From positions 124,001 to 188,000 of the forward strand of contig OY754468.1 in NCBI GenBank assembly GCA_963575645.1: 64,000 nucleotides of DNA. Direction: 5' to 3'. Source of the DNA: Xanthostigma xanthostigma (lineage: Eukaryota > Arthropoda > Insecta > Raphidioptera > Raphidiidae). Positions 1 to 64,000 of the stretch are shown here, piece after piece. Below the pieces are notes generated by a model, which did not search any database, was not told the DNA's origin, and saw nothing but the letters and a program-made list of their open reading frames with translations. How positions within the stretch are numbered: the first letter of the stretch is position 1; every line of letters starts with the position of its first letter. Both the position numbers and the translations under genes were made by a program.

Positions 1-191
1 AAATTTTTTTTCTTCCTTCCCCATTCGTTCTTTTGCACCGGGCACGACGGCGCAGCCGGAGTGCTCGACATACACACATATACGTCCATGTATATTTTAA
101 AATAAATAAAATAGATAGATAGATGTTCCAATTAAATTGTTTTATTATTTCACTTTATACGTAGCGAAGCACGTACAGGGCCGGCCGCTAG
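1..191 (+). mobile_element. Helitron 3' end (partial)
   Basis: Bases 42-191 repeat the last part of the complete Helitron at 3121-3834: the same GCACGACGGCGCAGCCGG segment, the same GATA run and the same terminus. It ends in CTAG (188-191) followed by T, with a short hairpin (TACGT, loop AGCGAAGC, ACGTA) just upstream, as expected for Helitron 3' ends. The 5' end is outside the window. The terminus carries an extra GGCC compared with the second copy. Confidence 0.75.
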
Positions 192-1754
192 TGTCTCTAT
201 ATATTAGTCGGAAAAAATTGACGGTGCCTTGCAATCCCACTTGTCCAGGTTCCACTGTATATATATGCATAATTTACGTATGTTTTTCTGCGCGCATTTT
301 AAAAGATACGACTTGTTTGGAAATATTTATTTGAGACAGAATTTGGTAAAACAAGGTCAAACAAAAGTGTATCAATTCATAAAATGAATATTTTTTATCA
401 AATAAAAATACGTGTACCGAGGCTCGTGTATATCGCATTTGTGCAGTTATTGTTTTGTTTTATTTCTGCCGGTTATTGATCTTTGATTTATCTCACAATT
501 TTTTTTGGTAAATGTTTCTCGATTTACTTTACTCTGATCTTGACCTTATTGTTTTTATGGTGCTTTTTTACAAGGAAATTTACTTAGCTAACTATAAAGT
601 TATAAAATTATTGTGCAATTAGCTGTCATAAGAGGCTAATTAATTGAAATTATCAATTTTGTGAAGCGAAACAAATGCTCGTAAAAATATTACCAACTGC
701 AAATTAATTTATATGATATTTGACCACTTCCCTAGTTAATTAATGTTACTATTTCTGCGTTGATTTTTTTTAAACATTTTTTTTATTTATTTATCATGGA
801 ACATTTTAAAAAAGTAACTAACTATTTTTTTGTGTTTGTTTCAGGTACGTTTCATTTTTGGATTTATTTTGGTCGCGGATATGTAGATTCTATAAGGTAA
901 CTTTTTTTATAAATATTTATTTCCTCAGCTGCTTCTTCTTTCAATTTCAGCTCTTAATTTATATTCTTATAGAATAATTTAAGAAATTTGTCACCCTGCA
1001 ATTTGTTTTTCCTTGAATATTCCAATTTTCTTGAATCTCTAATAATTTTTATGGCGTTTACTTTAAACGATTAAAATGGCATTCTAGGAATATATAATTT
1101 TAAATTGTGACAAGAGTACAGTATGTTCGTTAAAATAATTACTGTGTCTGTTTTTGTAAAATTTGGAAAAGAAAGAACCCAGAGCCGGAGATCTACACAA
1201 CAATGTGGAATCAGTGCACTCAACCATTGTACGTTTGTGACTCTCTTTAAATGAGACTCCTAAAATATATGGACTTGAAGTCATTGCTTAAAATATTTAT
1301 GGACTTGAAGTCATTGCTTATTTCCAGACTTTGCATTACTATTAACAATTTAAGACTGAATAAAAAAACTTTTTCAGCTTTTTGAAATTTACAAAAACAG
1401 TGTGCAATCTAATTCTATAGAAGAAAACCAATTTGGTTGGAAAAATTACTAATAAAAGTAATTTTTTTGAGTAAACGTGAGTCTTTATCTATCGCTTGAG
1501 TTTGAGTAATACAATATTGTATTTCGTAAATATTTTTACAATGTTAAAAGAGCTGATAACCTATGCGTGTGTGGGGCCTGCTGTATACGCATTGCATCTA
1601 CTGATTTAAAAATACGACCAATTTGCAACTTAACATTATGAATAACTGATGTTATATTCGGTTGTTTTTCATTGAGAAATATTGTAAATATAGGCCATCA
1701 CACTTGAACTTCGTGGTGCCGATGATAACAGCTGTATGTGATATTTTTATTATA
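192..1754. other. AT-rich DNA without a recognisable gene
   Basis: No coding region or known repeat is seen. The only structure is a short tandem duplication near 1267-1320, where TATGGACTTGAAGTCATTGC occurs twice about 32 bp apart. Open frames here are short and look random. Confidence 0.6.
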
Positions 1755-1929
1755 TTTTTGACGTGATAACGTCTTATAAATTGATGAAACACCGGCTGCA
1801 TGCACGAAAAAGTGTAACGTTCCGAAATGTGTCACGTTCCGCCTGACCCTGTGCGTGCAAGCGAGAGCGCAGTACGTTATCACGTAAAACTATCGTCCGT
1901 AAACCGACTTTACAGAAAACCAATTTTTT
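1755..1929 (+). mobile_element. ACGTGATAACGT-family MITE, copy A (minimal)
   Basis: This is the shortest member of the 15-copy family, about 175 bp. It has the left arm (TTTTTGACGTGATAACGTC, one ATAAATTGATGAA unit, the GGCTGCATGCACGAAAAAGT block) and the right arm (TACGTTATCACGTAAAACT to CAGAAAACCAATTTTTT). The middle is only a remnant of the type c interior (GTGCAAGCGAGAGCGC). It is an internal-deletion derivative with no coding capacity. Confidence 0.85.
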
Positions 1930-3120
1930 GACGTGTACAATCGAATGATTAAAACAGAAAGTTTAAACATCACATCGCCAATTCATACTTGGTCTCAAAC
2001 ATAAAAAGTTTACAATCTCGATAAAGTGTTTTAGTTCGTTGAAATATTATTTTCTTCACGACGCGTAACGCATCTTAAGATAGTTCATTGATTAATTATT
2101 GATCCTAGTTCTAAACTGAATTTAATACATTTTTTGAAAATCAAACGTTGCGAACATCGCGCAAACAGACATAATTAAATAATGTAACAACCGAAACCAT
2201 AATAATACCTATAAATAAAAGAAAAATTAAAAAATTAAAAAAAAGATTAATTAAAATTAAATTAATTTAGGTTTTGACTAAATTCCGTTCTCAGAAAAAA
2301 ACATTTTGGAAATACTTTTCAGCTGTATGTGTAAAATAGCCCTATGTATGTTAAAAAAAATTAATTTGTTTGGTCTGCGAATAATAGCGAATCATAGATA
2401 GAAACACTATATTTGTTTTATTCCAATTATTCAGTCCAACGGAAGTATGATAGAAGATGCAAAGACATAGATGTCAAATACACTTTCAAAAGCGAAGAGG
2501 AGAAACAGATTGGGTCCCAGCACTAAACCTTGAGGCATTGCTCCGTTTCCATGCAATACTCAACAGTAAAAATGTATGCTTTGTCGACGCTGTAGTTTGG
2601 TAAGTGTATATACCTACTGTGCGCTCACATTATGGCAATGAATTATAAATGCGTGCCTTAAAGTATATAGAGTTAATCAATAAAACGCACCTGCAACTCG
2701 ACGTCCGCGTCGCGGCGCTTTGCTTTGCCTCCGAACTAACTATATTTACTATATTACAGTCAATACTCATAAACGGCAGAGACTTAAGCTTACCGTCCGC
2801 TACAAGAGATGAAAAGTTGTTCGAATTCGATCGCTTACAAACAAATTGTTTGCAACACTGATGATATTGCTTCACTGCGCCGGATTACAGACTTCTTTTT
2901 GTGTCGGAAATGGAAGATTATTTTATGCCGGTGCTGCAGTTAATAAAATTTGTTAATTTAATGTCGGAAAATTAACCGATGATCGGAATTGGGTTGTCTT
3001 TATATCAGTGTGCACAAATTGGTTTGAGATAACTTAAAAAAATAGTCCGTGTTATTTGTATTATTCATACAAAAAACATCCATGTCATATACCGGATATA
3101 TAGGGCATGAGTTTGTCTTA
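1930..3120. other. AT-rich DNA without a recognisable gene
   Basis: Mostly low-complexity AT sequence with a small GC-richer patch near 2690-2730. I see no domain-bearing frame and no repeat boundary before the Helitron that begins at 3121. Confidence 0.55.
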
Positions 3121-3834
3121 TCTTAATATATAAAAATTACGTGTCACATGTTTGTCCGCGATGAACTCCTAAACTACTGAACCGATTTTAAATTTGATTT
3201 GCACACTGTGTGCAATTCGACCCAGCTTGAAAGATAGGATAGCTTACATTTCAATTTATAGTCGCAATATTATTTTATTGCAAATTATTTGTCTATTCCT
3301 TGACAGTCATAATACAACCATATAAGATGGCCATACCTGTTGACTGGATTGAGTGAATATTCAATAGATGGCGCAACGAACTTAACAACCATATAAGATG
3401 GCAATACCTGTTGACTGGATTGAGTGAATATTCAATAGATGGCGCAACGAACTTAACAACCATATAAGATGGCAATACCTGTTGACTGGATTGAGTGAAT
3501 ATTCAATAGATGGCGCAACGAACTTACAACCATATATCTAGATCGAGGATGTAAAAAAACTGAATATCGTTTAAAACTGCTCGGCACGACGGCGCAGCCG
3601 GAGTGCTCGAAATAGAGCAAGTGTTTTAAAGACCAGTTATCCACGAATACTTTACGCTATTTTTTTTCGAGCACGACGGCGCAGCCGGAGTGCTCGACAT
3701 ACACACATATACGCCCATGTATATTTTAAAATAGCTAGCGATTAATAAAATAGATAGATAGATACATAGATGTTCCAATTAAATTGTTTTATTATTTCAC
3801 TTTATACGTAGCGAAGCATGTACAGGGCCGCTAG
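3121..3834 (+). mobile_element. Complete non-autonomous Helitron
   Basis: Starts with TC (TCTTAATATATAAAAATTAC) directly after an A at 3120 and ends with CTAG directly before a T at 3835. This is the A^T insertion rule and the TC...CTRR ends of Helitrons. The start resembles common insect Helitron 5' ends, including the ACTACTGAACCGATTTTAAA segment. A hairpin TACGT/ATGTA with loop AGCGAAGC lies about 12 bp before the end. There is no Rep/helicase frame. The interior holds three 71-bp tandem repeats and two copies of a GCACGACGGCGCAGCCGG-containing segment, the second shared with the Helitron end at 42-191. Confidence 0.85.
3315..3526. repeat. Three 71-bp tandem repeats inside the Helitron
   Basis: CAACCATATAAGATGG recurs at 3315, 3386 and 3457, with nearly identical units (one base difference: GCCATACC versus GCAATACC). 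A partial fourth start is at 3527. The three units contain the same open frame, which is why repetitive short ORFs appear on the minus strand; they are not genes. Confidence 0.9.
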
Positions 3835-4711
3835 TTGCATTATATATTGTACGCCATTTATGAAATTTATGAAAAAATCAACAAAGAAGCTACATTTTTT
3901 GGTACAGCCTGTATGCGGTACAATATATGGATCGGTTGCTGAAGCCTTACGCGTTCAGGTTGCCCTAGGTATTATTTTATACGGAACTATAAGTAGGTGC
4001 TATATGTATAGGAGACAAAGTTAAAACGTGTTTACCCATAATTGTTACTCAAGAATTTGCAATTTTTCGACCAGGGTTGTCAGGCGTCTATAATCTGCAA
4101 GCTCTCAATAAACTTTCAATATTTTCAGACTTTTCAGTAAATTAATACTATAAAGGTAAGCAGTTCGAATAAAATCAGATAAGTATCTTATCTAGTATCT
4201 GTTTCAGCTACCGCCATCTAGATATCCAAACGACGATCTAGTTCACTTGAAACGCTTTACGGGAGAGCTGCAGCAGGAAGGCTGCTCGTGTCGTAATATT
4301 TTAATGGGTCCACTGACAGTTCGCGTTACACGTCGCCGCTAACGAACTAAGGGCTTTTGGCGAGGCGTTGCATATTGTAGTGGGTCAGAGTGAGACGGCC
4401 TGACAACCGCCGAGAGTTGAGAAGTGTAATTTGCAGTGACACCGCCGCGCGCGTTTGTTGGCACTACTGTAGTGCGCGCGTGTAAGTATAGGAGTAGTAG
4501 TCCCTTTGTGTTAGAGACACCATCACGCACAGTGCAGGATGTGCCTCGCTTAGCACGCACTGCCAACGCCGCCGCGCGATCTACGAACGGTAAATTATTT
4601 ATAAGAAAGGCGTTCAAGACATTTTAAAGGGATCATTAGCTTTTACTAAAACAGGGGCGGCGAATCCTTATATTTTGTGTATCTTAAAGATTCAACAGTC
4701 CTTGGGAATTT
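3835..4711. other. Non-repetitive stretch with GC-rich core; possible non-coding exon
   Basis: Bases about 4240-4600 are clearly richer in GC and CpG than their surroundings. A good splice-donor match, GTAAGTAT, follows GCGCGCGT at about 4481, and a weaker one (GGTAAATTAT) lies near 4590. This could be a 5' non-coding exon of a host gene, but no conserved protein frame is present and no acceptor partner can be assigned. A GGTTGTC-GCGTCTATAATCT motif near 4075 recurs near 12452. Confidence 0.3.
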
Positions 4712-5720
4712 TTAACCGACTTAAAAAAGGAGGAGGTTCTATGTTCGACTGTATATTTTTTTTTGTTTTTTTGACGTGATAACGTCTTATAAATTGATGA
4801 ATCACCAATCTTATAAATTGATAAAACACCGGCTGCATGCACGAAAAAGTGTAACGTTCCTAACGTTCGTAACGCGTAACGTTCCGCCTGACCCTGTGCG
4901 TGCTTTTCTCGAAAACGGCCCTAACGATTTGGATAAAATTTACTGAAAAGGGATTTTGGGGGGCAAAAAATCGTTTTAGCTAGGTCTCATCTCTCGAAAA
5001 AATCGTTTTCTTACAAATTTTATCATTATAAAAATCAATTTTTTGACGTATGAAAATACTTAAATATTGTAAGTAGGTTTTGGAATTTTATATTATAAAC
5101 AGTGAAACAATTATTTTATAAATATTATGACAGCTAATCTTTGAGACTTAAAATAAATACGAAAGAAAGAAAGTTAAAAAAACAATTATATTATATGGTG
5201 AGTAATTTAAATAAATAAAATTAACCTAAATTTGAAGCGAAAGATGCAATATCATAGATTCGAATTATTAAAATTATTATATAAATTTAGGTTATGTATT
5301 ACGGAATACATTATCACGTAAAACTATCGTCCGTAAACTGACTTTACAGACAACCAATTTTTTTGTAATAATTTACTTTCTTAGGTTAAAAAAACTGCGT
5401 CGATTGCAGCAAACCGCATCAAAATCGGCTCGAGATATCGTGAACGAAATTTTTTTTTTTTATGTATGTTCACCGATTTCTCCGTCAATTATGGACCGAT
5501 TTTCAAAATTTTGTTTTTATTCGAAAGAGTGCATTTCCGAGGTGGTCCCATCGGAACTAAGTCAGGATCTGATGGTGGAATCCGGAGAAATCGAGGGAAA
5601 TTCTCAAATTTCAAAGGCACGCATACTTGGCCTACCCATTGCAATACTTTATCTAACACTAAAAAAGAGAAAAATAAAATATTTTTAACAAAAAAAAAAT
5701 TGAACCGACTTTAAAATATA
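4712..5720 (+). repeat. Lepidopteran-type dispersed repeat, interrupted by MITE copy B
   Basis: The piece at 4712-4765 (AACCGACTT, then GGAGGAGGTTCTATG and a T-run) and the piece at about 5396-5720 (CATCAAAATCGG, a T-run, TATGTATGTTCACCGATT, GGAATCCGGAGAAATCGAGG, ending at GAACCGACTTT) resemble a repeat that I know as abundant in moth and butterfly genomes. Copy B sits in the T-run between them. The small open frames in the second piece are incidental. The family assignment is from memory and should be checked. Confidence 0.5.
4766..5364 (+). mobile_element. ACGTGATAACGT-family MITE, copy B (type a)
   Basis: Reference copy of type a. The left arm has TTGACGTGATAACGTC, then a duplicated unit (ATAAATTGATGAATCACC and ATAAATTGATAAAACACC), GGCTGCATGCACGAAAAAGT, an AACGTT minisatellite and GACCCTGTGCGTGC. 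The type a interior carries TCGAAAACGGCCCTAACGAT and GGGATTTTGGGGGGC. The right arm is CACGTAAAACTATCGTCCGT, then CTTTACAGACAACCAATTTT. The core ACGTGATAACGT lies a few bases from the left end but about 45 bp from the right end, so the termini are asymmetric. The ends run into T/A tracts that hide any target duplication. No transposase is encoded. Confidence 0.9.
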
Positions 5721-5936
5721 CACTAAAAAGTAAAAAATAATAATTATTGTTTTTTTTTTGGAGTCGGTGTCACATCGGAATTCGAAAGTAGCAATTTAAA
5801 TCTTACATGTCTCTAGTTCTCGGAATAGATTTCATTTTGGCTGACACCGACTCCAAAAATAACAATAATTATTATTTTTTACTTAGTGCATATTTTGAAG
5901 TCGGTTTAATTTTTTTTTTTGTTAAAAATATTTTTT
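5678..5936. repeat. Foldback inverted repeat (~90-bp arms)
   Basis: The left arm (from AAATATTTTTAACA through GAACCGACTTT, CTAAAAAGTAAAAAATAATA, to GGAGTCGGTGTC) is mirrored by the right arm (GACACCGACTCC to GTTAAAAATATTTTTT). About 75 bp lies between the arms. It overlaps the end of the dispersed repeat and may be its natural terminus. Similar CACTAAAAAGTAAAAAATAA sequence recurs in the palindrome at 53567-53794. Confidence 0.75.
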
Positions 5937-7363
5937 AAAGAAATTTATGAAAATATATTTGACCTAATGTCGGCATTAGTTAAGTTTCATCATGTTGACT
6001 ATTTACGAATTTAGAAGCATCATTACTCAAAATCGACTCAAGTACTCTTTTAAAATTTTCATATATCAAAGAACAATTCGATTTTAATGACAGATTTTAA
6101 TGATATTGTTGGTGAGTTTGTTTTAAAAAATTTCCAACGTCAAACATTGTTTGCTCTCAGTACATATACCCAATAAAAATTAAAAATTCGATAACCACTT
6201 ATAAAAATTATTAGGTAGGTACTAAAATTGTTTTTAAAATTTATATCGCTATACAAGTCACAGTCTATCCACATTTTAATGTGAAAAGAATTGTTTCAAC
6301 AACAAAAAAAAAAATAAGTTCACATTCTCTATAAACTTGAAAAAAATTATAAAGCTAACGAAAGCTCTTCGATAAAATAGGAACCTAACCTATTTTGCTA
6401 TGAGACCACGGATCTTTGCATCCCTGCAAATATATACATAAGGCGTATTCACACTCTCGCATACGATAAATATATTATACTTAAATGTATCTCTGTTCTA
6501 TTATTGCGTTTCACTGAATGCGTCGTTCTATCTCCCTCTTTTTCTAATACGAATGGCAGTATTGCAAAAATGGCGGACCGAGCCTGGCGTCGAAACAGAC
6601 ATTGTATTTAATTAAGTTACATGAAAAATATACCGAATCAAATATTTTAGTCGTTTAGGGTAATATGACTTGGGCACCGTAGTAATAAGCTTTCAGTGGA
6701 AGCGTTTAATTTTTAGCGGCAATCGAAAGCTATACCAATCACAGACCTGAAGTTCCTTGCCCGGGCTAATACCTACGTCGATACGAACAAAGTTTATACG
6801 TCAACGCTTGCAACGCTTGGACACATTGTATCTTTTTCAGAATCGTAAAAATAAATTTTCCGACAATTTCGTAATTCTGGAAACGCTGGTCTCTAAAGAA
6901 TTTAACAACTAAATATATTCTTTTGCCATTCACTCCCTTGTAGTCAATATATGTAGTACTAAATAAACCCCAAACAATTTAAACTTCATATATTCAACCT
7001 TTAATGTCTCTGCAAATATTCCAACAGAAAAAAACATATTTTTCGTTTCCTGAATTTCAAAATCAGTGAATTATTCATTTTCAAGTAAATTGTTTAATTT
7101 TTGAAATATAAATTGAAGAGTTGACGGTGTTCCTAGCGTCTTATCACTGCACAACGGTGCCGCGGCTGTAGCGAGAGCTGTTTTTATTTATCACAAATTT
7201 TAGTTTTTATTTCTCACAAAGTGTATAGAAATTAGTCATTGTCACTCGGTACTCACGTTTAAAATCGAACATTCCCGACACTGTTTGACATAAAAAAGTT
7301 ATTGCAGTCGCACTAGTGACGATTCATATTTTTGTATCGTCACACTCGTATTTTAGAGTTTTT
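5937..7363. other. AT-rich DNA without a recognisable gene
   Basis: No coding frame with recognisable domains and no repeat boundary. Around 7308-7346 a small inverted pair (AGTGACGAT and ATCGTCACA) flanks an AT loop. Confidence 0.5.
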
Positions 7364-7512
7364 ACGAGAAAAGCCATCGGATATCTTTTCTAATAGCTGT
7401 TGTGGCTGCACCACTTGCTTTTGTAACATTTTTTGTAAAAATATTAGAAAAGCAAGTGCTATATCCTCAGCAGTTATTAGAAAAGATATCCGATGACCGA
7501 TGGCTTTTCTCA
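7364..7512. repeat. Foldback element; left arm repeated at 8324-8400
   Basis: GAGAAAAGCCATCGG and ATATCTTTTCTAATAGCTG at the left are mirrored by CAGTTATTAGAAAAGATATC and CCGATGGCTTTTCTC at the right. The inner arms carry GCACCACTTGCTTTT and AGAAAAGCAAGTGC. A second copy of the left arm lies at about 8324-8400, on the other side of MITE copy C. No coding capacity. Confidence 0.75.
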
Positions 7513-7513
7513 T

Positions 7514-8093
7514 AAAAAAATTGGTTGTCTGTAAAGTCAGTTTACGGACGATAGTTTTACGTGATAACGTATTCCGTAATACATAACCTAAATTTATATA
7601 ATAATTCGAATCTATGATATTGCATCTTTCGCTTCAAATTTAGGTTAATTTTATTTATTAAATTACTCACCACCTATAAAAATAATTTTTTTTATTAACT
7701 TTCATTCTTTCGTATTTATTTAAGTCTCAAAGATTAACTGTCATACTATTTATAAAACAACTGTTTCACTGTTTATATAAAATTCCAAAACCTACTTACA
7801 ATATTTAAGTATTTTCATACGTCAAAAAATTGATTTTTATAATGATAAAATTTGTAAGAAAACGATTTTTTCGAGAGATGAGACCTAGCTAAAACGATTT
7901 TTTGCCCCCCAAAATCCCTTTTCAGTAAATTTCATCCAAATCGTTAGGGCCGTTTTCGAGAAAAGCACGCACAGGGTCAGGCGGTACGTTACGAACGTTA
8001 GGAATGTTACACTTTTTCGTGCATGCAGCCGGTGTTTTATCAATTTATAAGAATGGTGATTCATCAATTTATAGGACGTTATCACCTCAAAAA
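7514..8093 (-). mobile_element. ACGTGATAACGT-family MITE, copy C (type a)
   Basis: Full-length type a copy in reverse orientation: TTGGTTGTCTGTAAAGTCAG at the left, the type a interior, then GTGCATGCAGCCGGTGTTTT and GTTATCACCTCAAAAA at the right. The terminal core is mutated (CACCTC for CACGTC). The minisatellite has three degenerate units (TACGTT, AACGTT, AATGTT). It lies immediately after the foldback element at 7364-7512. Confidence 0.9.
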
Positions 8094-9830
8094 CTCTGAA
8101 AACAAAAATGAAACATGTAAACGCGTTGAGTCGCAATCCACCCTGTATAAATGTACAAATGATAGATACAGACGATTGGTTTTTAACACTTCAGTTACAA
8201 GATCATAAATCAGTAGAAAAAATTACCGCACATACAGGACTGCTGTCAGCAAATACAGGATTGTTTTAAGTAAATATATAGAGGGATTTCAGCAAATAAA
8301 AAACTGATTTTTAGAGTTGTTATGAGAAAAGCCATCGGATATCTTTTCTAATAACTGTTGAGGCTTGTGCCACTTGTTTCTCTAATATTTTTTCTATGAA
8401 CCTCAACCGATGCGCTTTTTCTCTAACCTACAAAAGAAACATATTCAACATATTTTGATTATATATACTATACCTATTTTTAATTTTATTTGGTTATTAC
8501 TGAAGCGTAGGTATTATTGGGGCGGTTCCGAATCTCCAACGGAGGTCGGGGCATCGGCACACACAATAATCATTTCTCCAATTAATAAAACAATGGCCGC
8601 GTACACAAAAATACCTGGCGGCCTGAAATTTGAATTATGTGTTGTTTGTGATTTATGCGACTACACGGAAAAGTGGCTTATATTCATTTTTTGTAGGATT
8701 ATATTATTATGTTTATACCGTACATTTTTTGCTCTGTGCCATTTGACATTGTACCGCAAAAATTAAGTTAAAAATAAAAAAAAAAAACCGTAGAACTGGA
8801 TTCGTATAACTTCCTGCAGCTTAGCGCAAAATCTCCGACAAACCCACTGGTCCAAGGCAGATTATTTTTTCCGTTTTCAAAAACTATTATAAATTATATC
8901 GTATCATTTATGATCAAAGCACTCGCAAAAAGATGAGAGGTTCAAAGAGAGTTCGTTTAGATTATAAAATATGTATTTTGGAGAATTATTTCTCCAAAAT
9001 ACATTTATAGACATTGGCAGTGAAACGAGTTTTTTTGAGGGGTTATGATTCCTTATTGATCATGCTATAGTTTACAATTTTTGAAGAGATAATGATGTGT
9101 AGTGCCTGTATCATTCCTATATTATGTTCACTGAGATTGTGCGAGCTTATATACGATAAAAATAGTTATTTTATCGGAAACGATGCTGTAGCTATCGAGT
9201 TGTAAGCAAATAAATTTTCCTTTAGCCACTCTGCCTTGTGAACCATGACATATTCCATAACATGTACGCAAAACTGGCCCGAAGCGTGAACTGTTTACAA
9301 TACTGGATCCAGTCTAAGATTCCCATGACACAACGTCCAACGATTGCGGTGTCATAACGTATTTGTTTACTTTTTTTGTGTTCAAATACGATTTGGTAAT
9401 AACTGTATACAAACGTACAATCGATCGGAGTATAGGAAGTAGGAAGGTTTTGCGGTGATAACGCAGCCATTACGAAACGTTGTAGAGTCGGTATATGAAC
9501 GATTAATTAATTATATTTAATAAAGCAATCGACGCGACGGCTTGATAGCGTATTTGAATTTTGAATGAACACCAAATAAAAAATGTGAAAAACGAACTGC
9601 AATAGAGAAAGAAAGAAACTGCAGTTTATATCTTTGCCTTTATTGGTCGCAAGGGTTCTTAAGATGAGTTTGCATAAATTCTTTTGAAAACAAATTGTTT
9701 GAGTCTTCTTTAAAATAAAGCATTCAGGACATAATTTTTTGTCATTCGGGATCACTGCTGCTGGTTATCTGAACTTTAGGCATGCTATTCGATTATAATT
9801 CCCGTCATTTATATGACAGACAAGCAGTGC
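8094..9830. other. Mostly unassigned DNA
   Basis: Contains the foldback arm copy at 8324-8400 and a perfect short hairpin at about 8970-9003 (ATGTATTTTGGAGAA and its complement around a short loop). Open frames at 8410-8766 and 9222-9755 show no domain or signal I can recognise and are probably chance. Confidence 0.5.
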
Positions 9831-10477
9831 AAAAAAAAAGATTGGTTGTCTGTAAAGTCGGTTTACGGACGATAGTTTTACGTGATAACGTATTCCGTAA
9901 TACATAACCTAAATTTATATAATAATTCGAATCTATGATATTGCATCTTTCGCTTCAAATTTAGGTTAATTTTATTTATTTAAATTACTCACCATATAAT
10001 ATAATTGTTTTTTTTAACTTTCTTTCTTTCGTATTTATTTTAAGTCTCAAAGATTAGCTGTCATAATATTTATAAAACAATTGTTTCACTGTTTATATAA
10101 AATTCCAAAACCTACTTACAATATTTAAGTATTTTCATACGTCAAAAAATTGATTTTTATAATGATAAAATTTGTAAGAAAACGATTTTTTCGAGAGATG
10201 AGACCTAGCTAAAACGATTTTTTGCCCCCCAAAATCCCTTTTCAGTAAATTTCATCCAAATCGTTAGGGCCGTTTTCGAGAAAAGCACGCACAGGGTCAG
10301 GCGGAACGTTACGACCGTTAGGAACGTTACGAACGTTAGGAACGTTACGACCGTTAGGAACGTTACGAACGTTACGACCGTTAGGAACGTTACACTTTTT
10401 CGTGCATGCAGCCGGTGTTTTATCAATTTATAAGATTGGTGATTCATCAATTTATAAGACGTTATCACGTCAAAAAA
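9831..10477 (-). mobile_element. ACGTGATAACGT-family MITE, copy D (type a, expanded minisatellite)
   Basis: Type a copy in reverse orientation with the typical ends (TTGGTTGTCTGTAAAGTCGG and GTTATCACGTCAAAAAA). The minisatellite near the GCATGCAGCCGG block (about 10301-10396) is the longest in the window: seven AACGTT units plus three ACCGTT variants in 9-bp steps. The frame through it encodes a run of V-T-F-L repeats that has no functional meaning. Confidence 0.92.
10301..10396. repeat. 9-bp AACGTT minisatellite within copy D
   Basis: About ten consecutive units of the types GGAACGTTA and CGAACGTTA or CGACCGTTA, placed between the GACCCTGTGCGTGC block and the CACTTTTTCGTGC block (both read on the element's strand). 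The same position in other copies has from one to six units, so this site expands and contracts. Confidence 0.85.
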
Positions 10478-12061
10478 TTCGACTCTTAAAAGTTTTCTTC
10501 ACCAAGTTCTATCTGAGAACTGGTGAAATTACTTCATACGGATTTTCAGTTTATTATTCGAAAGTTATTGCCCCGTCAATATAAAAATACATATTATAAT
10601 ATTATAAACATTTCCAAAAATGAGACTATATGAAACGTTGGGAAATTTTTGTCCGACCCGTGGTTCGCGTGATTCGACCGACGCCAATAGCGATATGACG
10701 TCTGACAACTAATAAATTTGAAAATATGTTTGGATACAAGGTCCAGCAAATCTATAAGACAGTCGGTGATTTTTTCTGAACATATTATCAAGAGTTCTGC
10801 AGCGTATTTGAATCGTTCTGGCTAACGGAAATTATGCCGGAGGCTCCGGCGATATCGATGGTGTGATAGCAATGATTGGATGAAATCTATCGTGTATTTT
10901 GCGCCAATATAGAAGGCTGTTTACCGTTGTTGATACAGCATTCGGTGCGCGCCGTCGCCGCCGCGGCGCTTTGGTATTTTCGATTGTTTTGTTTTCATTT
11001 TGGGACAGATTATTTATGATTACACTATAAACAGCATTGCGAAGTAGGTATTTTGTAATTTTTTTTTATAAATATGTATTTTTGCTATTTTAAGAATCGA
11101 ACAAGTCGTCATCAAAACCTTCAATGGTTGTTTGTTTGTTTGTTTTTTTTTTTAGTTTGAACTCAACGCATTTTTAAAATAAAAGAATAGTAGTGTATGT
11201 ATCTAAAATGTAATGTAGCTTATTTTCGGCGAGTAAGTGACATTATGTTGAAACGAGTCTCAGCGAGTTCTAACAGTCACACGATTCAAACTATCATTAC
11301 TCCGAGAACATAATATCGCACGTTGAAAACAAAAGTGGCATTATGCAAAAAATGGCAGTTTACAGTAGAGCATTTTTTAGTTTTAATATTATTGTTTTGT
11401 CCTAAAAAAGTTACTATTAAAATACTGCTTATAGAGATTCTTTTGTTAACAATAAGACAATTTATTTGTTGACCACAATGTTAAAAATAAAGTTATTAAA
11501 AAAAGAACTTTTTACAATAATTTTTTGTTTAGTGTCATTGTTGTCATAACCTATAATCAGTAAGTTGGAGACTTCAACTGCAAAAAGTGTCACTAAACAA
11601 AATGTGTCATTTTATGTATTTACTTACTTGCATTAATTTTTGTAGCAACTGTAATCAGCAAACTGTCGTTTAACAAAATGTGTCACTTTTTCACTTACAG
11701 CGACGTGCGTACCAAACAACTGCTTTGACAATAAATTGACACAATTAAAATAGTGTCGTTATATCAGTCATGACCATGGGCAATTCTTTCAAAATATAAA
11801 GTGACACTAGCTCAGTCTAGCCGAAGTAAGTGGATTTATAAGCAAACGGAAATTTTCGTATTTTGACACTTTTGCAATAAAACATGAATCTTACAAAAGG
11901 TGAAAAGTTAACTTTTTTATATAGTGTCACTATTGTTTTCAACATACGATATATACATTTCTTGCACGTATATATCACCTATAAAAAAACTGGTGTTTTC
12001 AATATATTTTAAATACTTATTTTTGACAGTTCAATTATGTAACAAACTTCAGTTCTATATT
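10478..12061. other. Unassigned DNA with a cluster of TGTCACT/AGTGACA motifs
   Basis: No gene is seen. Between about 11235 and 11935 the motif AGTGTCACT or close variants (AAGTGACATT, TAGTGTCATT, AAGTGTCACT, ATGTGTCACT, TAGTGTCGTT, AAAGTGACAC, TTTGACACTT, TAGTGTCACT) occurs roughly ten times on both strands. A GC-rich patch (GCGCGCCGTCGCCGCCGCGG) is near 10950. Confidence 0.45.
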
Positions 12062-12257
12062 ATAGTGCTAACACACGGTCGAACTTGGTCCGGTCCGACA
12101 ACGGACATGGTACGGCGGATCTTGCAACAGACGACCGAATCTGTTCCCATCGAACCGGGCGGACACGCAGACTACTGTACAGACGAACAGATTTGGTACG
12201 GAGCGGACCAGATCCGCTGTTCGCTTCGAACCAAGTTCGACCGTCTGTTAGTACTAT
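12062..12257. mobile_element. Short GC-rich MITE with 27-bp terminal inverted repeats
   Basis: The left end ATAGTGCTAACACACGG...TCGAACTTGG is matched by the complement of the right end CCAAGTTCGACCGTCTGTTAGTACTAT with two or three mismatches. The 196-bp body is far richer in GC than its surroundings, and overlapping open frames run through it, but no protein is recognised. The target duplication and superfamily are unclear. Confidence 0.7.
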
Positions 12258-12342
12258 TAGGTTGGTAATTGCTGTTGTTGAATCAAGGTTAGATGATAGA
12301 TCACGTGCGTTTGTTTCAATTTACGCACTCTCGCATGTTGTT

Positions 12343-12416
12343 AAAGCAGTTATTTTATAGGGAGTGTGCAGAAAATGTCTTTTTTGCACAGTCCCTATAT
12401 AAAATATAGCTGCTTT
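12343..12416. ncRNA. Pre-miRNA-like hairpin (candidate)
   Basis: A 74-nt imperfect hairpin. AAAGCAG pairs with CTGCTTT at the base, TATTTTATA pairs with TATAAAATA, GGGA pairs with TCCC, and GTGCA pairs with TGCAC under a loop of about 14 nt. That is about 26 paired bases with small bulges, the size and shape of an animal pre-miRNA. It could equally be a MITE relic. Nothing shows that it is transcribed, so the strand is left open. Confidence 0.3.
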
Positions 12417-13332
12417 TAATTTAATTTCATGTAATTTGACGCCATTTACCTTGGTTGTCGAGCGTCTATAATCTACAATAACTGCCTACCTACCTAAATA
12501 AATGAGAAGTAGACTTTTAAACGCTAGAAGAAATTTTTGAAATCGATTAAGAAGTTTTCGAGTTTGGAATTAATTTAGCTACAAATTCGTTCGTTTATGA
12601 AATGTTATACCTACTACCTACAGATCCAAATGACTTCCCCTTGTGTGTGCTAATATAATTACCATACAAAAAGTGGTCTGTCAGGCTGGGAGTGCCAGGT
12701 ATTTCGTATTGTGTGAATGTAATTTGCAGTCATAAAATCTAGTTTGCATTAGAAGTTATTTTTTTTTTAGTCGAGAAGTCATTAATTACGCACGTATTGT
12801 GTTTTTTTCTCTCCGTGCATACATTAATAGATTATAATTAGTGATAGAGGGGACTGAAAATGCCAATCAAAACAGGAAACTGAAGGCTGTTTCATTTTTA
12901 TTCCGTTTTTTTTCTATTAAAAAGAATTGACGGGGAACAACGCACAATTTGAATATTTTCAAATATAAGACGGTCTTCATAAATGTTTGATATTTTTTTC
13001 GAAAGTTGTAAATAATACAAAATTAGATTTTTCATTGAATTATAATACAAAATTAGATAATAAATGTGAATTTTCATACGGTATGAACATGAAAAGTTTT
13101 CGCTGTTATCTTTCCTAATGAAATAGAAATTGTCTTGATTTAGGAATCAGATTAATATAAGAAAACAACTTTCATCGTTGATTCACTCACAGCTCTCACT
13201 TCTGTGAAGGTTCATATCTGACGTTATCTAAGATAAAAATTAGCTCTCGCATGATGTGAAATATAGAGTTACAAATGGCTATATATTAGAATGATGAATT
13301 GACCTTACGGCTTACTGTGTCACTGTGGAGTA
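12417..13332. other. Unassigned AT-rich DNA
   Basis: No gene or repeat boundary recognised. A short GGTTGTCGAGCGTCTATAAT motif near 12452 resembles one near 4075, and ACAAAATTAGAT is duplicated near 13018-13055. Confidence 0.45.
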
Positions 13333-13395
13333 ATGTAGGTAACTCAGTCCGCCGCGATAGTGGAAAGATTGGGGGTTCGTATCCCGATGGTGACA
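13333..13395 (+). repeat. tRNA-like segment (SINE head or tRNA relic)
   Basis: TAACTCAGTCCGCCGCG resembles a pol III A box, and GGGGGTTCGTATCCC resembles a B box (one mismatch to GGTTCGANTCC) at tRNA-like spacing. A full cloverleaf with an acceptor stem is not evident, so a functional tRNA is unlikely. Confidence 0.4.
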
Positions 13396-15399
13396 TTGTT
13401 TGAGAAATAAATTTTTCTAATGTAGACATGTAACAATGGGTGTTTCAACAATGTAGCAACAGAAGCTATTCTTTAAAATTAGATAATTTTAACAAAAATA
13501 CTTTAAGGATCTGTTAGTAACAAAAAAATAATTGTCTCGGTATTCGTATCGCCAGGGTTGTCTTAAAGGCGGGGCAACAGGGGTGAACTTCTCAGACTTT
13601 CACAAATCCCATCGTTACATTTTTTATTGGCATAAAAATGTATAAAACTTAATATATATATTTATTCATATAATATGAAGGTTTGGAATTGATATAAACG
13701 TATCACAATATGTATAAGATCTAGGTATATAAATAATTGTCTCATAATTATGGCTTATTTAAAGGTATGTAATATTATATTAAAACTTTTTTTCGCCGTG
13801 AAAAAACGATGACAATGCAATATTATTTCAGGAGTCTCCAATTTCTCCCCATTTTTTTAAATGTCATCTCGATACGAAATACGCTGCTATAAACATTGCG
13901 TTTATTTTTGACGTGCTACTTTTGCATAAATATTAATTGTCCCACTCTATAGTTTCCAAATAGTCCATAGTTCGATGGGTGCGCGGTGCTAGGTGGTATT
14001 ATAGTTCGCGTTTCATACGCTTGAGGCCGGCACTGTCTATATTCCACCATTATTATCTGATATTTATCGTTAGAAACGCAGTAAAGCCCATAATACAACG
14101 AAAGCTACTGTTTGGCTGCGATAAATTGTCGTCGAAATGCAGGAAATAAGAAACGCACGGGATAATAAAACAAGAAATTAATATCTTCGCCGGAGGTGAA
14201 TTGTTGCTTCTTTTATTTGTCTTATCGCTCAGAATGTATAGAAGAAGAAAAATTGTTACGGGCGGTTGAAAAACAAAGAATACATAAATTTTCTCACTGT
14301 TGCATACAGAACTTTCGTAAGGTGATGTATTTGTTGAAATCATTGTCAAGCAGGTAAAGCTTTCAAAAAAGGAGCAATTAGAATCCGCGGAAAACATCTA
14401 ACTGCCATTTTCTGAACGCCGTTTCTAATCGCTTCGACTGTGCAGTGGGCCCACAAGTGGCATCGCTAGAACAGTTCTAAGCCACTAATTGGATCCACGT
14501 CACGGCGACTACGCGAAGTACAACCGCAATAGTGACTGAGCTGCAATGCGTGCGAGAAAGAAGGACGGCGAGTCCCATTCGCGGTGCAGGCGAAAAGAGA
14601 CGGAAACAGAGACAAGGACGGGAAGTGCACCACCGTACATTTGAACACACAAACACATTCTATTATGACCTTGGTTAGATAGATTTTCCTAATAGCATAC
14701 GAGTCCGCCAGCTGTTCTCAAAGTTTTCGACGACAAAATTTCAATTGTCTCTGATTTTTCGAAATGTCGGTTAAATAGATATTTTATCTAAAACTTAAAT
14801 GAGCGGCAAATAAATAATACACTTGCAGCCCAATAAAATGATCGATAGATAATGTAAACAATCTGAATTTATGAACTCTCTATCGAACAAAAATTCATCG
14901 ATTGCGATAAAAATGTTAGTAATTGTAATTTTTAGTGTCATTCTGACTGAGTTAAAAAATAAAGACTAGAATTAATAATTCACTTCCTGGGAGATGGTCA
15001 ACAGTTTGAGAAGCGCCGAAATGCACACACACACGCATCGAAATACGCAGCAGGCAGGCAGGCCTCTGCCTCTGCTGTATCTAAGCCGGCCAACACGCGT
15101 TTCTCCTGCACATGTCGTACGGCCACGGAACTCATGATGATGTGATTCGATTGCTGCTGCTGCTGCCGCCGCAGCGCCGCATCGTTCCTGCAACCGACGA
15201 CGATTCCCGTTCGTAGCTTTTGTTTAGTGCCAACGATCCCCGGACTCTGTATTCTTAATTTTTTGTCACGAATAGTGCTTTTCTTTTGCTAATAATTACA
15301 AAAATCTTAAGCTTATTCTAAAAATACACTGCAAGCGGTGTTTATAATATCAACGCATATCCCAAGCATTCGAAATAGCTAAAAAACATAAGACTATTA
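13396..15399. other. Unassigned DNA with two GC-rich patches
   Basis: The patches at about 14400-14650 and 15000-15240 are richer in GC and CpG. The second holds an AC/GT run, a short GCAG repeat and a (CTG)n tract near 15151-15168, which produces a poly-alanine frame on the minus strand. They could be non-coding exons or promoters, but no start, splice pattern or conserved frame supports a gene. Confidence 0.35.
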
Positions 15400-15527
15400 C
15401 TGAGGAGTATTTGGAAGGAATTCCGTGGTGTAAGGAAGCAATACTGAGATTTTAACTTGCATTTAATACTAACGTATTGCTTCATTTTCGATCCTTACGC
15501 CACGGAATTCCTTCCAAATACTCATCA
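15400..15527. repeat. Long near-perfect hairpin
   Basis: GAGTATTTGGAAGGAATTCC GTGG and GTAAGGA at the left are mirrored by TCCTTAC and CCACGGAATTCCTTCC AAATACTC at the right, with only a T/C change in about 32 bp. An inner AGCAATAC/GTATTGCT pair follows. The right arm has about 8-9 extra bases between the two helices, and the loop is about 30 nt. It could be a small foldback MITE or a hairpin-RNA locus. Confidence 0.6.
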
Positions 15528-16842
15528 TTAACTTCAACGGATCACAGTTACTCTATTTATTGAATAGAGTCAATCTTCATACTATTACTGAGTTGAATTC
15601 TGCATAAAATTACAATGTATTTATAAAAATAATGCAACTCTCCCACTGAGTCATCAAAAAAACTTTCCCTAGCGTATGCATGCTGCTTTTTGTCGCGCGG
15701 TTTTGCGATTGGGCCGCTTGGAGATTTTTTTGTACAAGTGATAACAATTGTATTCGCTGTTTCTTGAACGGCTTCCTACAAAGGCACCGGACTAGTGATC
15801 TATGTAAGTTGATTGTTACAACAGTTGATTTTGTCTATTCAAAAAATCAGTGTCGATTCTTGTTTCGTCATCTCAGCTAATGAAGTTTATTAAATATATA
15901 GAGAAATACACAATTAAAATCGTACGGTTTAAAAAATTCGACTTTGAAGTTCAAAATGAAACGAGTCATATTGTGATGTATTGAATGTATCGATGAATAC
16001 ATCGGTTCAAATAAATTATGTTAAATATAGACAGGCAACGCAAGAACAGTAGCAGGGCCGTATTTAAAATTCAAACATTTAAAGAAAAAAATAAGCTAAA
16101 TAAAATGACGATACGACATCGTGATTTGACGATTGTCAACCATTAGAGATTTGTGTGTTTCAGCAAAGAGTAGCTATTAGTCAACTTTCAAGCGACTTAA
16201 ATAGCAAAATCTCACGAAGAAAAGTAGCCCGTGTGCGCTGACCCTTATAGTGATATTTCGCTACGAGGGCTAGGCTTTATTGTTAGATATCGACATCTGG
16301 AAGGCATCCTGATTTAAGTGGATCCGAAAAGTTTGTGACTGCGAATGGGCAAAGGCGAAAACCGTCCGCCAAACAGTGATTCCGAGTTGTTTTTTTTTTT
16401 TTTTATTTGAAGTTATAGTTCGACATAGACATCGATTCTGGATGCGTTTGTTCGGACCTGTTTTTATTCTCATAACTTGTCTGTCTAGTTATATGCATAG
16501 TTATTATAAGATTCACAACAGTCGTGTTTCTAACTCGCAAACGTCCTTAGAAGCGGCTAATGCTCTCTGATAGAACATAGAGTGCTGCGGTCCTCCCTCC
16601 CGATCCCCGCTCCCCGCCTTCCCACATTCGACTCGCGGTACCGCGACCTTGCGTTCTGGTCCCTCCGCCCCTCGGAGCACCGCCAACACCCGTCACTGTC
16701 ACACAACTAGATTATTGCCGAAACTGCGCTTGGATCAACGACATACAAATAATTGTTTAGATTGAACGGAAATACCTGCAGCGCCGCATCTAAGAAATGC
16801 CTCCTCCGACCCGACTATAAGATCTTCGTATATGACGTCAAG
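15528..16842. other. Unassigned DNA; C-rich patch at 16570-16720
   Basis: Mostly AT-rich. Bases 16570-16720 are pyrimidine- and GC-rich (CCTCCCTCCCGATCCCCGCT), unlike the surroundings, and could be a promoter or non-coding exon. No coding frame with recognisable domains is present. Confidence 0.35.
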
Positions 16843-16961
16843 GTCTTTTCTTGTACAAAAGAAAAAATCGCTTTGCAAAATCCGGATTTTGTATCTCGAC
16901 AAGAACTAATGCACTGCTTGCGCTACACTGATGGTACGCTACAGTGTGTACAAGAAAAGAC
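16843..16961. repeat. 119-bp inverted repeat
   Basis: A perfect 15-bp inverted pair, GTCTTTTCTTGTACA at the left and TGTACAAGAAAAGAC at the right, bounds 89 bp. It lies within a 77-codon open frame (16753-16986) that starts at TTG and has no recognisable domain. Probably a small MITE. Confidence 0.5.
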
Positions 16962-19353
16962 TAAATTATTGGCAAGGTACTGCTGACGTTTTCTTGGTTA
17001 GTAATTAAACGAAATTCCTTCTCGAATTGTAAAATCTATTCCCACTAGTAAAAATAGAGGCACAGAAATTACTTTTCAAACTTCTCAAATAAAAAATAGG
17101 CACAAGATGCGGATGTTATTGAAACAATCAGACGGAAAGCAAAAATATGCCTTAGCTTTAAACTTAACAAACCTCTTAATTCTAATTCGTATTCGAGAAA
17201 GGACATTGTGCCATCAAATTTTATCCGATTTTTAGGATCGTATTCAACAAACGGAATTTGCTTTCAAATTATGAATATTTTTTTAAAGAATTCACGTACC
17301 TATATAGAAAGGAGTGGTTTTCAAACGCTTGAACCAAATATAATTATTTTAACCGAGTTTGAATTGCCTAAGGGGACAAATAATATATAACTTATAGAAC
17401 TACTCATTTATTTTAGATCATGAATGAAACAATTGAAATTTATGGTTTTATTTTCTAATAAAATGCCCCACAGACGATCGATAGATAAAAAATTGTCTCA
17501 AATTTTTGTACAATTATTGCTTATTGTCATTTCTATACTATTTATTATTTTCAATTTTTTCTATTTGGGGTATTTTAAGTTAGTTACCGATTTTCAATAA
17601 TTTCACTTTAATATTTTTTTTATAAATATATTTAACCGTCTATAATTTCGCAACTGTTTCTGGCATTTTGTAAAAATCAATAATTTCACTTTCAAACTAG
17701 AGTACCTACTTACTTATTATTTCCGACCGTAACTATCTATTTTGTAACATCACAACAAAACATGTATTTTTCTAAAAATGATACTATTTTCTTTAATTGA
17801 TAAACATTAAGATGCAACCACAAATATACGTTTCTATGGTCCACACTTTATTTTTAAATTTTTTTAATTGTTTGCATATTTGTATACAATTTGTTATGCT
17901 ATATAAAGGAACATTTTTGTAAGTGAAGTTTTTTTAAGTCGCACTAACCCAGAACATACCGAAATTGGCAAGTGACATTACATCCTGAAAAATTAAGTAG
18001 GATATTATTATAACTGCACTTTGTAAAATACGGTCTCGCGGATTAAATCGGATTGACTTTTGGAAAACCTTAATCGTTATGTCTTTATAAAAAAATATTA
18101 AATTGCCACCTGTTAGTTTAAATCCGTATTTGAACGCCAGATTTGATCATTTTTATTAGAGGTGCATGCTTATTGTTATTGGTAGTTTTTTTTTAACATC
18201 TCAAACGGAAATGCCTTCAGAGTTCAGATGCATTTGTAATAATTTCTCCATGCATGCTATTTTTAAAAACACGAAATTGCGCTTCGATTCATATAAAATA
18301 AACGTTTACGGAAATTCCATATTCGTTTTCTTGGCAGCCTTCACAAAATAAAAAGTGCTCTGTAAAACGGGACGATTTTCAGGCATCTTTTTGGATTTTT
18401 ATTTTCTTATTATCGCCGCTGCTGATACTTAAAAACTCAAAACGGATTAATTAAAGCGCGCATAGCTCATATAAACGTTCTTCTGATAAATTGGATAAGA
18501 CTAGGTCTACTTTTTACAGGACCGAGTGTCCCGTTTAATATTTCCGGAATGGTCAACTACGCCTTTGAGCTCTTCCAATTTTAATTTAACTCTAGAAAGT
18601 TACACGTATAATAACTACTTATAACGTTCTAGGTTTTAGCAACTGATCAAATATTTTCATATGTAAATTCCAGATTACAAAGTACAAATTTGCATATGTT
18701 TTGTGATATGGTTTTTTATTTGTATTCGATTGCAACAATATTGTTTTGTAGCTGCATGCAAGTCCCCGGCAACATAACCGATGCTGTTGTCGTATTATCT
18801 TTGTGAATTGCTGGTTATAATTGCCACCTTAGCAAAACATATATAATCAGTGAAAATTCATTCATCTCAAGTTACGTCAACAATCTTTTGGAGCGCTCTT
18901 TTGAATCATTATTTATTTTATCAAAAAACATATTGTGTATACTTCAGTAGTTGGTAAACAATGCGTGTCTTTATGTTGTATTATATACATATTTTTGTAT
19001 CGTCTTTCGAGTAGGAAATTCCGTTTGTGCATTTTAAAACGGTGAACAGAACTGCATTCGACAATCATTTCTTGGAACAAAGCTGCATAAAAACTCCAGC
19101 AGAATGATAATTAAATGTTTCTTCGGGTTAGATTAAACATTATTTAAAAACATGGTCGTCTCTCTTCAACAACACGAACGGCGATTTATCGTATCTTAGT
19201 CAGACCAATTCGAAATCCTATACCTGCAAACATGTTTTTATTGTTTGGAATCATTTGGTTAGTAAAAAATATAGATATTATGTTTTTTTTTATAGAATGA
19301 TGATGCTTCCAATTTAGTATTTTATGCAGTTGGCTATGTTTCAGTTTTTTTTT
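16962..19353. other. Long AT-rich stretch without a recognisable gene
   Basis: No repeat boundary, RNA gene or domain-bearing frame is seen. The few open frames of about 60 codons are at chance level for this composition. Confidence 0.5.
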
Positions 19354-19560
19354 AAGTGAAACTTCTTATGCGGCACCGCTGCCTCGACGTTTTGAAGGGT
19401 AAAACGGTAGTTATGAAACGAAGAAGTCAAATTGGTTTTCTTATATTTGCACTTTTGTCCCATGTCATACGCAATAGACCGATTTTGTCGCAAAGTTAAA
19501 TAAATTATATAGAATAAACGTCTATTCTTAAATTATTCATATGTGTAAGAAGTTTCACTT
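19354..19560. mobile_element. MITE with AAGTGAAACTTCTTA inverted ends
   Basis: AAGTGAAACTTCTTA at 19354 is matched by TAAGAAGTTTCACTT ending at 19560, giving a 207-bp element with a GC-richer interior. Similar ends occur at 50586-50813, and a comparable design with GATGTGAAACAT ends is at 19828-20061. No protein is encoded. Confidence 0.65.
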
Positions 19561-19827
19561 GGTTCGTGTGCCCCACGGCCACGATATATCTCCTTTTGTT
19601 TTTATTCATTTTCAGAGTTTTAAAAACAAGTAAATAGGTATGCACCTATTAATACATAAAATATAGTAGAATTTATATAATATATCGTATATAAATATTT
19701 TACGTTTAAAAATATTAAAGTTCTTAAGACTTTTGTAGGTCATTTTCTACCAATGGTGCCTATTTCCGAAATATTCCATTTTTTTAATTCTTGCCGTTTC
19801 TATGGTCAATGTTGAATGTAACTTTTT

Positions 19828-20061
19828 GATGTGAAACATCTATAGCCGCACGTAAAACAGATTTCTGGCGTGGCGACGCGTCGCCACGAAATCGACTGTG
19901 CGATACCTATAGTGTATACTCCACAGGGTATACAGTGTTGTTTACTATTATAATTAAAGTGTGCATTCATCTGTGCATTAAGCACGCGTAAATTTGGTGT
20001 GTTTGAAGCGCCAGTAAATGTAAAATCTACTCTCTTGGTAGATTAAATTATGTTTCACATC
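19828..20061. mobile_element. MITE with GATGTGAAACAT inverted ends
   Basis: GATGTGAAACATC at the left and ATGTTTCACATC at the right form 12-bp inverted ends of a 234-bp element. Inside is a perfect 20-bp palindrome (19869-19888, CGTGGCGACGCGTCGCCACG). The interior is GC-richer than its surroundings. The superfamily was not determined. Confidence 0.65.
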
Positions 20062-21330
20062 TGCCAGGCGTCCCGCGACGGCTCACATTTTTTGAAAAAA
20101 ATTTTGTTCAAAACGACTTAAAGATTGACCGAAATGCTTTTGAAAATATCTATAAACCACAAGTATTTTGCGAACGTTCTCTAGTTAAAGGTAGGTACAT
20201 ATTCGTGTGCATAATACAATAATTATATTAACGCTGTAACGTTGCCGCAACAATCGTGCAACATCGGGTGATTCATAATATATCTCAACATCTGGCGGAA
20301 TCGCAGGACATATTGTAATGATTTTTTTTTCAAAGAATAATAATAATTAACAGACATTTGAACTGTGAAATGGTGAACGCATATATAATTTTGATGGTTT
20401 CCTGTGCATGCTGTGTTGCCAAGTTGCCGATTTCCGGTCTACGCTCAGAAATTCGGCGGTAGACGGAAATTTGAATAGTATGTTACCTTAATATTTGTAA
20501 GAGAATTGAAGTTCAATATAAACCATTTGTTACATTTAAACCAGCAGTCGTCAATCTTTTTGGGCTTGAGATTGCGTACATTTGGCTAGCTCTGTGTATA
20601 GTTCAGATTAGTCAGCTTTAATGCTAAACTTATAGAAAATAACTAATACTTTAGTACAAATTGTGAGAATTCTGTAGCCTTACTGAATTTATGAACAATT
20701 TAACTTCTTGTTTAATAAGCGCATAATAATAGATCTTTTATCGTCTTTGCGTATCCAACATTTATATGTAGATTAATCTGTTATATTTTTACAGATTGTA
20801 ATTTATGTAAGGTCAAACCGAATCCATATCTGGCTGTAAGTATGTGTTTGTTTATAAATAATACATCAGGTTAAATATAATTAATATTTATGTGGCAAAC
20901 ATCACACGTGGCATAATTCAATATACATCATAAGCAATGCGCGCCATCGATGATATTTTTGCTTTGGTCTAGGATAACGCGATTTTTACTCTGCCGCGAG
21001 ATGCAACAATTTGTCTTCCGTCTGCCTAATTAAATAGCCGCGGGCATCGATGTCGCGTATTTTAGATCAAGTAGCTCCATCTATAACTGATCTCTATTAC
21101 CTGCTATAAAATTATGTATACCTTCTCGCGCTGAACCGATTTCAATTTGTTTTTCACGATTGTATTTATTACTTAAGAGAGGGCCTGAAAACTGGTCGAT
21201 CAGTAATTATAATTCGAGTAACAGCACTTTTTATATACGAGTAGACGATGTGAAGATTGATTGGAATTGCTATAGGAAATTTTTAATTATATGCGTCGTC
21301 GGATAATTTCAACGAACGGTGGTAGAACTA
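20062..21330. other. Unassigned AT-rich DNA
   Basis: Nothing recognisable beyond short GC-richer patches near 20420-20470 and 20940-21050. No gene, RNA or repeat boundary can be supported. Confidence 0.45.
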
Positions 21331-22757
21331 TAGGGTTGCCAGATTGGGAAATCAAAATTTCTGGACAATATTCTAAAATATCTGCAGGACAAAATAAAAA
21401 TCTGCATTTATCAACCGAAACACGACTTATAATTTTAAGTAATATGTACTTACTTAGGTATTATATTGTTATAAGAAAAACGAAAATATGAACTATTGAA
21501 CTGAACAGCTGAAATTGGTACAAAAACAGAGGTAGCTTAATCTAACAGTCAATGGTACCTTTCAAGCCACTTTTTGACGTGATAACGTCTTATAAATTGA
21601 TGAATCACCAATCTTATAAATTGATAAAACACCGGCTGCATGTTCGAAAAAGTGTAACGTAACGTTCCTAACGTTCGTAATGCGTAACGTTCCGCCTGAC
21701 CCTGTGCGTGCTTTTTGCTAATTTCTCGCTCAATTTAAATCAGATCGGTTTGAAACCAGTCTTAAACGAAAGAGGAGAACATTTTACATAGATTTCGTAT
21801 AACAGAATTTGCCTAAACAGTTTTTTTATACAAATTTATATAGAAAAATAGCTGTATAAATGCAATGTTGTCTAATGCATGGCGCGACGCGGTCGGTCAT
21901 CTTTGTTTGCCGTACATGGAAATTAGAAAATAACGTATGTCTTGTCTTAACATGAAAACGGCTGCATTTCTAATGTTTAATTCAATTTTTTGACATTAGT
22001 ATTTTGTGAAATGCAACGCCTTCTAAGTTAACTATTGGAATAACTAATTATTATTAGAACATAATACTTTGACAGTTGCAAACGTCACTTTTGACATTTC
22101 TTATCATTCCGACACCAAGGATAAGCGGATTGAAACCAAATTTTGGGAGGATGTTTGATATGCAACTATGAAGTGGCCTATTGTTTTTGGGGAACATCGG
22201 CGCATGCGTAAAAGAATATATCTCTTATAATGATGTTTTATATAATTTATATTTTTACTAGAAATTTTTGTAAATTTTTTGGGGAAAATCGGCGCATGCG
22301 CAAAAGAGATACATGCCATAGTTGTTTTTTATATAATAATAGTGTACTTTTTATAGTGTTTTATTATTCTACTTAATAAAATTTACCTAAATTTGAAGCG
22401 AAAGATGCAATATCATAGATTCGAATTATTATAATTATTATATAAATTTAGGTTATGTATTACGGAATACGTTATCACGTAAAACTATCGTCCGTAAACC
22501 GACTTTACAGACAACCAATTTTTTTTGCCACATATATTTAGTATATCCCTTAGCCGTCTTTATCATTTTAGAACCTTTCTCTGTATTTAGAAAAGATTTA
22601 AAATTAGTACAGTTTTCTTCAAAGTTTAATCGAATTATTAGCTCTGGCGGTGCATGCTTTTTATTTTTAGCTGGACATTTTGCCTAAAACCGGGACACTG
22701 GACAACGTGTAAAATCGCTGGACAATCCAGCCAAGTCCCGCCTATCTGGTAACCCTA
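21331..22757. mobile_element. TAGGGTTGCCAGAT-ended element hosting MITE copy E
   Basis: TAGGGTTGCCAGAT at 21331 is matched by ATCTGGTAACCCTA ending at 22757, giving 14-bp inverted ends with two or three differences. Inside both ends TCTGGACAAT- and GGACAATCCAG-like sequences recur. The MITE copy E at 21571-22526 splits it, so its own length is only about 470 bp. It is a non-autonomous DNA transposon of unassigned superfamily; no clear target duplication is seen. Confidence 0.6.
21571..22526 (+). mobile_element. ACGTGATAACGT-family MITE, copy E (type b/a hybrid, longest)
   Basis: 956 bp with standard left and right arms. The interior starts as type b (TTTGCTAATTTCTCGCTCAA, AATCAGATCGGTTTGAAACC). 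It then continues beyond the usual type b junction into two GCGCATGCG-containing repeat units at about 22197-22300, like those at 54267-54749. It finishes with the type a right interior (AATTTGAAGCGAAAGATGCA). GCCAC flanks both sides (left at 21566-21570, right at 22527-22531), the clearest candidate target duplication for this family. The left block reads CATGTTCG rather than CATGCACG. Confidence 0.88.
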
Positions 22758-23619
22758 GGTCGAACTGTATGAATGGCAAAAGACAAACATTGAAATTCTG
22801 TACCTTTGAGGATGAGTCAAGAAAATTAGATAGATACGGAATGACTTAAATGAAAATATGTATAAAGATAATAATAGTCGTGTTAAAAGCATTTCTATTT
22901 TCTTATTTGAACAGCATTATAATGTCGGTCGGGTTGTGTTTCCAGAACTCGGCGTGTTTAGTCTGCAGGCTTTGGCCAGGCCGAGGCATAAAGCGATTTG
23001 TACAAGCTTACCAAGTAAACAGCTTAAATTAGGTCAATTTACCCGCTTTGATGGTTTTACAAAAACATTCGGGAAATTTTTGTAGTGCTTCAAACTTTTA
23101 TTTGCTTCGCTACTCTTCATTTTTTGTTTACTTTTCGTCGTTGAAACTAAAAAGCTGTGCTTTAAACATTTATAATTTCAAATTAACATTTTGCGGTATT
23201 TATTCTTTCGACTTGTTAATCCAGTCGGCCGTTTTTTAATAAAGAAAGGAGACGACACACGGTTTGACAATACTTTTTCTACAAGGCGATAGTCGTGAAA
23301 CGACGCAGGCGTCTGTTACAAGAGAACCAAACTGTTTTTAACAAAAAAAAGTCTTTTGTTCAGAGTGATAAAAAGACATGATCAAATAATTGCTTTTAGA
23401 AGAATATCAGAAAATCCATTTATAATATATTTTTTTAATTATCCTTTTTTCATTACTCTCAAACGATTTGCACATTATACAAAACTTATAAACAAATAAA
23501 ATATTTGTCGGAAAAATTGAAAATTAACTGTGCGGTTTACACTACTGAGGAGGAACTTCAGAAAAATACTGTTTTTCGTTGTTGCAGCTTTTTATTACAT
23601 GCGTAATGAAATTTCACTT
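22758..23619. other. Unassigned AT-rich DNA
   Basis: Two overlapping frames at 22850-23085 show no recognisable domain. No repeat boundary is seen before MITE copy F. Confidence 0.45.
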
Positions 23620-23878
23620 AAAAAAAAATTGGTTGTCTGTAAAGTCGGTTTACGGACGATAGTTTTACGTGATAACGTCATAAAGAAACATTGATGAACT
23701 CTCTGACGTCACGCGAGAAGAGAGCGAAATGCGTACAAGCCGACGCTTGGGCCGATCGTGCCTCTCTATCGCTTATACCGCGCTCTCGCTTGCACGCTCA
23801 GGCTCAGGCGGAACGTGACACTTTTTCGTGCGTGCAGCCGGTGTTTCATCAATTTATAAGACGTTATCACGTCAAAAA
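23620..23878 (-). mobile_element. ACGTGATAACGT-family MITE, copy F (type c)
   Basis: 259-bp type c copy. The interior has AACTCTCTGACGTCACGCGA, GCGTACAAGCCGACGCTTGG and GCCTCTCTATCGCTTATACC. The left arm has a single ATAAATTGATGAA unit and almost no minisatellite (AACGTGACAC). In this type both arms share a longer inverted core that includes GATAACGTC and ATTGATGAA. An open frame of about 70 codons runs through it and recurs in copies H and I only because the copies are nearly identical. Confidence 0.92.
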
Positions 23879-24326
23879 TAAACCAAAAATGTTTTTTCAA
23901 CGTCTGTAAAAATTTTTAGCCGTTCACTGTATAAAGTCACATAGGAAGCTTCTTGCATTTATGTCGGGTATATATAATGCAAAGTGTATGCATGTGTGTA
24001 TAAGAAACGTAATGCATATTATGTAGTATTCGTACATCGATGCAAATTATGTCGGAGCCGAGGCATTGGCGGGCCGGCGGTGGGGACGGGGCGGCGTGTA
24101 GATTAGCGCGGGAGGAGGTGACTATAATATTATCCAACGCACACACACACACACACACTACGCCGTTTATTTCCAGTGTCCCGTATGCAGCGAGTGGCAT
24201 TATAATATCGTTTCTGCAACGCCGGCCACTGTGGAAATCCGCATAGGTACAGCTTGTACGAGATCGTGGAAGGACATGAGAATTGAGAAAGAGACCGAGG
24301 GTTTTGAGCCGATAGCTGGTAAAAGT
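23879..24326. other. Unassigned DNA with GC-rich patch and (AC)n run
   Basis: Bases about 24050-24120 are G-rich (GGCGGGCCGGCGGTGGGGAC). An AC dinucleotide run of about 22 bp is at 24139-24160. No gene can be supported. Confidence 0.4.
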
Positions 24327-24913
24327 AAAAAAAAAAATTGGTTGTCTGTAAAGTCGGTTTACGGACGATAGTTTTACGTGATAACGTATTCCTTAATACA
24401 TAACCTAAATTTATATAATAATTATAATAATTCGAATCTATGATATTGCATCTTTCGCTTCAAATTTAGGTTAATTTTATTTATTTAAATTACTCACCAT
24501 ATAATATAAGTAATTGTTTTTTTTTAACTTTCTTTCTTTTGTATTTATTTTAAGTCTCAAAGATTAATTGTCATAATATTTTGAAAACAATTGTTTCACT
24601 GTTTATATAAAATTCCAAAACCTACTTACAATATTTAAGTATTTTCATACGTCAAAAAATTGATTTTTATAATGATAAAATTTGTAAGAAAACGATTTTT
24701 TCGAGAGATGAGACCTAGCTAAAACGATTTTTTGCCCCCCAAAATCCCTTTTCAGTAAATTTCATCCAAATCGTTAGGGCCGTTTTCGAGAAAAGCACGC
24801 ACAGGGTCAGGCGGAACGTTAGGAACGTTACACTTTTTCGTGCATGCAGCCGGTGTTTTATCAATTTATAAGATTGGTGATTCATCAATTTATAAGACGT
24901 TATCACGTCAAAA
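24327..24913 (-). mobile_element. ACGTGATAACGT-family MITE, copy G (type a)
   Basis: Full-length type a copy with both arms intact and a two-unit minisatellite. The right interior has a duplicated TAATAATTATAATAATTCG segment, also seen in copy J. Confidence 0.92.
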
Positions 24914-25184
24914 GAAAATTATCGAGAATTTCCACCAATGAAAAAACAAAGAAACGGGTCTCGAAATATTTTGCTCGAACGCTATATTCTCACTCACAAA
25001 TATTTTATAGACATTGTGGTCTCTAAAACAATCTCGAATTTTCAGAAAACTCATTGTCGACAATTTTCCGTTTTTACATCTCCCAAGCTGTCGTACAAAA
25101 CATTTAGAAATCAACAAGAAAATTAACAAAGGTCCAGTTACTACTATTTCATGCATTTACAGGATGATCTGGCAAAATTGCTTA
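24914..25184. other. Unassigned DNA between MITE G and a Helitron-like start
   Basis: Overlapping frames of 60-80 codons on both strands have no recognisable domain. Confidence 0.4.
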
Positions 25185-25620
25185 TCTTTATATAGGTAAT
25201 ATATTTCTTCTGTTCGTGTGTAACTGAACTCCTCCTAAACGGCTGGATCGATTTTGACGAAATTTTTTGTGTATGATTCGAGAATGGTTTAGATTCACAA
25301 TTTGGTCAACTGGAAAATGTTTTTTTAATTAATTTCTAGAAAATAAGCTTCTATTAAGGTGAAATGCACTAACTAAATATGTATACTCATATTAGCGAGT
25401 ACACAGCGTCGGATGGCTCAATCAGTAGAGCGTGAGACTGTCAATATCAGGGTCGTAGGTTCGTTGGGCGTACTTTATCGACAAAAGCTTTTGAACGGTA
25501 ACTCCGATCATCATGAAATTTGAATACAACATTCATCTCGGTAAACTAAGATGAATGTGTGTACTCATGTTCCTCCCTTCCCCATTATAATAGCACTGTA
25601 ATGAAGTGCAGAGATATTTC
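25185..25620 (+). mobile_element. Helitron-like 5' fragment
   Basis: Begins with TCTTTATATAGGTAATATAT directly after an A (25184). It continues with GAACTCCTCCTAAACGGCTG and GATCGATTTTGACGAAATTT, which resemble common insect Helitron 5' regions. A 3' CTAG-T end with hairpin was not located, so the right boundary is approximate. It contains a tRNA-like segment at 25410-25472. Confidence 0.45.
25410..25472 (+). repeat. tRNA-like segment inside the Helitron-like fragment
   Basis: GATGGCTCAATCAGTAGAGC matches a pol III A box well, and GGTCGTAGGTTCGTTGG resembles a degenerate B box about 35 bp further on. The acceptor stem cannot be closed, so this is a SINE-like or captured tRNA relic rather than a tRNA gene. 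Confidence 0.5.
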
Positions 25621-26238
25621 AATGGCAGAAGTTGCATTGATAATTTTTATAAATCTATAGACAAAATAAAAAAACCAACCAAATTCCGGTGCATAATCTT
25701 ACTAGAATAAAAGTAGCTCTACGTATTGCAGCGAAAAGTGATCCATACGCCCGCTGAAGGGTTAATTGCGGGTGATTCACAGTCATAGACAAGTTGTGGC
25801 TCTCCTGCGAGGTCGAGGTTTAATGGTATTAGTTCTGCAGTATTGCATGTTTGGACGACCAGGCAACCGTGTCTATTCTATAATACATCTACTAACACTC
25901 TTCTACTTCTAGGTTAGAGAGGTATTAGAGGCATATATACCTAGTATTTAGCCATGCGAAGTGCGCTGCCATACAACTACATAATATTTTTCTATCGTAC
26001 ATATAAACACGTGCATGCAACGCACGCACGCACACATACACGATATCTGCGATGCCAGTGCCACTGCCGAAATAGTCTTCTGGTACCCCCCGCCAGTCCC
26101 CCCTTCGCCCCATAGTTCTTTGTTCGCATACTGGCTGAATTGTTTCTAATCGCCAAAATATGCATGCATCTATATACTACTGCGAAATTAGCAACATTTT
26201 GCAAAAAAAAAATGCCATCAATAATATTATTGTTGGCA
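25621..26238. other. Unassigned DNA
   Basis: No gene is recognised. A CG-alternating stretch (CAACGCACGCACGCACACAT) is near 26018-26040. Confidence 0.4.
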
Positions 26239-26496
26239 TTTTTGACGTGATAACGTCTTATAAATTGATGAAACACCGGCTGCACGCACGAAAAAGTGTC
26301 ACGTTCCGCCTGAGCCTGAGCGTGCAAGCAAGAGCGCGGTATAAGCGATAGAGAGGCACGATCGGCCTAAGCGTCGGCTTGTACGCATTTCTCTCTCTTC
26401 TCGCGTGACGTCAGAGAGTTCATCAATGTTTCTTTATGACGTTATCACGTAAAGCTATCGTCCGTAAACCGACTTTACAGACAACCAATTTTTTTT
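26239..26496 (+). mobile_element. ACGTGATAACGT-family MITE, copy H (type c)
   Basis: 258-bp type c copy, nearly identical to F and I but in the opposite orientation. It is 307 bp from copy I, so H and I form a large inverted pair. Confidence 0.92.
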
Positions 26497-26803
26497 GCAA
26501 AATGTTGCCCACATTAATTCGGCAGCAATTATTACTGTCAAATTAATATGGGTCTAGTACCAATTGATATTGTTTGATAATAAAGTGAAAATGTAATTAA
26601 TATTTTTATCAGTTCTGGATTTAATGTCGGGAAACGGGTTGGGCGACGTTGGTTAAGCCATTCACTTGAAAACAATTTGTAGAAATAAAATTTCCGAGAA
26701 TGAGCAGGAATGTTTTTCGGGGTTTCGTATCCAATTAGATAAAACGGAACCCTTAAAATTTCGTCATGCCCGATTCTAATCTTTGTAATCAAATTACAAA
26801 GAG

Positions 26804-27062
26804 AAAAAAAATTGGTTGTCTGTAAAGTCGGTTTACGGACGATAGTTTTACGTGATAACGTCATAAAGAAACATTGATGAACTCTCTGACGTCACGCGAG
26901 AAGAGAGAGAAATGCGTACAAGCCGACGCTTGGGCTGATCGTGCCTCTCTATCGCTTATACCGCGCTCTCGCTTGCACGCTCAGGCTCAGGCGGAACGTG
27001 ACACTTTTTCGTGCGTGCAGCCGCTGTTTCATCAATTTATAAGACGTTATCACGTCAAAAAA
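26804..27062 (-). mobile_element. ACGTGATAACGT-family MITE, copy I (type c)
   Basis: 259-bp type c copy inverted relative to H. It differs from F at only a few bases (for example GAGAGAAATG for GAGCGAAATG, and CCGCTG for CCGGTG). Confidence 0.92.
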
Positions 27063-29912
27063 TATGGGTGTAAAACTGCAGAACTATATGATTTTGTGCA
27101 TCTATTTTTTATGTATAAATATCTTAGCTTACGCACCTACGGGCTAAATGGAAATTCTATCGTCAGTCGACGTTAAATAAATTGTGTCCACGATACCAGC
27201 TAATCTATATTCAGACTCAGTAATAATATATTGTTTGTGTATTCAAGACTTTCTATAAGGATTTTATTAAGTCATGCCTGAATTTTATTTTGTTGTTACT
27301 GAAAACTAAAAAAACCAATGCACGTTAATAATTTTTCTAAACGAAAACAATATTATAGCTTAAATTTCAACAATATCGTCTAAATATTTTATCTTTCTAG
27401 CGAATTTCATTGAAATTATTCACATTAAAAGTTGTGTTCACGTCCAGAAGTCAATGTTTGGAGTTTTCGTTCGGATATTTTTATTTTTTTGCGAAGTCGC
27501 AAACGGCGAAACATTGTTTTCGATATTTAAGCCATCGATCGCGAGTGCATCGTGACCGGTGACGTACGACGATCGAAATCGAACGACACTCGGTATAGGT
27601 ATATGATTTTATAATGTTGCGAGATCCCCTCGCGCTCCGCCCGCCGCCGATGCCCACGGCGGCGTACGGCGGAGGGACCATGGCCCCCGAAAAACTCTCT
27701 TCCATTACAGTTTACACACATTGAACATTTTTTCCTGGTTGACAGAAATAGCAGCTGGTTTGGCGAATACGATTGCATCTTCGCCGCAATATTAATAATT
27801 GTGAGTGTTGACATAAAAAATACATATATACCTATATTCTAATAACATAATATATAATGATCCAGTATTTTTATGATGTAATTTTGTAAAGAAAATTCAC
27901 AAAAAGTGCCTATAGAATTGTGTTTGTAAACAACGAATTTTGTGTTTTTGTGTGAATATTTCGATATTAATTATATCTTTGGTAATGAATTGCAATAAAA
28001 CTAACCTCAACGCGATGTTTCAAACGATTTGATTATCAACAATTATTGTTCTTTTTGTGCAACTTTATGCAATAACTGCAAGGCAAATGATTTGGTTTTC
28101 GGATTGGTGACCCAATATTTTAAATATATTGTGCGTCACACGTTGTGTGTTTAAGTGTGCGGCTTTTTGAATCTTACGTTCTTTTGGTTTTCGAAACGAA
28201 AAATCGAATAGCGTGGAATGGAAATGCGAGGTATGGCATTGCTCCATATTTTTTTTTACTTTCTACTTTGTGTGTAACAGCTTCATTTCGCTTTTTAAAA
28301 GTTGTATGCATCGCGGCAAGATATGTGCCAAAGCTTTCGATTTCATTTATTGATTTGCACTCGCAACTGACGCCCGCTTCACATTTTCTCTTGTGCTTAC
28401 TTTGTTTCTTTGTTGTTATATTTTTTTAAATATACCAACTGTCAAAAGAAGATTGGAATCCAAACTCTATCGGTAAGCCAACAACAATACACCTAACAAT
28501 AACGACAAATTTATGAATAATTTTACGCAATTGTATTTTAAGAAATTACGTTTTTAAATTTTTTACTAAAATATTAATGAAACAAATATTTACACATAAA
28601 TATTTCGTTTTATCTGAATAAAGTGATAACAGAATATAATTAAAAATGCAGATAACGCATTTTTAAGTTGGTTTGTTTAAAATTCAAGTATAGTTTTGCG
28701 TGTATTTTTTATTAATATCTGTGAACATTCGCTTTGCTTTTTATACACCTGATTATTTAATTTATTAAATTCCGGTATACAAAATTGTAATTAGTCGATT
28801 TATCCGAGAAAACCTGTTTTTGAGTCATCGTTTGTCCATAAAATATATTAAATATTCTAATAACTAATTATTATCCACGCATGCTCTAATGATACAATTT
28901 TGTTACATTTTTATAATCAGGAAACCAATATTACTGCTAGTTAAACAGACAGACCTTTCTATTAACAAAACTACAATAAAAAATGTTAACAAGATCATGG
29001 GATAGAAACGGAAATTCGAATTCATTGTCTAATATCTACTCTGATAGACTGTACAGAATAAAAAAAAAACGTTCAAATAGAAATCAAATAGCTAAATCGA
29101 AAAATAGGGAATTTTTAAATGTATTGAATCCATTATCATTTTGAATGTTTTTATTTCTATAATTTATTTTTGTTTGTCAAAAAATTTATGGATTGGTTTT
29201 TTGATTACGTATTTTTCAAGAATCAATAATTTATAAAAAATTACACATTGCAGCCGCGTACGACCTCGTAGAGCAAATGGTTCACACAGTATAATATTTC
29301 AACGGGTTTGTTGAAACGTGACAATAAAAATAGTTCAAGTTCAAGAAAATTATATCGTCCTTTTCAAATTTTTCTTATTAGCTTTGTAATTGTTTTAAGT
29401 GTAGGTACTTAAATATTTTTCATTCTCAAATATTTACCTGTGTGTTTAGATATTATGTTTATTTTTATGTAGGCGCGCTTAATATTTGCAAGAAGAAACA
29501 TCACTTTTAAATGTTTCATTTGCCTCCTATTGACGAGTAATAAATTCAACGATTTTATTAGATTTAAAATTTTTGTATAAGTTCATAATTTTTGACTATA
29601 TAAAAATACTGTTTTTCGTTCTCGTTAAAAAATTTGAATTTTCATAAAATTTAAATAAAATGTCATGGAATAAATTGGTTAATCCAATTTTTTGTTACTA
29701 GAAATTTTGTGACATTCATAAATCATTGACTAAACAAATTACTATTATCATCAGTTCTCAAAAAAGAACGTCGTAATTTTGGGATTTTTAATGAAATACC
29801 GAAGAATCTTCTTTTAACGTACACCGATCTTCGCAATTTCTAAATCTGTGCTAGATTTGAGGGTATAGTTTAAAAAAAATAGTGTTAGTAGAAGTTTTGT
29901 TCCAAAATATGT
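27063..29912. other. Long unassigned stretch; GC-rich patch at 27540-27710
   Basis: Mostly AT-rich with no gene evidence. Bases 27540-27710 are CpG-rich (CGCTCCGCCCGCCGCCGATG) and could be a promoter or exon. The frames at 27481-27814 and 28065-28429 show no recognised domain; the latter's hydrophobic stretches are common in AT-rich DNA. Confidence 0.4.
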
Positions 29913-30127
29913 ATTGAAGGAGATTTATTTGGTTGAGGAACAATTGAAAATAAGCTTTACCAGTGTATCGCTTGTGGCCAACGTTTCGAAAAATATATTT
30001 TCATCATCAGGGCCTCAATGCAAGTTAAGATATATATAAAAATATATTTTTCGAAACGTTGGCCACAAGCGATACACTGGTAAAGCTTATTTTCAATTGT
30101 TCCTCAACCAAATAAATCTCCTTCAAT
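29913..30127. mobile_element. Penelope-like terminal repeats in inverted arrangement
   Basis: An 89-bp sequence (29913-30001) is followed 37 bp later by its inverted copy (30039-30127). Both contain the AACGTTTCG/CGAAACGTT block, and the minus strand of the left arm continues into CCCTGATGA. This is the terminal motif that I associate with Penelope-like elements, whose pseudo-LTRs can be inverted. No coding part is attached. Confidence 0.6.
29976..30014 (-). ncRNA. Hammerhead-ribozyme-like core
   Basis: On the minus strand: GGCC, CTGATGA, helix II arms GAAAA and TTTTTC around a short AT loop, GAAAC, GTT, GGCC. The two self-complementary GGCC tracts can form helix I, and the conserved CUGANGA, GAAA and a GUH site are all present. 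One extra base separates CUGANGA from helix II, and helix III would be minimal (ACGT). Hammerheads with tiny helix III are known in Penelope-like elements. Activity is untested. Confidence 0.5.
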
Positions 30128-31020
30128 AAAAAAAATAGTGTTCTTAAAGATTTTCAATTTCAAAATATTTAATCCTAAAATCCCTTACAGATTTAAACTA
30201 TTTTTTGAAAACATTCTAGTACGATGTAGGTAGGTAGGTGTTTTAAATTCTAAAACAACGTATATACGATATAATATGACCCATCACGTGACGCATAATT
30301 AACTCGGCGACATTGAATTTCCAAGTGACCAATGCAAACCTGGCATTATTGCGTGCACTGTGTACGGCAAAAATAAAAAAAAAAAATGAAAAACGCACTG
30401 TCCGCGCGGATCTAGTTGTATATATATCGACGTTCGTTTGATTCACTCGCATCGCGCGCTGTTGTTGTTTTATGTTTGTCGAGTGCATATAGGCGAGTTA
30501 GAAGGAGATAACGACATGCACGTTATTTATATACATTATGTATATTGTGTTGTTTGTATGTATTTGAATACATAAAAAAAAATTGGCAAGTGGAGGCCGA
30601 GCACACCGGCTGCAGTTTGGCGAGCGGCGCGCTCGATTATGTACTGTTTTTGTGATTATGTATTGTTTATAAATGCACGGCCAGAGAAACACAGTGTTAA
30701 TAAAAACTATGCGGGGATAGCCAAGACATCGACGGCGCAGCCAGTGCTCGTTGAAGGTTGCATCGAAATATTATTGTGGAGGCAGGCGGCCGCCGCGCGC
30801 GCCGCGCCGGACTCGCTCACTGATTTTCCTGCTGTCGAAGCTCCGCGCAACACTCGCTGACAGAGACTCTCGGCTCGGCCAGCAGGCCAGCAGACTGTTG
30901 GTTTGCGTCACAGCCATCTACGAACAAGCTATAATAATCACGATGTACGAAAAATTCTAATCCGAGTTATGGGGTCGTCTCATATGAGGACACTAAGTTG
31001 CAGTTAGATAAACTTTCTAT
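30128..31020. other. Unassigned DNA with CpG-rich patches
   Basis: GC-rich patches at about 30395-30480 and 30590-30900 (GGCGGCCGCCGCGCGCGCCG) might mark a promoter or 5' exon of a host gene. TATATATATCG lies upstream of the first. No protein domain or splice structure is evident. Confidence 0.35.
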
Positions 31021-31626
31021 AAAAAAAAATGGTTGTCTGTAAAGTCGGTTTACGGACGATAGTTTTACGTGATAACGTATTCCGTAATACATAACCTAAA
31101 TTTATATAATAATTATAATAATTCGAATCTATGATATTGCATCTTTTGCTTCAAATTTAGGTTAATTTTATTTATTAAAATTACTCACCACCTATAATAT
31201 AATTGTTTTTTTTAACTTTCTTTCTTTCGTATTTATTTTAAGTCTCAAAGATTAGCTGTCATACTATTTATAAAACAATTGTTTCACTGTTTATATAAAA
31301 TTCCAAAACCTACTTACAATATTTACCTAAGTATTTTCATACGTCAAAAAATTGATTTTTATAATGATAAAATTTGTATGAAAACGATTTTTTCGAGAGA
31401 TGAGACCTAGCTAAAACGATTTTTTGCCCCCCAAAATCCCTTATCAGTAAATTTCATCCAAATCGTTAGGGCCGTTTTCGAGAAAAGCACGCACAGGGTC
31501 AGGCGGAACGTTAGGAACGTTAGGAACGTAAGGAACGTTACACTTTTTCGTGCATGCAGCCGGTGTTTTATCAATTTATAAGATTGGTGATTCATCAATT
31601 TAAAAGACGTTATCACGTCAAAAAAG
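31021..31626 (-). mobile_element. ACGTGATAACGT-family MITE, copy J (type a)
   Basis: 606-bp type a copy with a minisatellite of about four units. The end reads TGGTTGTCTG with one T missing. It faces copy K across 605 bp of other sequence. Confidence 0.92.
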
Positions 31627-32231
31627 TTGATGCGTGTACTTTTATATATATTATATACGCGCGTTAGAAATTATACGGCGTCATTAAAAACTATTTTTTT
31701 TTTTATTTACATCGAAATAATTTTTATTCGTATTGAAATGAAGCATCACTTGACATCTGTCATATTCACTAGTTGGCATCACCAATCGAATTTTTGATAA
31801 ACGTGTTTGATTTTGATGTTACGTCGGCAACTGCATACCGTTTAAAATTATTTTCTAACAACGCGTCCAAAGAACTTTTATTCCCCAACATAAATCTCAA
31901 TAAACTTGCCAAAACGGTCAGTAATACTATTTCAAAATTATATTCCAAGATCGGAAATATTTTTTAGCGTAAAGACAAAATATATATGTTTTTATCAAAC
32001 TACGAATCAAAAAATTTCTCTGGTAGTCATTCAAGCTTAAAATATTAATTATATAATTATTGTTTTATTAATGTATAAAAATCAATCAGATTGATTTGTT
32101 GGTTTAAATCATTAGATTGCTATAGTTCAAGAAAACATTCAGTTGTTCTGTACTCTGTAGTTTTTGAACGAAACCATATTCTGATTCAAGGAAGATATAT
32201 AATTTCTTTTTATTTACTTGCAAACTGTTTC
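31627..32231. other. Unassigned spacer between inverted MITEs J and K
   Basis: A 64-codon ATG-like frame at 31773-31967 has an ordinary composition but no recognised domain. No repeat is seen. Confidence 0.35.
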
Positions 32232-32815
32232 TTTTTGACGTGATAACGTCTTATAAATTGATGAATCACCAATCTTATAAATTGATAAAACACCGGCTGC
32301 ATGCACGAAAAAGTGTAACGTTCCTAACGTTCCGCCTGACCCTGTGCGTGCTTTTCTCGAAAACGGCCCTAACGATTTGAATGAAATTTACTGAAAAGGG
32401 ATTTTGGGGGGCAAAAAATCGTTTTAGCTAGGTCTCATCTCTCGAAAAAATCGTTTTCATAGAAATTTTATCATTATAAAAATCAATTTTTTGACGTATG
32501 AAAATACTTAAATATTGTAAGTAGGTTTTGGAATTTTATATAAACAGTGAAACAATTGTTTTCAAAATATTATGACAATTAATCTTTGAGACTTAAAATA
32601 AATACGAAAGAAAGAAAGTTAAAAAAAACAATTATTATTATAGGTGGTGAGTATTTTAATACATAAAATTAACCTAAATTTGAAGCGAAAGATGCAATAT
32701 CATAGATTCGAATTATTATAATTATTATATGTAGAATTTAGGTTATGTATTACGGAATACGTTATCACGTAAAACTATCGTCCGTAAACCGACTTTACAG
32801 ACAACCAATTTTTTT
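32232..32815 (+). mobile_element. ACGTGATAACGT-family MITE, copy K (type a)
   Basis: 584-bp type a copy, forward orientation, with a two-unit minisatellite. It carries a small insertion (TATGTAGAATT) in the right interior. Confidence 0.92.
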
Positions 32816-33085
32816 ATTAAATATTGTTATGCAAATCTTAATCTGTTTCTAAATAGATCACAGCTTTTGAATTTTTATAATGTGCTTTTATAGCCCTTGA
32901 ACAGATTATAGACTAATCGTTTACACCAAACAAAAAAAATTTAAGTTACCGACGTATTATGAAGTTTTGAATGCAAAAATCTTTTAAACGTTTATTGTCG
33001 AGGAAACTGTGAATGCGTGCTCATTTATAATTATTGTAAGATGATTTTTTTATACATGCAGGCATTTTTAATTCTTGAGTAGTAT

Positions 33086-33784
33086 CACGGGCGTAGCTAT
33101 AGCTTCCGTAAGGGGGGGGTCCGACACCACGGTCGTAGCTATAGCTTCCGTAAGAGGGGGGGGGGGTCCGACACTGCACTTTATTCAGGAAAAATGTTAC
33201 TACTTTACAGCAGTTATTGGAGCTGAAATGACATTGTGACGGCAGAATTGATCAAAAGCGGAATCTATGGTATTTATGAAGTAACTTGAAGACAAAAGGT
33301 ATTTCTTAATAAAAAAAAAGCAAACACAAAAATTACAAAAAGTCTTTAACGGTAATATATTACCTACATATTATTATTATATTTAAGTTTGGCGTTGACT
33401 TTGGCATTTAGTTTGACTCTAAATCAAAAGCTATAAATCTGTCAATTGTCGCAAGATCGGCAGCAGGAGGCCAACGTACTAGATGGCCATTGGCCCATTA
33501 CCCAGATAACCGCGCGGGAGAGTTTGAATTTGAATTTTGTAAACTAGAAGACGTAGCGAAAAAAATTAATTTTGAAGTATTAGATTAATACATAAAAGTA
33601 ATAATTGACATGAAACTCTGACATAAAGTTAAATTTCATTTGAAACTGTATTAAAACTAAAGGTATTTTGATAATTTTGTATGAATGTTAAAAAAGCGCG
33701 CGTAGCGTGGTTAAAAATTTTTAGCGCGGGGCTTCAATGGGGGGGGTTCGGACCCCCTAAACCCCCCCCTTATATACGCCCGTG
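33086..33784 (+). mobile_element. Non-autonomous hAT element with 8-bp target duplication
   Basis: The ends are CACGGGCGTA...TACGCCCGTG, and AGTAGTAT directly flanks both sides (33078-33085 and 33785-33792). This is the 8-bp duplication typical of hAT. The left terminal segment of about 42 bp is duplicated in tandem (CGTAGCTATAGCTTCCGTAA at about 33090 and again at about 33132), each followed by a long G-run. The right end also carries G- and C-runs. No transposase remains. Confidence 0.88.
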
Positions 33785-34507
33785 AGTAGTATATTTTGGT
33801 CTTTTGTGAATCACGTGACACAAGTTGGAAATTCACGATCTCGGCACTGCGGCGGATCTTGCAAATGCTACATCTTCTTAGTGTGTCGCTATACAATGCT
33901 TACTTTGAACAGAAACTAAAAAAATTGCTCGCAAAAATAATCCTGCAGAAATGTTCCGTGTATTTGAATTTATAAACGAACAAAAGCATCAAATCAATAA
34001 CCAAGCAAAACACTATTTTTGTTAACTGCGACTCAACAGTTAAAGATAACTTAAGATTTCGGTTAATTGAGAGATTTAAACCAATAATTGAACAACATAT
34101 TTGAAGTTCGGTATTATTTTAAGAGTAACCGATTGCTGGAACAAACCTGATTTGTTATTTTAATTCAAGGCCACCAACTCTGGTAGTTCCTTTCGATTTA
34201 CATACATTTTAGATAGACCGCTGCAGAGTCCATCTAATTCCCTGTGAATCTGGAAGTCGACAGCCTTGAATGAAAAATTAATAAAAACAATAAATACTCG
34301 TTCTAAACGCGTGTTTAAATTTTTAGAACGACTATTTTTTCCGGGAGATTTCGTAAATATAAAAAAAAACTGTAACTTTGTTATAAAATAATGACAGTGA
34401 CAACAATAATTAATTAGGCGGCTAATTCAAAAATAAAACAAAATATCTTATATCGACGCGTTTTCGATTCTTACAAATGTCGAGTTGGATTAAGTTTTTT
34501 CTTTAGG
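33785..34507. other. Unassigned AT-rich DNA
   Basis: Apart from the hAT target duplication at its start, nothing recognisable is seen. Confidence 0.45.
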
Positions 34508-34509
34508 TA

Positions 34510-35660
34510 GGGGAGACCGGGTACAAAAGTAACAGCGGGTCGAAAGTAACAAATGTTCTGTAGGTTTATCCAATAGTCAAAAAACCACTTCGCTGCCCTC
34601 AGGCGATAGTCGGTGGTTCCCCCCTCACTTGTATTCAATAATCGCGCATGCCGCGCGCTGTTAAGTTGTGTGAGAAGACAATACGTGATTTCACACATCA
34701 AAAGTAAGTTTTTTGACGTTTACTTATTTAGTGTTTACTTAGTATTAAAAGGATTATATTAATCTGTATATTTGCATAGTAATACTTGATTAGATTGATT
34801 ACACAGTGTTTTAATTCGTTTTTGTCTAGCACGTTCCGTTTCAAAGTTATCTTTCATATTTTAACAAAAATGTGGTGGGGTACAAAAGTAACATAGCCCT
34901 ATGGGTACACAAGTAACATGTTACTTTTGTCCCCGCATTGATTTACTTACCTAATCTTTTTATGTTGATATTCACGAAAGGAAAGAGAAAAGGAATAAAG
35001 TCAAAGAAGGCAGCCAAAAACAAAGAAAATAAATCTGACGAAGATAGTTTGTCTTGTTTGCTTAGAAACTTTTAGCGATAGTCGACCAAATGAGCAATGG
35101 ATACAATTTATCGAATGTAAAATGATGATGCAAATTATGTGTGCCATAATTACGAGTCTGAATAGAAGACAGATACTGAATAGTCTGATTATAAAAAAAT
35201 GATTATCATATAATAATTGATCCCATTATACATACATACTTAAACTAAGAATAATTTCAAACGAGGAGTTAATAATATTGATTTGTTTTCATAAAATATA
35301 TAATTTTTGAGTATTTAAAATGCAAATGTTTATTTGTGTTATTAATACTAAGTTTTCTAATAAATAATTTGTTGATTTAACATGTCATATCATATTCATT
35401 ACAAACCCCTTTGCTCTGTTATTTTCGACCCACAACGTGTTACTTTCGACCTGCTAGCGTGGTCGAAAGTAACAACTGACGAATTTTTTTTAAGTCTCTG
35501 TAATTCATACAAAATACACAATAATAAGGTAAATCAAGATACTAATGTAAATAACATGAACGGAATTTATATATGGCTATATTAATTTCATTAAAATAAT
35601 AACACCTAACCAGAAACTAAGGTAAATATACAAATTGTTACTTTTGTACCCGGTCTCCCC
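34510..35660 (+). mobile_element. Decayed pogo-like (Tc1/mariner) element
   Basis: Inverted ends GGGGAGACCGGGTACAAAAG and CTTTTGTACCCGGTCTCCCC (24 bp with the adjoining GTAAC) are flanked by TA on each side (34508-34509, 35661-35662). Copies of the GTACAAAAGTAAC or GGTCGAAAGTAAC motif recur inside at about 34535, 34877, 34905, 34920, 35435 and 35460, perhaps transposase-binding sites. A transposase tail remnant lies near 35050-35185. Confidence 0.75.
35050..35166 (+). pseudogene. Remnant of pogo-like transposase C-terminal zinc-binding tail
   Basis: In frame from 35050 the translation reads CLVCLETFSDSRPNEQW, then IQFIECK. This resembles the cysteine-rich C-terminal tail found in many pogo-type transposases (C-x2-C, then a conserved NEQWIQC-like block). 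Here the expected later cysteines are lost, and upstream sequence is only a Lys-rich patch. The DDD catalytic domain is missing. The assignment is by resemblance to the family pattern from memory, with moderate certainty. Confidence 0.5.
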
Positions 35661-35662
35661 TA

Positions 35663-38344
35663 TATTTGATTTGCCGCTCTGATTTCATAGCCAATATTTA
35701 AAAACTACTGTTGTTTGGCAAAAATTAAGTTGGATAAAATAATTTATTTTGAACATTTTCAGCCGACCAAAAATCAGAAAATTTGAGAAAATTTTTCATT
35801 AAAATAATTGTGACGTCGGCCTTTTGTGTTTTCGCTTCTTAATTATTTTATTAGGGTCGTTGAAAAGGTATAGATAGATAGATAGATATTTATTCGTTAT
35901 ACAATACCTACAATAAATGCAGCCAAGAAGAATGCGTTGACCTTTTGACACAAAGTTCAGGCTTCGTTATTGTTATAAATTACGGTGACACAGCTGAAAT
36001 TGTAATTATTGACTTCTAGCTAATGAGTTTTTATTCCAAGAATCGACTATAGTGTTTTTCTTTTTTATTACATTCAATTTTTGAATATTTTTATAACAAA
36101 AAATACTTCAAAATTTGTATGGCAATTTGATATTCCTAGTTTGTCATTTCTTACCGAATAAAATGTGTCCAAAGTCATTTCACAGAAAAATACCATAATT
36201 TTATTGCTATCGGGTTGTTATTACATGAATTTTTTTTATTACAGATTTTATTGGCTTTTTTGCGAAACATGAATGTCAAATTTATAATAAATTAAAAAAT
36301 TATTGTAAAAAATGCATATAAAAATACTTTTTATGTCATCTTTTTTATTATTAACTTAAATTGTTAAATATAAATGTTTTTATTTTACTAAGGCTTATCT
36401 GAGTTCTGAATATTAGATTAGATTTTCATACGTGACGCCTGATCAGTGGACTAGACCGCTGTTTTTTTTCGTGGAAACAAGCGAATGAATAACAGTCCCA
36501 TATTTTGAATTTTTTTTATCACTAAAAATCTTATACGGTGTGTAAATTTAGTCTGAAATCCCAGATAATCGGCGCTCGAAATTCTTGGACGCGTCAATTT
36601 TATTTTCTGATAGTCGTCTTTTTTATATGACGTTTCCAATTTCCATTGACTCCTCTATTATAAGCCCCCAATTTTTAGGTTTTAAGCCGAGTAGTTTCAA
36701 ATTATTGTTGAAAAAGAATCGAAAAATCGGTCAGTGTTAGGCCCAGATAAACTTTGACGGTTTGCGGCCTCCTAAATCAATGAAAATTGCAAAAAGAATT
36801 CGATACGCGTGTTAAATACTTTAACTGGAACACTTTGGGTGCAATATTTGTCGAATTGAGTTTATCTTATCGTTTAGTTTTGAACTCGATTATAAATTGT
36901 GATATGAAAGTGAAATTTATAGTATTATGTAAAAATGTTTGTGAAACAACGATTTGTGTAAAAATTTGGAAAAATCCAGGAAGAACAAACGATGCGAAAT
37001 AATTGTATTTTGAATAATTTTATCGATATTAATTATTATTGTTGATTCGACGTTAAGTGATGAGCGTAATTGCAGTATGAATTCATAAATATCTCAAATG
37101 CACGAATTTTCATGGACGGGACCTTGAAAACACGTTTGTAAATTAATTAATTATTTTATAATAATAGTTGCCAGTAAATTACTATACGTTAAAAAATAAG
37201 CTAATAAAAAATTCTGCCAGAAATGCACAGCATTTTTATTAAAGAGTAATCGTTTATGTATAAGTACATTTTTTTATGTTTTTGAGTGATCTAAAGGCGA
37301 GGTTTTTTATAATTTGAATTTTTCAAGTGGAAAGTTTTCTGAAGGCAACTAAAGCCGATGAACTAAAATTTTGATATATATATATTTATTTTAGCTTATG
37401 CATTAATTTTCTTGGAAAATTCCGCATATAATGAGTGTTTATTAAAAATGCTTTTAATAATTTATCACAAAGTAATATTTTGTATTATCTGTGGACGATA
37501 AAAATATCGCATTTTTGATGCAGAATGTTGATAAACGAGGTTTATTTTATATTTCTACGATGTTACAAAAAATATAATTCGTTCACAATTTACGAAAAAC
37601 TAAAATAAACAGTATCTCTTGTATTTTTCATATTTATTGTACCTGCATAGGTATATAGTTCTATGCCGGAACAAAAATGTCAATTATATTAATCATTAAC
37701 GAACCCTTTTTTATTTATGAAGGGTTTCCACAAATCATAATTCCGCTGTCAATGATTCCAAGCCAATAATTGATTCATTTAAGTACGCACGGGTCAGCTT
37801 GGTGTTTGGTCCAGCAAGGGTTGCCCCATACAATATCTTGTATCTTTTTTTCTTTCTTAAGCTTGCCAAGGTCACAAAACAAGCAAACAATTCGATAGAA
37901 ATAATTGAGCGTATGAAAAATAGTCCACATAATACAACAAATATAGGAGACATCGGTATTCCTTACATTTTATTATTATATGTGTACAATCTATATAAAA
38001 AAAGTGAATACCTAGATTTTATATTATATATACATTAGCAGGGAAGAAAATGTATATAGATATTATATAGTACATACAATAATTAATTCACGGAGTTTGG
38101 CATTCGTCGTCAGACCTAAAATTAGCAAAGAGCTGGGGATATGATGATGATGCTTCATTTAATACACACACACACATTTGTTAGAGGGAAGTCAATGCAC
38201 TAAAATATGTACCCGATCTATTACATACACGACACCACCATTGTGTGCTTCTTGTATGTGTCTACACTCTACGGTCGCAGGACTAAACGGCTTAGATCAG
38301 ATTTTTTATCCACGTATTCCATTTTGAATAATAATGTAGTTTGT
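35663..38344. other. Long AT-rich stretch without a recognisable gene
   Basis: A (GATA)n run followed by TATTTATTCG at about 35870-35895 looks like the 3' tail of a non-LTR element in reverse orientation, with no body recognisable. The rest holds only short chance frames. Confidence 0.45.
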
Positions 38345-39147
38345 TTGTTTGCGCACAAATTACGCAAAGACTACTGACCCAAGAAACATACTACACATAG
38401 ATTTGTTGAAGCAAGTATACTTTGCTCTATGCCAGTCTGTAATTAGTTATGGTATAACTGTCTGGGGTGACACCTACAAATCAATATTAAAAATACTTGT
38501 TTCCAGTCAAAAACTCCTACTCCGGATAATCCATAAAAAACCCCGACTTTACCCCTCCTCAGAACTGTTCAATAAATTTCGAATATTGAATATTACACAG
38601 TTATATGCCAAAGCAGTTCTATCCATGTTTCATAAAAAACCTGAAAACCATATCCCTTATCATCATCCTTATAAAACAAGAATGATGTCCTACAATCCTA
38701 ATAATATACAAGTACCAAAAATGACGAAAACTTTCAGCCAAAACCACGCGGTATTCCTTGGTCCCAAACTATATAACAACATACCTGTAAAGCTCAAAAC
38801 AATTCAAAATATAAAAACTTTCAATAAAAAAATATTCAACTGGTTGTTCCATGACGAGAAATCAAAAATTATATACGACATCCTCAACTAATCTGACTGG
38901 ACTAACTGAATGGCTATTAACACATATATTATTTATAACATATAAAATGTTTAATTTATTAATATAATTATTATTTTCCTTTATTTTCATTTTCATTTAT
39001 TTAATAAGCACGTCTGCAGTAATAATTTTGGACTCCTGCCCTAGCACTGGTCACCCAAGTTGGGCAGGATATCCTCTATTTGTATATTTAGTATATTTTG
39101 TATATTTTATTGAGGAAAATAAATAAATAAAATAAATAAATAAATAA
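38345..39147 (+). mobile_element. 5'-truncated non-LTR retrotransposon (3' end)
   Basis: Contains the C-terminal coding end of a jockey/CR1-like polymerase (38349-38891), a 3' UTR of about 225 bp and an AAATAAATAAAT tail at about 39116-39147. Heavy 5' truncation plus a simple-repeat tail is the usual outcome of target-primed reverse transcription. The exact 5' junction and target duplication are not clear. Confidence 0.8.
38349..38891 (+). pseudogene. Non-LTR reverse transcriptase C-terminal fragment
   Basis: A 180-codon open frame without a true start (the first codon is TTG). It holds the region after the RT catalytic core. The YFALCQSVISYGITVWG segment (residues about 27-43) is typical of the thumb of jockey/CR1-like RTs. 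A hydrophobic and basic stretch with the FLGPKLYNNIPVKLK block (residues about 135-149) follows, near the C terminus of such proteins. The catalytic F-A-D-D motif and the endonuclease domain are absent. It is intact to its natural stop, so the insertion is probably fairly young, but it is not functional. Confidence 0.8.
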
Positions 39148-41189
39148 TTCGAATCGAGTTTCCAGAATAAAAACGCGGAGTTCAGCTTGAAGTATATAGC
39201 ATATTATAGTTTTTATTTCATCGCTGTCGAACCACTCAATCAGAAGCTGTGCAAATTTAAGACAGAATTAACTTTGTTTTTAATGAATTACATCCAACTT
39301 GTCGTTCGAAATGCTCGTACAGGACGAAGATACCTTTTGAAGCATGCAATTCACATTTCTCTTAATTCCTGCGAAGGCATTACTCTGTATATTCACTTGA
39401 AGATGTTTTTTAAGGCCAACGAGAGCCCAATACTAATTCATATTTGTTATTATACATATTTGTTTGATGATAAAATCGAAAAATCACACCTTTGCCGGTT
39501 CTTGGATTAGAACCTGGGAACTGGGGGCTCGTATAAAAGAAGAGTTCATATAAACAAGATCTCCTCGAAGATTCATACATCTTTTTTAAATTGCACAGAA
39601 CTAAAAACTAGCAAAATTGTTTTGTAATAAGACACTTTGCCTCGTGGTTGCAGATAGGTAAATAATAATCTGTAAGTAAATATGCAGATATAATCATTTC
39701 TGTGTGGTGTTGGCGATCTAAGTTTGGTCCGTGCAGTCAGAGCGTGTGTCCTTGCCGAGTTGTGTGGGAATTTCTTTGAAAACTCAGATCAATTATGCTG
39801 TGCCCGGTCAGACGCTTTAGTCGTTGAACCCGTCGACCGCCGATGTGGCAAAAACTTGCTGCGGCAATGCAATTTTCTCGTAACGCTTATAATGAATAGA
39901 ATTTCAAAGGTCAACAGAAGACGGTCGCTACCTGCCATTCTTTAATATATCTTATTGTTGGTATAAATATTGGAAATTAAAATTGTCTCTTTTGTAGATA
40001 AATAATATTATATAGATGTTCAACAGCTAAGGTCAATTATATAACAATATTAAATAGTTAATATGACCTGCTGTATTGTACCTAGTACCTACCGACAGTC
40101 AACGTTTTTTGGTTTTCTGTTAAGCTGAAATAATATCTACCAATTAGTGACTGCAGATTAAATACAATATTAAACTATGGACGAATAACTTTTATTGTTG
40201 AAGAAATAATGCACTTTGCTCCATAATTAACGATAGTCTCTTGTTTGTTCTTTGTACAACAATTGAGCGCAATTTGCAATGTTTTTGTACGCTGACGATT
40301 CTAATATGTATAATTAAATTAAAGCTAATGACGTTCCCCATTTTGTTTTACTGAATAATTTATAGAAAAAATTATAGGGAATCTGTACATAATGCTGCAG
40401 AAAACAGTAATAATTGTAAGTCAAGCTTTAAAACTTTCAAACTTGTAATTTTTTTCACTAATGCGGGAGTTTAAATATAGGTACTTATATAAAAAAACAA
40501 AGTATAAAAGTATAAAAAAATAATTCATAATTTCCTACTTTCACGAAGTAAAAAATATTAATGGCTACCGGTTTGAATTTTCTTCATGCTTCAGCCTATC
40601 TCGAATAATGGTTCAGAAAAGCCCTGTCTCGTGTTTCAGTGACCGCCGTAACGCAAGAGCGACAATAGAACCCAGTCCACAATAAATTATTGCAGTGTAG
40701 CGCGGCAACACATAGGATGTGTGTTCCGAGGCACATAGGATGCTGCGTGTTGTTTTATTTTTTATCTTTTTTTTTACTCAGAGATCTCAAGCGCTGACCA
40801 TCCGCGTTTTCGGTGCTCGCGCTCCAAAAACTGTCTGTTCATGTGGGCAGGTGCGGCACTCGCATCTGTTGTGTTACGGCACCGGTTGCTCCATAATTCT
40901 TTCTTTCTTTATGTCGCCTATCCTGCATTTTTTAAAATCGACGTCCGGCTAGTTTTTGTTTTCACCTTTTATTTTCACGCATTGCAATATTAGTTACGAG
41001 TTCTCGTCTTTTTTATTTACAATGTTAGTAAGTCGAATTCAACTTCCTTCCGCTTGTACTGGATTTCAACTAAAATCAGTCGAAAACAAATGACATTTTA
41101 TATCGTTGCAACAATGTTCGGAAAACCGACGCTGACCATCTTAATTGTCGGACGTCTCATATATTTGTATTATATTATTATCGCTACAT
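39148..41189. other. Unassigned stretch
   Basis: Frames at 39187-39510, 39724-39945 and 40719-40952 have no recognisable domain. The 39700-39900 segment is somewhat GC-richer and could be exonic, without support from splice sites. Confidence 0.4.
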
Positions 41190-41861
41190 AAAAAAAAATT
41201 GGTTGTCTGTAAAGTCGGTTTACGGACGATAGTTTTACGTGATAACGTATTCCGTAATACATAACCTAAACCTCCCAAAATTTGGTTTCAATCCGCTTAT
41301 CCTTGGTGTCGGAATGATAAGAAATGTCAAAAGTGACGTTTGCAACTTACAAAGTATTATGTTCTAATAATAATTAGTTATTCCAATACTTAACTTAGAA
41401 GGCGTTGCATTTCACAAAATACTAATGTCAAAAAATTGAATTAAACATTAGAAATGCAGCCGTTTTCATGTTAAGACAAGACATACGTTCTCTTCTAATT
41501 TCCATGTACGGCAAACAAAGACGACCGACCGCGTCGCGCCATGCATTAGACAACATTGCATTTATACAGCTATTTTTCTATATAAATTTGTATAAAAAAA
41601 CTGTTTAGGCAAATTCTGTTATACGAAATCTATGTAAAATGTTCTCCTCTTTCGTTTAAGACTGGTTTCAAACCGATCTGATTTAAATTGAGCGAGAAAT
41701 TAGCAAAAAGCACGCACAGGGTCAGGCGGAACGTTACGCGTTACGAACGTTAGGAACGTTAGGATTTAGGAACGTTACACTTTTTCGTGCATGCAGCCGG
41801 TGTTTTATCAATTTATAAGATTGGTGATTCATCAATTTATAAGACGTTATCACGTCAAAAA
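41190..41861 (-). mobile_element. ACGTGATAACGT-family MITE, copy L (type b)
   Basis: 672-bp type b copy in reverse. The interior starts CCTCCCAAAATTTGG TTTCA and contains GCAGCCGTTTTCATG, ACGACCGACCGCGTCGCGCC and AATTGAGCGAGAAATTAGC. The minisatellite contains an aberrant GGATTTAGG unit shared only with copy M, marking the two as close relatives. Confidence 0.92.
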
Positions 41862-43585
41862 CTAAATAAAAGCTTGTAAAAAGAACATTATGCAGTAGAT
41901 GCAAGTGCGTATTAACGCTTGAGACTAGTCGAGCTCGTAGGGATGGCATTTGTAGAATAATATTTGGCTAATTTATAAATATAGTGTAGAATTCATAAAA
42001 TGTAGATACTAATACACGCATTATTTTATGTAATTTTTGCTAAATTATCTGTGCTTAGACAAATTATAAGGTTCAAGCGTATTACAATTTGTACGACTAG
42101 TTTCACTCCTCTCCATGGAAATTGGCGAATTGATAACATTTTTAATCGAGTACTCGGGAAATTGTGCAAAGTCATAATACAATAATTTATGTAATTGCTG
42201 TCAGCAAAATCAAATGTTCAAAATTTCCGGAATTGCCGTCAGAGCAAGCAAATAAAATTTTTCTTTCAACAAGTCGTAATATTTTTAAAAAATTATGTGC
42301 CATTATTCGACATAAAATCTCGTTGCCAAAACATGTATGATTTTTAAAATGTAATAATTAGGTTAGTTTGTAAATAAAAATCTGGTTAAATCAATATCGA
42401 ACTATGACTGTCTCGAATTGCAATACCAATATAAAAAATAGCTTATTATAATTCGATTTTGTTGAACAGAACACGAAAACGGCTGAATCGATTTTCATGG
42501 TCGATTCAAATTGAAAATTGCGCTACGTATCGTATTATACATTCACAATTCGGAGAGATGGTTTTTTAAGTAACAGCTTCGTATCTAATTCTATGTTTGG
42601 CCGACGATTGTAGACTGTGTGAAATATATTTTACTTTTGCATCTATACTACAAATTTACAAATTTTTCGGATTGCTCCCTTTACGTGTGATTCTAGATCA
42701 ACAGGAAGTACCCCATAGATTTTGATTCCCTCCCGAGTATCAAAATACGCGGCATAAACGGCCATATCTTTTGATTGCGTTTACTTAGAAGTTTGATTTT
42801 TTTACAGCTCCAAGGGATTACAGACGTGAGTATTTGACATTTATTTCAACTTGATACCTCCGCGCGTTCCTGAGAAAAAGGGTCTCGATAGACAGACGGA
42901 CAACGAAATGTTCCTATAATAATAATAATAATCTTTATTAGTACAGATTACTGCACTAAAAGACGCAAATGAGTTCGAGAATATACATATATTAAAAAGA
43001 CACAAGTGGCAGAGTATAGTTCGTTATCGCACAGTTGGCATATTTTATCCAAGGAAGTGTTTTGCAGTTTTATTTTTGTTTTTGGCTGAAAGCTGCAATT
43101 CGGTTTCGCTTTTTTTTATTTTTGTACTGCAGACTGTATCTACATAAAATAATCAACACGTGTCAAGCTCAAAAAATATTTTTGTCACGACTCCAAATTT
43201 TTTTGTCGCGTCTTACGTAGGAAAAAAAACCGGTCGCGGAAGTCAGTACACTTTCGAAAATATTTGCAGTTCTATTTTTATTTGCAACTTTTTGGCAATC
43301 TGTTTCTTTTCTTTAACTATGTGGGTGTTCTATCAAATAATTGGGAGGGTAAATTGTCATCATTTGCATTTATATAACTGTGAATTATGGAAATTACTCA
43401 CAGGCTAAAAACGATTTTTTATTAGTTTTTTTTGTAGGAGCTAGGTATGTTTGGAGTGTGGAGATGCTTGATACTTCACATATAAGCATCTCTGCAATCT
43501 CTGCAAATAATAGGCTATAGTTAAATAACTTCTTCTTTAACATGCAATCCGCTGCAACCATTACGTAATTATAAAATATTTTTCC
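41862..43585. other. Unassigned stretch; reverse non-LTR-type tail near 42919
   Basis: An (AAT)n run followed by CTTTATTAGTACAG at about 42919-42945 looks like the reversed 3' tail of a non-LTR element. AGACAGACGGACAACG at about 42888 resembles the ends of insect dispersed repeats. The frames at 43035-43408 show no recognised domain. Confidence 0.4.
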
Positions 43586-45041
43586 TTTTGACGTGATAAC
43601 GTCTTATAAATTGATGAATCACCAATCTTATAAATTGATAAAACACCGGCTGCATGCACGAAAAAGTGTAACGTTCCTAAATCCTAATGTTCCTAACGTT
43701 CGTAACGCGTAACGTTCCGCCTGACCCTGTGCGTGCTTTTTGCTAATTTCTCGCTCAATTTAAATCAGATCGGTTTGAAACCAGTCTTAAACGAAAGAGG
43801 AGAACATTTTACATAGATTTCGTATAGCAGAATTTGCCTAAACAGTTTTTTTATACAAATTTATATAGAAAAATAGCTGTATAAATGCAATGTTGTCTAA
43901 TGCATGGCGCGACGCGGTCGGTCGTCTTTGTTTGCCGTACATGGAAATTAGAAAATAACGTATGTCTTGTCTTAACATGAAAACGGCTGCATTTCTAATG
44001 TTTAATTCAATTTTTTGACATTAGTATTTTGTGAAATGCAACGCCTTCTAAGTTAAGTATTGGAATAACTAATTATTATTAGAACATAATACTTTGACAG
44101 TTGCAAACGTCACTTTTGACATTTCTTATCATTCCGACACCAAGGATAAGCGGATTGAAACCAAATTTTGGGAGGTTTAGGTTATGTATTACGGAATACG
44201 TTATCACGTAAAATTATCGTCCGTAAACCGACTTTATATTTATATTTATATTTATTGAACGTACTCAACAGGCAAAATGCCCAATTACAGAGTAGTATTC
44301 ATAATTAATATACACGCACACAAATTATAACATAAGATATAACACAAAACAAAAAAAAAATAATAAAATGAGTTCTTACAAGTTCACATTAGTGCCAAGT
44401 ACATTAAAAATCATTTAATATAGCAGCTAGACATAAATTTACGAAGGCCAATGTCAAAAAGGTCAATCTCTGGTAATGTAAACAGATGTTTGTTTAGCAA
44501 TTGAGTCATTTGAGCAACGGGAGAACCATCATGAGCCAAAGTTGTGGGTCTTATGCTTGTGGTGAAACGAATACATTTACTCCTAGTTCTCAAATTTGGC
44601 ACAACAATGTTGAATTGAGATAGTAGGCTACTGTTGTCAATGTATCCATGCAATATTTTATACGCAAAAATTAAAAGTGCAGCCTCTCGTCGACATTGAA
44701 GTGTCTTAACATTATAAAAGTTAGTTAACTCGAGATAAGGCATAAATTTTGGGTAATAGTGCTCAAATTTGTAATGTAGAAATCTAAGGAATTTGCTTTG
44801 AACCATTTCTATTTTTTTTATGTACAAGTTAAACATCGGATTCCATATGACTGCAGCATATTCAAGTTTGGATCTAACAAAAGAATTGAACAGTATAAAG
44901 ATAACATTAATGTTAGTTAGATCTCTTGAAAAACGAGTAATAAGTCCTAAGATTCTGTATGCATCATTAACCATGGTTTCTATATGTGTCTTAAAAGATA
45001 GATTGCTCAGAAATGTGACACAGACAACCAATTTTTTTTTT
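43586..45041 (+). mobile_element. ACGTGATAACGT-family MITE, copy M (type b), split by a non-LTR insertion
   Basis: Bases 43586-44236 are a type b copy closely related to L. The right arm breaks after CCGACTTTA, a non-LTR fragment occupies 44237-45019, and the arm resumes with ACAGACAACCAATTTT at 45020-45041. This shows the order of events: MITE first, non-LTR insertion later. At the right junction the arm joins directly to non-LTR coding sequence. Confidence 0.9.
44237..45019 (-). mobile_element. 5'-truncated non-LTR retrotransposon inside MITE M
   Basis: Reads on the minus strand. The 3' tail is the (TATTTA)n-like sequence at 44237-44256, the 3' UTR runs to about 44410, and the coding fragment lies at 44411-45019. 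The truncation point abuts the last 22 bp of the MITE. No clear target duplication is visible, suggesting a small deletion or blunt join. Confidence 0.85.
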
Positions 45042-45091
45042 CGGGATATCGAAGCATTTGTTGCATCTCGACTACTGGCCAAATAACACAC
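44411..45091 (-). pseudogene. Non-LTR reverse transcriptase C-terminal fragment fused to MITE sequence
   Basis: A 226-codon open frame. Residues from about 25 onward are non-LTR sequence: NDAYRILGLITRF, then SFVRSKLEYAAVIWNP, the conserved segment after the RT catalytic core in jockey/CR1-like elements. A C-terminal region with the FLRFLHYKF block follows. The first residues (including SRKKKLVVC) are translated from the MITE right end and its flank, so the apparent start is an accident of insertion. Catalytic and endonuclease parts are missing. Not functional. Confidence 0.8.
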
Positions 45092-46019
45092 TTAAAAACT
45101 GGCATTTATGGGTTCAACAAAGACCAGAGGCGGCGAATAAAGAAATGGTAATTTAATTTTATTAAATTAACTTAATTAACTGAGTTGTTACATTATTTTA
45201 ATGAACACAAGATCTCTTTTTGTACTGTCACTTAATTTTTACTGCCACAATAGTCACGTGTCAGTAAGGTACCTTTCTTCTACACGAGTTGCCGCGCAAT
45301 TATGTTATAAGCAGTACCGTCTCTTTTCAATGCAGCGCTAGTGTAATTCCTGTCGACTGAAAAAATCGTACCTACATAAGCTACTTTGTCACTCGACTAC
45401 ATATTTAGCTGGGAACATTTTAAGTGATGCTAATTATTTACAAGTTTCGATTAATGAGAATCGTTTCGTTTTGTTTTTTTTCTTTTTTTGAATATCCGCG
45501 ATAAGTTTTTTTTTGCAGCGAAAACATGTTTACATTATTAGTTGACTAAACATACCAATTGAACTTCACCGAATAATATTATGCAAAAGTAAATTTTCAC
45601 CTTGAGATTAATTTTTAAAATAAATATCGAAATAAATTGCATTCGTTTTTATAGGCGCGAATAGCGTATAAGCTAAAGCGCCTATAATATATACACTCGC
45701 TTTGTCCCTCAATCTGTGAATCCCTTTTTTGCGTCGCGCCTATAGCTCAAAGGGAATTTTGTATTGTCATCGGAACTACACCCGCGTGTGCAAAATTTCA
45801 ACTCAATCGGATAACTGGTTTAGTAATAATTGCAAAATTTGCATCTGTAACGTATTGAGCTGGATGCGGGGTCTCATATTTGTTTTGTTGTATTTTCCGT
45901 AAAAATGTACTTTTTGTCTCAAAAAACATTCGCATGGTAGGAATTTTCCTGACACAAAGACGAGATTGTAAATATGAGTGATTTTTTTACAAACTCTATA
46001 CACTATTTGATAATAAATA
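45042..46019. other. Unassigned DNA with a probable dispersed repeat at 45655-45880
   Basis: The 45655-45880 part (GCGCGAATAGCGTATAAGC, GTGTGCAAAATTTCAACTCA) has the look of an insect dispersed repeat. No gene is evident. Confidence 0.35.
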
Positions 46020-46071
46020 ATAACGGGAAATGGAACTTTATTCTGTACAATATATTTTTATTTTTATTGCC

Positions 46072-46108
46072 AACGTTTCGTCTTAACTTAAGACTTCCTC
46101 AGGGCTCT
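46072..46108 (-). ncRNA. Hammerhead-ribozyme-like core in Penelope-like terminus
   Basis: Minus strand: GAGCC, CTGAGGA, helix II GTCTTA-loop-TAAGAC, GAAAC, GTT, GGC. CTGAGGA fits the CUGANGA consensus because the fifth base is free. GAAA is present and GTT can serve as the cleavage triplet. Helix II is perfect (6 bp). As at 29976-30014, one extra base lies before helix II and helix III is limited to the ACGT palindrome. Confidence 0.5.
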
Positions 46109-46539
46109 ATAATTGACAGATAAAATACATGATTTATATAATATGGAATTAAAATTTAAAATCAATAACATAATATTAAAAATCTGTATATATTACCAAA
46201 ATTGTAGATTATCTATTGCACATTCGTCTTTCTCTGTAACCAGTCACTATTATTTATTTTTGGAAAATCCATGGTTTTTTTATTTTTTTTCTCACAAAAC
46301 AATTTTAAAATTTTAGAATATTAAAAAACGTCTGAAAATTTTAAATGTCAAAAAACGTCTAAATTTTTTTTTTTTTTTTTTTTTAATTAAAAGTATAAAG
46401 GTGTTTCGACATTTGTCACTAATAATAATAATAATGTCATGTTCATTAAGTAAACATTATGTAACCTCATTTACACTGCATGAGTTCATAGACATAGGTA
46501 CCAATTTTTTTTTTGAACAACTCAAAATTACTTTCATTC

Positions 46540-47007
46540 CTAACTATTTGCTGCATTCTGTTTTTTTGCTCTGGTCTTTTTGTAAAGATTCAATAAACTA
46601 TTATAAGCAGCACTAAGCCGTTGTGTGTCAGTTCTGAAATTAACTGTATCATGTAGATATATTTGAATCATCTCGCTTATGTTCCTTTTATAATAATTCG
46701 ATTCCACATCGAGTATTGAAGTCTCTTCAAAATTGAAATTATGATGATGTTCAAAATGATGGGTCGCTAATGCCGTCTTCTCTTTTTTCAAGTAATTAGA
46801 AGTTTTGTAGTCGGTGGAATGTTGCATTAGTGTCTTTTTTAGATGTTGTGACGTTTGACCGATATATGATTTTCCGCATGAACATGGAATGTTGTATGTT
46901 ACATTCGATTGGAAATTTTTGTCTGTCTTGTCTTTTAATCTGGTATACAGTGAATTCAGAGTTACTATATTATATAACGCAAGTTTAGTGTTAGTTTTGT
47001 CTATACA
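46540..47007 (-). pseudogene. Penelope-like GIY-YIG endonuclease fragment
   Basis: About 155 codons are open on the minus strand down to the natural stop. Near the N-terminal side the frame reads LYTRLKDKTDK, then YNIPCSCGKSYIGQTSQHLKK, the CxC finger plus GIY-YIG core (YNIP ... YIGQ) diagnostic of Penelope-like endonucleases. The H-S-T-D-Y segment, a His-rich part (THHFEHHHNF) and the usual C-terminal region follow. In a complete element this domain follows the reverse transcriptase and nicks target DNA. Here the RT is missing, so it is a relic. An ATG at 46825-46827 is internal and not a true start. Confidence 0.85.
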
Positions 47008-47136
47008 TTATATTTTCTGTTTTTACACAATTTATACGGTTTATGATATTAAAGAGAAAGGATTCAACATTTTTTCCTTTCACTTTAATATCTATAATAT
47101 CGGCGGGGAAATATATGAAAAACCTTGGTTAAACAA

Positions 47137-47707
47137 TTTTTTGATGTGATAACGTCTTATAAATTGATGAATCACCAATCTTATAAATTGATAAAACACC
47201 GGCTGCATGCACGAAAAAGTGTAACGTTCCTAACGTTCGTAACGTTCCGCCTGACCCTGTCAAACGGCCCTAACGATTTGGATGAAATTTACTGAAAAGG
47301 GATTTTGGGGGGCAAAAAATCGTTTTAGCTAGGTCTCATCTCTCGAAAAAATCGTTTTCTTACAAATTTTATCATTATAAAAATCAATTTTTTGACGTAT
47401 GAAAATACTTAAATATTGTAAGTAGGTTTTGGAATTTTATACAATGAAACAATTGTTTTCAAAATATTATGACAGCTAATCTTTGAGACTTAAATAAATA
47501 CGAAAGAAAGAAAGTTAATAAAAAAAATTATTTTTATAGGTGGTGAGTAATTTAATAAATAAAATTAACCTAAATTTGAAGCGAAAGATGCAATATCATA
47601 GATTCGAATTATTATAATTATTTTATAAATTTAGGTTATGTATTACGGAATACGTTATCACGTAAAACTATCGTCCGTAAACCGACTTTACTGACACCCA
47701 ATTTTTT
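47137..47707 (+). mobile_element. ACGTGATAACGT-family MITE, copy N (type a)
   Basis: Type a copy with several small losses. The core is mutated at the left (TTGATGTGATAACG), the GTGCGTGCTTTTCTCGA segment is deleted, and the right end reads CTGACACCCAATTTTTT. A three-unit minisatellite is present. The decay suggests an older insertion than copies G, J or L. Confidence 0.9.
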
Positions 47708-48312
47708 GGTGTGACTTTTGAAACTATGTAGCTATACACAGTCTTATTTTTAAAACTGCGACTTTTTTAAACCTTTTCCTAAGTTTAATATCAACGATAC
47801 TAAATAGGTATAGAAAAGAACATGCTGGTTTTATGGTCTACCCGATCCCCATGGCTCGCATATCTGACCTCTGTATTTTGTATGATTTGGCTGCTAGAAG
47901 CAAAAAAAAAAAATGATGCCTGAACTTGGAAAATGTAAATAAAATCTCAGAGTTTTGAATAATTAAGTCAGCAAATTACAGCACTGAAGGCTGACGTGCT
48001 TTGTTGAGAGCCACTGTTTGGAGGCATTGCATTATAGACTTACGTACACCTATTTTGGATAACTCTCCCTACTCTTATCTGTCGTTTATAATATAATGAA
48101 ATCGGTTGTGCTTGCAATTTCAAGGCGAGTGACATATTTTAGTCGTATTTTTTTATTGATATTAATAGAGAAAATATTATGATTTAAAAAATATGTCAAA
48201 AAAGTAATAAACAAACGACACTATAAATTTAAAAAAAATATAAGTTTAAAAATGAATTTTAAACGATACGACATTCTGGATTCTGGAGCAAGAATTTCCC
48301 TTTTTTTTTTTT
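47708..48312. other. Unassigned AT-rich DNA
   Basis: No gene or repeat boundary seen; it ends in a T-run in which copy O is inserted. Confidence 0.45.
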
Positions 48313-48963
48313 AAAAAAAATTGGTTGTCTGTAAAGTCGGTTTACGGACGATAGTTTTACGTGATAACGTATTCCGTAATACATCCTCCCAAAATTTGGT
48401 TTCAATCCCCTTATCCTTGGTGTCGGAATGATAAGAAATGTCAAAAGTGACGTTTGCAACTGTCAAAGTATTATGTTCTAATAATAATTAGTTATTCCAA
48501 TAGTTAACTTAGAAGGCGTTGCATTTCACAAAATACTAATGTCAAAAAATTGAATTAAACATTAGAAATGCAGCCGTTTTCATGTTAAGACAAGACATAC
48601 GTTATCTTCTAATTTCCATGTACGGCAAACAAAGACGACCGACCGCGTCGCGCCATGCATTAGACAACATTGCATTTATACAGCTATTTTTCTATATAAA
48701 TTTGTATAAAAAAACTGTTTATGCAAATTCTGTTATACGAAATCTATGTAAAATGTTCTCCTCTTTCGTTTAAGACTGGTTTCAAACCGATCTGATTTAA
48801 ATTGAGCGAGAAATTAGCAAAAAGCACGCACAGGATCAGGCGGAACGTTCGCGTTAGGAACGTTACGTTAGGAACGTTACACTTTTTCGTGCATGCAGCC
48901 GGTGTTTTATCAATTTATAAGATTGGTGATTCATCAATTTATAAGACGTTATCACGTCAAAAA
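48313..48963 (-). mobile_element. ACGTGATAACGT-family MITE, copy O (type b)
   Basis: 651-bp type b copy in reverse orientation. The junction between right arm and interior is shorter than in L (ATACATCCTCCC, lacking AACCTAAA). The minisatellite is irregular (AACGTTCGCGTTAGG). Confidence 0.92.
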
Positions 48964-50585
48964 CTAATAATTTTTTGCACTTTCCTGCTCAATGGCTGAT
49001 TAGTTCAGAAAGTTCGGCTTATTATATTTTTTACTATAATTGTTATCTAAAACAGATTAAGTGATTATGTTTATCAATTACAAACTAATAAGAATATACT
49101 CAAAGAGAACCTTATTATTTTTGCCTGTTTATAATTTTAAAATATACTTTAGTGAATTTAAGTTAAATACACGCACGGGTGTCAGTAAGGGACATAACAA
49201 ATTAATTTTTTAACACGTTTTGTCATGGAACTTGATCTTAAATTGAAAGCAGTAAGAAATATTTTTTTTATTCATTTTGTGCGGGAAATTTGTTCATGAC
49301 TCGACTATGTTAAACTCCACGCCGACAAATGAGGACATTAAGAAAATATGTTTTTTCAAAGACGATCTATTTATTCGACACAATAGATTCGAGAGAGTTA
49401 AGTCTCTATTGAATTTGACTTGATTCGCGCAGACGACATTATATTATTATAGAAGTAGGTATATACACCTACGACTGTTTTAGGCGGGCGCTCGGCAGAG
49501 AAGGATCGACACGAAACGAAACAATGTGCATAGAATTCACACAACGAATGCATTGTGTGTGTTTGTGTGTCGGTGCGTGCGTATACCTTACATTTAGAAT
49601 TCAGATAATATATCTTTCATTATTATTAATATCCTTCTTGTCTCCATATTCTACGGAAAAGCTTTAAACTGCAAACGCTGTTCATTTTACTGAAAACTAT
49701 CTGGAATTGTTCAAAGCGGTGCGCGGCTGCGTGCATCCTCCATTCTTGTTTTCATCTCGACGTCGCTCTTATCGCTTGTACAGCTATATGAATAACCCGT
49801 GTGTGTTCTGTTCCTGCCTAAAAGAGCTATTATTCCTGCTAATGTAGTCAACGAATTCCCGTCAAACGTTGACAAAAGTCAGGTAGCGAATCCCCAAGTA
49901 CTGTTGGATTTTTAAAAGAAGACCGGTCTATGGAATGTAGTCCTATGACCTTATTTCAGAAGAGCGCACATGTATTTTATATTAGTAAAAGGTAATGATC
50001 CTGGAACCGCTTCTATGCAATAAGGGAGTCCAGTCGACCAAACGATTCACAATTGTCGTATCGCGATAATTGTACTATTGCCATAGCTGTACAACTATAC
50101 AGCGACACTTGCTAACAGTACAAAAAAATCATACACCAGACAGTACATAGTCGTGCGTCCACGGACTAAGTTAAGGGGTGTTGTCTGAATATCATCAAAA
50201 TAGAAAGTAAAAAGGGAAAAACAGTTAGAAGTGGCGCTAGGGAGGTCATAGCGAATGTAATTAAAATGTGCGAGTTAGAGGCTCAAAATAATGCCTTAAA
50301 ATTTAAAGCTATACATTGTTTGCACGCCTTGCTATGCGCCGCCTATAAATTCCGATAATTTGGGAACACATCCGCGACTTCTTGCCCTTTCCCCACCGGT
50401 CTTCTTTCGCCGATCGCACAGTATATACAGTAGCCTTATGTTGGACTTCGCTAGTTCAACTTCAAAAACGTAAGAATGTTTTCAACTAAATATGGAGATC
50501 GCCATTTTGAATTGAAAACAAATGACATTCCTCTAAAACTATAGATTTACGGTTTAAAATGTCAAAACATTGATTTTCGATTTCA
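48964..50585. other. Unassigned stretch
   Basis: No gene, RNA or repeat boundary recognised. A GT-rich run is at about 49553-49580. Confidence 0.4.
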
Positions 50586-50813
50586 GAAGTGAAACTTCTT
50601 TAGTCGCGATGAGAGTAATTTCGTTCAACAGCGTAACTAAAACGAAAGACACAGTTAAGAATGGTGCAGGAAATGAGCTTTGCTGGCAGGCAACCGACTG
50701 CAGGTTGGCGCGCGGGTGGTACAAATATGCGTTGAAGGGGAAACTCGATCGACACGCCCCTTTCTGTTTAGTGTTTACTTGATTAGAAATGCATACCCAT
50801 GAAGTTTCACTTC
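50586..50813. mobile_element. MITE with GAAGTGAAACTTC-type inverted ends
   Basis: GAAGTGAAACTTC at the left and GAAGTTTCACTTC at the right form 13-bp inverted ends of a 228-bp element. The same type of end defines 19354-19560, but the interiors differ. A similar isolated end sequence is at about 55688. Confidence 0.6.
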
Positions 50814-50879
50814 AGACGCGCAAGATTTACACGAAGTCCGTTTTTTTATTAATTGCGTGCACAATTATTATGTAGACTA

Positions 50880-51304
50880 TACAGGGTGAAAAGTATAATT
50901 ATGTCATGCTCTAGAGGGTGGATAGAGATCGCGGAGACAAGCATTTTTAGTATAAGAACCCATGTCCGGAAATGCACCGTTACGGAGTTAGTGCGCCGGG
51001 TGTCGGGAAGACAAAGGTGATGGAAAACGGGCTCTGAAACGTTTGGCCTGTACAGTTTACTGTAATAATGTTAACAAAACATTAGAGTACACTGGCAGGC
51101 TACAAAACTAAACAATTACAACTTTGAAAAGAACGATACGGCGAAAAACGGTTGGTACAATACAGATCTTGTTGGAGAGTACAGTACATTTAAAGCAGGT
51201 GTTCGATGTGATTTCGATGCATGGGTTCTTATACTAAAAATGCTTGTCTCCGCGATCTCTATCCACCCTCTAGAGCATGACATAATTATACTTTTCACCC
51301 TGTA
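50880..51304. mobile_element. TA-flanked MITE with ~82-bp inverted ends
   Basis: TACAGGGTGAAAAGTATAAT at the left is mirrored by ATTATACTTTTCACCCTGTA at the right. The inverted homology continues for about 82 bp (through CTCTAGAGGGTGGATAGAGA and ACAAGCATTTTTAGTATAAG). TA flanks both sides (50878-50879, 51305-51306), consistent with a Tc1/mariner-mobilised MITE. The minus-strand frame here is not a gene. Confidence 0.82.
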
Positions 51305-52080
51305 TAATGAAGAATCATTTTTTTTATAGTTAAGTCTTTTTCTATTTTTAGAGGATGTAAAAAAGTGCGTTTTTTAATTATTTAATTAGTAAACATTCAT
51401 GTGTGAACTTATTATTTTTCATTTTATTGTTTGGTGCATTAATTGCCAGCAGGTTTATTATTTGAGGTGCGACTATGAAACCGTACCATCTAACTTCAAT
51501 ACATATTATTCGAGGCAGTTAAACATCAGTGTTTTTAATTACTATCTATAATTAACAAGTTAACGACTAGAATACATTTAAAAATACATATTTCATCGAA
51601 CGTTGTACTAATTTAGTTCATTTTAACTTCACTGCACTTGATATTAATGTATGACTCCATTTTACCAATTGGCAAAGTTGAAAAAATAGAGAAAAAATAT
51701 TGCAAGTGTATTTTTTCCGATGTTTCTTTTTAAATTCCAAAACGCACGTAAAATAACAATTGAACGGGACTGCTTTCATTTTCAAATGACACCGCTTCCA
51801 TAACTTTATAACCGGTTTCTTTTTTTTACAAAATTACGCCAATTCTGTCGATGTCAAAAATAAATAAAATACGCTTTTTCTAAGAATAAGAGCAAACATA
51901 GTCTTAGACCATTATTTTCATCGCAATCGAACACGCAGAATCATTTTCGTGTGGACATGCAAATGGTTTCTAATTGCATATTTTAGAAACAACGCCGGCA
52001 ACCTTTATCGATTTTAAACGCATCTTAATTAAATTTTTCATAATATATACGATAATTAATTATAATAATTATAATTATTA
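51305..52080. other. Unassigned AT-rich DNA
   Basis: Nothing recognisable. Confidence 0.45.
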
Positions 52081-52806
52081 TACCAGGTGAGGCAAAAGTC
52101 CCGGAACGGTTGAATATCTCGCATACTACGTATCATATCAAAAAAAAAAATACGTGTCAAATATTTTTCGCAAAACTATTTTTTGATACCACACATGACT
52201 CCTCACCCCCCACCCAGTTGGTGGGGGGAGGGGCAACTTTAAAATTTTAAATAGGAACCCCTATTTTTTATTGCAGATTCGGATTCTACGGGAAAAATTA
52301 CATCAATTGTATGTAATTTTTTTTTATTTTAATATTACTATCAATACAACAAATTAAATTCACCCTTCACTAAATAAATCCATATCTACAAACTAACGTT
52401 TTCATAAAATTTTTAAGTCTGGTCCTGTCGGGCCGATTTTAATAAAATTTTGGTACCACATTTTAATCATTACTAAAGGGTGAAATTTCAATTTTGAAAC
52501 GATTCGGAGAAATTTTTCGGTATTTTCGGGCCCAAAAATATTTTTCAACCCCTAAAACCCACGGAAAAAATTACATCAATTGTATGTAATTTTTCCCGTA
52601 GAATCCGAATTTGCAATAAAAAATAGGGGTTCCTATTTAAAATTTTAAAGTTGCCCCTCCCCCACCAACTGGGTGGGGGGTGAGGAGTCATGTGTGGTAT
52701 CAAAAAATAGTTTTGCGAAAAATATTTGACACGTATTTTTTTTTTTTAATATGATGCGTAGTATGCGAGATATTCAATCGTTCCGGGACTTTTGCCTCAC
52801 CCGGTA
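52081..52806. mobile_element. Foldback element with ~240-bp inverted arms
   Basis: TACCAGGTGAGGCAAAAGTC and the mirrored GACTTTTGCCTCACCCGGTA bound 726 bp. The arms stay nearly identical inwards through CACACATGACTCCTCACCCC, GGTGGGGGGAGGGG, TTAAATAGGAACCCC and TACATCAATTGTATGTAAT. The short centre (about 52330-52560) is AT-rich. No coding capacity. TA-like flanks suggest a DNA transposon, but the superfamily is open. Confidence 0.85.
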
Positions 52807-53136
52807 TCTAAACCTGAAGTAAAATATACAATGACAAGCTGTCAAATAAGCACACACTTGTACACAATATTATTATTATTGATTCACACGTATTAAAATT
52901 TACAGAATTTCAGAAAAAGAAATGTACAAATTATTATTTATTTATTTTAAATATTGACCTAATTATACTTAAAAATTAAATTAACAGATAATAAAGGATC
53001 TTCGCGACTATATGTATTTTAGTTTGATTAGAGATAGGTACCGTGTGTTTATCTCCAATTTTAAACGCTTTATATTAGTTTGGGTTGTAAATATGTATGT
53101 ATGTAACTAACTCCGTAACGGAATCTTTGAGCATAA

Positions 53137-53552
53137 TTTTCACCAATTTCCCGAAGTCTGATTAATTTGAAACTTTGCATACGTATCAAGGACCGATGAC
53201 AATGCAATAATTTGATAACAGTTTCCCATTATCCTTATTAGGACCCCCAGGATTAATAAATTCTTTTATAGATCCTCTGTAGTAAACGCTTTATTTTCAC
53301 CAATTTCCCGAAGTCTGATTAATTTGAAACTTTGCATACGTATCAAGGACCGATGACAATGCAATAATTTGATAACAGTTTCCCATTATCCTTATTAGGA
53401 CCCCCAGGATTAATAAATTCTTTTATAGATCCTCAGATTAATTTGAAACTTTGCATACGTATCAAGGACCGATGACAATGCAATAATTTGATAACAGTTT
53501 CCCATTATCCTTATTAGGACCCCCAGGATTAATAAATTCTTTTATAGATCCT
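53137..53552. repeat. Recent tandem repeat, 157-bp unit, 2.7 copies
   Basis: CACCAATTTCCCGAAGTCTG starts units at 53141 and 53298, and ATTAATTTGAAACTTTGCAT recurs at 53161, 53318 and 53437. The third copy lacks the first 38 bp of the unit, and the shared parts are identical by eye. The unit resembles insect dispersed-repeat sequence (ATACGTATCAAGGACCGATG). Confidence 0.88.
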
Positions 53553-53566
53553 CAAACTAAAAAGTG

Positions 53567-53794
53567 AAAAATAAAATATAGTTTAAAAAAAACTAAAAAA
53601 CACGCTTTATATCGCACTAAAAAGTAAAAAATAATTGTTTTAAAATAAGCTTAAAAAGCGTTGGGCGCTCGATGTACGAAAATGTGGAACAAAGCGCCCC
53701 ACGCTTTTTAAGCTTATTTTAAAACAATTATTTTTTACTTTTTAGTGCGATATAAAGCGTGTTTTTTAGTTTTTTTTAAACTATATTTTATTTT
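53567..53794. repeat. 228-bp near-perfect palindrome
   Basis: The arm AAAATAAAATATAGTTT...CACGCTTTATATCGCACTAA...AAAATAAGCTTAAAAAGCGT is mirrored exactly on the right. The inner GGGCGCT/AGCGCCC pair surrounds a loop of about 23 nt. It follows the 157-bp tandem repeat directly and is probably the end of the same element. Confidence 0.88.
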
Positions 53795-54219
53795 GTTTAT
53801 ATTAAGTAACACTCTAATATCATTATTTTGTTATACCGCGTGCCCGTAGTGACGTCACCATGTACAACACGGCGCTTTGGTAATGTCTACTCGGTAGGTA
53901 GAAGGTATACTTATTAGTACTTGTTTTTATTCGTAATAATTTCAATGTTTATGTTTAAAAGTTTGCGCTGTTTAAAATAAAAACCGGTCAAGTGTGAGTC
54001 GGACTCGCACACGAAGGGTTCCGTACACTATGTACTTTTTAAATACTTTTGTAAAAGAAACAAGAGAGGCGCTATCACAATATGTAACCAGTGGGAGTAT
54101 GCAAGTAGTTCAAGAATTTCAAGGCGTGAAATTTTACATAATACACCCCGGCGTTTTTATATTATAAACACTTTTTTTACAAAAATTTCTTGTAGAATAA
54201 AATAATATAAAGTTTGATA

Positions 54220-54780
54220 AATATACCATTATATCAAATAACAACGTTATGGCAAATATCTCTGTTGCGCATGCGCCGATTTCCCCAAAAAAATATACAA
54301 AACTTTAGAGAATATTAAACCATTATGAAAAATATACCATTATTATATAAAAACAATGTTATAGCACATACTCCTCTGCGCATGCGCCGCCTTTCCCCCT
54401 AAAACTTTTTACAAAACTTTCTTTTAAACCATTATAAAATATATACCTACTATTATTATATAAAACAACGTTATTGCATATATTTCTTTTGCGCATGCGC
54501 CAATTTTTCCTAAAAAATTTACAAAACTTTTGTAAACATAGATAGAATAATAAACCGTTATAAAAAGTATGCCGTTATTATATAAAAAACAGCCTTATAG
54601 TATATATTTCTTCTACGCATGCGCCGATTTTTTTCAAAAATTTATTTTACAAAACTCCTGTAAAACAAAATAATAAGCCTTTATGAAAAGTATACTATTA
54701 TCTTATAAAAACAACATTATAATATATATATTTCTTTTGCGCTTGCGCCGACGTCTCTCAAAAACAATAGGCCTCTTCAT
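54220..54780. repeat. Five imperfect 111-124 bp repeats with a GCGCATGCGC core
   Basis: GCGCATGCGCC or a close variant starts at 54267, 54378, 54491, 54615 and 54739, each embedded in AAACCATTATA- and TTTACAAAACTTT-like sequence. Two related units occur in reverse inside MITE copy E (about 22197 and 22291). Confidence 0.8.
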
Positions 54781-55335
54781 ATTTGCATATCAAACATCCT
54801 CCCAAAATTTGGTTTCATTCCGTTCATCCATGGTGTTGGAATGGTAAAAAATGTCAAAAATGACGTTTGCATCTGTCAAAGCAATATGTTCTAATAATTA
54901 AAATTAGTTATTCAAATCGTTAACTCAGAAGGCGTTGCATTTCTCAAAATACTAATGTCAAAAGACTGACTAATATTTGAAATGACATTCGTTTTTGAAC
55001 AAATGCAATCTTTTTTTTTAAGGCAGAACATACGCAATTTTTAAATTCCCATAGTACACTATGCAACAAACGAAGACAGACGATCCCCGTGTATGCTATG
55101 GATTAAACAAAATTGAATTTATCGAAGAATCTCGCTAGAGATTCTTTTCTGTGCTAAATGCCAACGAATCTCTAGCGTATTCTTATACATTGATTTTGCC
55201 TTTGTCCCATATAACGCCGTGTATATGAAGCAAGTTTCCAAGTTTTATAGTTCTGTGACCACGTGACTTTCATAGGACCGATTTTTCGTATCACCCATAT
55301 ATACTTCTGTACCACAATAACAGCTTATACTGTGT

Positions 55336-55415
55336 GAGTGCCAGTGGACGAGCGGGTTACGACGTAGGCTAGTAATAACTAATAACAGGGTCTTGAGTTC
55401 GATTCCCGCCAGCAT
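55336..55415 (+). repeat. tRNA-like segment (SINE head)
   Basis: TGGACGAGCGGGTTACGACG resembles an A box region and GAGTTCGATTCCCGCC is a perfect B box; the spacing fits a tRNA with a longer variable arm. An AT-rich body follows, as in tRNA-derived SINEs. A clean acceptor stem is lacking, so a working tRNA gene is unlikely. Confidence 0.5.
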
Positions 55416-55994
55416 CATTGGAAAATTTGTTTTTCAATTTTTAATTTGTTTTTATGTTTTTAATTGTTTTTTTAGTTTTAATTTATTTTCTCAATTTTTT
55501 CTCATATATTTTTATTTCTTTTTTAATTTTTATTATTTTCTTGTTTTTTGAAAAATTCACTTTCGTCAAATCTTTTATTAAAAAATAACAAAATATATGA
55601 TTGAAGTTAGATTTAAATTAATTAATTTATTAAAAAACATATTTATCATAAAAAGTGCAACAAAAATTAAAAAGTGAAAAGATTACGAAGTGAAACTTCT
55701 TTTTTTAATGCAAAATAAGTATTTTACAAATGATATGAAAAAAAATTTGTATTTTTAATGGTGGGCTTTGTTCATTGATTTTTTTTCCATGCCTTCAAAA
55801 TGTGCCTTCATGGAATCTTCAAGAATATCCATATTTCAAATGAATATAAAAAAGAATCATGTATCACAGAGCATAGACTTGTTATAGCTCATTTTTATTT
55901 TTAATAGACTTCACATGGATTGTTTACAAATTGAATGTCATGGTATTCGCATGGAGGTGTGATGAGCCGATTGCACCACTAGGTGTTGCACCGC

Positions 55995-56170
55995 GGCAGC
56001 ACTGAACTCCGCGGCAAAATATAAATGCACTTTTGTAGTACTGTTTGTTAAATGAGAAGTAAAAATCAAAAGTCGATTATTGCAATTTCTATAACCGACT
56101 TTTGATTGTTACTTCTTATTTAACAAACTACAAAAGTGCATTTATATTTGGCGCGTAATCAAGTGCTGCC
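55995..56170. repeat. Foldback insertion (~60-bp arms)
   Basis: GGCAGCACT ... AAATATAAATGCACTTTTGT ... GAGAAGTAAAAATCAAAAGT is mirrored by ACTTTTGATTGTTACTTCTT ... ACAAAAGTGCATTTATATTT ... AGTGCTGCC. It lies in the section of the large repeat that is missing from the type b MITE interior. Confidence 0.75.
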
Positions 56171-56853
56171 ACGATATAACTTACATGTCACGCCCACAAA
56201 TACATGAGAGACGCGCTCGAAACCACAGTTGCATGGAGTAAGGATCGTGTTGTTTTTTACAATACATATTCTAATTTCGGAGATTCATTGCATTTAAATA
56301 CAACAATATGAACACTTTTATTGCATTTAAATACAACAATATAAAAAATGCACATATGCTTATTTTGGAGGAAAAATAAAAATAATGTCTCACACTTTGG
56401 AAAAAGACGTGAAATCTTAAAAAAAAACTTCGGAGAAGTAAAAACTTCGTTCTGTGCTAAATTCAAAAACTTGAGGCGACTGAATCTTATACAATATATT
56501 TCTATATAAAACTGTATAAAAAAAGTGTTTCGACGAATTCTGTTATACAAAATCTATGTAAAATTTTCTCCTCTTTCGTTTAAGACAGGTCTCGAATCGA
56601 TCCGATTTAAATTGAGTGAATTATAAGCAAAAAACTTAGTTTGCTCCTCTTTTGGGAGTTTTGGGGGGTTTTTAATTATTTGTTGTTCTAGCGGCAATAG
56701 AAATACATACTCTGTGAAAATTTCAACTCTCTACCTATTACGGTTCTTGAGATACAGCCCGCTGACAGACAGACAGACGGACAGACGGACGGACAGCGGA
56801 GGATTAGTAATAGGGTCCCGTTTGAGCACCCTTCGGGTACGGAACCCTAAAAA

Positions 56854-57494
56854 TTATATGTAGTATGAATTTCATAAATGTGAAAACTTTAAATGAAATT
56901 AAATTTAAAAAATAGTTGTTTTTGTCATTACTATAAGTAGTACCTATTATACATCTGTAATTTTTTTATACATTAATTTTGTGATTAGAAATTTGGATAA
57001 GACGTTAGACGATTTGATAAAGAGACGGCACTGCTTATATGTATAATCAAAAATTGTTCCTCAATTTCGGCAAGAAATCTAAAAAAAAAAAAATTACCGG
57101 TCAGTTTTAGTAGCGAATGTTTTAAAATTAAATAGTGGTGAAAAATGGGTAAAAAATTTGAGTAGAACTTTTTCAGTCTAGACGATTTTTTTAATTGTAA
57201 ATTATAATTGTTTGATATCATGTATTTTGTAAAGATTTTAAGAATTAGAAAAATTTCTTAAAATATCTTTTAAAAGTTTTTAATGAACTTTATTTTCTGT
57301 TTTCATTACTGTTTTCTATACATATTTGATTTTATTTTTAAACTAGTCTGATTCCAGAACTAGTAGATTTATTGATAATTTTAAATTAAAACAATATTTA
57401 AAAAAAAAAGAAACAAATAAGCCAATATATTATGTATTTATAAATCAAGTCCGAGTCATAATTTTCATGACACTATAGTTTTATAATTGAAGAT
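56854..57494. other. Unassigned AT-rich DNA upstream of the LTR element
   Basis: Nothing recognisable. The last bases before the LTR are TAATTGAAGA; the matching target duplication would lie beyond the window. Confidence 0.5.
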
Positions 57495-58557
57495 TGTAAC
57501 GATATTAATTTAATAATATTAATATCACGGTAAAATCTAGTTTGCTTTATATTCGTGTACAGTAATAGGTACACGAAATTGTGTTCAGACGCGTTTATGA
57601 TTAAGCAGAGACCGGTATTAAGTACGTATTAGCGCCGCGTCTAATTGAACTTATATTTTTGTAATTAATATTATGCTGTCCGCCAATAGATGGCTACTCA
57701 TTAATTTCCTTTTTAATTAATATTTTTATTAAAAATGATTAGCGGTCGTACCTACTGCGGTTCGACCTTTATTGGTGTCAAGCAACAGTGCGCATAAAAA
57801 TTTGTCTTTCAGTGACCACCCTGTTGGCTCAGTGGCTTGCTAGTTTACGATCGTGTTCCGTCTATTCTAGTATGGCCTATCTAGTCTAACGGGGAAAGCT
57901 TTGAATAGCCCTTTAAGTGCTGGTTTACGATCGTGTTCCGTCTATTCCAGCATTTTGTGGATTCATTCTCAGCTCGCTTGCCGAAGATCTGGAAACTATT
58001 GAAGTACGATCGTGTTGTCGTCTGCTCCGATAAGTTTCCCGGTGTCTTCTAATAGCACACTGCTTGACCATCGCGAGGGTTCTGGTTCATGATCGGGATT
58101 TCGTCTGTTCCAGACCTTAGCGTAAATCGACCCACGACCGCAACGACCGTATTAAATTCAATGACCGTGCCGAGGATATGAATAATGACCTAATAAAAAA
58201 ACACAACGTAGGAATGACCTAGAGATTCGAGTTAAATATAATTAGAGTCCCGCCCGAGTTTAGGATCCTTCAGACCGCTAGACTCATTAACTTTATTATT
58301 ATGTGAAATTGAATGTGACCGTACAAATAATATCGTTATTTGCACTGATGGGAGTATTTAATTAAAAGTACTCTGTTGACCGATGAAAGTAAATTAGCCA
58401 TTTGAACCTATTGTTTATTTCCATTATATATTTTGTGTATTGTTATAATTTGTCATTTGAGTTTTATATATTAAATTATACGTGTTAAAACTTTAACGCT
58501 CGAACCTGTTTATTTAAAAACCCAACCAACCCCCACAAGAAAAATAATAACGTAACA
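57495..58557 (+). repeat. 5' long terminal repeat
   Basis: Begins TGTAACG and ends CGTAACA (TG...CA), 1063 bp. The start is defined by the point where the two copies become identical (57495 and 62945), the end by the CA before the primer binding site. It holds four copies at about 80-bp spacing of a sequence like TTTACGATCGTGTTCCGTCT. AT-rich TATATATT- and TATATATTAAA-type sequences near 58432-58475 could serve as promoter or polyadenylation elements, but R and U5 cannot be placed from sequence alone. Confidence 0.93.
57844..58113 (+). promoter_or_regulatory. Four ~80-bp-spaced LTR repeats (ACGATCGTGTTCCGTCT)
   Basis: Copies start at 57844, 57924, 58003 and 58086. The first two are nearly identical; the later two are degenerate (GTACGATCGTGTTGTCGTCT; TTCATGATCGGGATTTCGTC). 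The same array is in the 3' LTR at +5450. Regular spacing in an LTR suggests transcription-factor or packaging-related sites; the factor is unknown. Confidence 0.6.
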
Positions 58558-58559
58558 AC

Positions 58560-58577
58560 TGGTACCAGTGACCAGGA
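58560..58577 (+). promoter_or_regulatory. Primer binding site
   Basis: TGGTACCAGTGACCAGGA starts 2 nt after the LTR end, with the TGG complementary to a tRNA CCA end. The first nine bases resemble tRNA-Leu type sites; the exact tRNA was not identified. Confidence 0.7.
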
Positions 58578-58642
58578 TTCTTATAAAACAAAGATCCGAT
58601 TGACCTATTGTTATAACAATACCGACCGTACACTGGTTCAAA

Positions 58643-59683
58643 ATGGACGTTGACAGACTTGTTATCCGACCTGACCTTCCTAGACAATCCACCCTTCAAG
58701 AAGAAGAGCAGATTGATGAACTCACACAGGCAACGTCAACACCGCCTGAGCCAATCCGACCCGACCCAAATGTTGAACAAAATATTGACATTGCTGACCG
58801 ACCTAATGATTTTTCAGCACGCTTGCGTGCATTGAACTTAGACCTAACGCCCACTGTCCGTTCCTATAAAGCTATTTCCGTGTACAAATGGGGAATAAAG
58901 TTTACCGGGGACGATCGAAATAGTTTGGAGACGTTTTTGGAGGATGTAGAAGACCGACGCCGTGACAACAGTATAACAACAACCGACTTGTTGCACTCAG
59001 CTTCCGGACTGTTTGGAGGCTCAGCTTTACAAGTCTACCGCTATGCTCGAGATAAGTTACGCACATGGGATGAGCTAGTGCAAACGTTACGCAAATCTTT
59101 TAGAGATCCAGACTATGACCATTTATTAAAAATAGAAATTAATAAACGAAAACAGGGACCTACTGAACCATTTTCTGTTTATGTCGCAAAAATGTTTAGT
59201 CTGTACAAACGTATGGAGCGTCCACCTGCATATAGTGAACAAATGCAGACAATTGAACTTAATTGTCTTCCCGATTATCAGGAACAAATAAGCTTGAACG
59301 AACCCCGAACCATTGACGAACTTGAAAACTTAGTTTCTCGACTTGAACGAGGACGACTGAGAGCACGCCGTCAATCGTGCCCCCCGAACCAACTGTTGGA
59401 ACCCGATTTATCAAAAGTATCCAACATGACCGGAACACAAAATGATAATATACGGGTGATCCAAAAGTCACGAACTAGTCCTGTTTATGAAGTAAACACT
59501 GCGAACAATAAACCGGCATTCCGCTACAAGTGTTGGAACTGTCGCAAACAAGGACATGCATACAGAAACTGCCCTAACCCGCCGAATCACCAATTCTGCA
59601 ATACGTGTGGAATGAACGGAACTACGACGACAAATTGTCCTCGCTGTCGACAGACACAGGGAAACGACCGACAGGCACGTTAA
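58643..59683 (+). CDS. gag: Gag (capsid-like protein with zinc knuckle)
   Basis: 346 residues from the first ATG, 85 bp after the LTR, with no earlier ATG in frame. The N-terminal 70 residues are acidic and Pro-rich. Residues about 80-235 form a retrotransposon capsid-like domain: YKWGIKFTGDDRNSLETFLE, then SASGLFGGSALQVYRYA, then WDELVQTLRKSFRDPDYD, and RKQGPTEPFSVYVAKM. A basic stretch follows, then a canonical CCHC knuckle (C297-x2-C300-x4-H305-x4-C310). A second knuckle has Thr327 in place of His (C319, C322, C332). The protein would form particles and bind element RNA. Its last 26 codons overlap the pol frame and carry the frameshift site. Sure of class; lineage within Ty3/gypsy not assigned. 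Confidence 0.93.
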   Translation: MDVDRLVIRPDLPRQSTLQEEEQIDELTQATSTPPEPIRPDPNVEQNIDIADRPNDFSARLRALNLDLTPTVRSYKAISVYKWGIKFTGDDRNSLETFLEDVEDRRRDNSITTTDLLHSASGLFGGSALQVYRYARDKLRTWDELVQTLRKSFRDPDYDHLLKIEINKRKQGPTEPFSVYVAKMFSLYKRMERPPAYSEQMQTIELNCLPDYQEQISLNEPRTIDELENLVSRLERGRLRARRQSCPPNQLLEPDLSKVSNMTGTQNDNIRVIQKSRTSPVYEVNTANNKPAFRYKCWNCRKQGHAYRNCPNPPNHQFCNTCGMNGTTTTNCPRCRQTQGNDRQAR

Positions 59684-61479
59684 CAGGTCGTAAACGTCGC
59701 CTGTATTCCTCTAGACCGACCTTAAAACAATCTGCACCGACCGCTGAACAGAACGTGATTTCAAAAATGCCAGGAGATGCCCGACCGTATTTATTTGTGA
59801 CCATTGGAGGAAGAGAGTTACCCGGATTATTAGATTCAGGAGCTAGCCGAACGATGACCGGACCGAGAGGAAGATTGCTACTCGCTGAACGGGGATACCG
59901 CCCTCGACCTTCAATAAACAAAAAAATTCAGACCGCTGATGGAACCACGTATTCTGTTGAAGAAGAAATGAGTGTGTTAATGACCGTATCTGACCGAACA
60001 CGCCGTATTACTGTCCTATTAGTGCCCGAATTACCGCAAGATCTAATTCTCGGCATTGATTTTTGGACCACTATGCAGATAGTGCCCGATATGAGTAGAG
60101 GAACTTGGACATTTTCTCCGAACACTGACCATGTAACGACCATAACGACCATCACGCCCAAAGAAAAGTTGAGGAACAAAAGGTACAGAAAAAGAAAAGA
60201 CAACGCTAGAAATGATGCATTGTGTGAACCTCTGAACGATACTGTACCGATTGATGTTATCACTTTTCCGGAACAATTACATGACCGCTGGTATAATAAA
60301 ATGACCGAAAATATTGAAGCCAACCCTGATGATTATCCACGATGGAAAATTCAAGATAACAAGATTTACAAAAAAATCACCGACCGACACCACTTTCCAA
60401 ATCCTGCGTATGAATGGAAATTAGTGGTGCCCAATAAATTACGACCCGAAATACTCAAACAGTTTCACGATGAACCGACCGCCGGACACTTAGGTGTCGC
60501 CAAAACATACGACCGAATAAAACGAAGTTATTATTGGCCGAAAATGATCGTTGACGTAGCACGATACGTGCATGACTGCAGTGTATGTCAACAAACAAAA
60601 CCTGATAATAAAGCGCCCCAAGGATTAATGGGACAAGACCGGACCGCAGATGTGCCCTGGAGAACGATCAGTGCTGACCTGATGGGCCCTTTTCCTCGAT
60701 CGAAAAGGGGTCGTAGATACCTACTGGTTGTTCAGGACACGCATACAAAATTTGTCTTGTTATTCCCGCTTCGGGCCGCCACGTCAAAATTAGTCGCTCA
60801 ACACTTGAACGACTCAGTTTTTATGATATATGGTGTTCCCGAGTTTCTAATCTCTGATAATGGAGCCGAATTTACCGGGAAAAATGTACGCGAATTATTA
60901 GCAAAATTTGGGGTAAAGGCGTTATTAAATGCCCGTCGACATTCGCAAGCGAATCCTACCGAGCGCACGAACTTGACTATAAACAATATGCTACGCGCAT
61001 ATGTGACCGACAAACACAACGAGTGGGACGCTAACATAGCCGAGCTTGGCTTTGCGTTGCGAACTGCGCGAAGCGATGTCACCAACTACACCCCTGCTTA
61101 TCTGAATTATGGGCGCGAACTAAAAATTCACGCCAGTGAATATCAAAACGTCGCTCCCGATACAACAAACGACCACGTCTCGGAACTGATACATCTTTTC
61201 ACTGAAGTAAAAGATCGCTTGCAAAAGGCTCATCAAGACAGCGCCGTCCGATATAATTTGCGCCGCCGGACAAATGAGTACAATATAGGAGACCGAGTTC
61301 TGAAAAGGAAATACGCACTATCCAATGCTACGCAGGGATATGCCGCCAAATTAGCTCCCCGGTACGAGGGCCCGTTTTCCATCAAGAGGAAAATTTCGCC
61401 GATAATTTATGAGCTAGCAAAAATGGACGGTAAAAGCATTGGAATATGGCATATTAGTGATTTAAAAACGTTTAACTAA
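59605..61479 (+). CDS. pol: Protease-integrase polyprotein without reverse transcriptase
   Basis: 624 codons open in the -1 frame relative to gag. The frame opens inside gag without an ATG, so it is probably made by frameshifting at 59659-59665. Aspartic protease: LLDSGAS (Asp77) and LILGIDFW (147-154). A linker of about 100 residues follows, including a Lys/Arg-rich patch and PDDYPRWKIQDNKIYKK, the segment that normally follows RNase H. Integrase: zinc finger H288-x6-H295-x29-C325-x2-C328, catalytic Asp358, Asp418 and Glu453 (34 residues between the last two), and a GPY/F module near 575-610. No RT (YxDD) or RNase H sequence exists here or elsewhere in the element. There are no stops or frameshifts, so this is an open fused frame rather than decay. 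Confidence 0.9.
   Translation: MWNERNYDDKLSSLSTDTGKRPTGTLTGRKRRLYSSRPTLKQSAPTAEQNVISKMPGDARPYLFVTIGGRELPGLLDSGASRTMTGPRGRLLLAERGYRPRPSINKKIQTADGTTYSVEEEMSVLMTVSDRTRRITVLLVPELPQDLILGIDFWTTMQIVPDMSRGTWTFSPNTDHVTTITTITPKEKLRNKRYRKRKDNARNDALCEPLNDTVPIDVITFPEQLHDRWYNKMTENIEANPDDYPRWKIQDNKIYKKITDRHHFPNPAYEWKLVVPNKLRPEILKQFHDEPTAGHLGVAKTYDRIKRSYYWPKMIVDVARYVHDCSVCQQTKPDNKAPQGLMGQDRTADVPWRTISADLMGPFPRSKRGRRYLLVVQDTHTKFVLLFPLRAATSKLVAQHLNDSVFMIYGVPEFLISDNGAEFTGKNVRELLAKFGVKALLNARRHSQANPTERTNLTINNMLRAYVTDKHNEWDANIAELGFALRTARSDVTNYTPAYLNYGRELKIHASEYQNVAPDTTNDHVSELIHLFTEVKDRLQKAHQDSAVRYNLRRRTNEYNIGDRVLKRKYALSNATQGYAAKLAPRYEGPFSIKRKISPIIYELAKMDGKSIGIWHISDLKTFN
59659..59704 (+). promoter_or_regulatory. Programmed -1 frameshift signal in the gag-pol overlap
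   Basis: The heptamer GGGAAAC (59659-59665) lies in the gag frame as G GGA AAC, the X XXY YYZ form. After a 5-nt spacer, ACAGGC (59671-59676) pairs with GCCTGT (59699-59704), and ACGT/ACGT extends the stem with one bulge. CGACC (59665-59669) can also pair with GGTCG (59686-59690), which would give an H-type pseudoknot. The same heptamer is used at retroviral gag-pro sites such as that of SRV-1. Confidence 0.8.
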
Positions 61480-61500
61480 TTAAACGAATAACTAAAATGA

Positions 61501-61590
61501 ATTACGCAATTGCGTAATCTAAGATCAAAATTATTTATGTAACATCGACTATAAAAAGACCGGCGATAACAGCAGTCTCATTCAGTTGAA
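61501..61590 (+). promoter_or_regulatory. Candidate internal promoter for ORF3
   Basis: Between the pol stop and ORF3 lie a perfect 18-bp palindrome ATTACGCAATTGCGTAAT (61501-61518; overlapping C/EBP-like TTGCGTAA half-sites), a TATA box TATAAAAAG (61550-61558), and two overlapping arthropod initiator matches TCATTC and TCAGTT (61578-61587). The A of the first initiator is 30 bp from the TATA start. The leader to the ORF3 ATG would be only 8-12 nt. Confidence 0.55.
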
Positions 61591-61591
61591 A

Positions 61592-62131
61592 ATGGACTTC
61601 TTGGACATCGACGACGTACCGACCTTCGAAGATGAACAGCGCACACCCAATACGCCGCCGACACTATCGCCGTGCCCTTCTATCAACTCCTTCAACAAAC
61701 CACCGCAGGAACGCTTCCCCGAAACGCCGCCAACGCGAGGAATAGAGGATCGTTCACCACTGGAACTGCTACCGTGGAGGTTGATCCAATTGACCCTCTC
61801 ACCCCCTAAGAGGCGTCGACGTGTGATCCCGCCGCCGGTTCCAGAGGCTTTACTGAGGCCACCGGCGACTATAACGCCAGCCGCCAAATCGACACCACCA
61901 CCACCAATAAAACCTCCAGCACCTTTAAAACCAGCTATAACGCCAGTGTCAACGCCACCGACGTCGCGACCGTATGTGCCGCCGCTGCCCACCTGGACTC
62001 CAGCCTTGAGAAGACGATGTAGGAGGAAGACCGTACTGCCCGATGGACGCGTGATTCGTTTCACGAAGGCCGCCAACGGACAAATCCGTATGGGACGCGT
62101 TGTCCCCAGTGTGTGTAAAGTAGTGGACTAA
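61592..62131 (+). CDS. ORF3, proline-rich basic protein of unknown function
   Basis: 179 residues from the ATG at 61592 (an upstream in-frame TTG is not needed). I do not recognise a family. The N terminus is acidic (MDFLDIDDVPTFEDE). The middle is strongly Pro/Thr-rich with repeated TPP, PPP and PPAP segments. There are two basic clusters (SPPKRRRRV and LRRRCRRK) that could be nuclear-localisation or RNA-binding signals, and a compact C-terminal part, LPDGRVIRFTKAANGQIRMG. There is no signal peptide or membrane segment, so it does not look like an envelope although it sits in the env position. It follows pol by 112 bp and seems to have its own promoter. Strong codon regularity and lack of stops favour a real gene. 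Confidence 0.75.
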   Translation: MDFLDIDDVPTFEDEQRTPNTPPTLSPCPSINSFNKPPQERFPETPPTRGIEDRSPLELLPWRLIQLTLSPPKRRRRVIPPPVPEALLRPPATITPAAKSTPPPPIKPPAPLKPAITPVSTPPTSRPYVPPLPTWTPALRRRCRRKTVLPDGRVIRFTKAANGQIRMGRVVPSVCKVVD

Positions 62132-62309
62132 GGTTTTGTGCTGAGTAAGCTAAAGTGTTTGGTATGTGAACTTTTGTTTTTTTTTTTGATAAATAGTGAT
62201 TATTTCCTAATGCAATATTAACATTTAGAACATTGACCGCATTTTGAAATATCACGATACCTTTTTTTGTTGTAGATTATTGAAATGTTGAATTTCAACT
62301 ATGTTTGAT

Positions 62310-62600
62310 ATATTTTAATACAATATTCATATTAATGATTTTTGACCGTATTAAATAAATCACGACATAGTATTAATTTTTTTTAACTTTGCCCGTGTTG
62401 GATATATTCTAATACAATATTCATATTAATGATTTTTGACCGTATTAAATATATCATAGCACAATATTCATGTTAATGATTTTTGACCGTATTAAATATA
62501 TCATATTACACAATATTCAGTTTAATGATTTTTGACCGTGTTTATGATATTAGAATACAATATTGACCTTTTTGAAATTTGACTGTATTGATGAATACAG
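62310..62600 (+). repeat. ~47-bp tandem repeats in the 3' non-coding region of the LTR element
   Basis: CAATATTCATATTAATGATT followed by TTTGACCGTATTAAAT begins at 62321, 62415, 62462 and 62511. A degenerate unit lies between the first two and a partial one after the last. All contain TTTGACCGT. Confidence 0.8.
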
Positions 62601-62932
62601 AAGTTTTGAACTTTCATTATTTTGCCCGTATTTGAAAATTATTAATGCAGACCTTTTGTAACTATTAATAATTTGGACCATATTTAGAGATAAGATAAAT
62701 GTTTGAACGTTGATAGTAGTATTAAGGACATTGAACTGTGATTATTTACGTTTATTTGAAACGTTGAAGTGAAATATTTTGTTTTGTATTTTTGATATTT
62801 AGTCATATGAACGATAGTGAATAATATTGAAAATTGATCAAATGATTGCCCTAAGTACAATTTTTGTTTTACATTTAAGTTTATGACCATTGGTGCACAT
62901 AACTATGACCTTATAATCGCGTATTTTTACAC

Positions 62933-62944
62933 GGGCCGGAGGAG
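62933..62944 (+). promoter_or_regulatory. Polypurine-like tract before the 3' LTR
   Basis: GGGCCGGAGGAG directly precedes the 3' LTR. It is the likely plus-strand primer site, although two C bases interrupt the purine run. Confidence 0.65.
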
Positions 62945-64000
62945 TGTAACGATATTAATTTAATAATATTAATATCACGGTAAAATCTAGTTTGCTTTAT
63001 ATTCGTGTACAGTAATAGGTACACGAAATTGTGTTCAGACGCGTTTATGATTAAGCAGAGACCGGTATTAAGTACGTATTAGCGCCGCGTCTAATTGAAC
63101 TTATATTTTTGTAATTAATATTATGCTGTCCGCCAATAGATGGCTACTCATTAATTTCCTTTTTAATTAATATTTTTATTAAAAATGATTAGCGGTCGTA
63201 CCTACTGCGGTTCGACCTTTATTGGTGTCAAGCAACAGTGCGCATAAAAATTTGTCTTTCAGTGACCACCCTGTTGGCTCAGTGGCTTGCTAGTTTACGA
63301 TCGTGTTCCGTCTATTCTAGTATGGCCTATCTAGTCTAACGGGGAAAGCTTTGAATAGCCCTTTAAGTGCTGGTTTACGATCGTGTTCCGTCTATTCCAG
63401 CATTTTGTGGATTCATTCTCAGCTCGCTTGCCGAAGATCTGGAAACTATTGAAGTACGATCGTGTTGTCGTCTGCTCCGATAAGTTTCCCGGTGTCTTCT
63501 AATAGCACACTGCTTGACCATCGCGAGGGTTCTGGTTCATGATCGGGATTTCGTCTGTTCCAGACCTTAGCGTAAATCGACCCACGACCGCAACGACCGT
63601 ATTAAATTCAATGACCGTGCCGAGGATATGAATAATGACCTAATAAAAAAACACAACGTAGGAATGACCTAGAGATTCGAGTTAAATATAATTAGAGTCC
63701 CGCCCGAGTTTAGGATCCTTCAGACCGCTAGACTCATTAACTTTATTATTATGTGAAATTGAATGTGACCGTACAAATAATATCGTTATTTGCACTGATG
63801 GGAGTATTTAATTAAAAGTACTCTGTTGACCGATGAAAGTAAATTAGCCATTTGAACCTATTGTTTATTTCCATTATATATTTTGTGTATTGTTATAATT
63901 TGTCATTTGAGTTTTATATATTAAATTATACGTGTTAAAACTTTAACGCTCGAACCTGTTTATTTAAAAACCCAACCAACCCCCACAAGAAAAATAATAA
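62945..64000 (+). repeat. 3' long terminal repeat (last ~7 bp outside window)
   Basis: Identical base for base to 57495-58550 in a line-by-line comparison. The expected end is 64007, so the right target duplication is not visible. Confidence 0.93.

What the first reader, a model, noticed from the sequence alone, without database searches (positions are those of the whole stretch)
57495..64000. A young LTR element that encodes gag, protease and integrase but no reverse transcriptase
Seen directly: 1056/1056 identical LTR bases, fully open frames, protease (LLDSGAS, LILGIDFW) and integrase (HHCC; D358, D418, E453) in one continuous frame, and nothing like RT or RNase H anywhere in 6.5 kb. The linker still ends with the segment that normally follows RNase H, so RT-RH was removed in frame. 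Known: Ty3/gypsy order is PR-RT-RH-IN, and non-autonomous LTR elements usually lose most coding or keep gag only. Inference: this element makes its own particle, protease and integrase and borrows RT, so it may be a stable semi-autonomous lineage.
Basis: partly seen in the sequence, partly recalled or inferred. Interest (0 to 1): 0.9.

Follow-up and report, generated by a model that had tools for sequence, protein, structure and literature searches.

The report
Mobile element family without its polymerase
A genomic parasite that normally copies itself with its own reverse transcriptase has lost that enzyme, kept its shell, protease and integrase genes, and become far more common than the rare enzyme-bearing relative with which it appears to exchange sequence.

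Summary
Confirmed, and more than a single deletion. The window copy is a complete Ty3/gypsy-type LTR element (1063-bp LTRs, 4-bp target duplication) encoding Gag, a -1-frame PR-IN polyprotein and a third ORF, without RT or RNase H. The junction sequence occurs at 64 places in the host genome (58 exact for a 25-mer across it; reversed controls 0). Close RT-bearing copies number two: one complete (L010), one decayed. L010 shows that RT-RH was lost in frame. Outside the PR-RT-RH block it is nearly as close to the RT-less copies as they are to each other (PR dS 0.55; gag 0.04, IN 0.01). All 13 complete RT-less copies examined have 0-1 LTR mismatches, and their variants are heavily recombined. Best reading: a young, active, semi-autonomous lineage reverse transcribed in trans that recombines with the RT-bearing form. 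Gag is constrained, IN marginally, PR not detectably, so "makes its own protease" is not shown. L010 has lost the frameshift site and fuses Gag to Pol. RT-less elements supplying Gag or Gag-Pro are known in plants; in ten literature searches I saw none keeping PR and IN while losing only RT-RH. New variant of a known kind.

The parts
57491..57494 (.). Target site duplication AGAT (second copy lies just outside the window)
57495..58557 (+). 5' LTR, 1063 bp, TG...CA
58560..58578 (+). Primer binding site, a variant of TGGTGCCGTGACCAGGAT, the complement of the 3' end of host tRNA-His(GTG)
58643..59683 (+). gag, 346 aa, Retrotrans_gag match and zinc-knuckle-like motifs
59659..59665 (+). -1 frameshift heptamer G GGA AAC between gag and PR-IN
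59605..61479 (+). PR-IN frame (open from 59578), no RT or RNase H
59797..60063 (+). Aspartic protease domain
60175..60190 (+). RT-RH deletion junction (about 1.32 kb present here in L010)
60427..61473 (+). Integrase: H2C2, rve core with D358, D418, E453, SH3-like end
61550..61586 (+). TATAAAAAG box and TCAGT initiator-like site before ORF3, same spacing in the window copy and in L030
61592..62131 (+). ORF3, 179 aa, proline-rich, conserved in the sister family, function unknown
62308..62564 (+). 47-bp tandem repeat in the 3' untranslated region
62934..62944 (+). Polypurine tract
62945..64000 (+). 3' LTR, first 1056 of 1063 bp

Best explanation
A young, active, semi-autonomous lineage of a Ty3/gypsy-type LTR retrotransposon. 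One event joined the end of PR to the segment after RNase H in frame and removed RT-RH (shown by comparison with L010). The product is present in 64 places (shown). It uses the same LTRs, polypurine tract and tRNA-His-type primer site as an RT-bearing sibling (shown). Its Gag and, by -1 frameshift, Gag-PR-IN build the particle, and RT comes in trans from the rare RT-bearing sibling (inferred). Co-packaged RNAs recombine during reverse transcription, so the RT-bearing and RT-less forms share one pool of LTR, gag, IN, ORF3 and 3' sequence and differ mainly in the PR-RT-RH block (mosaic shown, route inferred).
For: A 25-mer across the junction matches exactly at 58 places, reversed control 0; a 29-mer at its PR side with up to 3 mismatches at 64 places, control 0, all with 0-1 mismatch. 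Only 2 of 39 scored RT candidates are close: L010 100%, L029 98% partial. Of 14 complete copies (13 RT-less and L010), 14 have a 4-bp duplication, 12 have 0 and 2 have 1 LTR mismatch. Of 17 RT-less loci covering gag to IN, gag is open in 17 and PR-IN runs open to the end in 16 (L009 stops early; L013 is open but lacks 276 nt of IN). L010 averages 96.5% or more against the 13 RT-less copies in every 100-bp bin except those from 59595 to 60294 (77.1-92.5%). In 13 RT-less copies 2049 of 4095 informative site pairs are incompatible, 23% under 100 bp and 56% beyond 1.5 kb; 0 of 500 permutations are as low for near pairs. Ratio to neutral: gag 0.37-0.45 (p 0.002-0.009), IN 0.50-0.57 (p 0.03-0.07) depending on the transition bias assumed. 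Sixteen junction variants, one matching L010's post-RNase H side. PBS complements host tRNA-His.
Against: PR shows no detectable constraint (RT-less stem 5 synonymous to 9 nonsynonymous changes against 17 to 8 on the L010 branch, Fisher p 0.09). IN's constraint is marginal, and gag and IN recombine with the RT-bearing form, so constraint cannot be assigned to the RT-less form alone. L010 has the largest mean distance to RT-less copies in gag. L010 has lost the frameshift heptamer and has one fused gag-pol frame, so it may be a poor RT source. Recombination could be gene conversion between genomic copies. No expression or particle data.
Confidence: 0.7

Rival explanations
1. Passive parasite: the RT-less form is an ordinary internally deleted derivative mobilised entirely by helper proteins; its frames are open only because it is young and keeps recombining with the helper.
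For: PR looks neutral and IN's constraint is marginal; LTR mismatches 0-1; sequence shared with L010.
Against: Gag and ORF3 polymorphism is below neutral; 64 copies against one complete close RT-bearing copy that has lost its frameshift site make it less likely that L010 supplies all Gag (inference).
Confidence: 0.22
2. The PR block of the RT-less form came from an unsampled related family, or L010 is an RT-less body that re-acquired a PR-RT-RH module; the deletion itself then need not be old. This can hold together with the best explanation.
For: Divergence sits on the 5' side of the junction: 77-84% mean identity in the PR bins from 59695 to 60194, but long-linker copies such as L019 and L022 are identical to L010 just after the junction. 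RT-less PR is less diverged from sister family B (42 of 78 synonymous sites) than L010's PR is (56.5 of 75).
Against: No donor was seen: every place found by the PR-side 29-mer had 0-1 mismatch, and none has an RT hit within 9 kb, though a donor with more than 3 mismatches would be missed. The decayed L029 already has window-like gag with L010-like PR-RT.
Confidence: 0.35
3. RT is supplied mainly by sister family B (L030 type, six places), not by L010.
For: Six places at 80% over the RT query. In L030, the one read, the pol frame is intact, GGGAAAC is kept and the commonest primer site form is the same; the RT-RH protein is close to L010's (dN 0.046).
Against: No LTR match to L030 by blastn at 1e-5, and gag and IN are only 75-77% identical in DNA.
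Confidence: 0.2
4. Assembly artefact or one-off deletion.
For: None found.
Against: 64 places on 12 contigs, different target duplications in the 14 complete copies, 16 junction variants.
Confidence: 0.01

Closest known systems
RLG_Sabrina_SA with RLG_Wilma (wheat), PMC9744471, passages seen
   Same: High-copy Gypsy element without RT that keeps an open Gag-protease frame; called semi-autonomous; a partner is proposed to provide RT
   Different: Sabrina also lacks integrase and shares almost no sequence with its partner; here IN is kept and the two forms are nearly identical outside one block
RLG_Quinta with RLG_Cereba (einkorn), PMC11302176, passages seen
   Same: Non-autonomous partner proposed to supply Gag; shared PBS and LTR ends
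CR2-Sb-B and noaCR5-Sb elements of sorghum, PMC4079200, passages seen
   Same: Majority nonautonomous; recombination between element forms
   Different: In most CR2-Sb-B members RT and integrase are both absent or truncated
BARE-2, TR-GAG, LARD, TRIM (features recalled, not from a call)
   Same: LTR elements mobilised in trans
   Different: They lack gag, keep gag only, or lack coding capacity
HeT-A of Drosophila telomeres (features recalled)
   Same: Gag-encoding element without its own RT
   Different: Non-LTR element, no PR or IN

Membership tests
Ty3/gypsy-type LTR retrotransposon | LTRs beginning TG and ending CA, short target duplication, PBS and PPT | tested here: met
Ty3/gypsy-type LTR retrotransposon | Pol order PR-RT-RH-IN | tested here: not met
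   Window copy has PR-IN only; the sibling L010 and L030 have PR-RT-RH-IN. I therefore call it a deleted derivative of that type, not a full member
Ty3/gypsy-type LTR retrotransposon | Placement in a named clade by an RT tree | not tested
   No named reference set was used
Non-autonomous LTR retrotransposon with an autonomous partner | A multi-copy population lacks a required enzyme | tested here: met
   64 places; of 39 RT hits none lies within 9 kb of one, the nearest (70% identical) at 9.6 kb
Non-autonomous LTR retrotransposon with an autonomous partner | Partner with the same PBS, PPT and LTR ends, active at the same time | tested here: met
   L010: LTR 99.6% to the window copy, 0 LTR mismatches, PBS variant shared with L012 and L015, same PPT. 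Whether L010 is functional is unknown
Semi-autonomous LTR element (contributes proteins) | Open, constrained coding frames | tested here: inconclusive
   Open in nearly all copies read; gag below neutral, IN marginal, PR not
Semi-autonomous LTR element (contributes proteins) | Proteins made and used in the particle | not testable with these tools
   Needs expression and particle data
sORF2/FAST-like accessory protein (for ORF3) | Short protein with a transmembrane segment | tested here: not met
   Highest 19-residue hydropathy 0.55 in the window copy, 0.64 and 0.74 in two relatives (usual transmembrane cut-off about 1.6, recalled); definition from passages of PMC11952523

The most novel reading that the evidence does not exclude
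A retrotransposon that is becoming two-part by division of labour. The abundant RT-less form supplies free Gag and, by frameshift, Gag-PR-IN, while the rare RT-bearing form has lost the frameshift site and can make only a Gag-Pol fusion, so neither is self-sufficient. The two RNAs travel in one particle and share one recombining body, with the PR-RT-RH block as the only private segment.
Probability: 0.22. Interest if true: 0.82.

Novelty: new variant of a known kind. Interest (0 to 1): 0.58.

Why it matters
The RT-less LTR elements I saw in papers keep gag or gag-protease, and others that I recall keep less. A lineage that drops only RT-RH and is found at 64 places against two close RT-bearing ones bears on which functions are needed in cis and which can be shared. 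The near-identical RT-bearing sibling would make trans-complementation testable by removing one locus, and the copies give a natural record of recombination between the two forms.

Tried and rejected
Unique deletion or artefact: rejected. An RT hidden elsewhere in the element: none among the three forward ORFs scanned; the reverse-strand ORFs listed in the element are at most 164 aa and were not scanned. A donor family for the RT-less PR: not seen with the 29-mer. ORF3 as a sORF2/FAST-like fusogen: not met. RNA structure after the gag-pol junction: z 0.11 (window), -0.24 (L030), 1.46 (L010), so no support beyond the heptamer. Host identity and element clade: not determined. Papers: ten searches of the held open-licence library; among the listings and the passages opened I saw no element keeping PR and IN without RT, but most listed papers were not opened and most subscription papers are not held. 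PMC2582038 and PMC3248453 (passages) gave background only; the latter says that most of its fungal elements lack one or more pol domains, without naming this combination in what I saw. ORFs 38349-38891 and 44411-45091: no Pfam match.
Full report
Observation. The window is G000:C5:124001-188000 of an unnamed 623-Mb assembly. The element spans 57495 to seven bases past the window end. LTRs are 1063 bp and identical, flanked by AGAT. gag (58643-59683) overlaps a PR-IN frame (open 59578-61479). Pfam finds Retrotrans_gag, aspartyl protease, integrase H2C2, rve and an SH3-like end, and no RT or RNase H. GGGAAAC at 59659 sits in phase for a -1 shift from gag to PR-IN. A third ORF (61592-62131) follows.

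Copies. The LTR search scored 40 of 188 candidates, and the 500-bp junction search 40 of 80, all 40 full length at 98-100%. The 25-mer across the junction matches exactly at 58 places, control 0. The 29-mer at its PR side with up to 3 mismatches gives 64, all with 0-1 mismatch, control 0. PR was read in 64 of 64 (17 in longer loci, 47). The PR-to-junction length is kept modulo 3 in 64 of 64; stops occur in 2 (L048, L066); DSGA is kept in 62 and LILGIDFW in 63. The linker has a long form (16) and a short form (48), and 16 sequence variants; one (L077) matches L010's sequence after RNase H. So one junction was inherited and then changed.

Frames. In 17 RT-less loci that cover gag to IN, gag is open in 17; PR-IN is open to its end in 16 (L009 stops early), and L013 lacks 276 nt of IN in frame. 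ORF3 is complete in 15 of the 16 where it was wholly fetched; L012 is broken. L027 is a further copy with a large 5' loss, and L024 holds only an LTR in the stretch fetched.

RT-bearing relatives. A search with L010's 1305-bp RT-RH stretch gave 39 of 39 candidates scored: L010 itself, L029 (98%, 961 bp, decayed and interrupted), six at 80% (family B, one read: L030), the rest at 63-73%. L010 has LTRs without mismatch, duplication AAAT, and one open frame of 1369 aa from its ATG holding Gag, PR, RT, RNase H and IN. About 1.32 kb separates its PR side from its post-RNase H side. Its gag-pol junction has lost GGGAAAC and the frames are fused; 17 of 17 RT-less copies covering the site, L029 and L030 keep the heptamer. 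L030 has separate gag and pol frames, RT, and an ORF3.

Mosaic. In 100-bp bins L010 averages 96.5-100% against the 13 complete RT-less copies, close to the values among the RT-less copies themselves, except in the bins from 59595 to 60294 (92.5, 83.2, 82.5, 83.8, 77.1, 78.6, 90.9%). The last of these includes the linker, where copies with the long form match L010 at up to 99.1%. NG86 mean dS to L010: gag 0.036 (17 copies), IN 0.014 (16), ORF3 0.10 (15), PR 0.55 (17). L010 has the smallest mean distance to RT-less copies in IN and LTR, but the largest in gag and, by far, in PR. Outside PR the nearest RT-less copy to L010 changes from block to block, with many ties. Among 13 RT-less copies 2049 of 4095 informative site pairs are incompatible, rising with distance from 23% to 56%. 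I think template switching between co-packaged RNAs explains this best; gene conversion is not excluded.

Activity and age. The 14 complete copies were taken from the top LTR hits, so they are biased to copies like the window's. All 14 have target duplications; LTR mismatches are 0 in 12 and 1 in 2. Mean LTR differences between copies (0.36-0.66%) exceed those between the two LTRs of one copy (at most 0.1%), so the lineage has probably passed through several rounds of copying without its own RT.

Selection. One search counts variants against the window copy and compares them with a neutral expectation. PR, 62 of 64 copies (two with stops dropped): 8 synonymous, 21 nonsynonymous, ratio to neutral 1.13, p 0.68. 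gag, 17 copies: 20 and 19, ratio 0.37-0.45, p 0.002-0.009. IN, 15 copies: 16 and 21, ratio 0.50-0.57, p 0.03-0.07. ORF3, 13 copies: 17 and 18, ratio 0.47, p 0.02. Ranges reflect two transition biases. An earlier count with 54 PR copies gave the same picture; with equal rates on 17 copies PR was 0.75, not below neutral (p 0.32). On the stem PR had 5 synonymous to 9 nonsynonymous changes, against 17 to 8 on the L010 branch (p 0.09). So Gag appears to be used by the pool and IN perhaps so, while PR in the RT-less form may be kept open mainly so that IN is translated.

Primer. The form TGGTGCCGTGACCAGGAT, present in 6 of 14 complete copies and in L030, complements the 3' end of host tRNA genes: 14 places match, and the three examined are tRNA-His(GTG). 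The window copy carries a variant shared with L014, L019 and L020; L010 shares another with L012 and L015.

ORF3. The 40 places scored of 73 candidates are 97-100% identical. Two outside proteins, 52% and 44% identical, were the only hits. TATA box and initiator-like site keep the same spacing in the window copy and L030 although the flanks differ, which suggests a separate transcript.

Other databases. Of 439 proteins matching PR-IN, the best 120 were listed. P0001 (100% over 91% of the query) lists PR and IN without RT; P0072 lists IN without RT or PR; P0086 lists RNase H without RT; the others list RT. P0001's source organism is not given.

Literature. Semi-autonomous Gypsy elements with Gag-Pro (Sabrina_SA) or Gag (Quinta) are described in wheat, and sorghum centromeric elements with RT and IN absent or truncated; passages only were seen. 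No PR-IN element without RT appeared in the listings of ten searches.

Verdict. A real, young, multi-copy lineage, probably semi-autonomous, with an identified RT-bearing sibling; a new variant of a known kind.

Noticed in passing
57495-64000, also L030: GACCG is the most strand-biased 5-mer: 44 sense against 2 antisense in the window element, 34 against 0 in L030. The internal part of the window element has 30 against 6.9 +- 2.5 in dinucleotide shuffles, in coding and non-coding parts and in all three codon phases of PR-IN. Could be an RNA packaging or binding motif.
   Followed up: partly
61550-62131: ORF3 with a TATA/initiator-like promoter conserved in L030, and a conserved proline-rich, basic protein of unknown function.
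   Followed up: partly
58558-58642 and the start of gag: RT-less copies differ in the gag N-terminus (341, 359, 367 or 480 aa stop-to-stop frames), the longest close in length to L030's 477.
   Followed up: no
L010, gag-pol junction: The only complete close RT-bearing copy has lost the frameshift heptamer and fuses gag to pol.
   Followed up: partly
58560-58578: Four forms of the primer binding site among 14 complete copies, odd for a site that is partly copied from a tRNA.
   Followed up: no
3314-3536, 53136-53554, 54215-54751: Tandem repeat arrays with units of 71, 157/119 and 112/124 bp.
   Followed up: no
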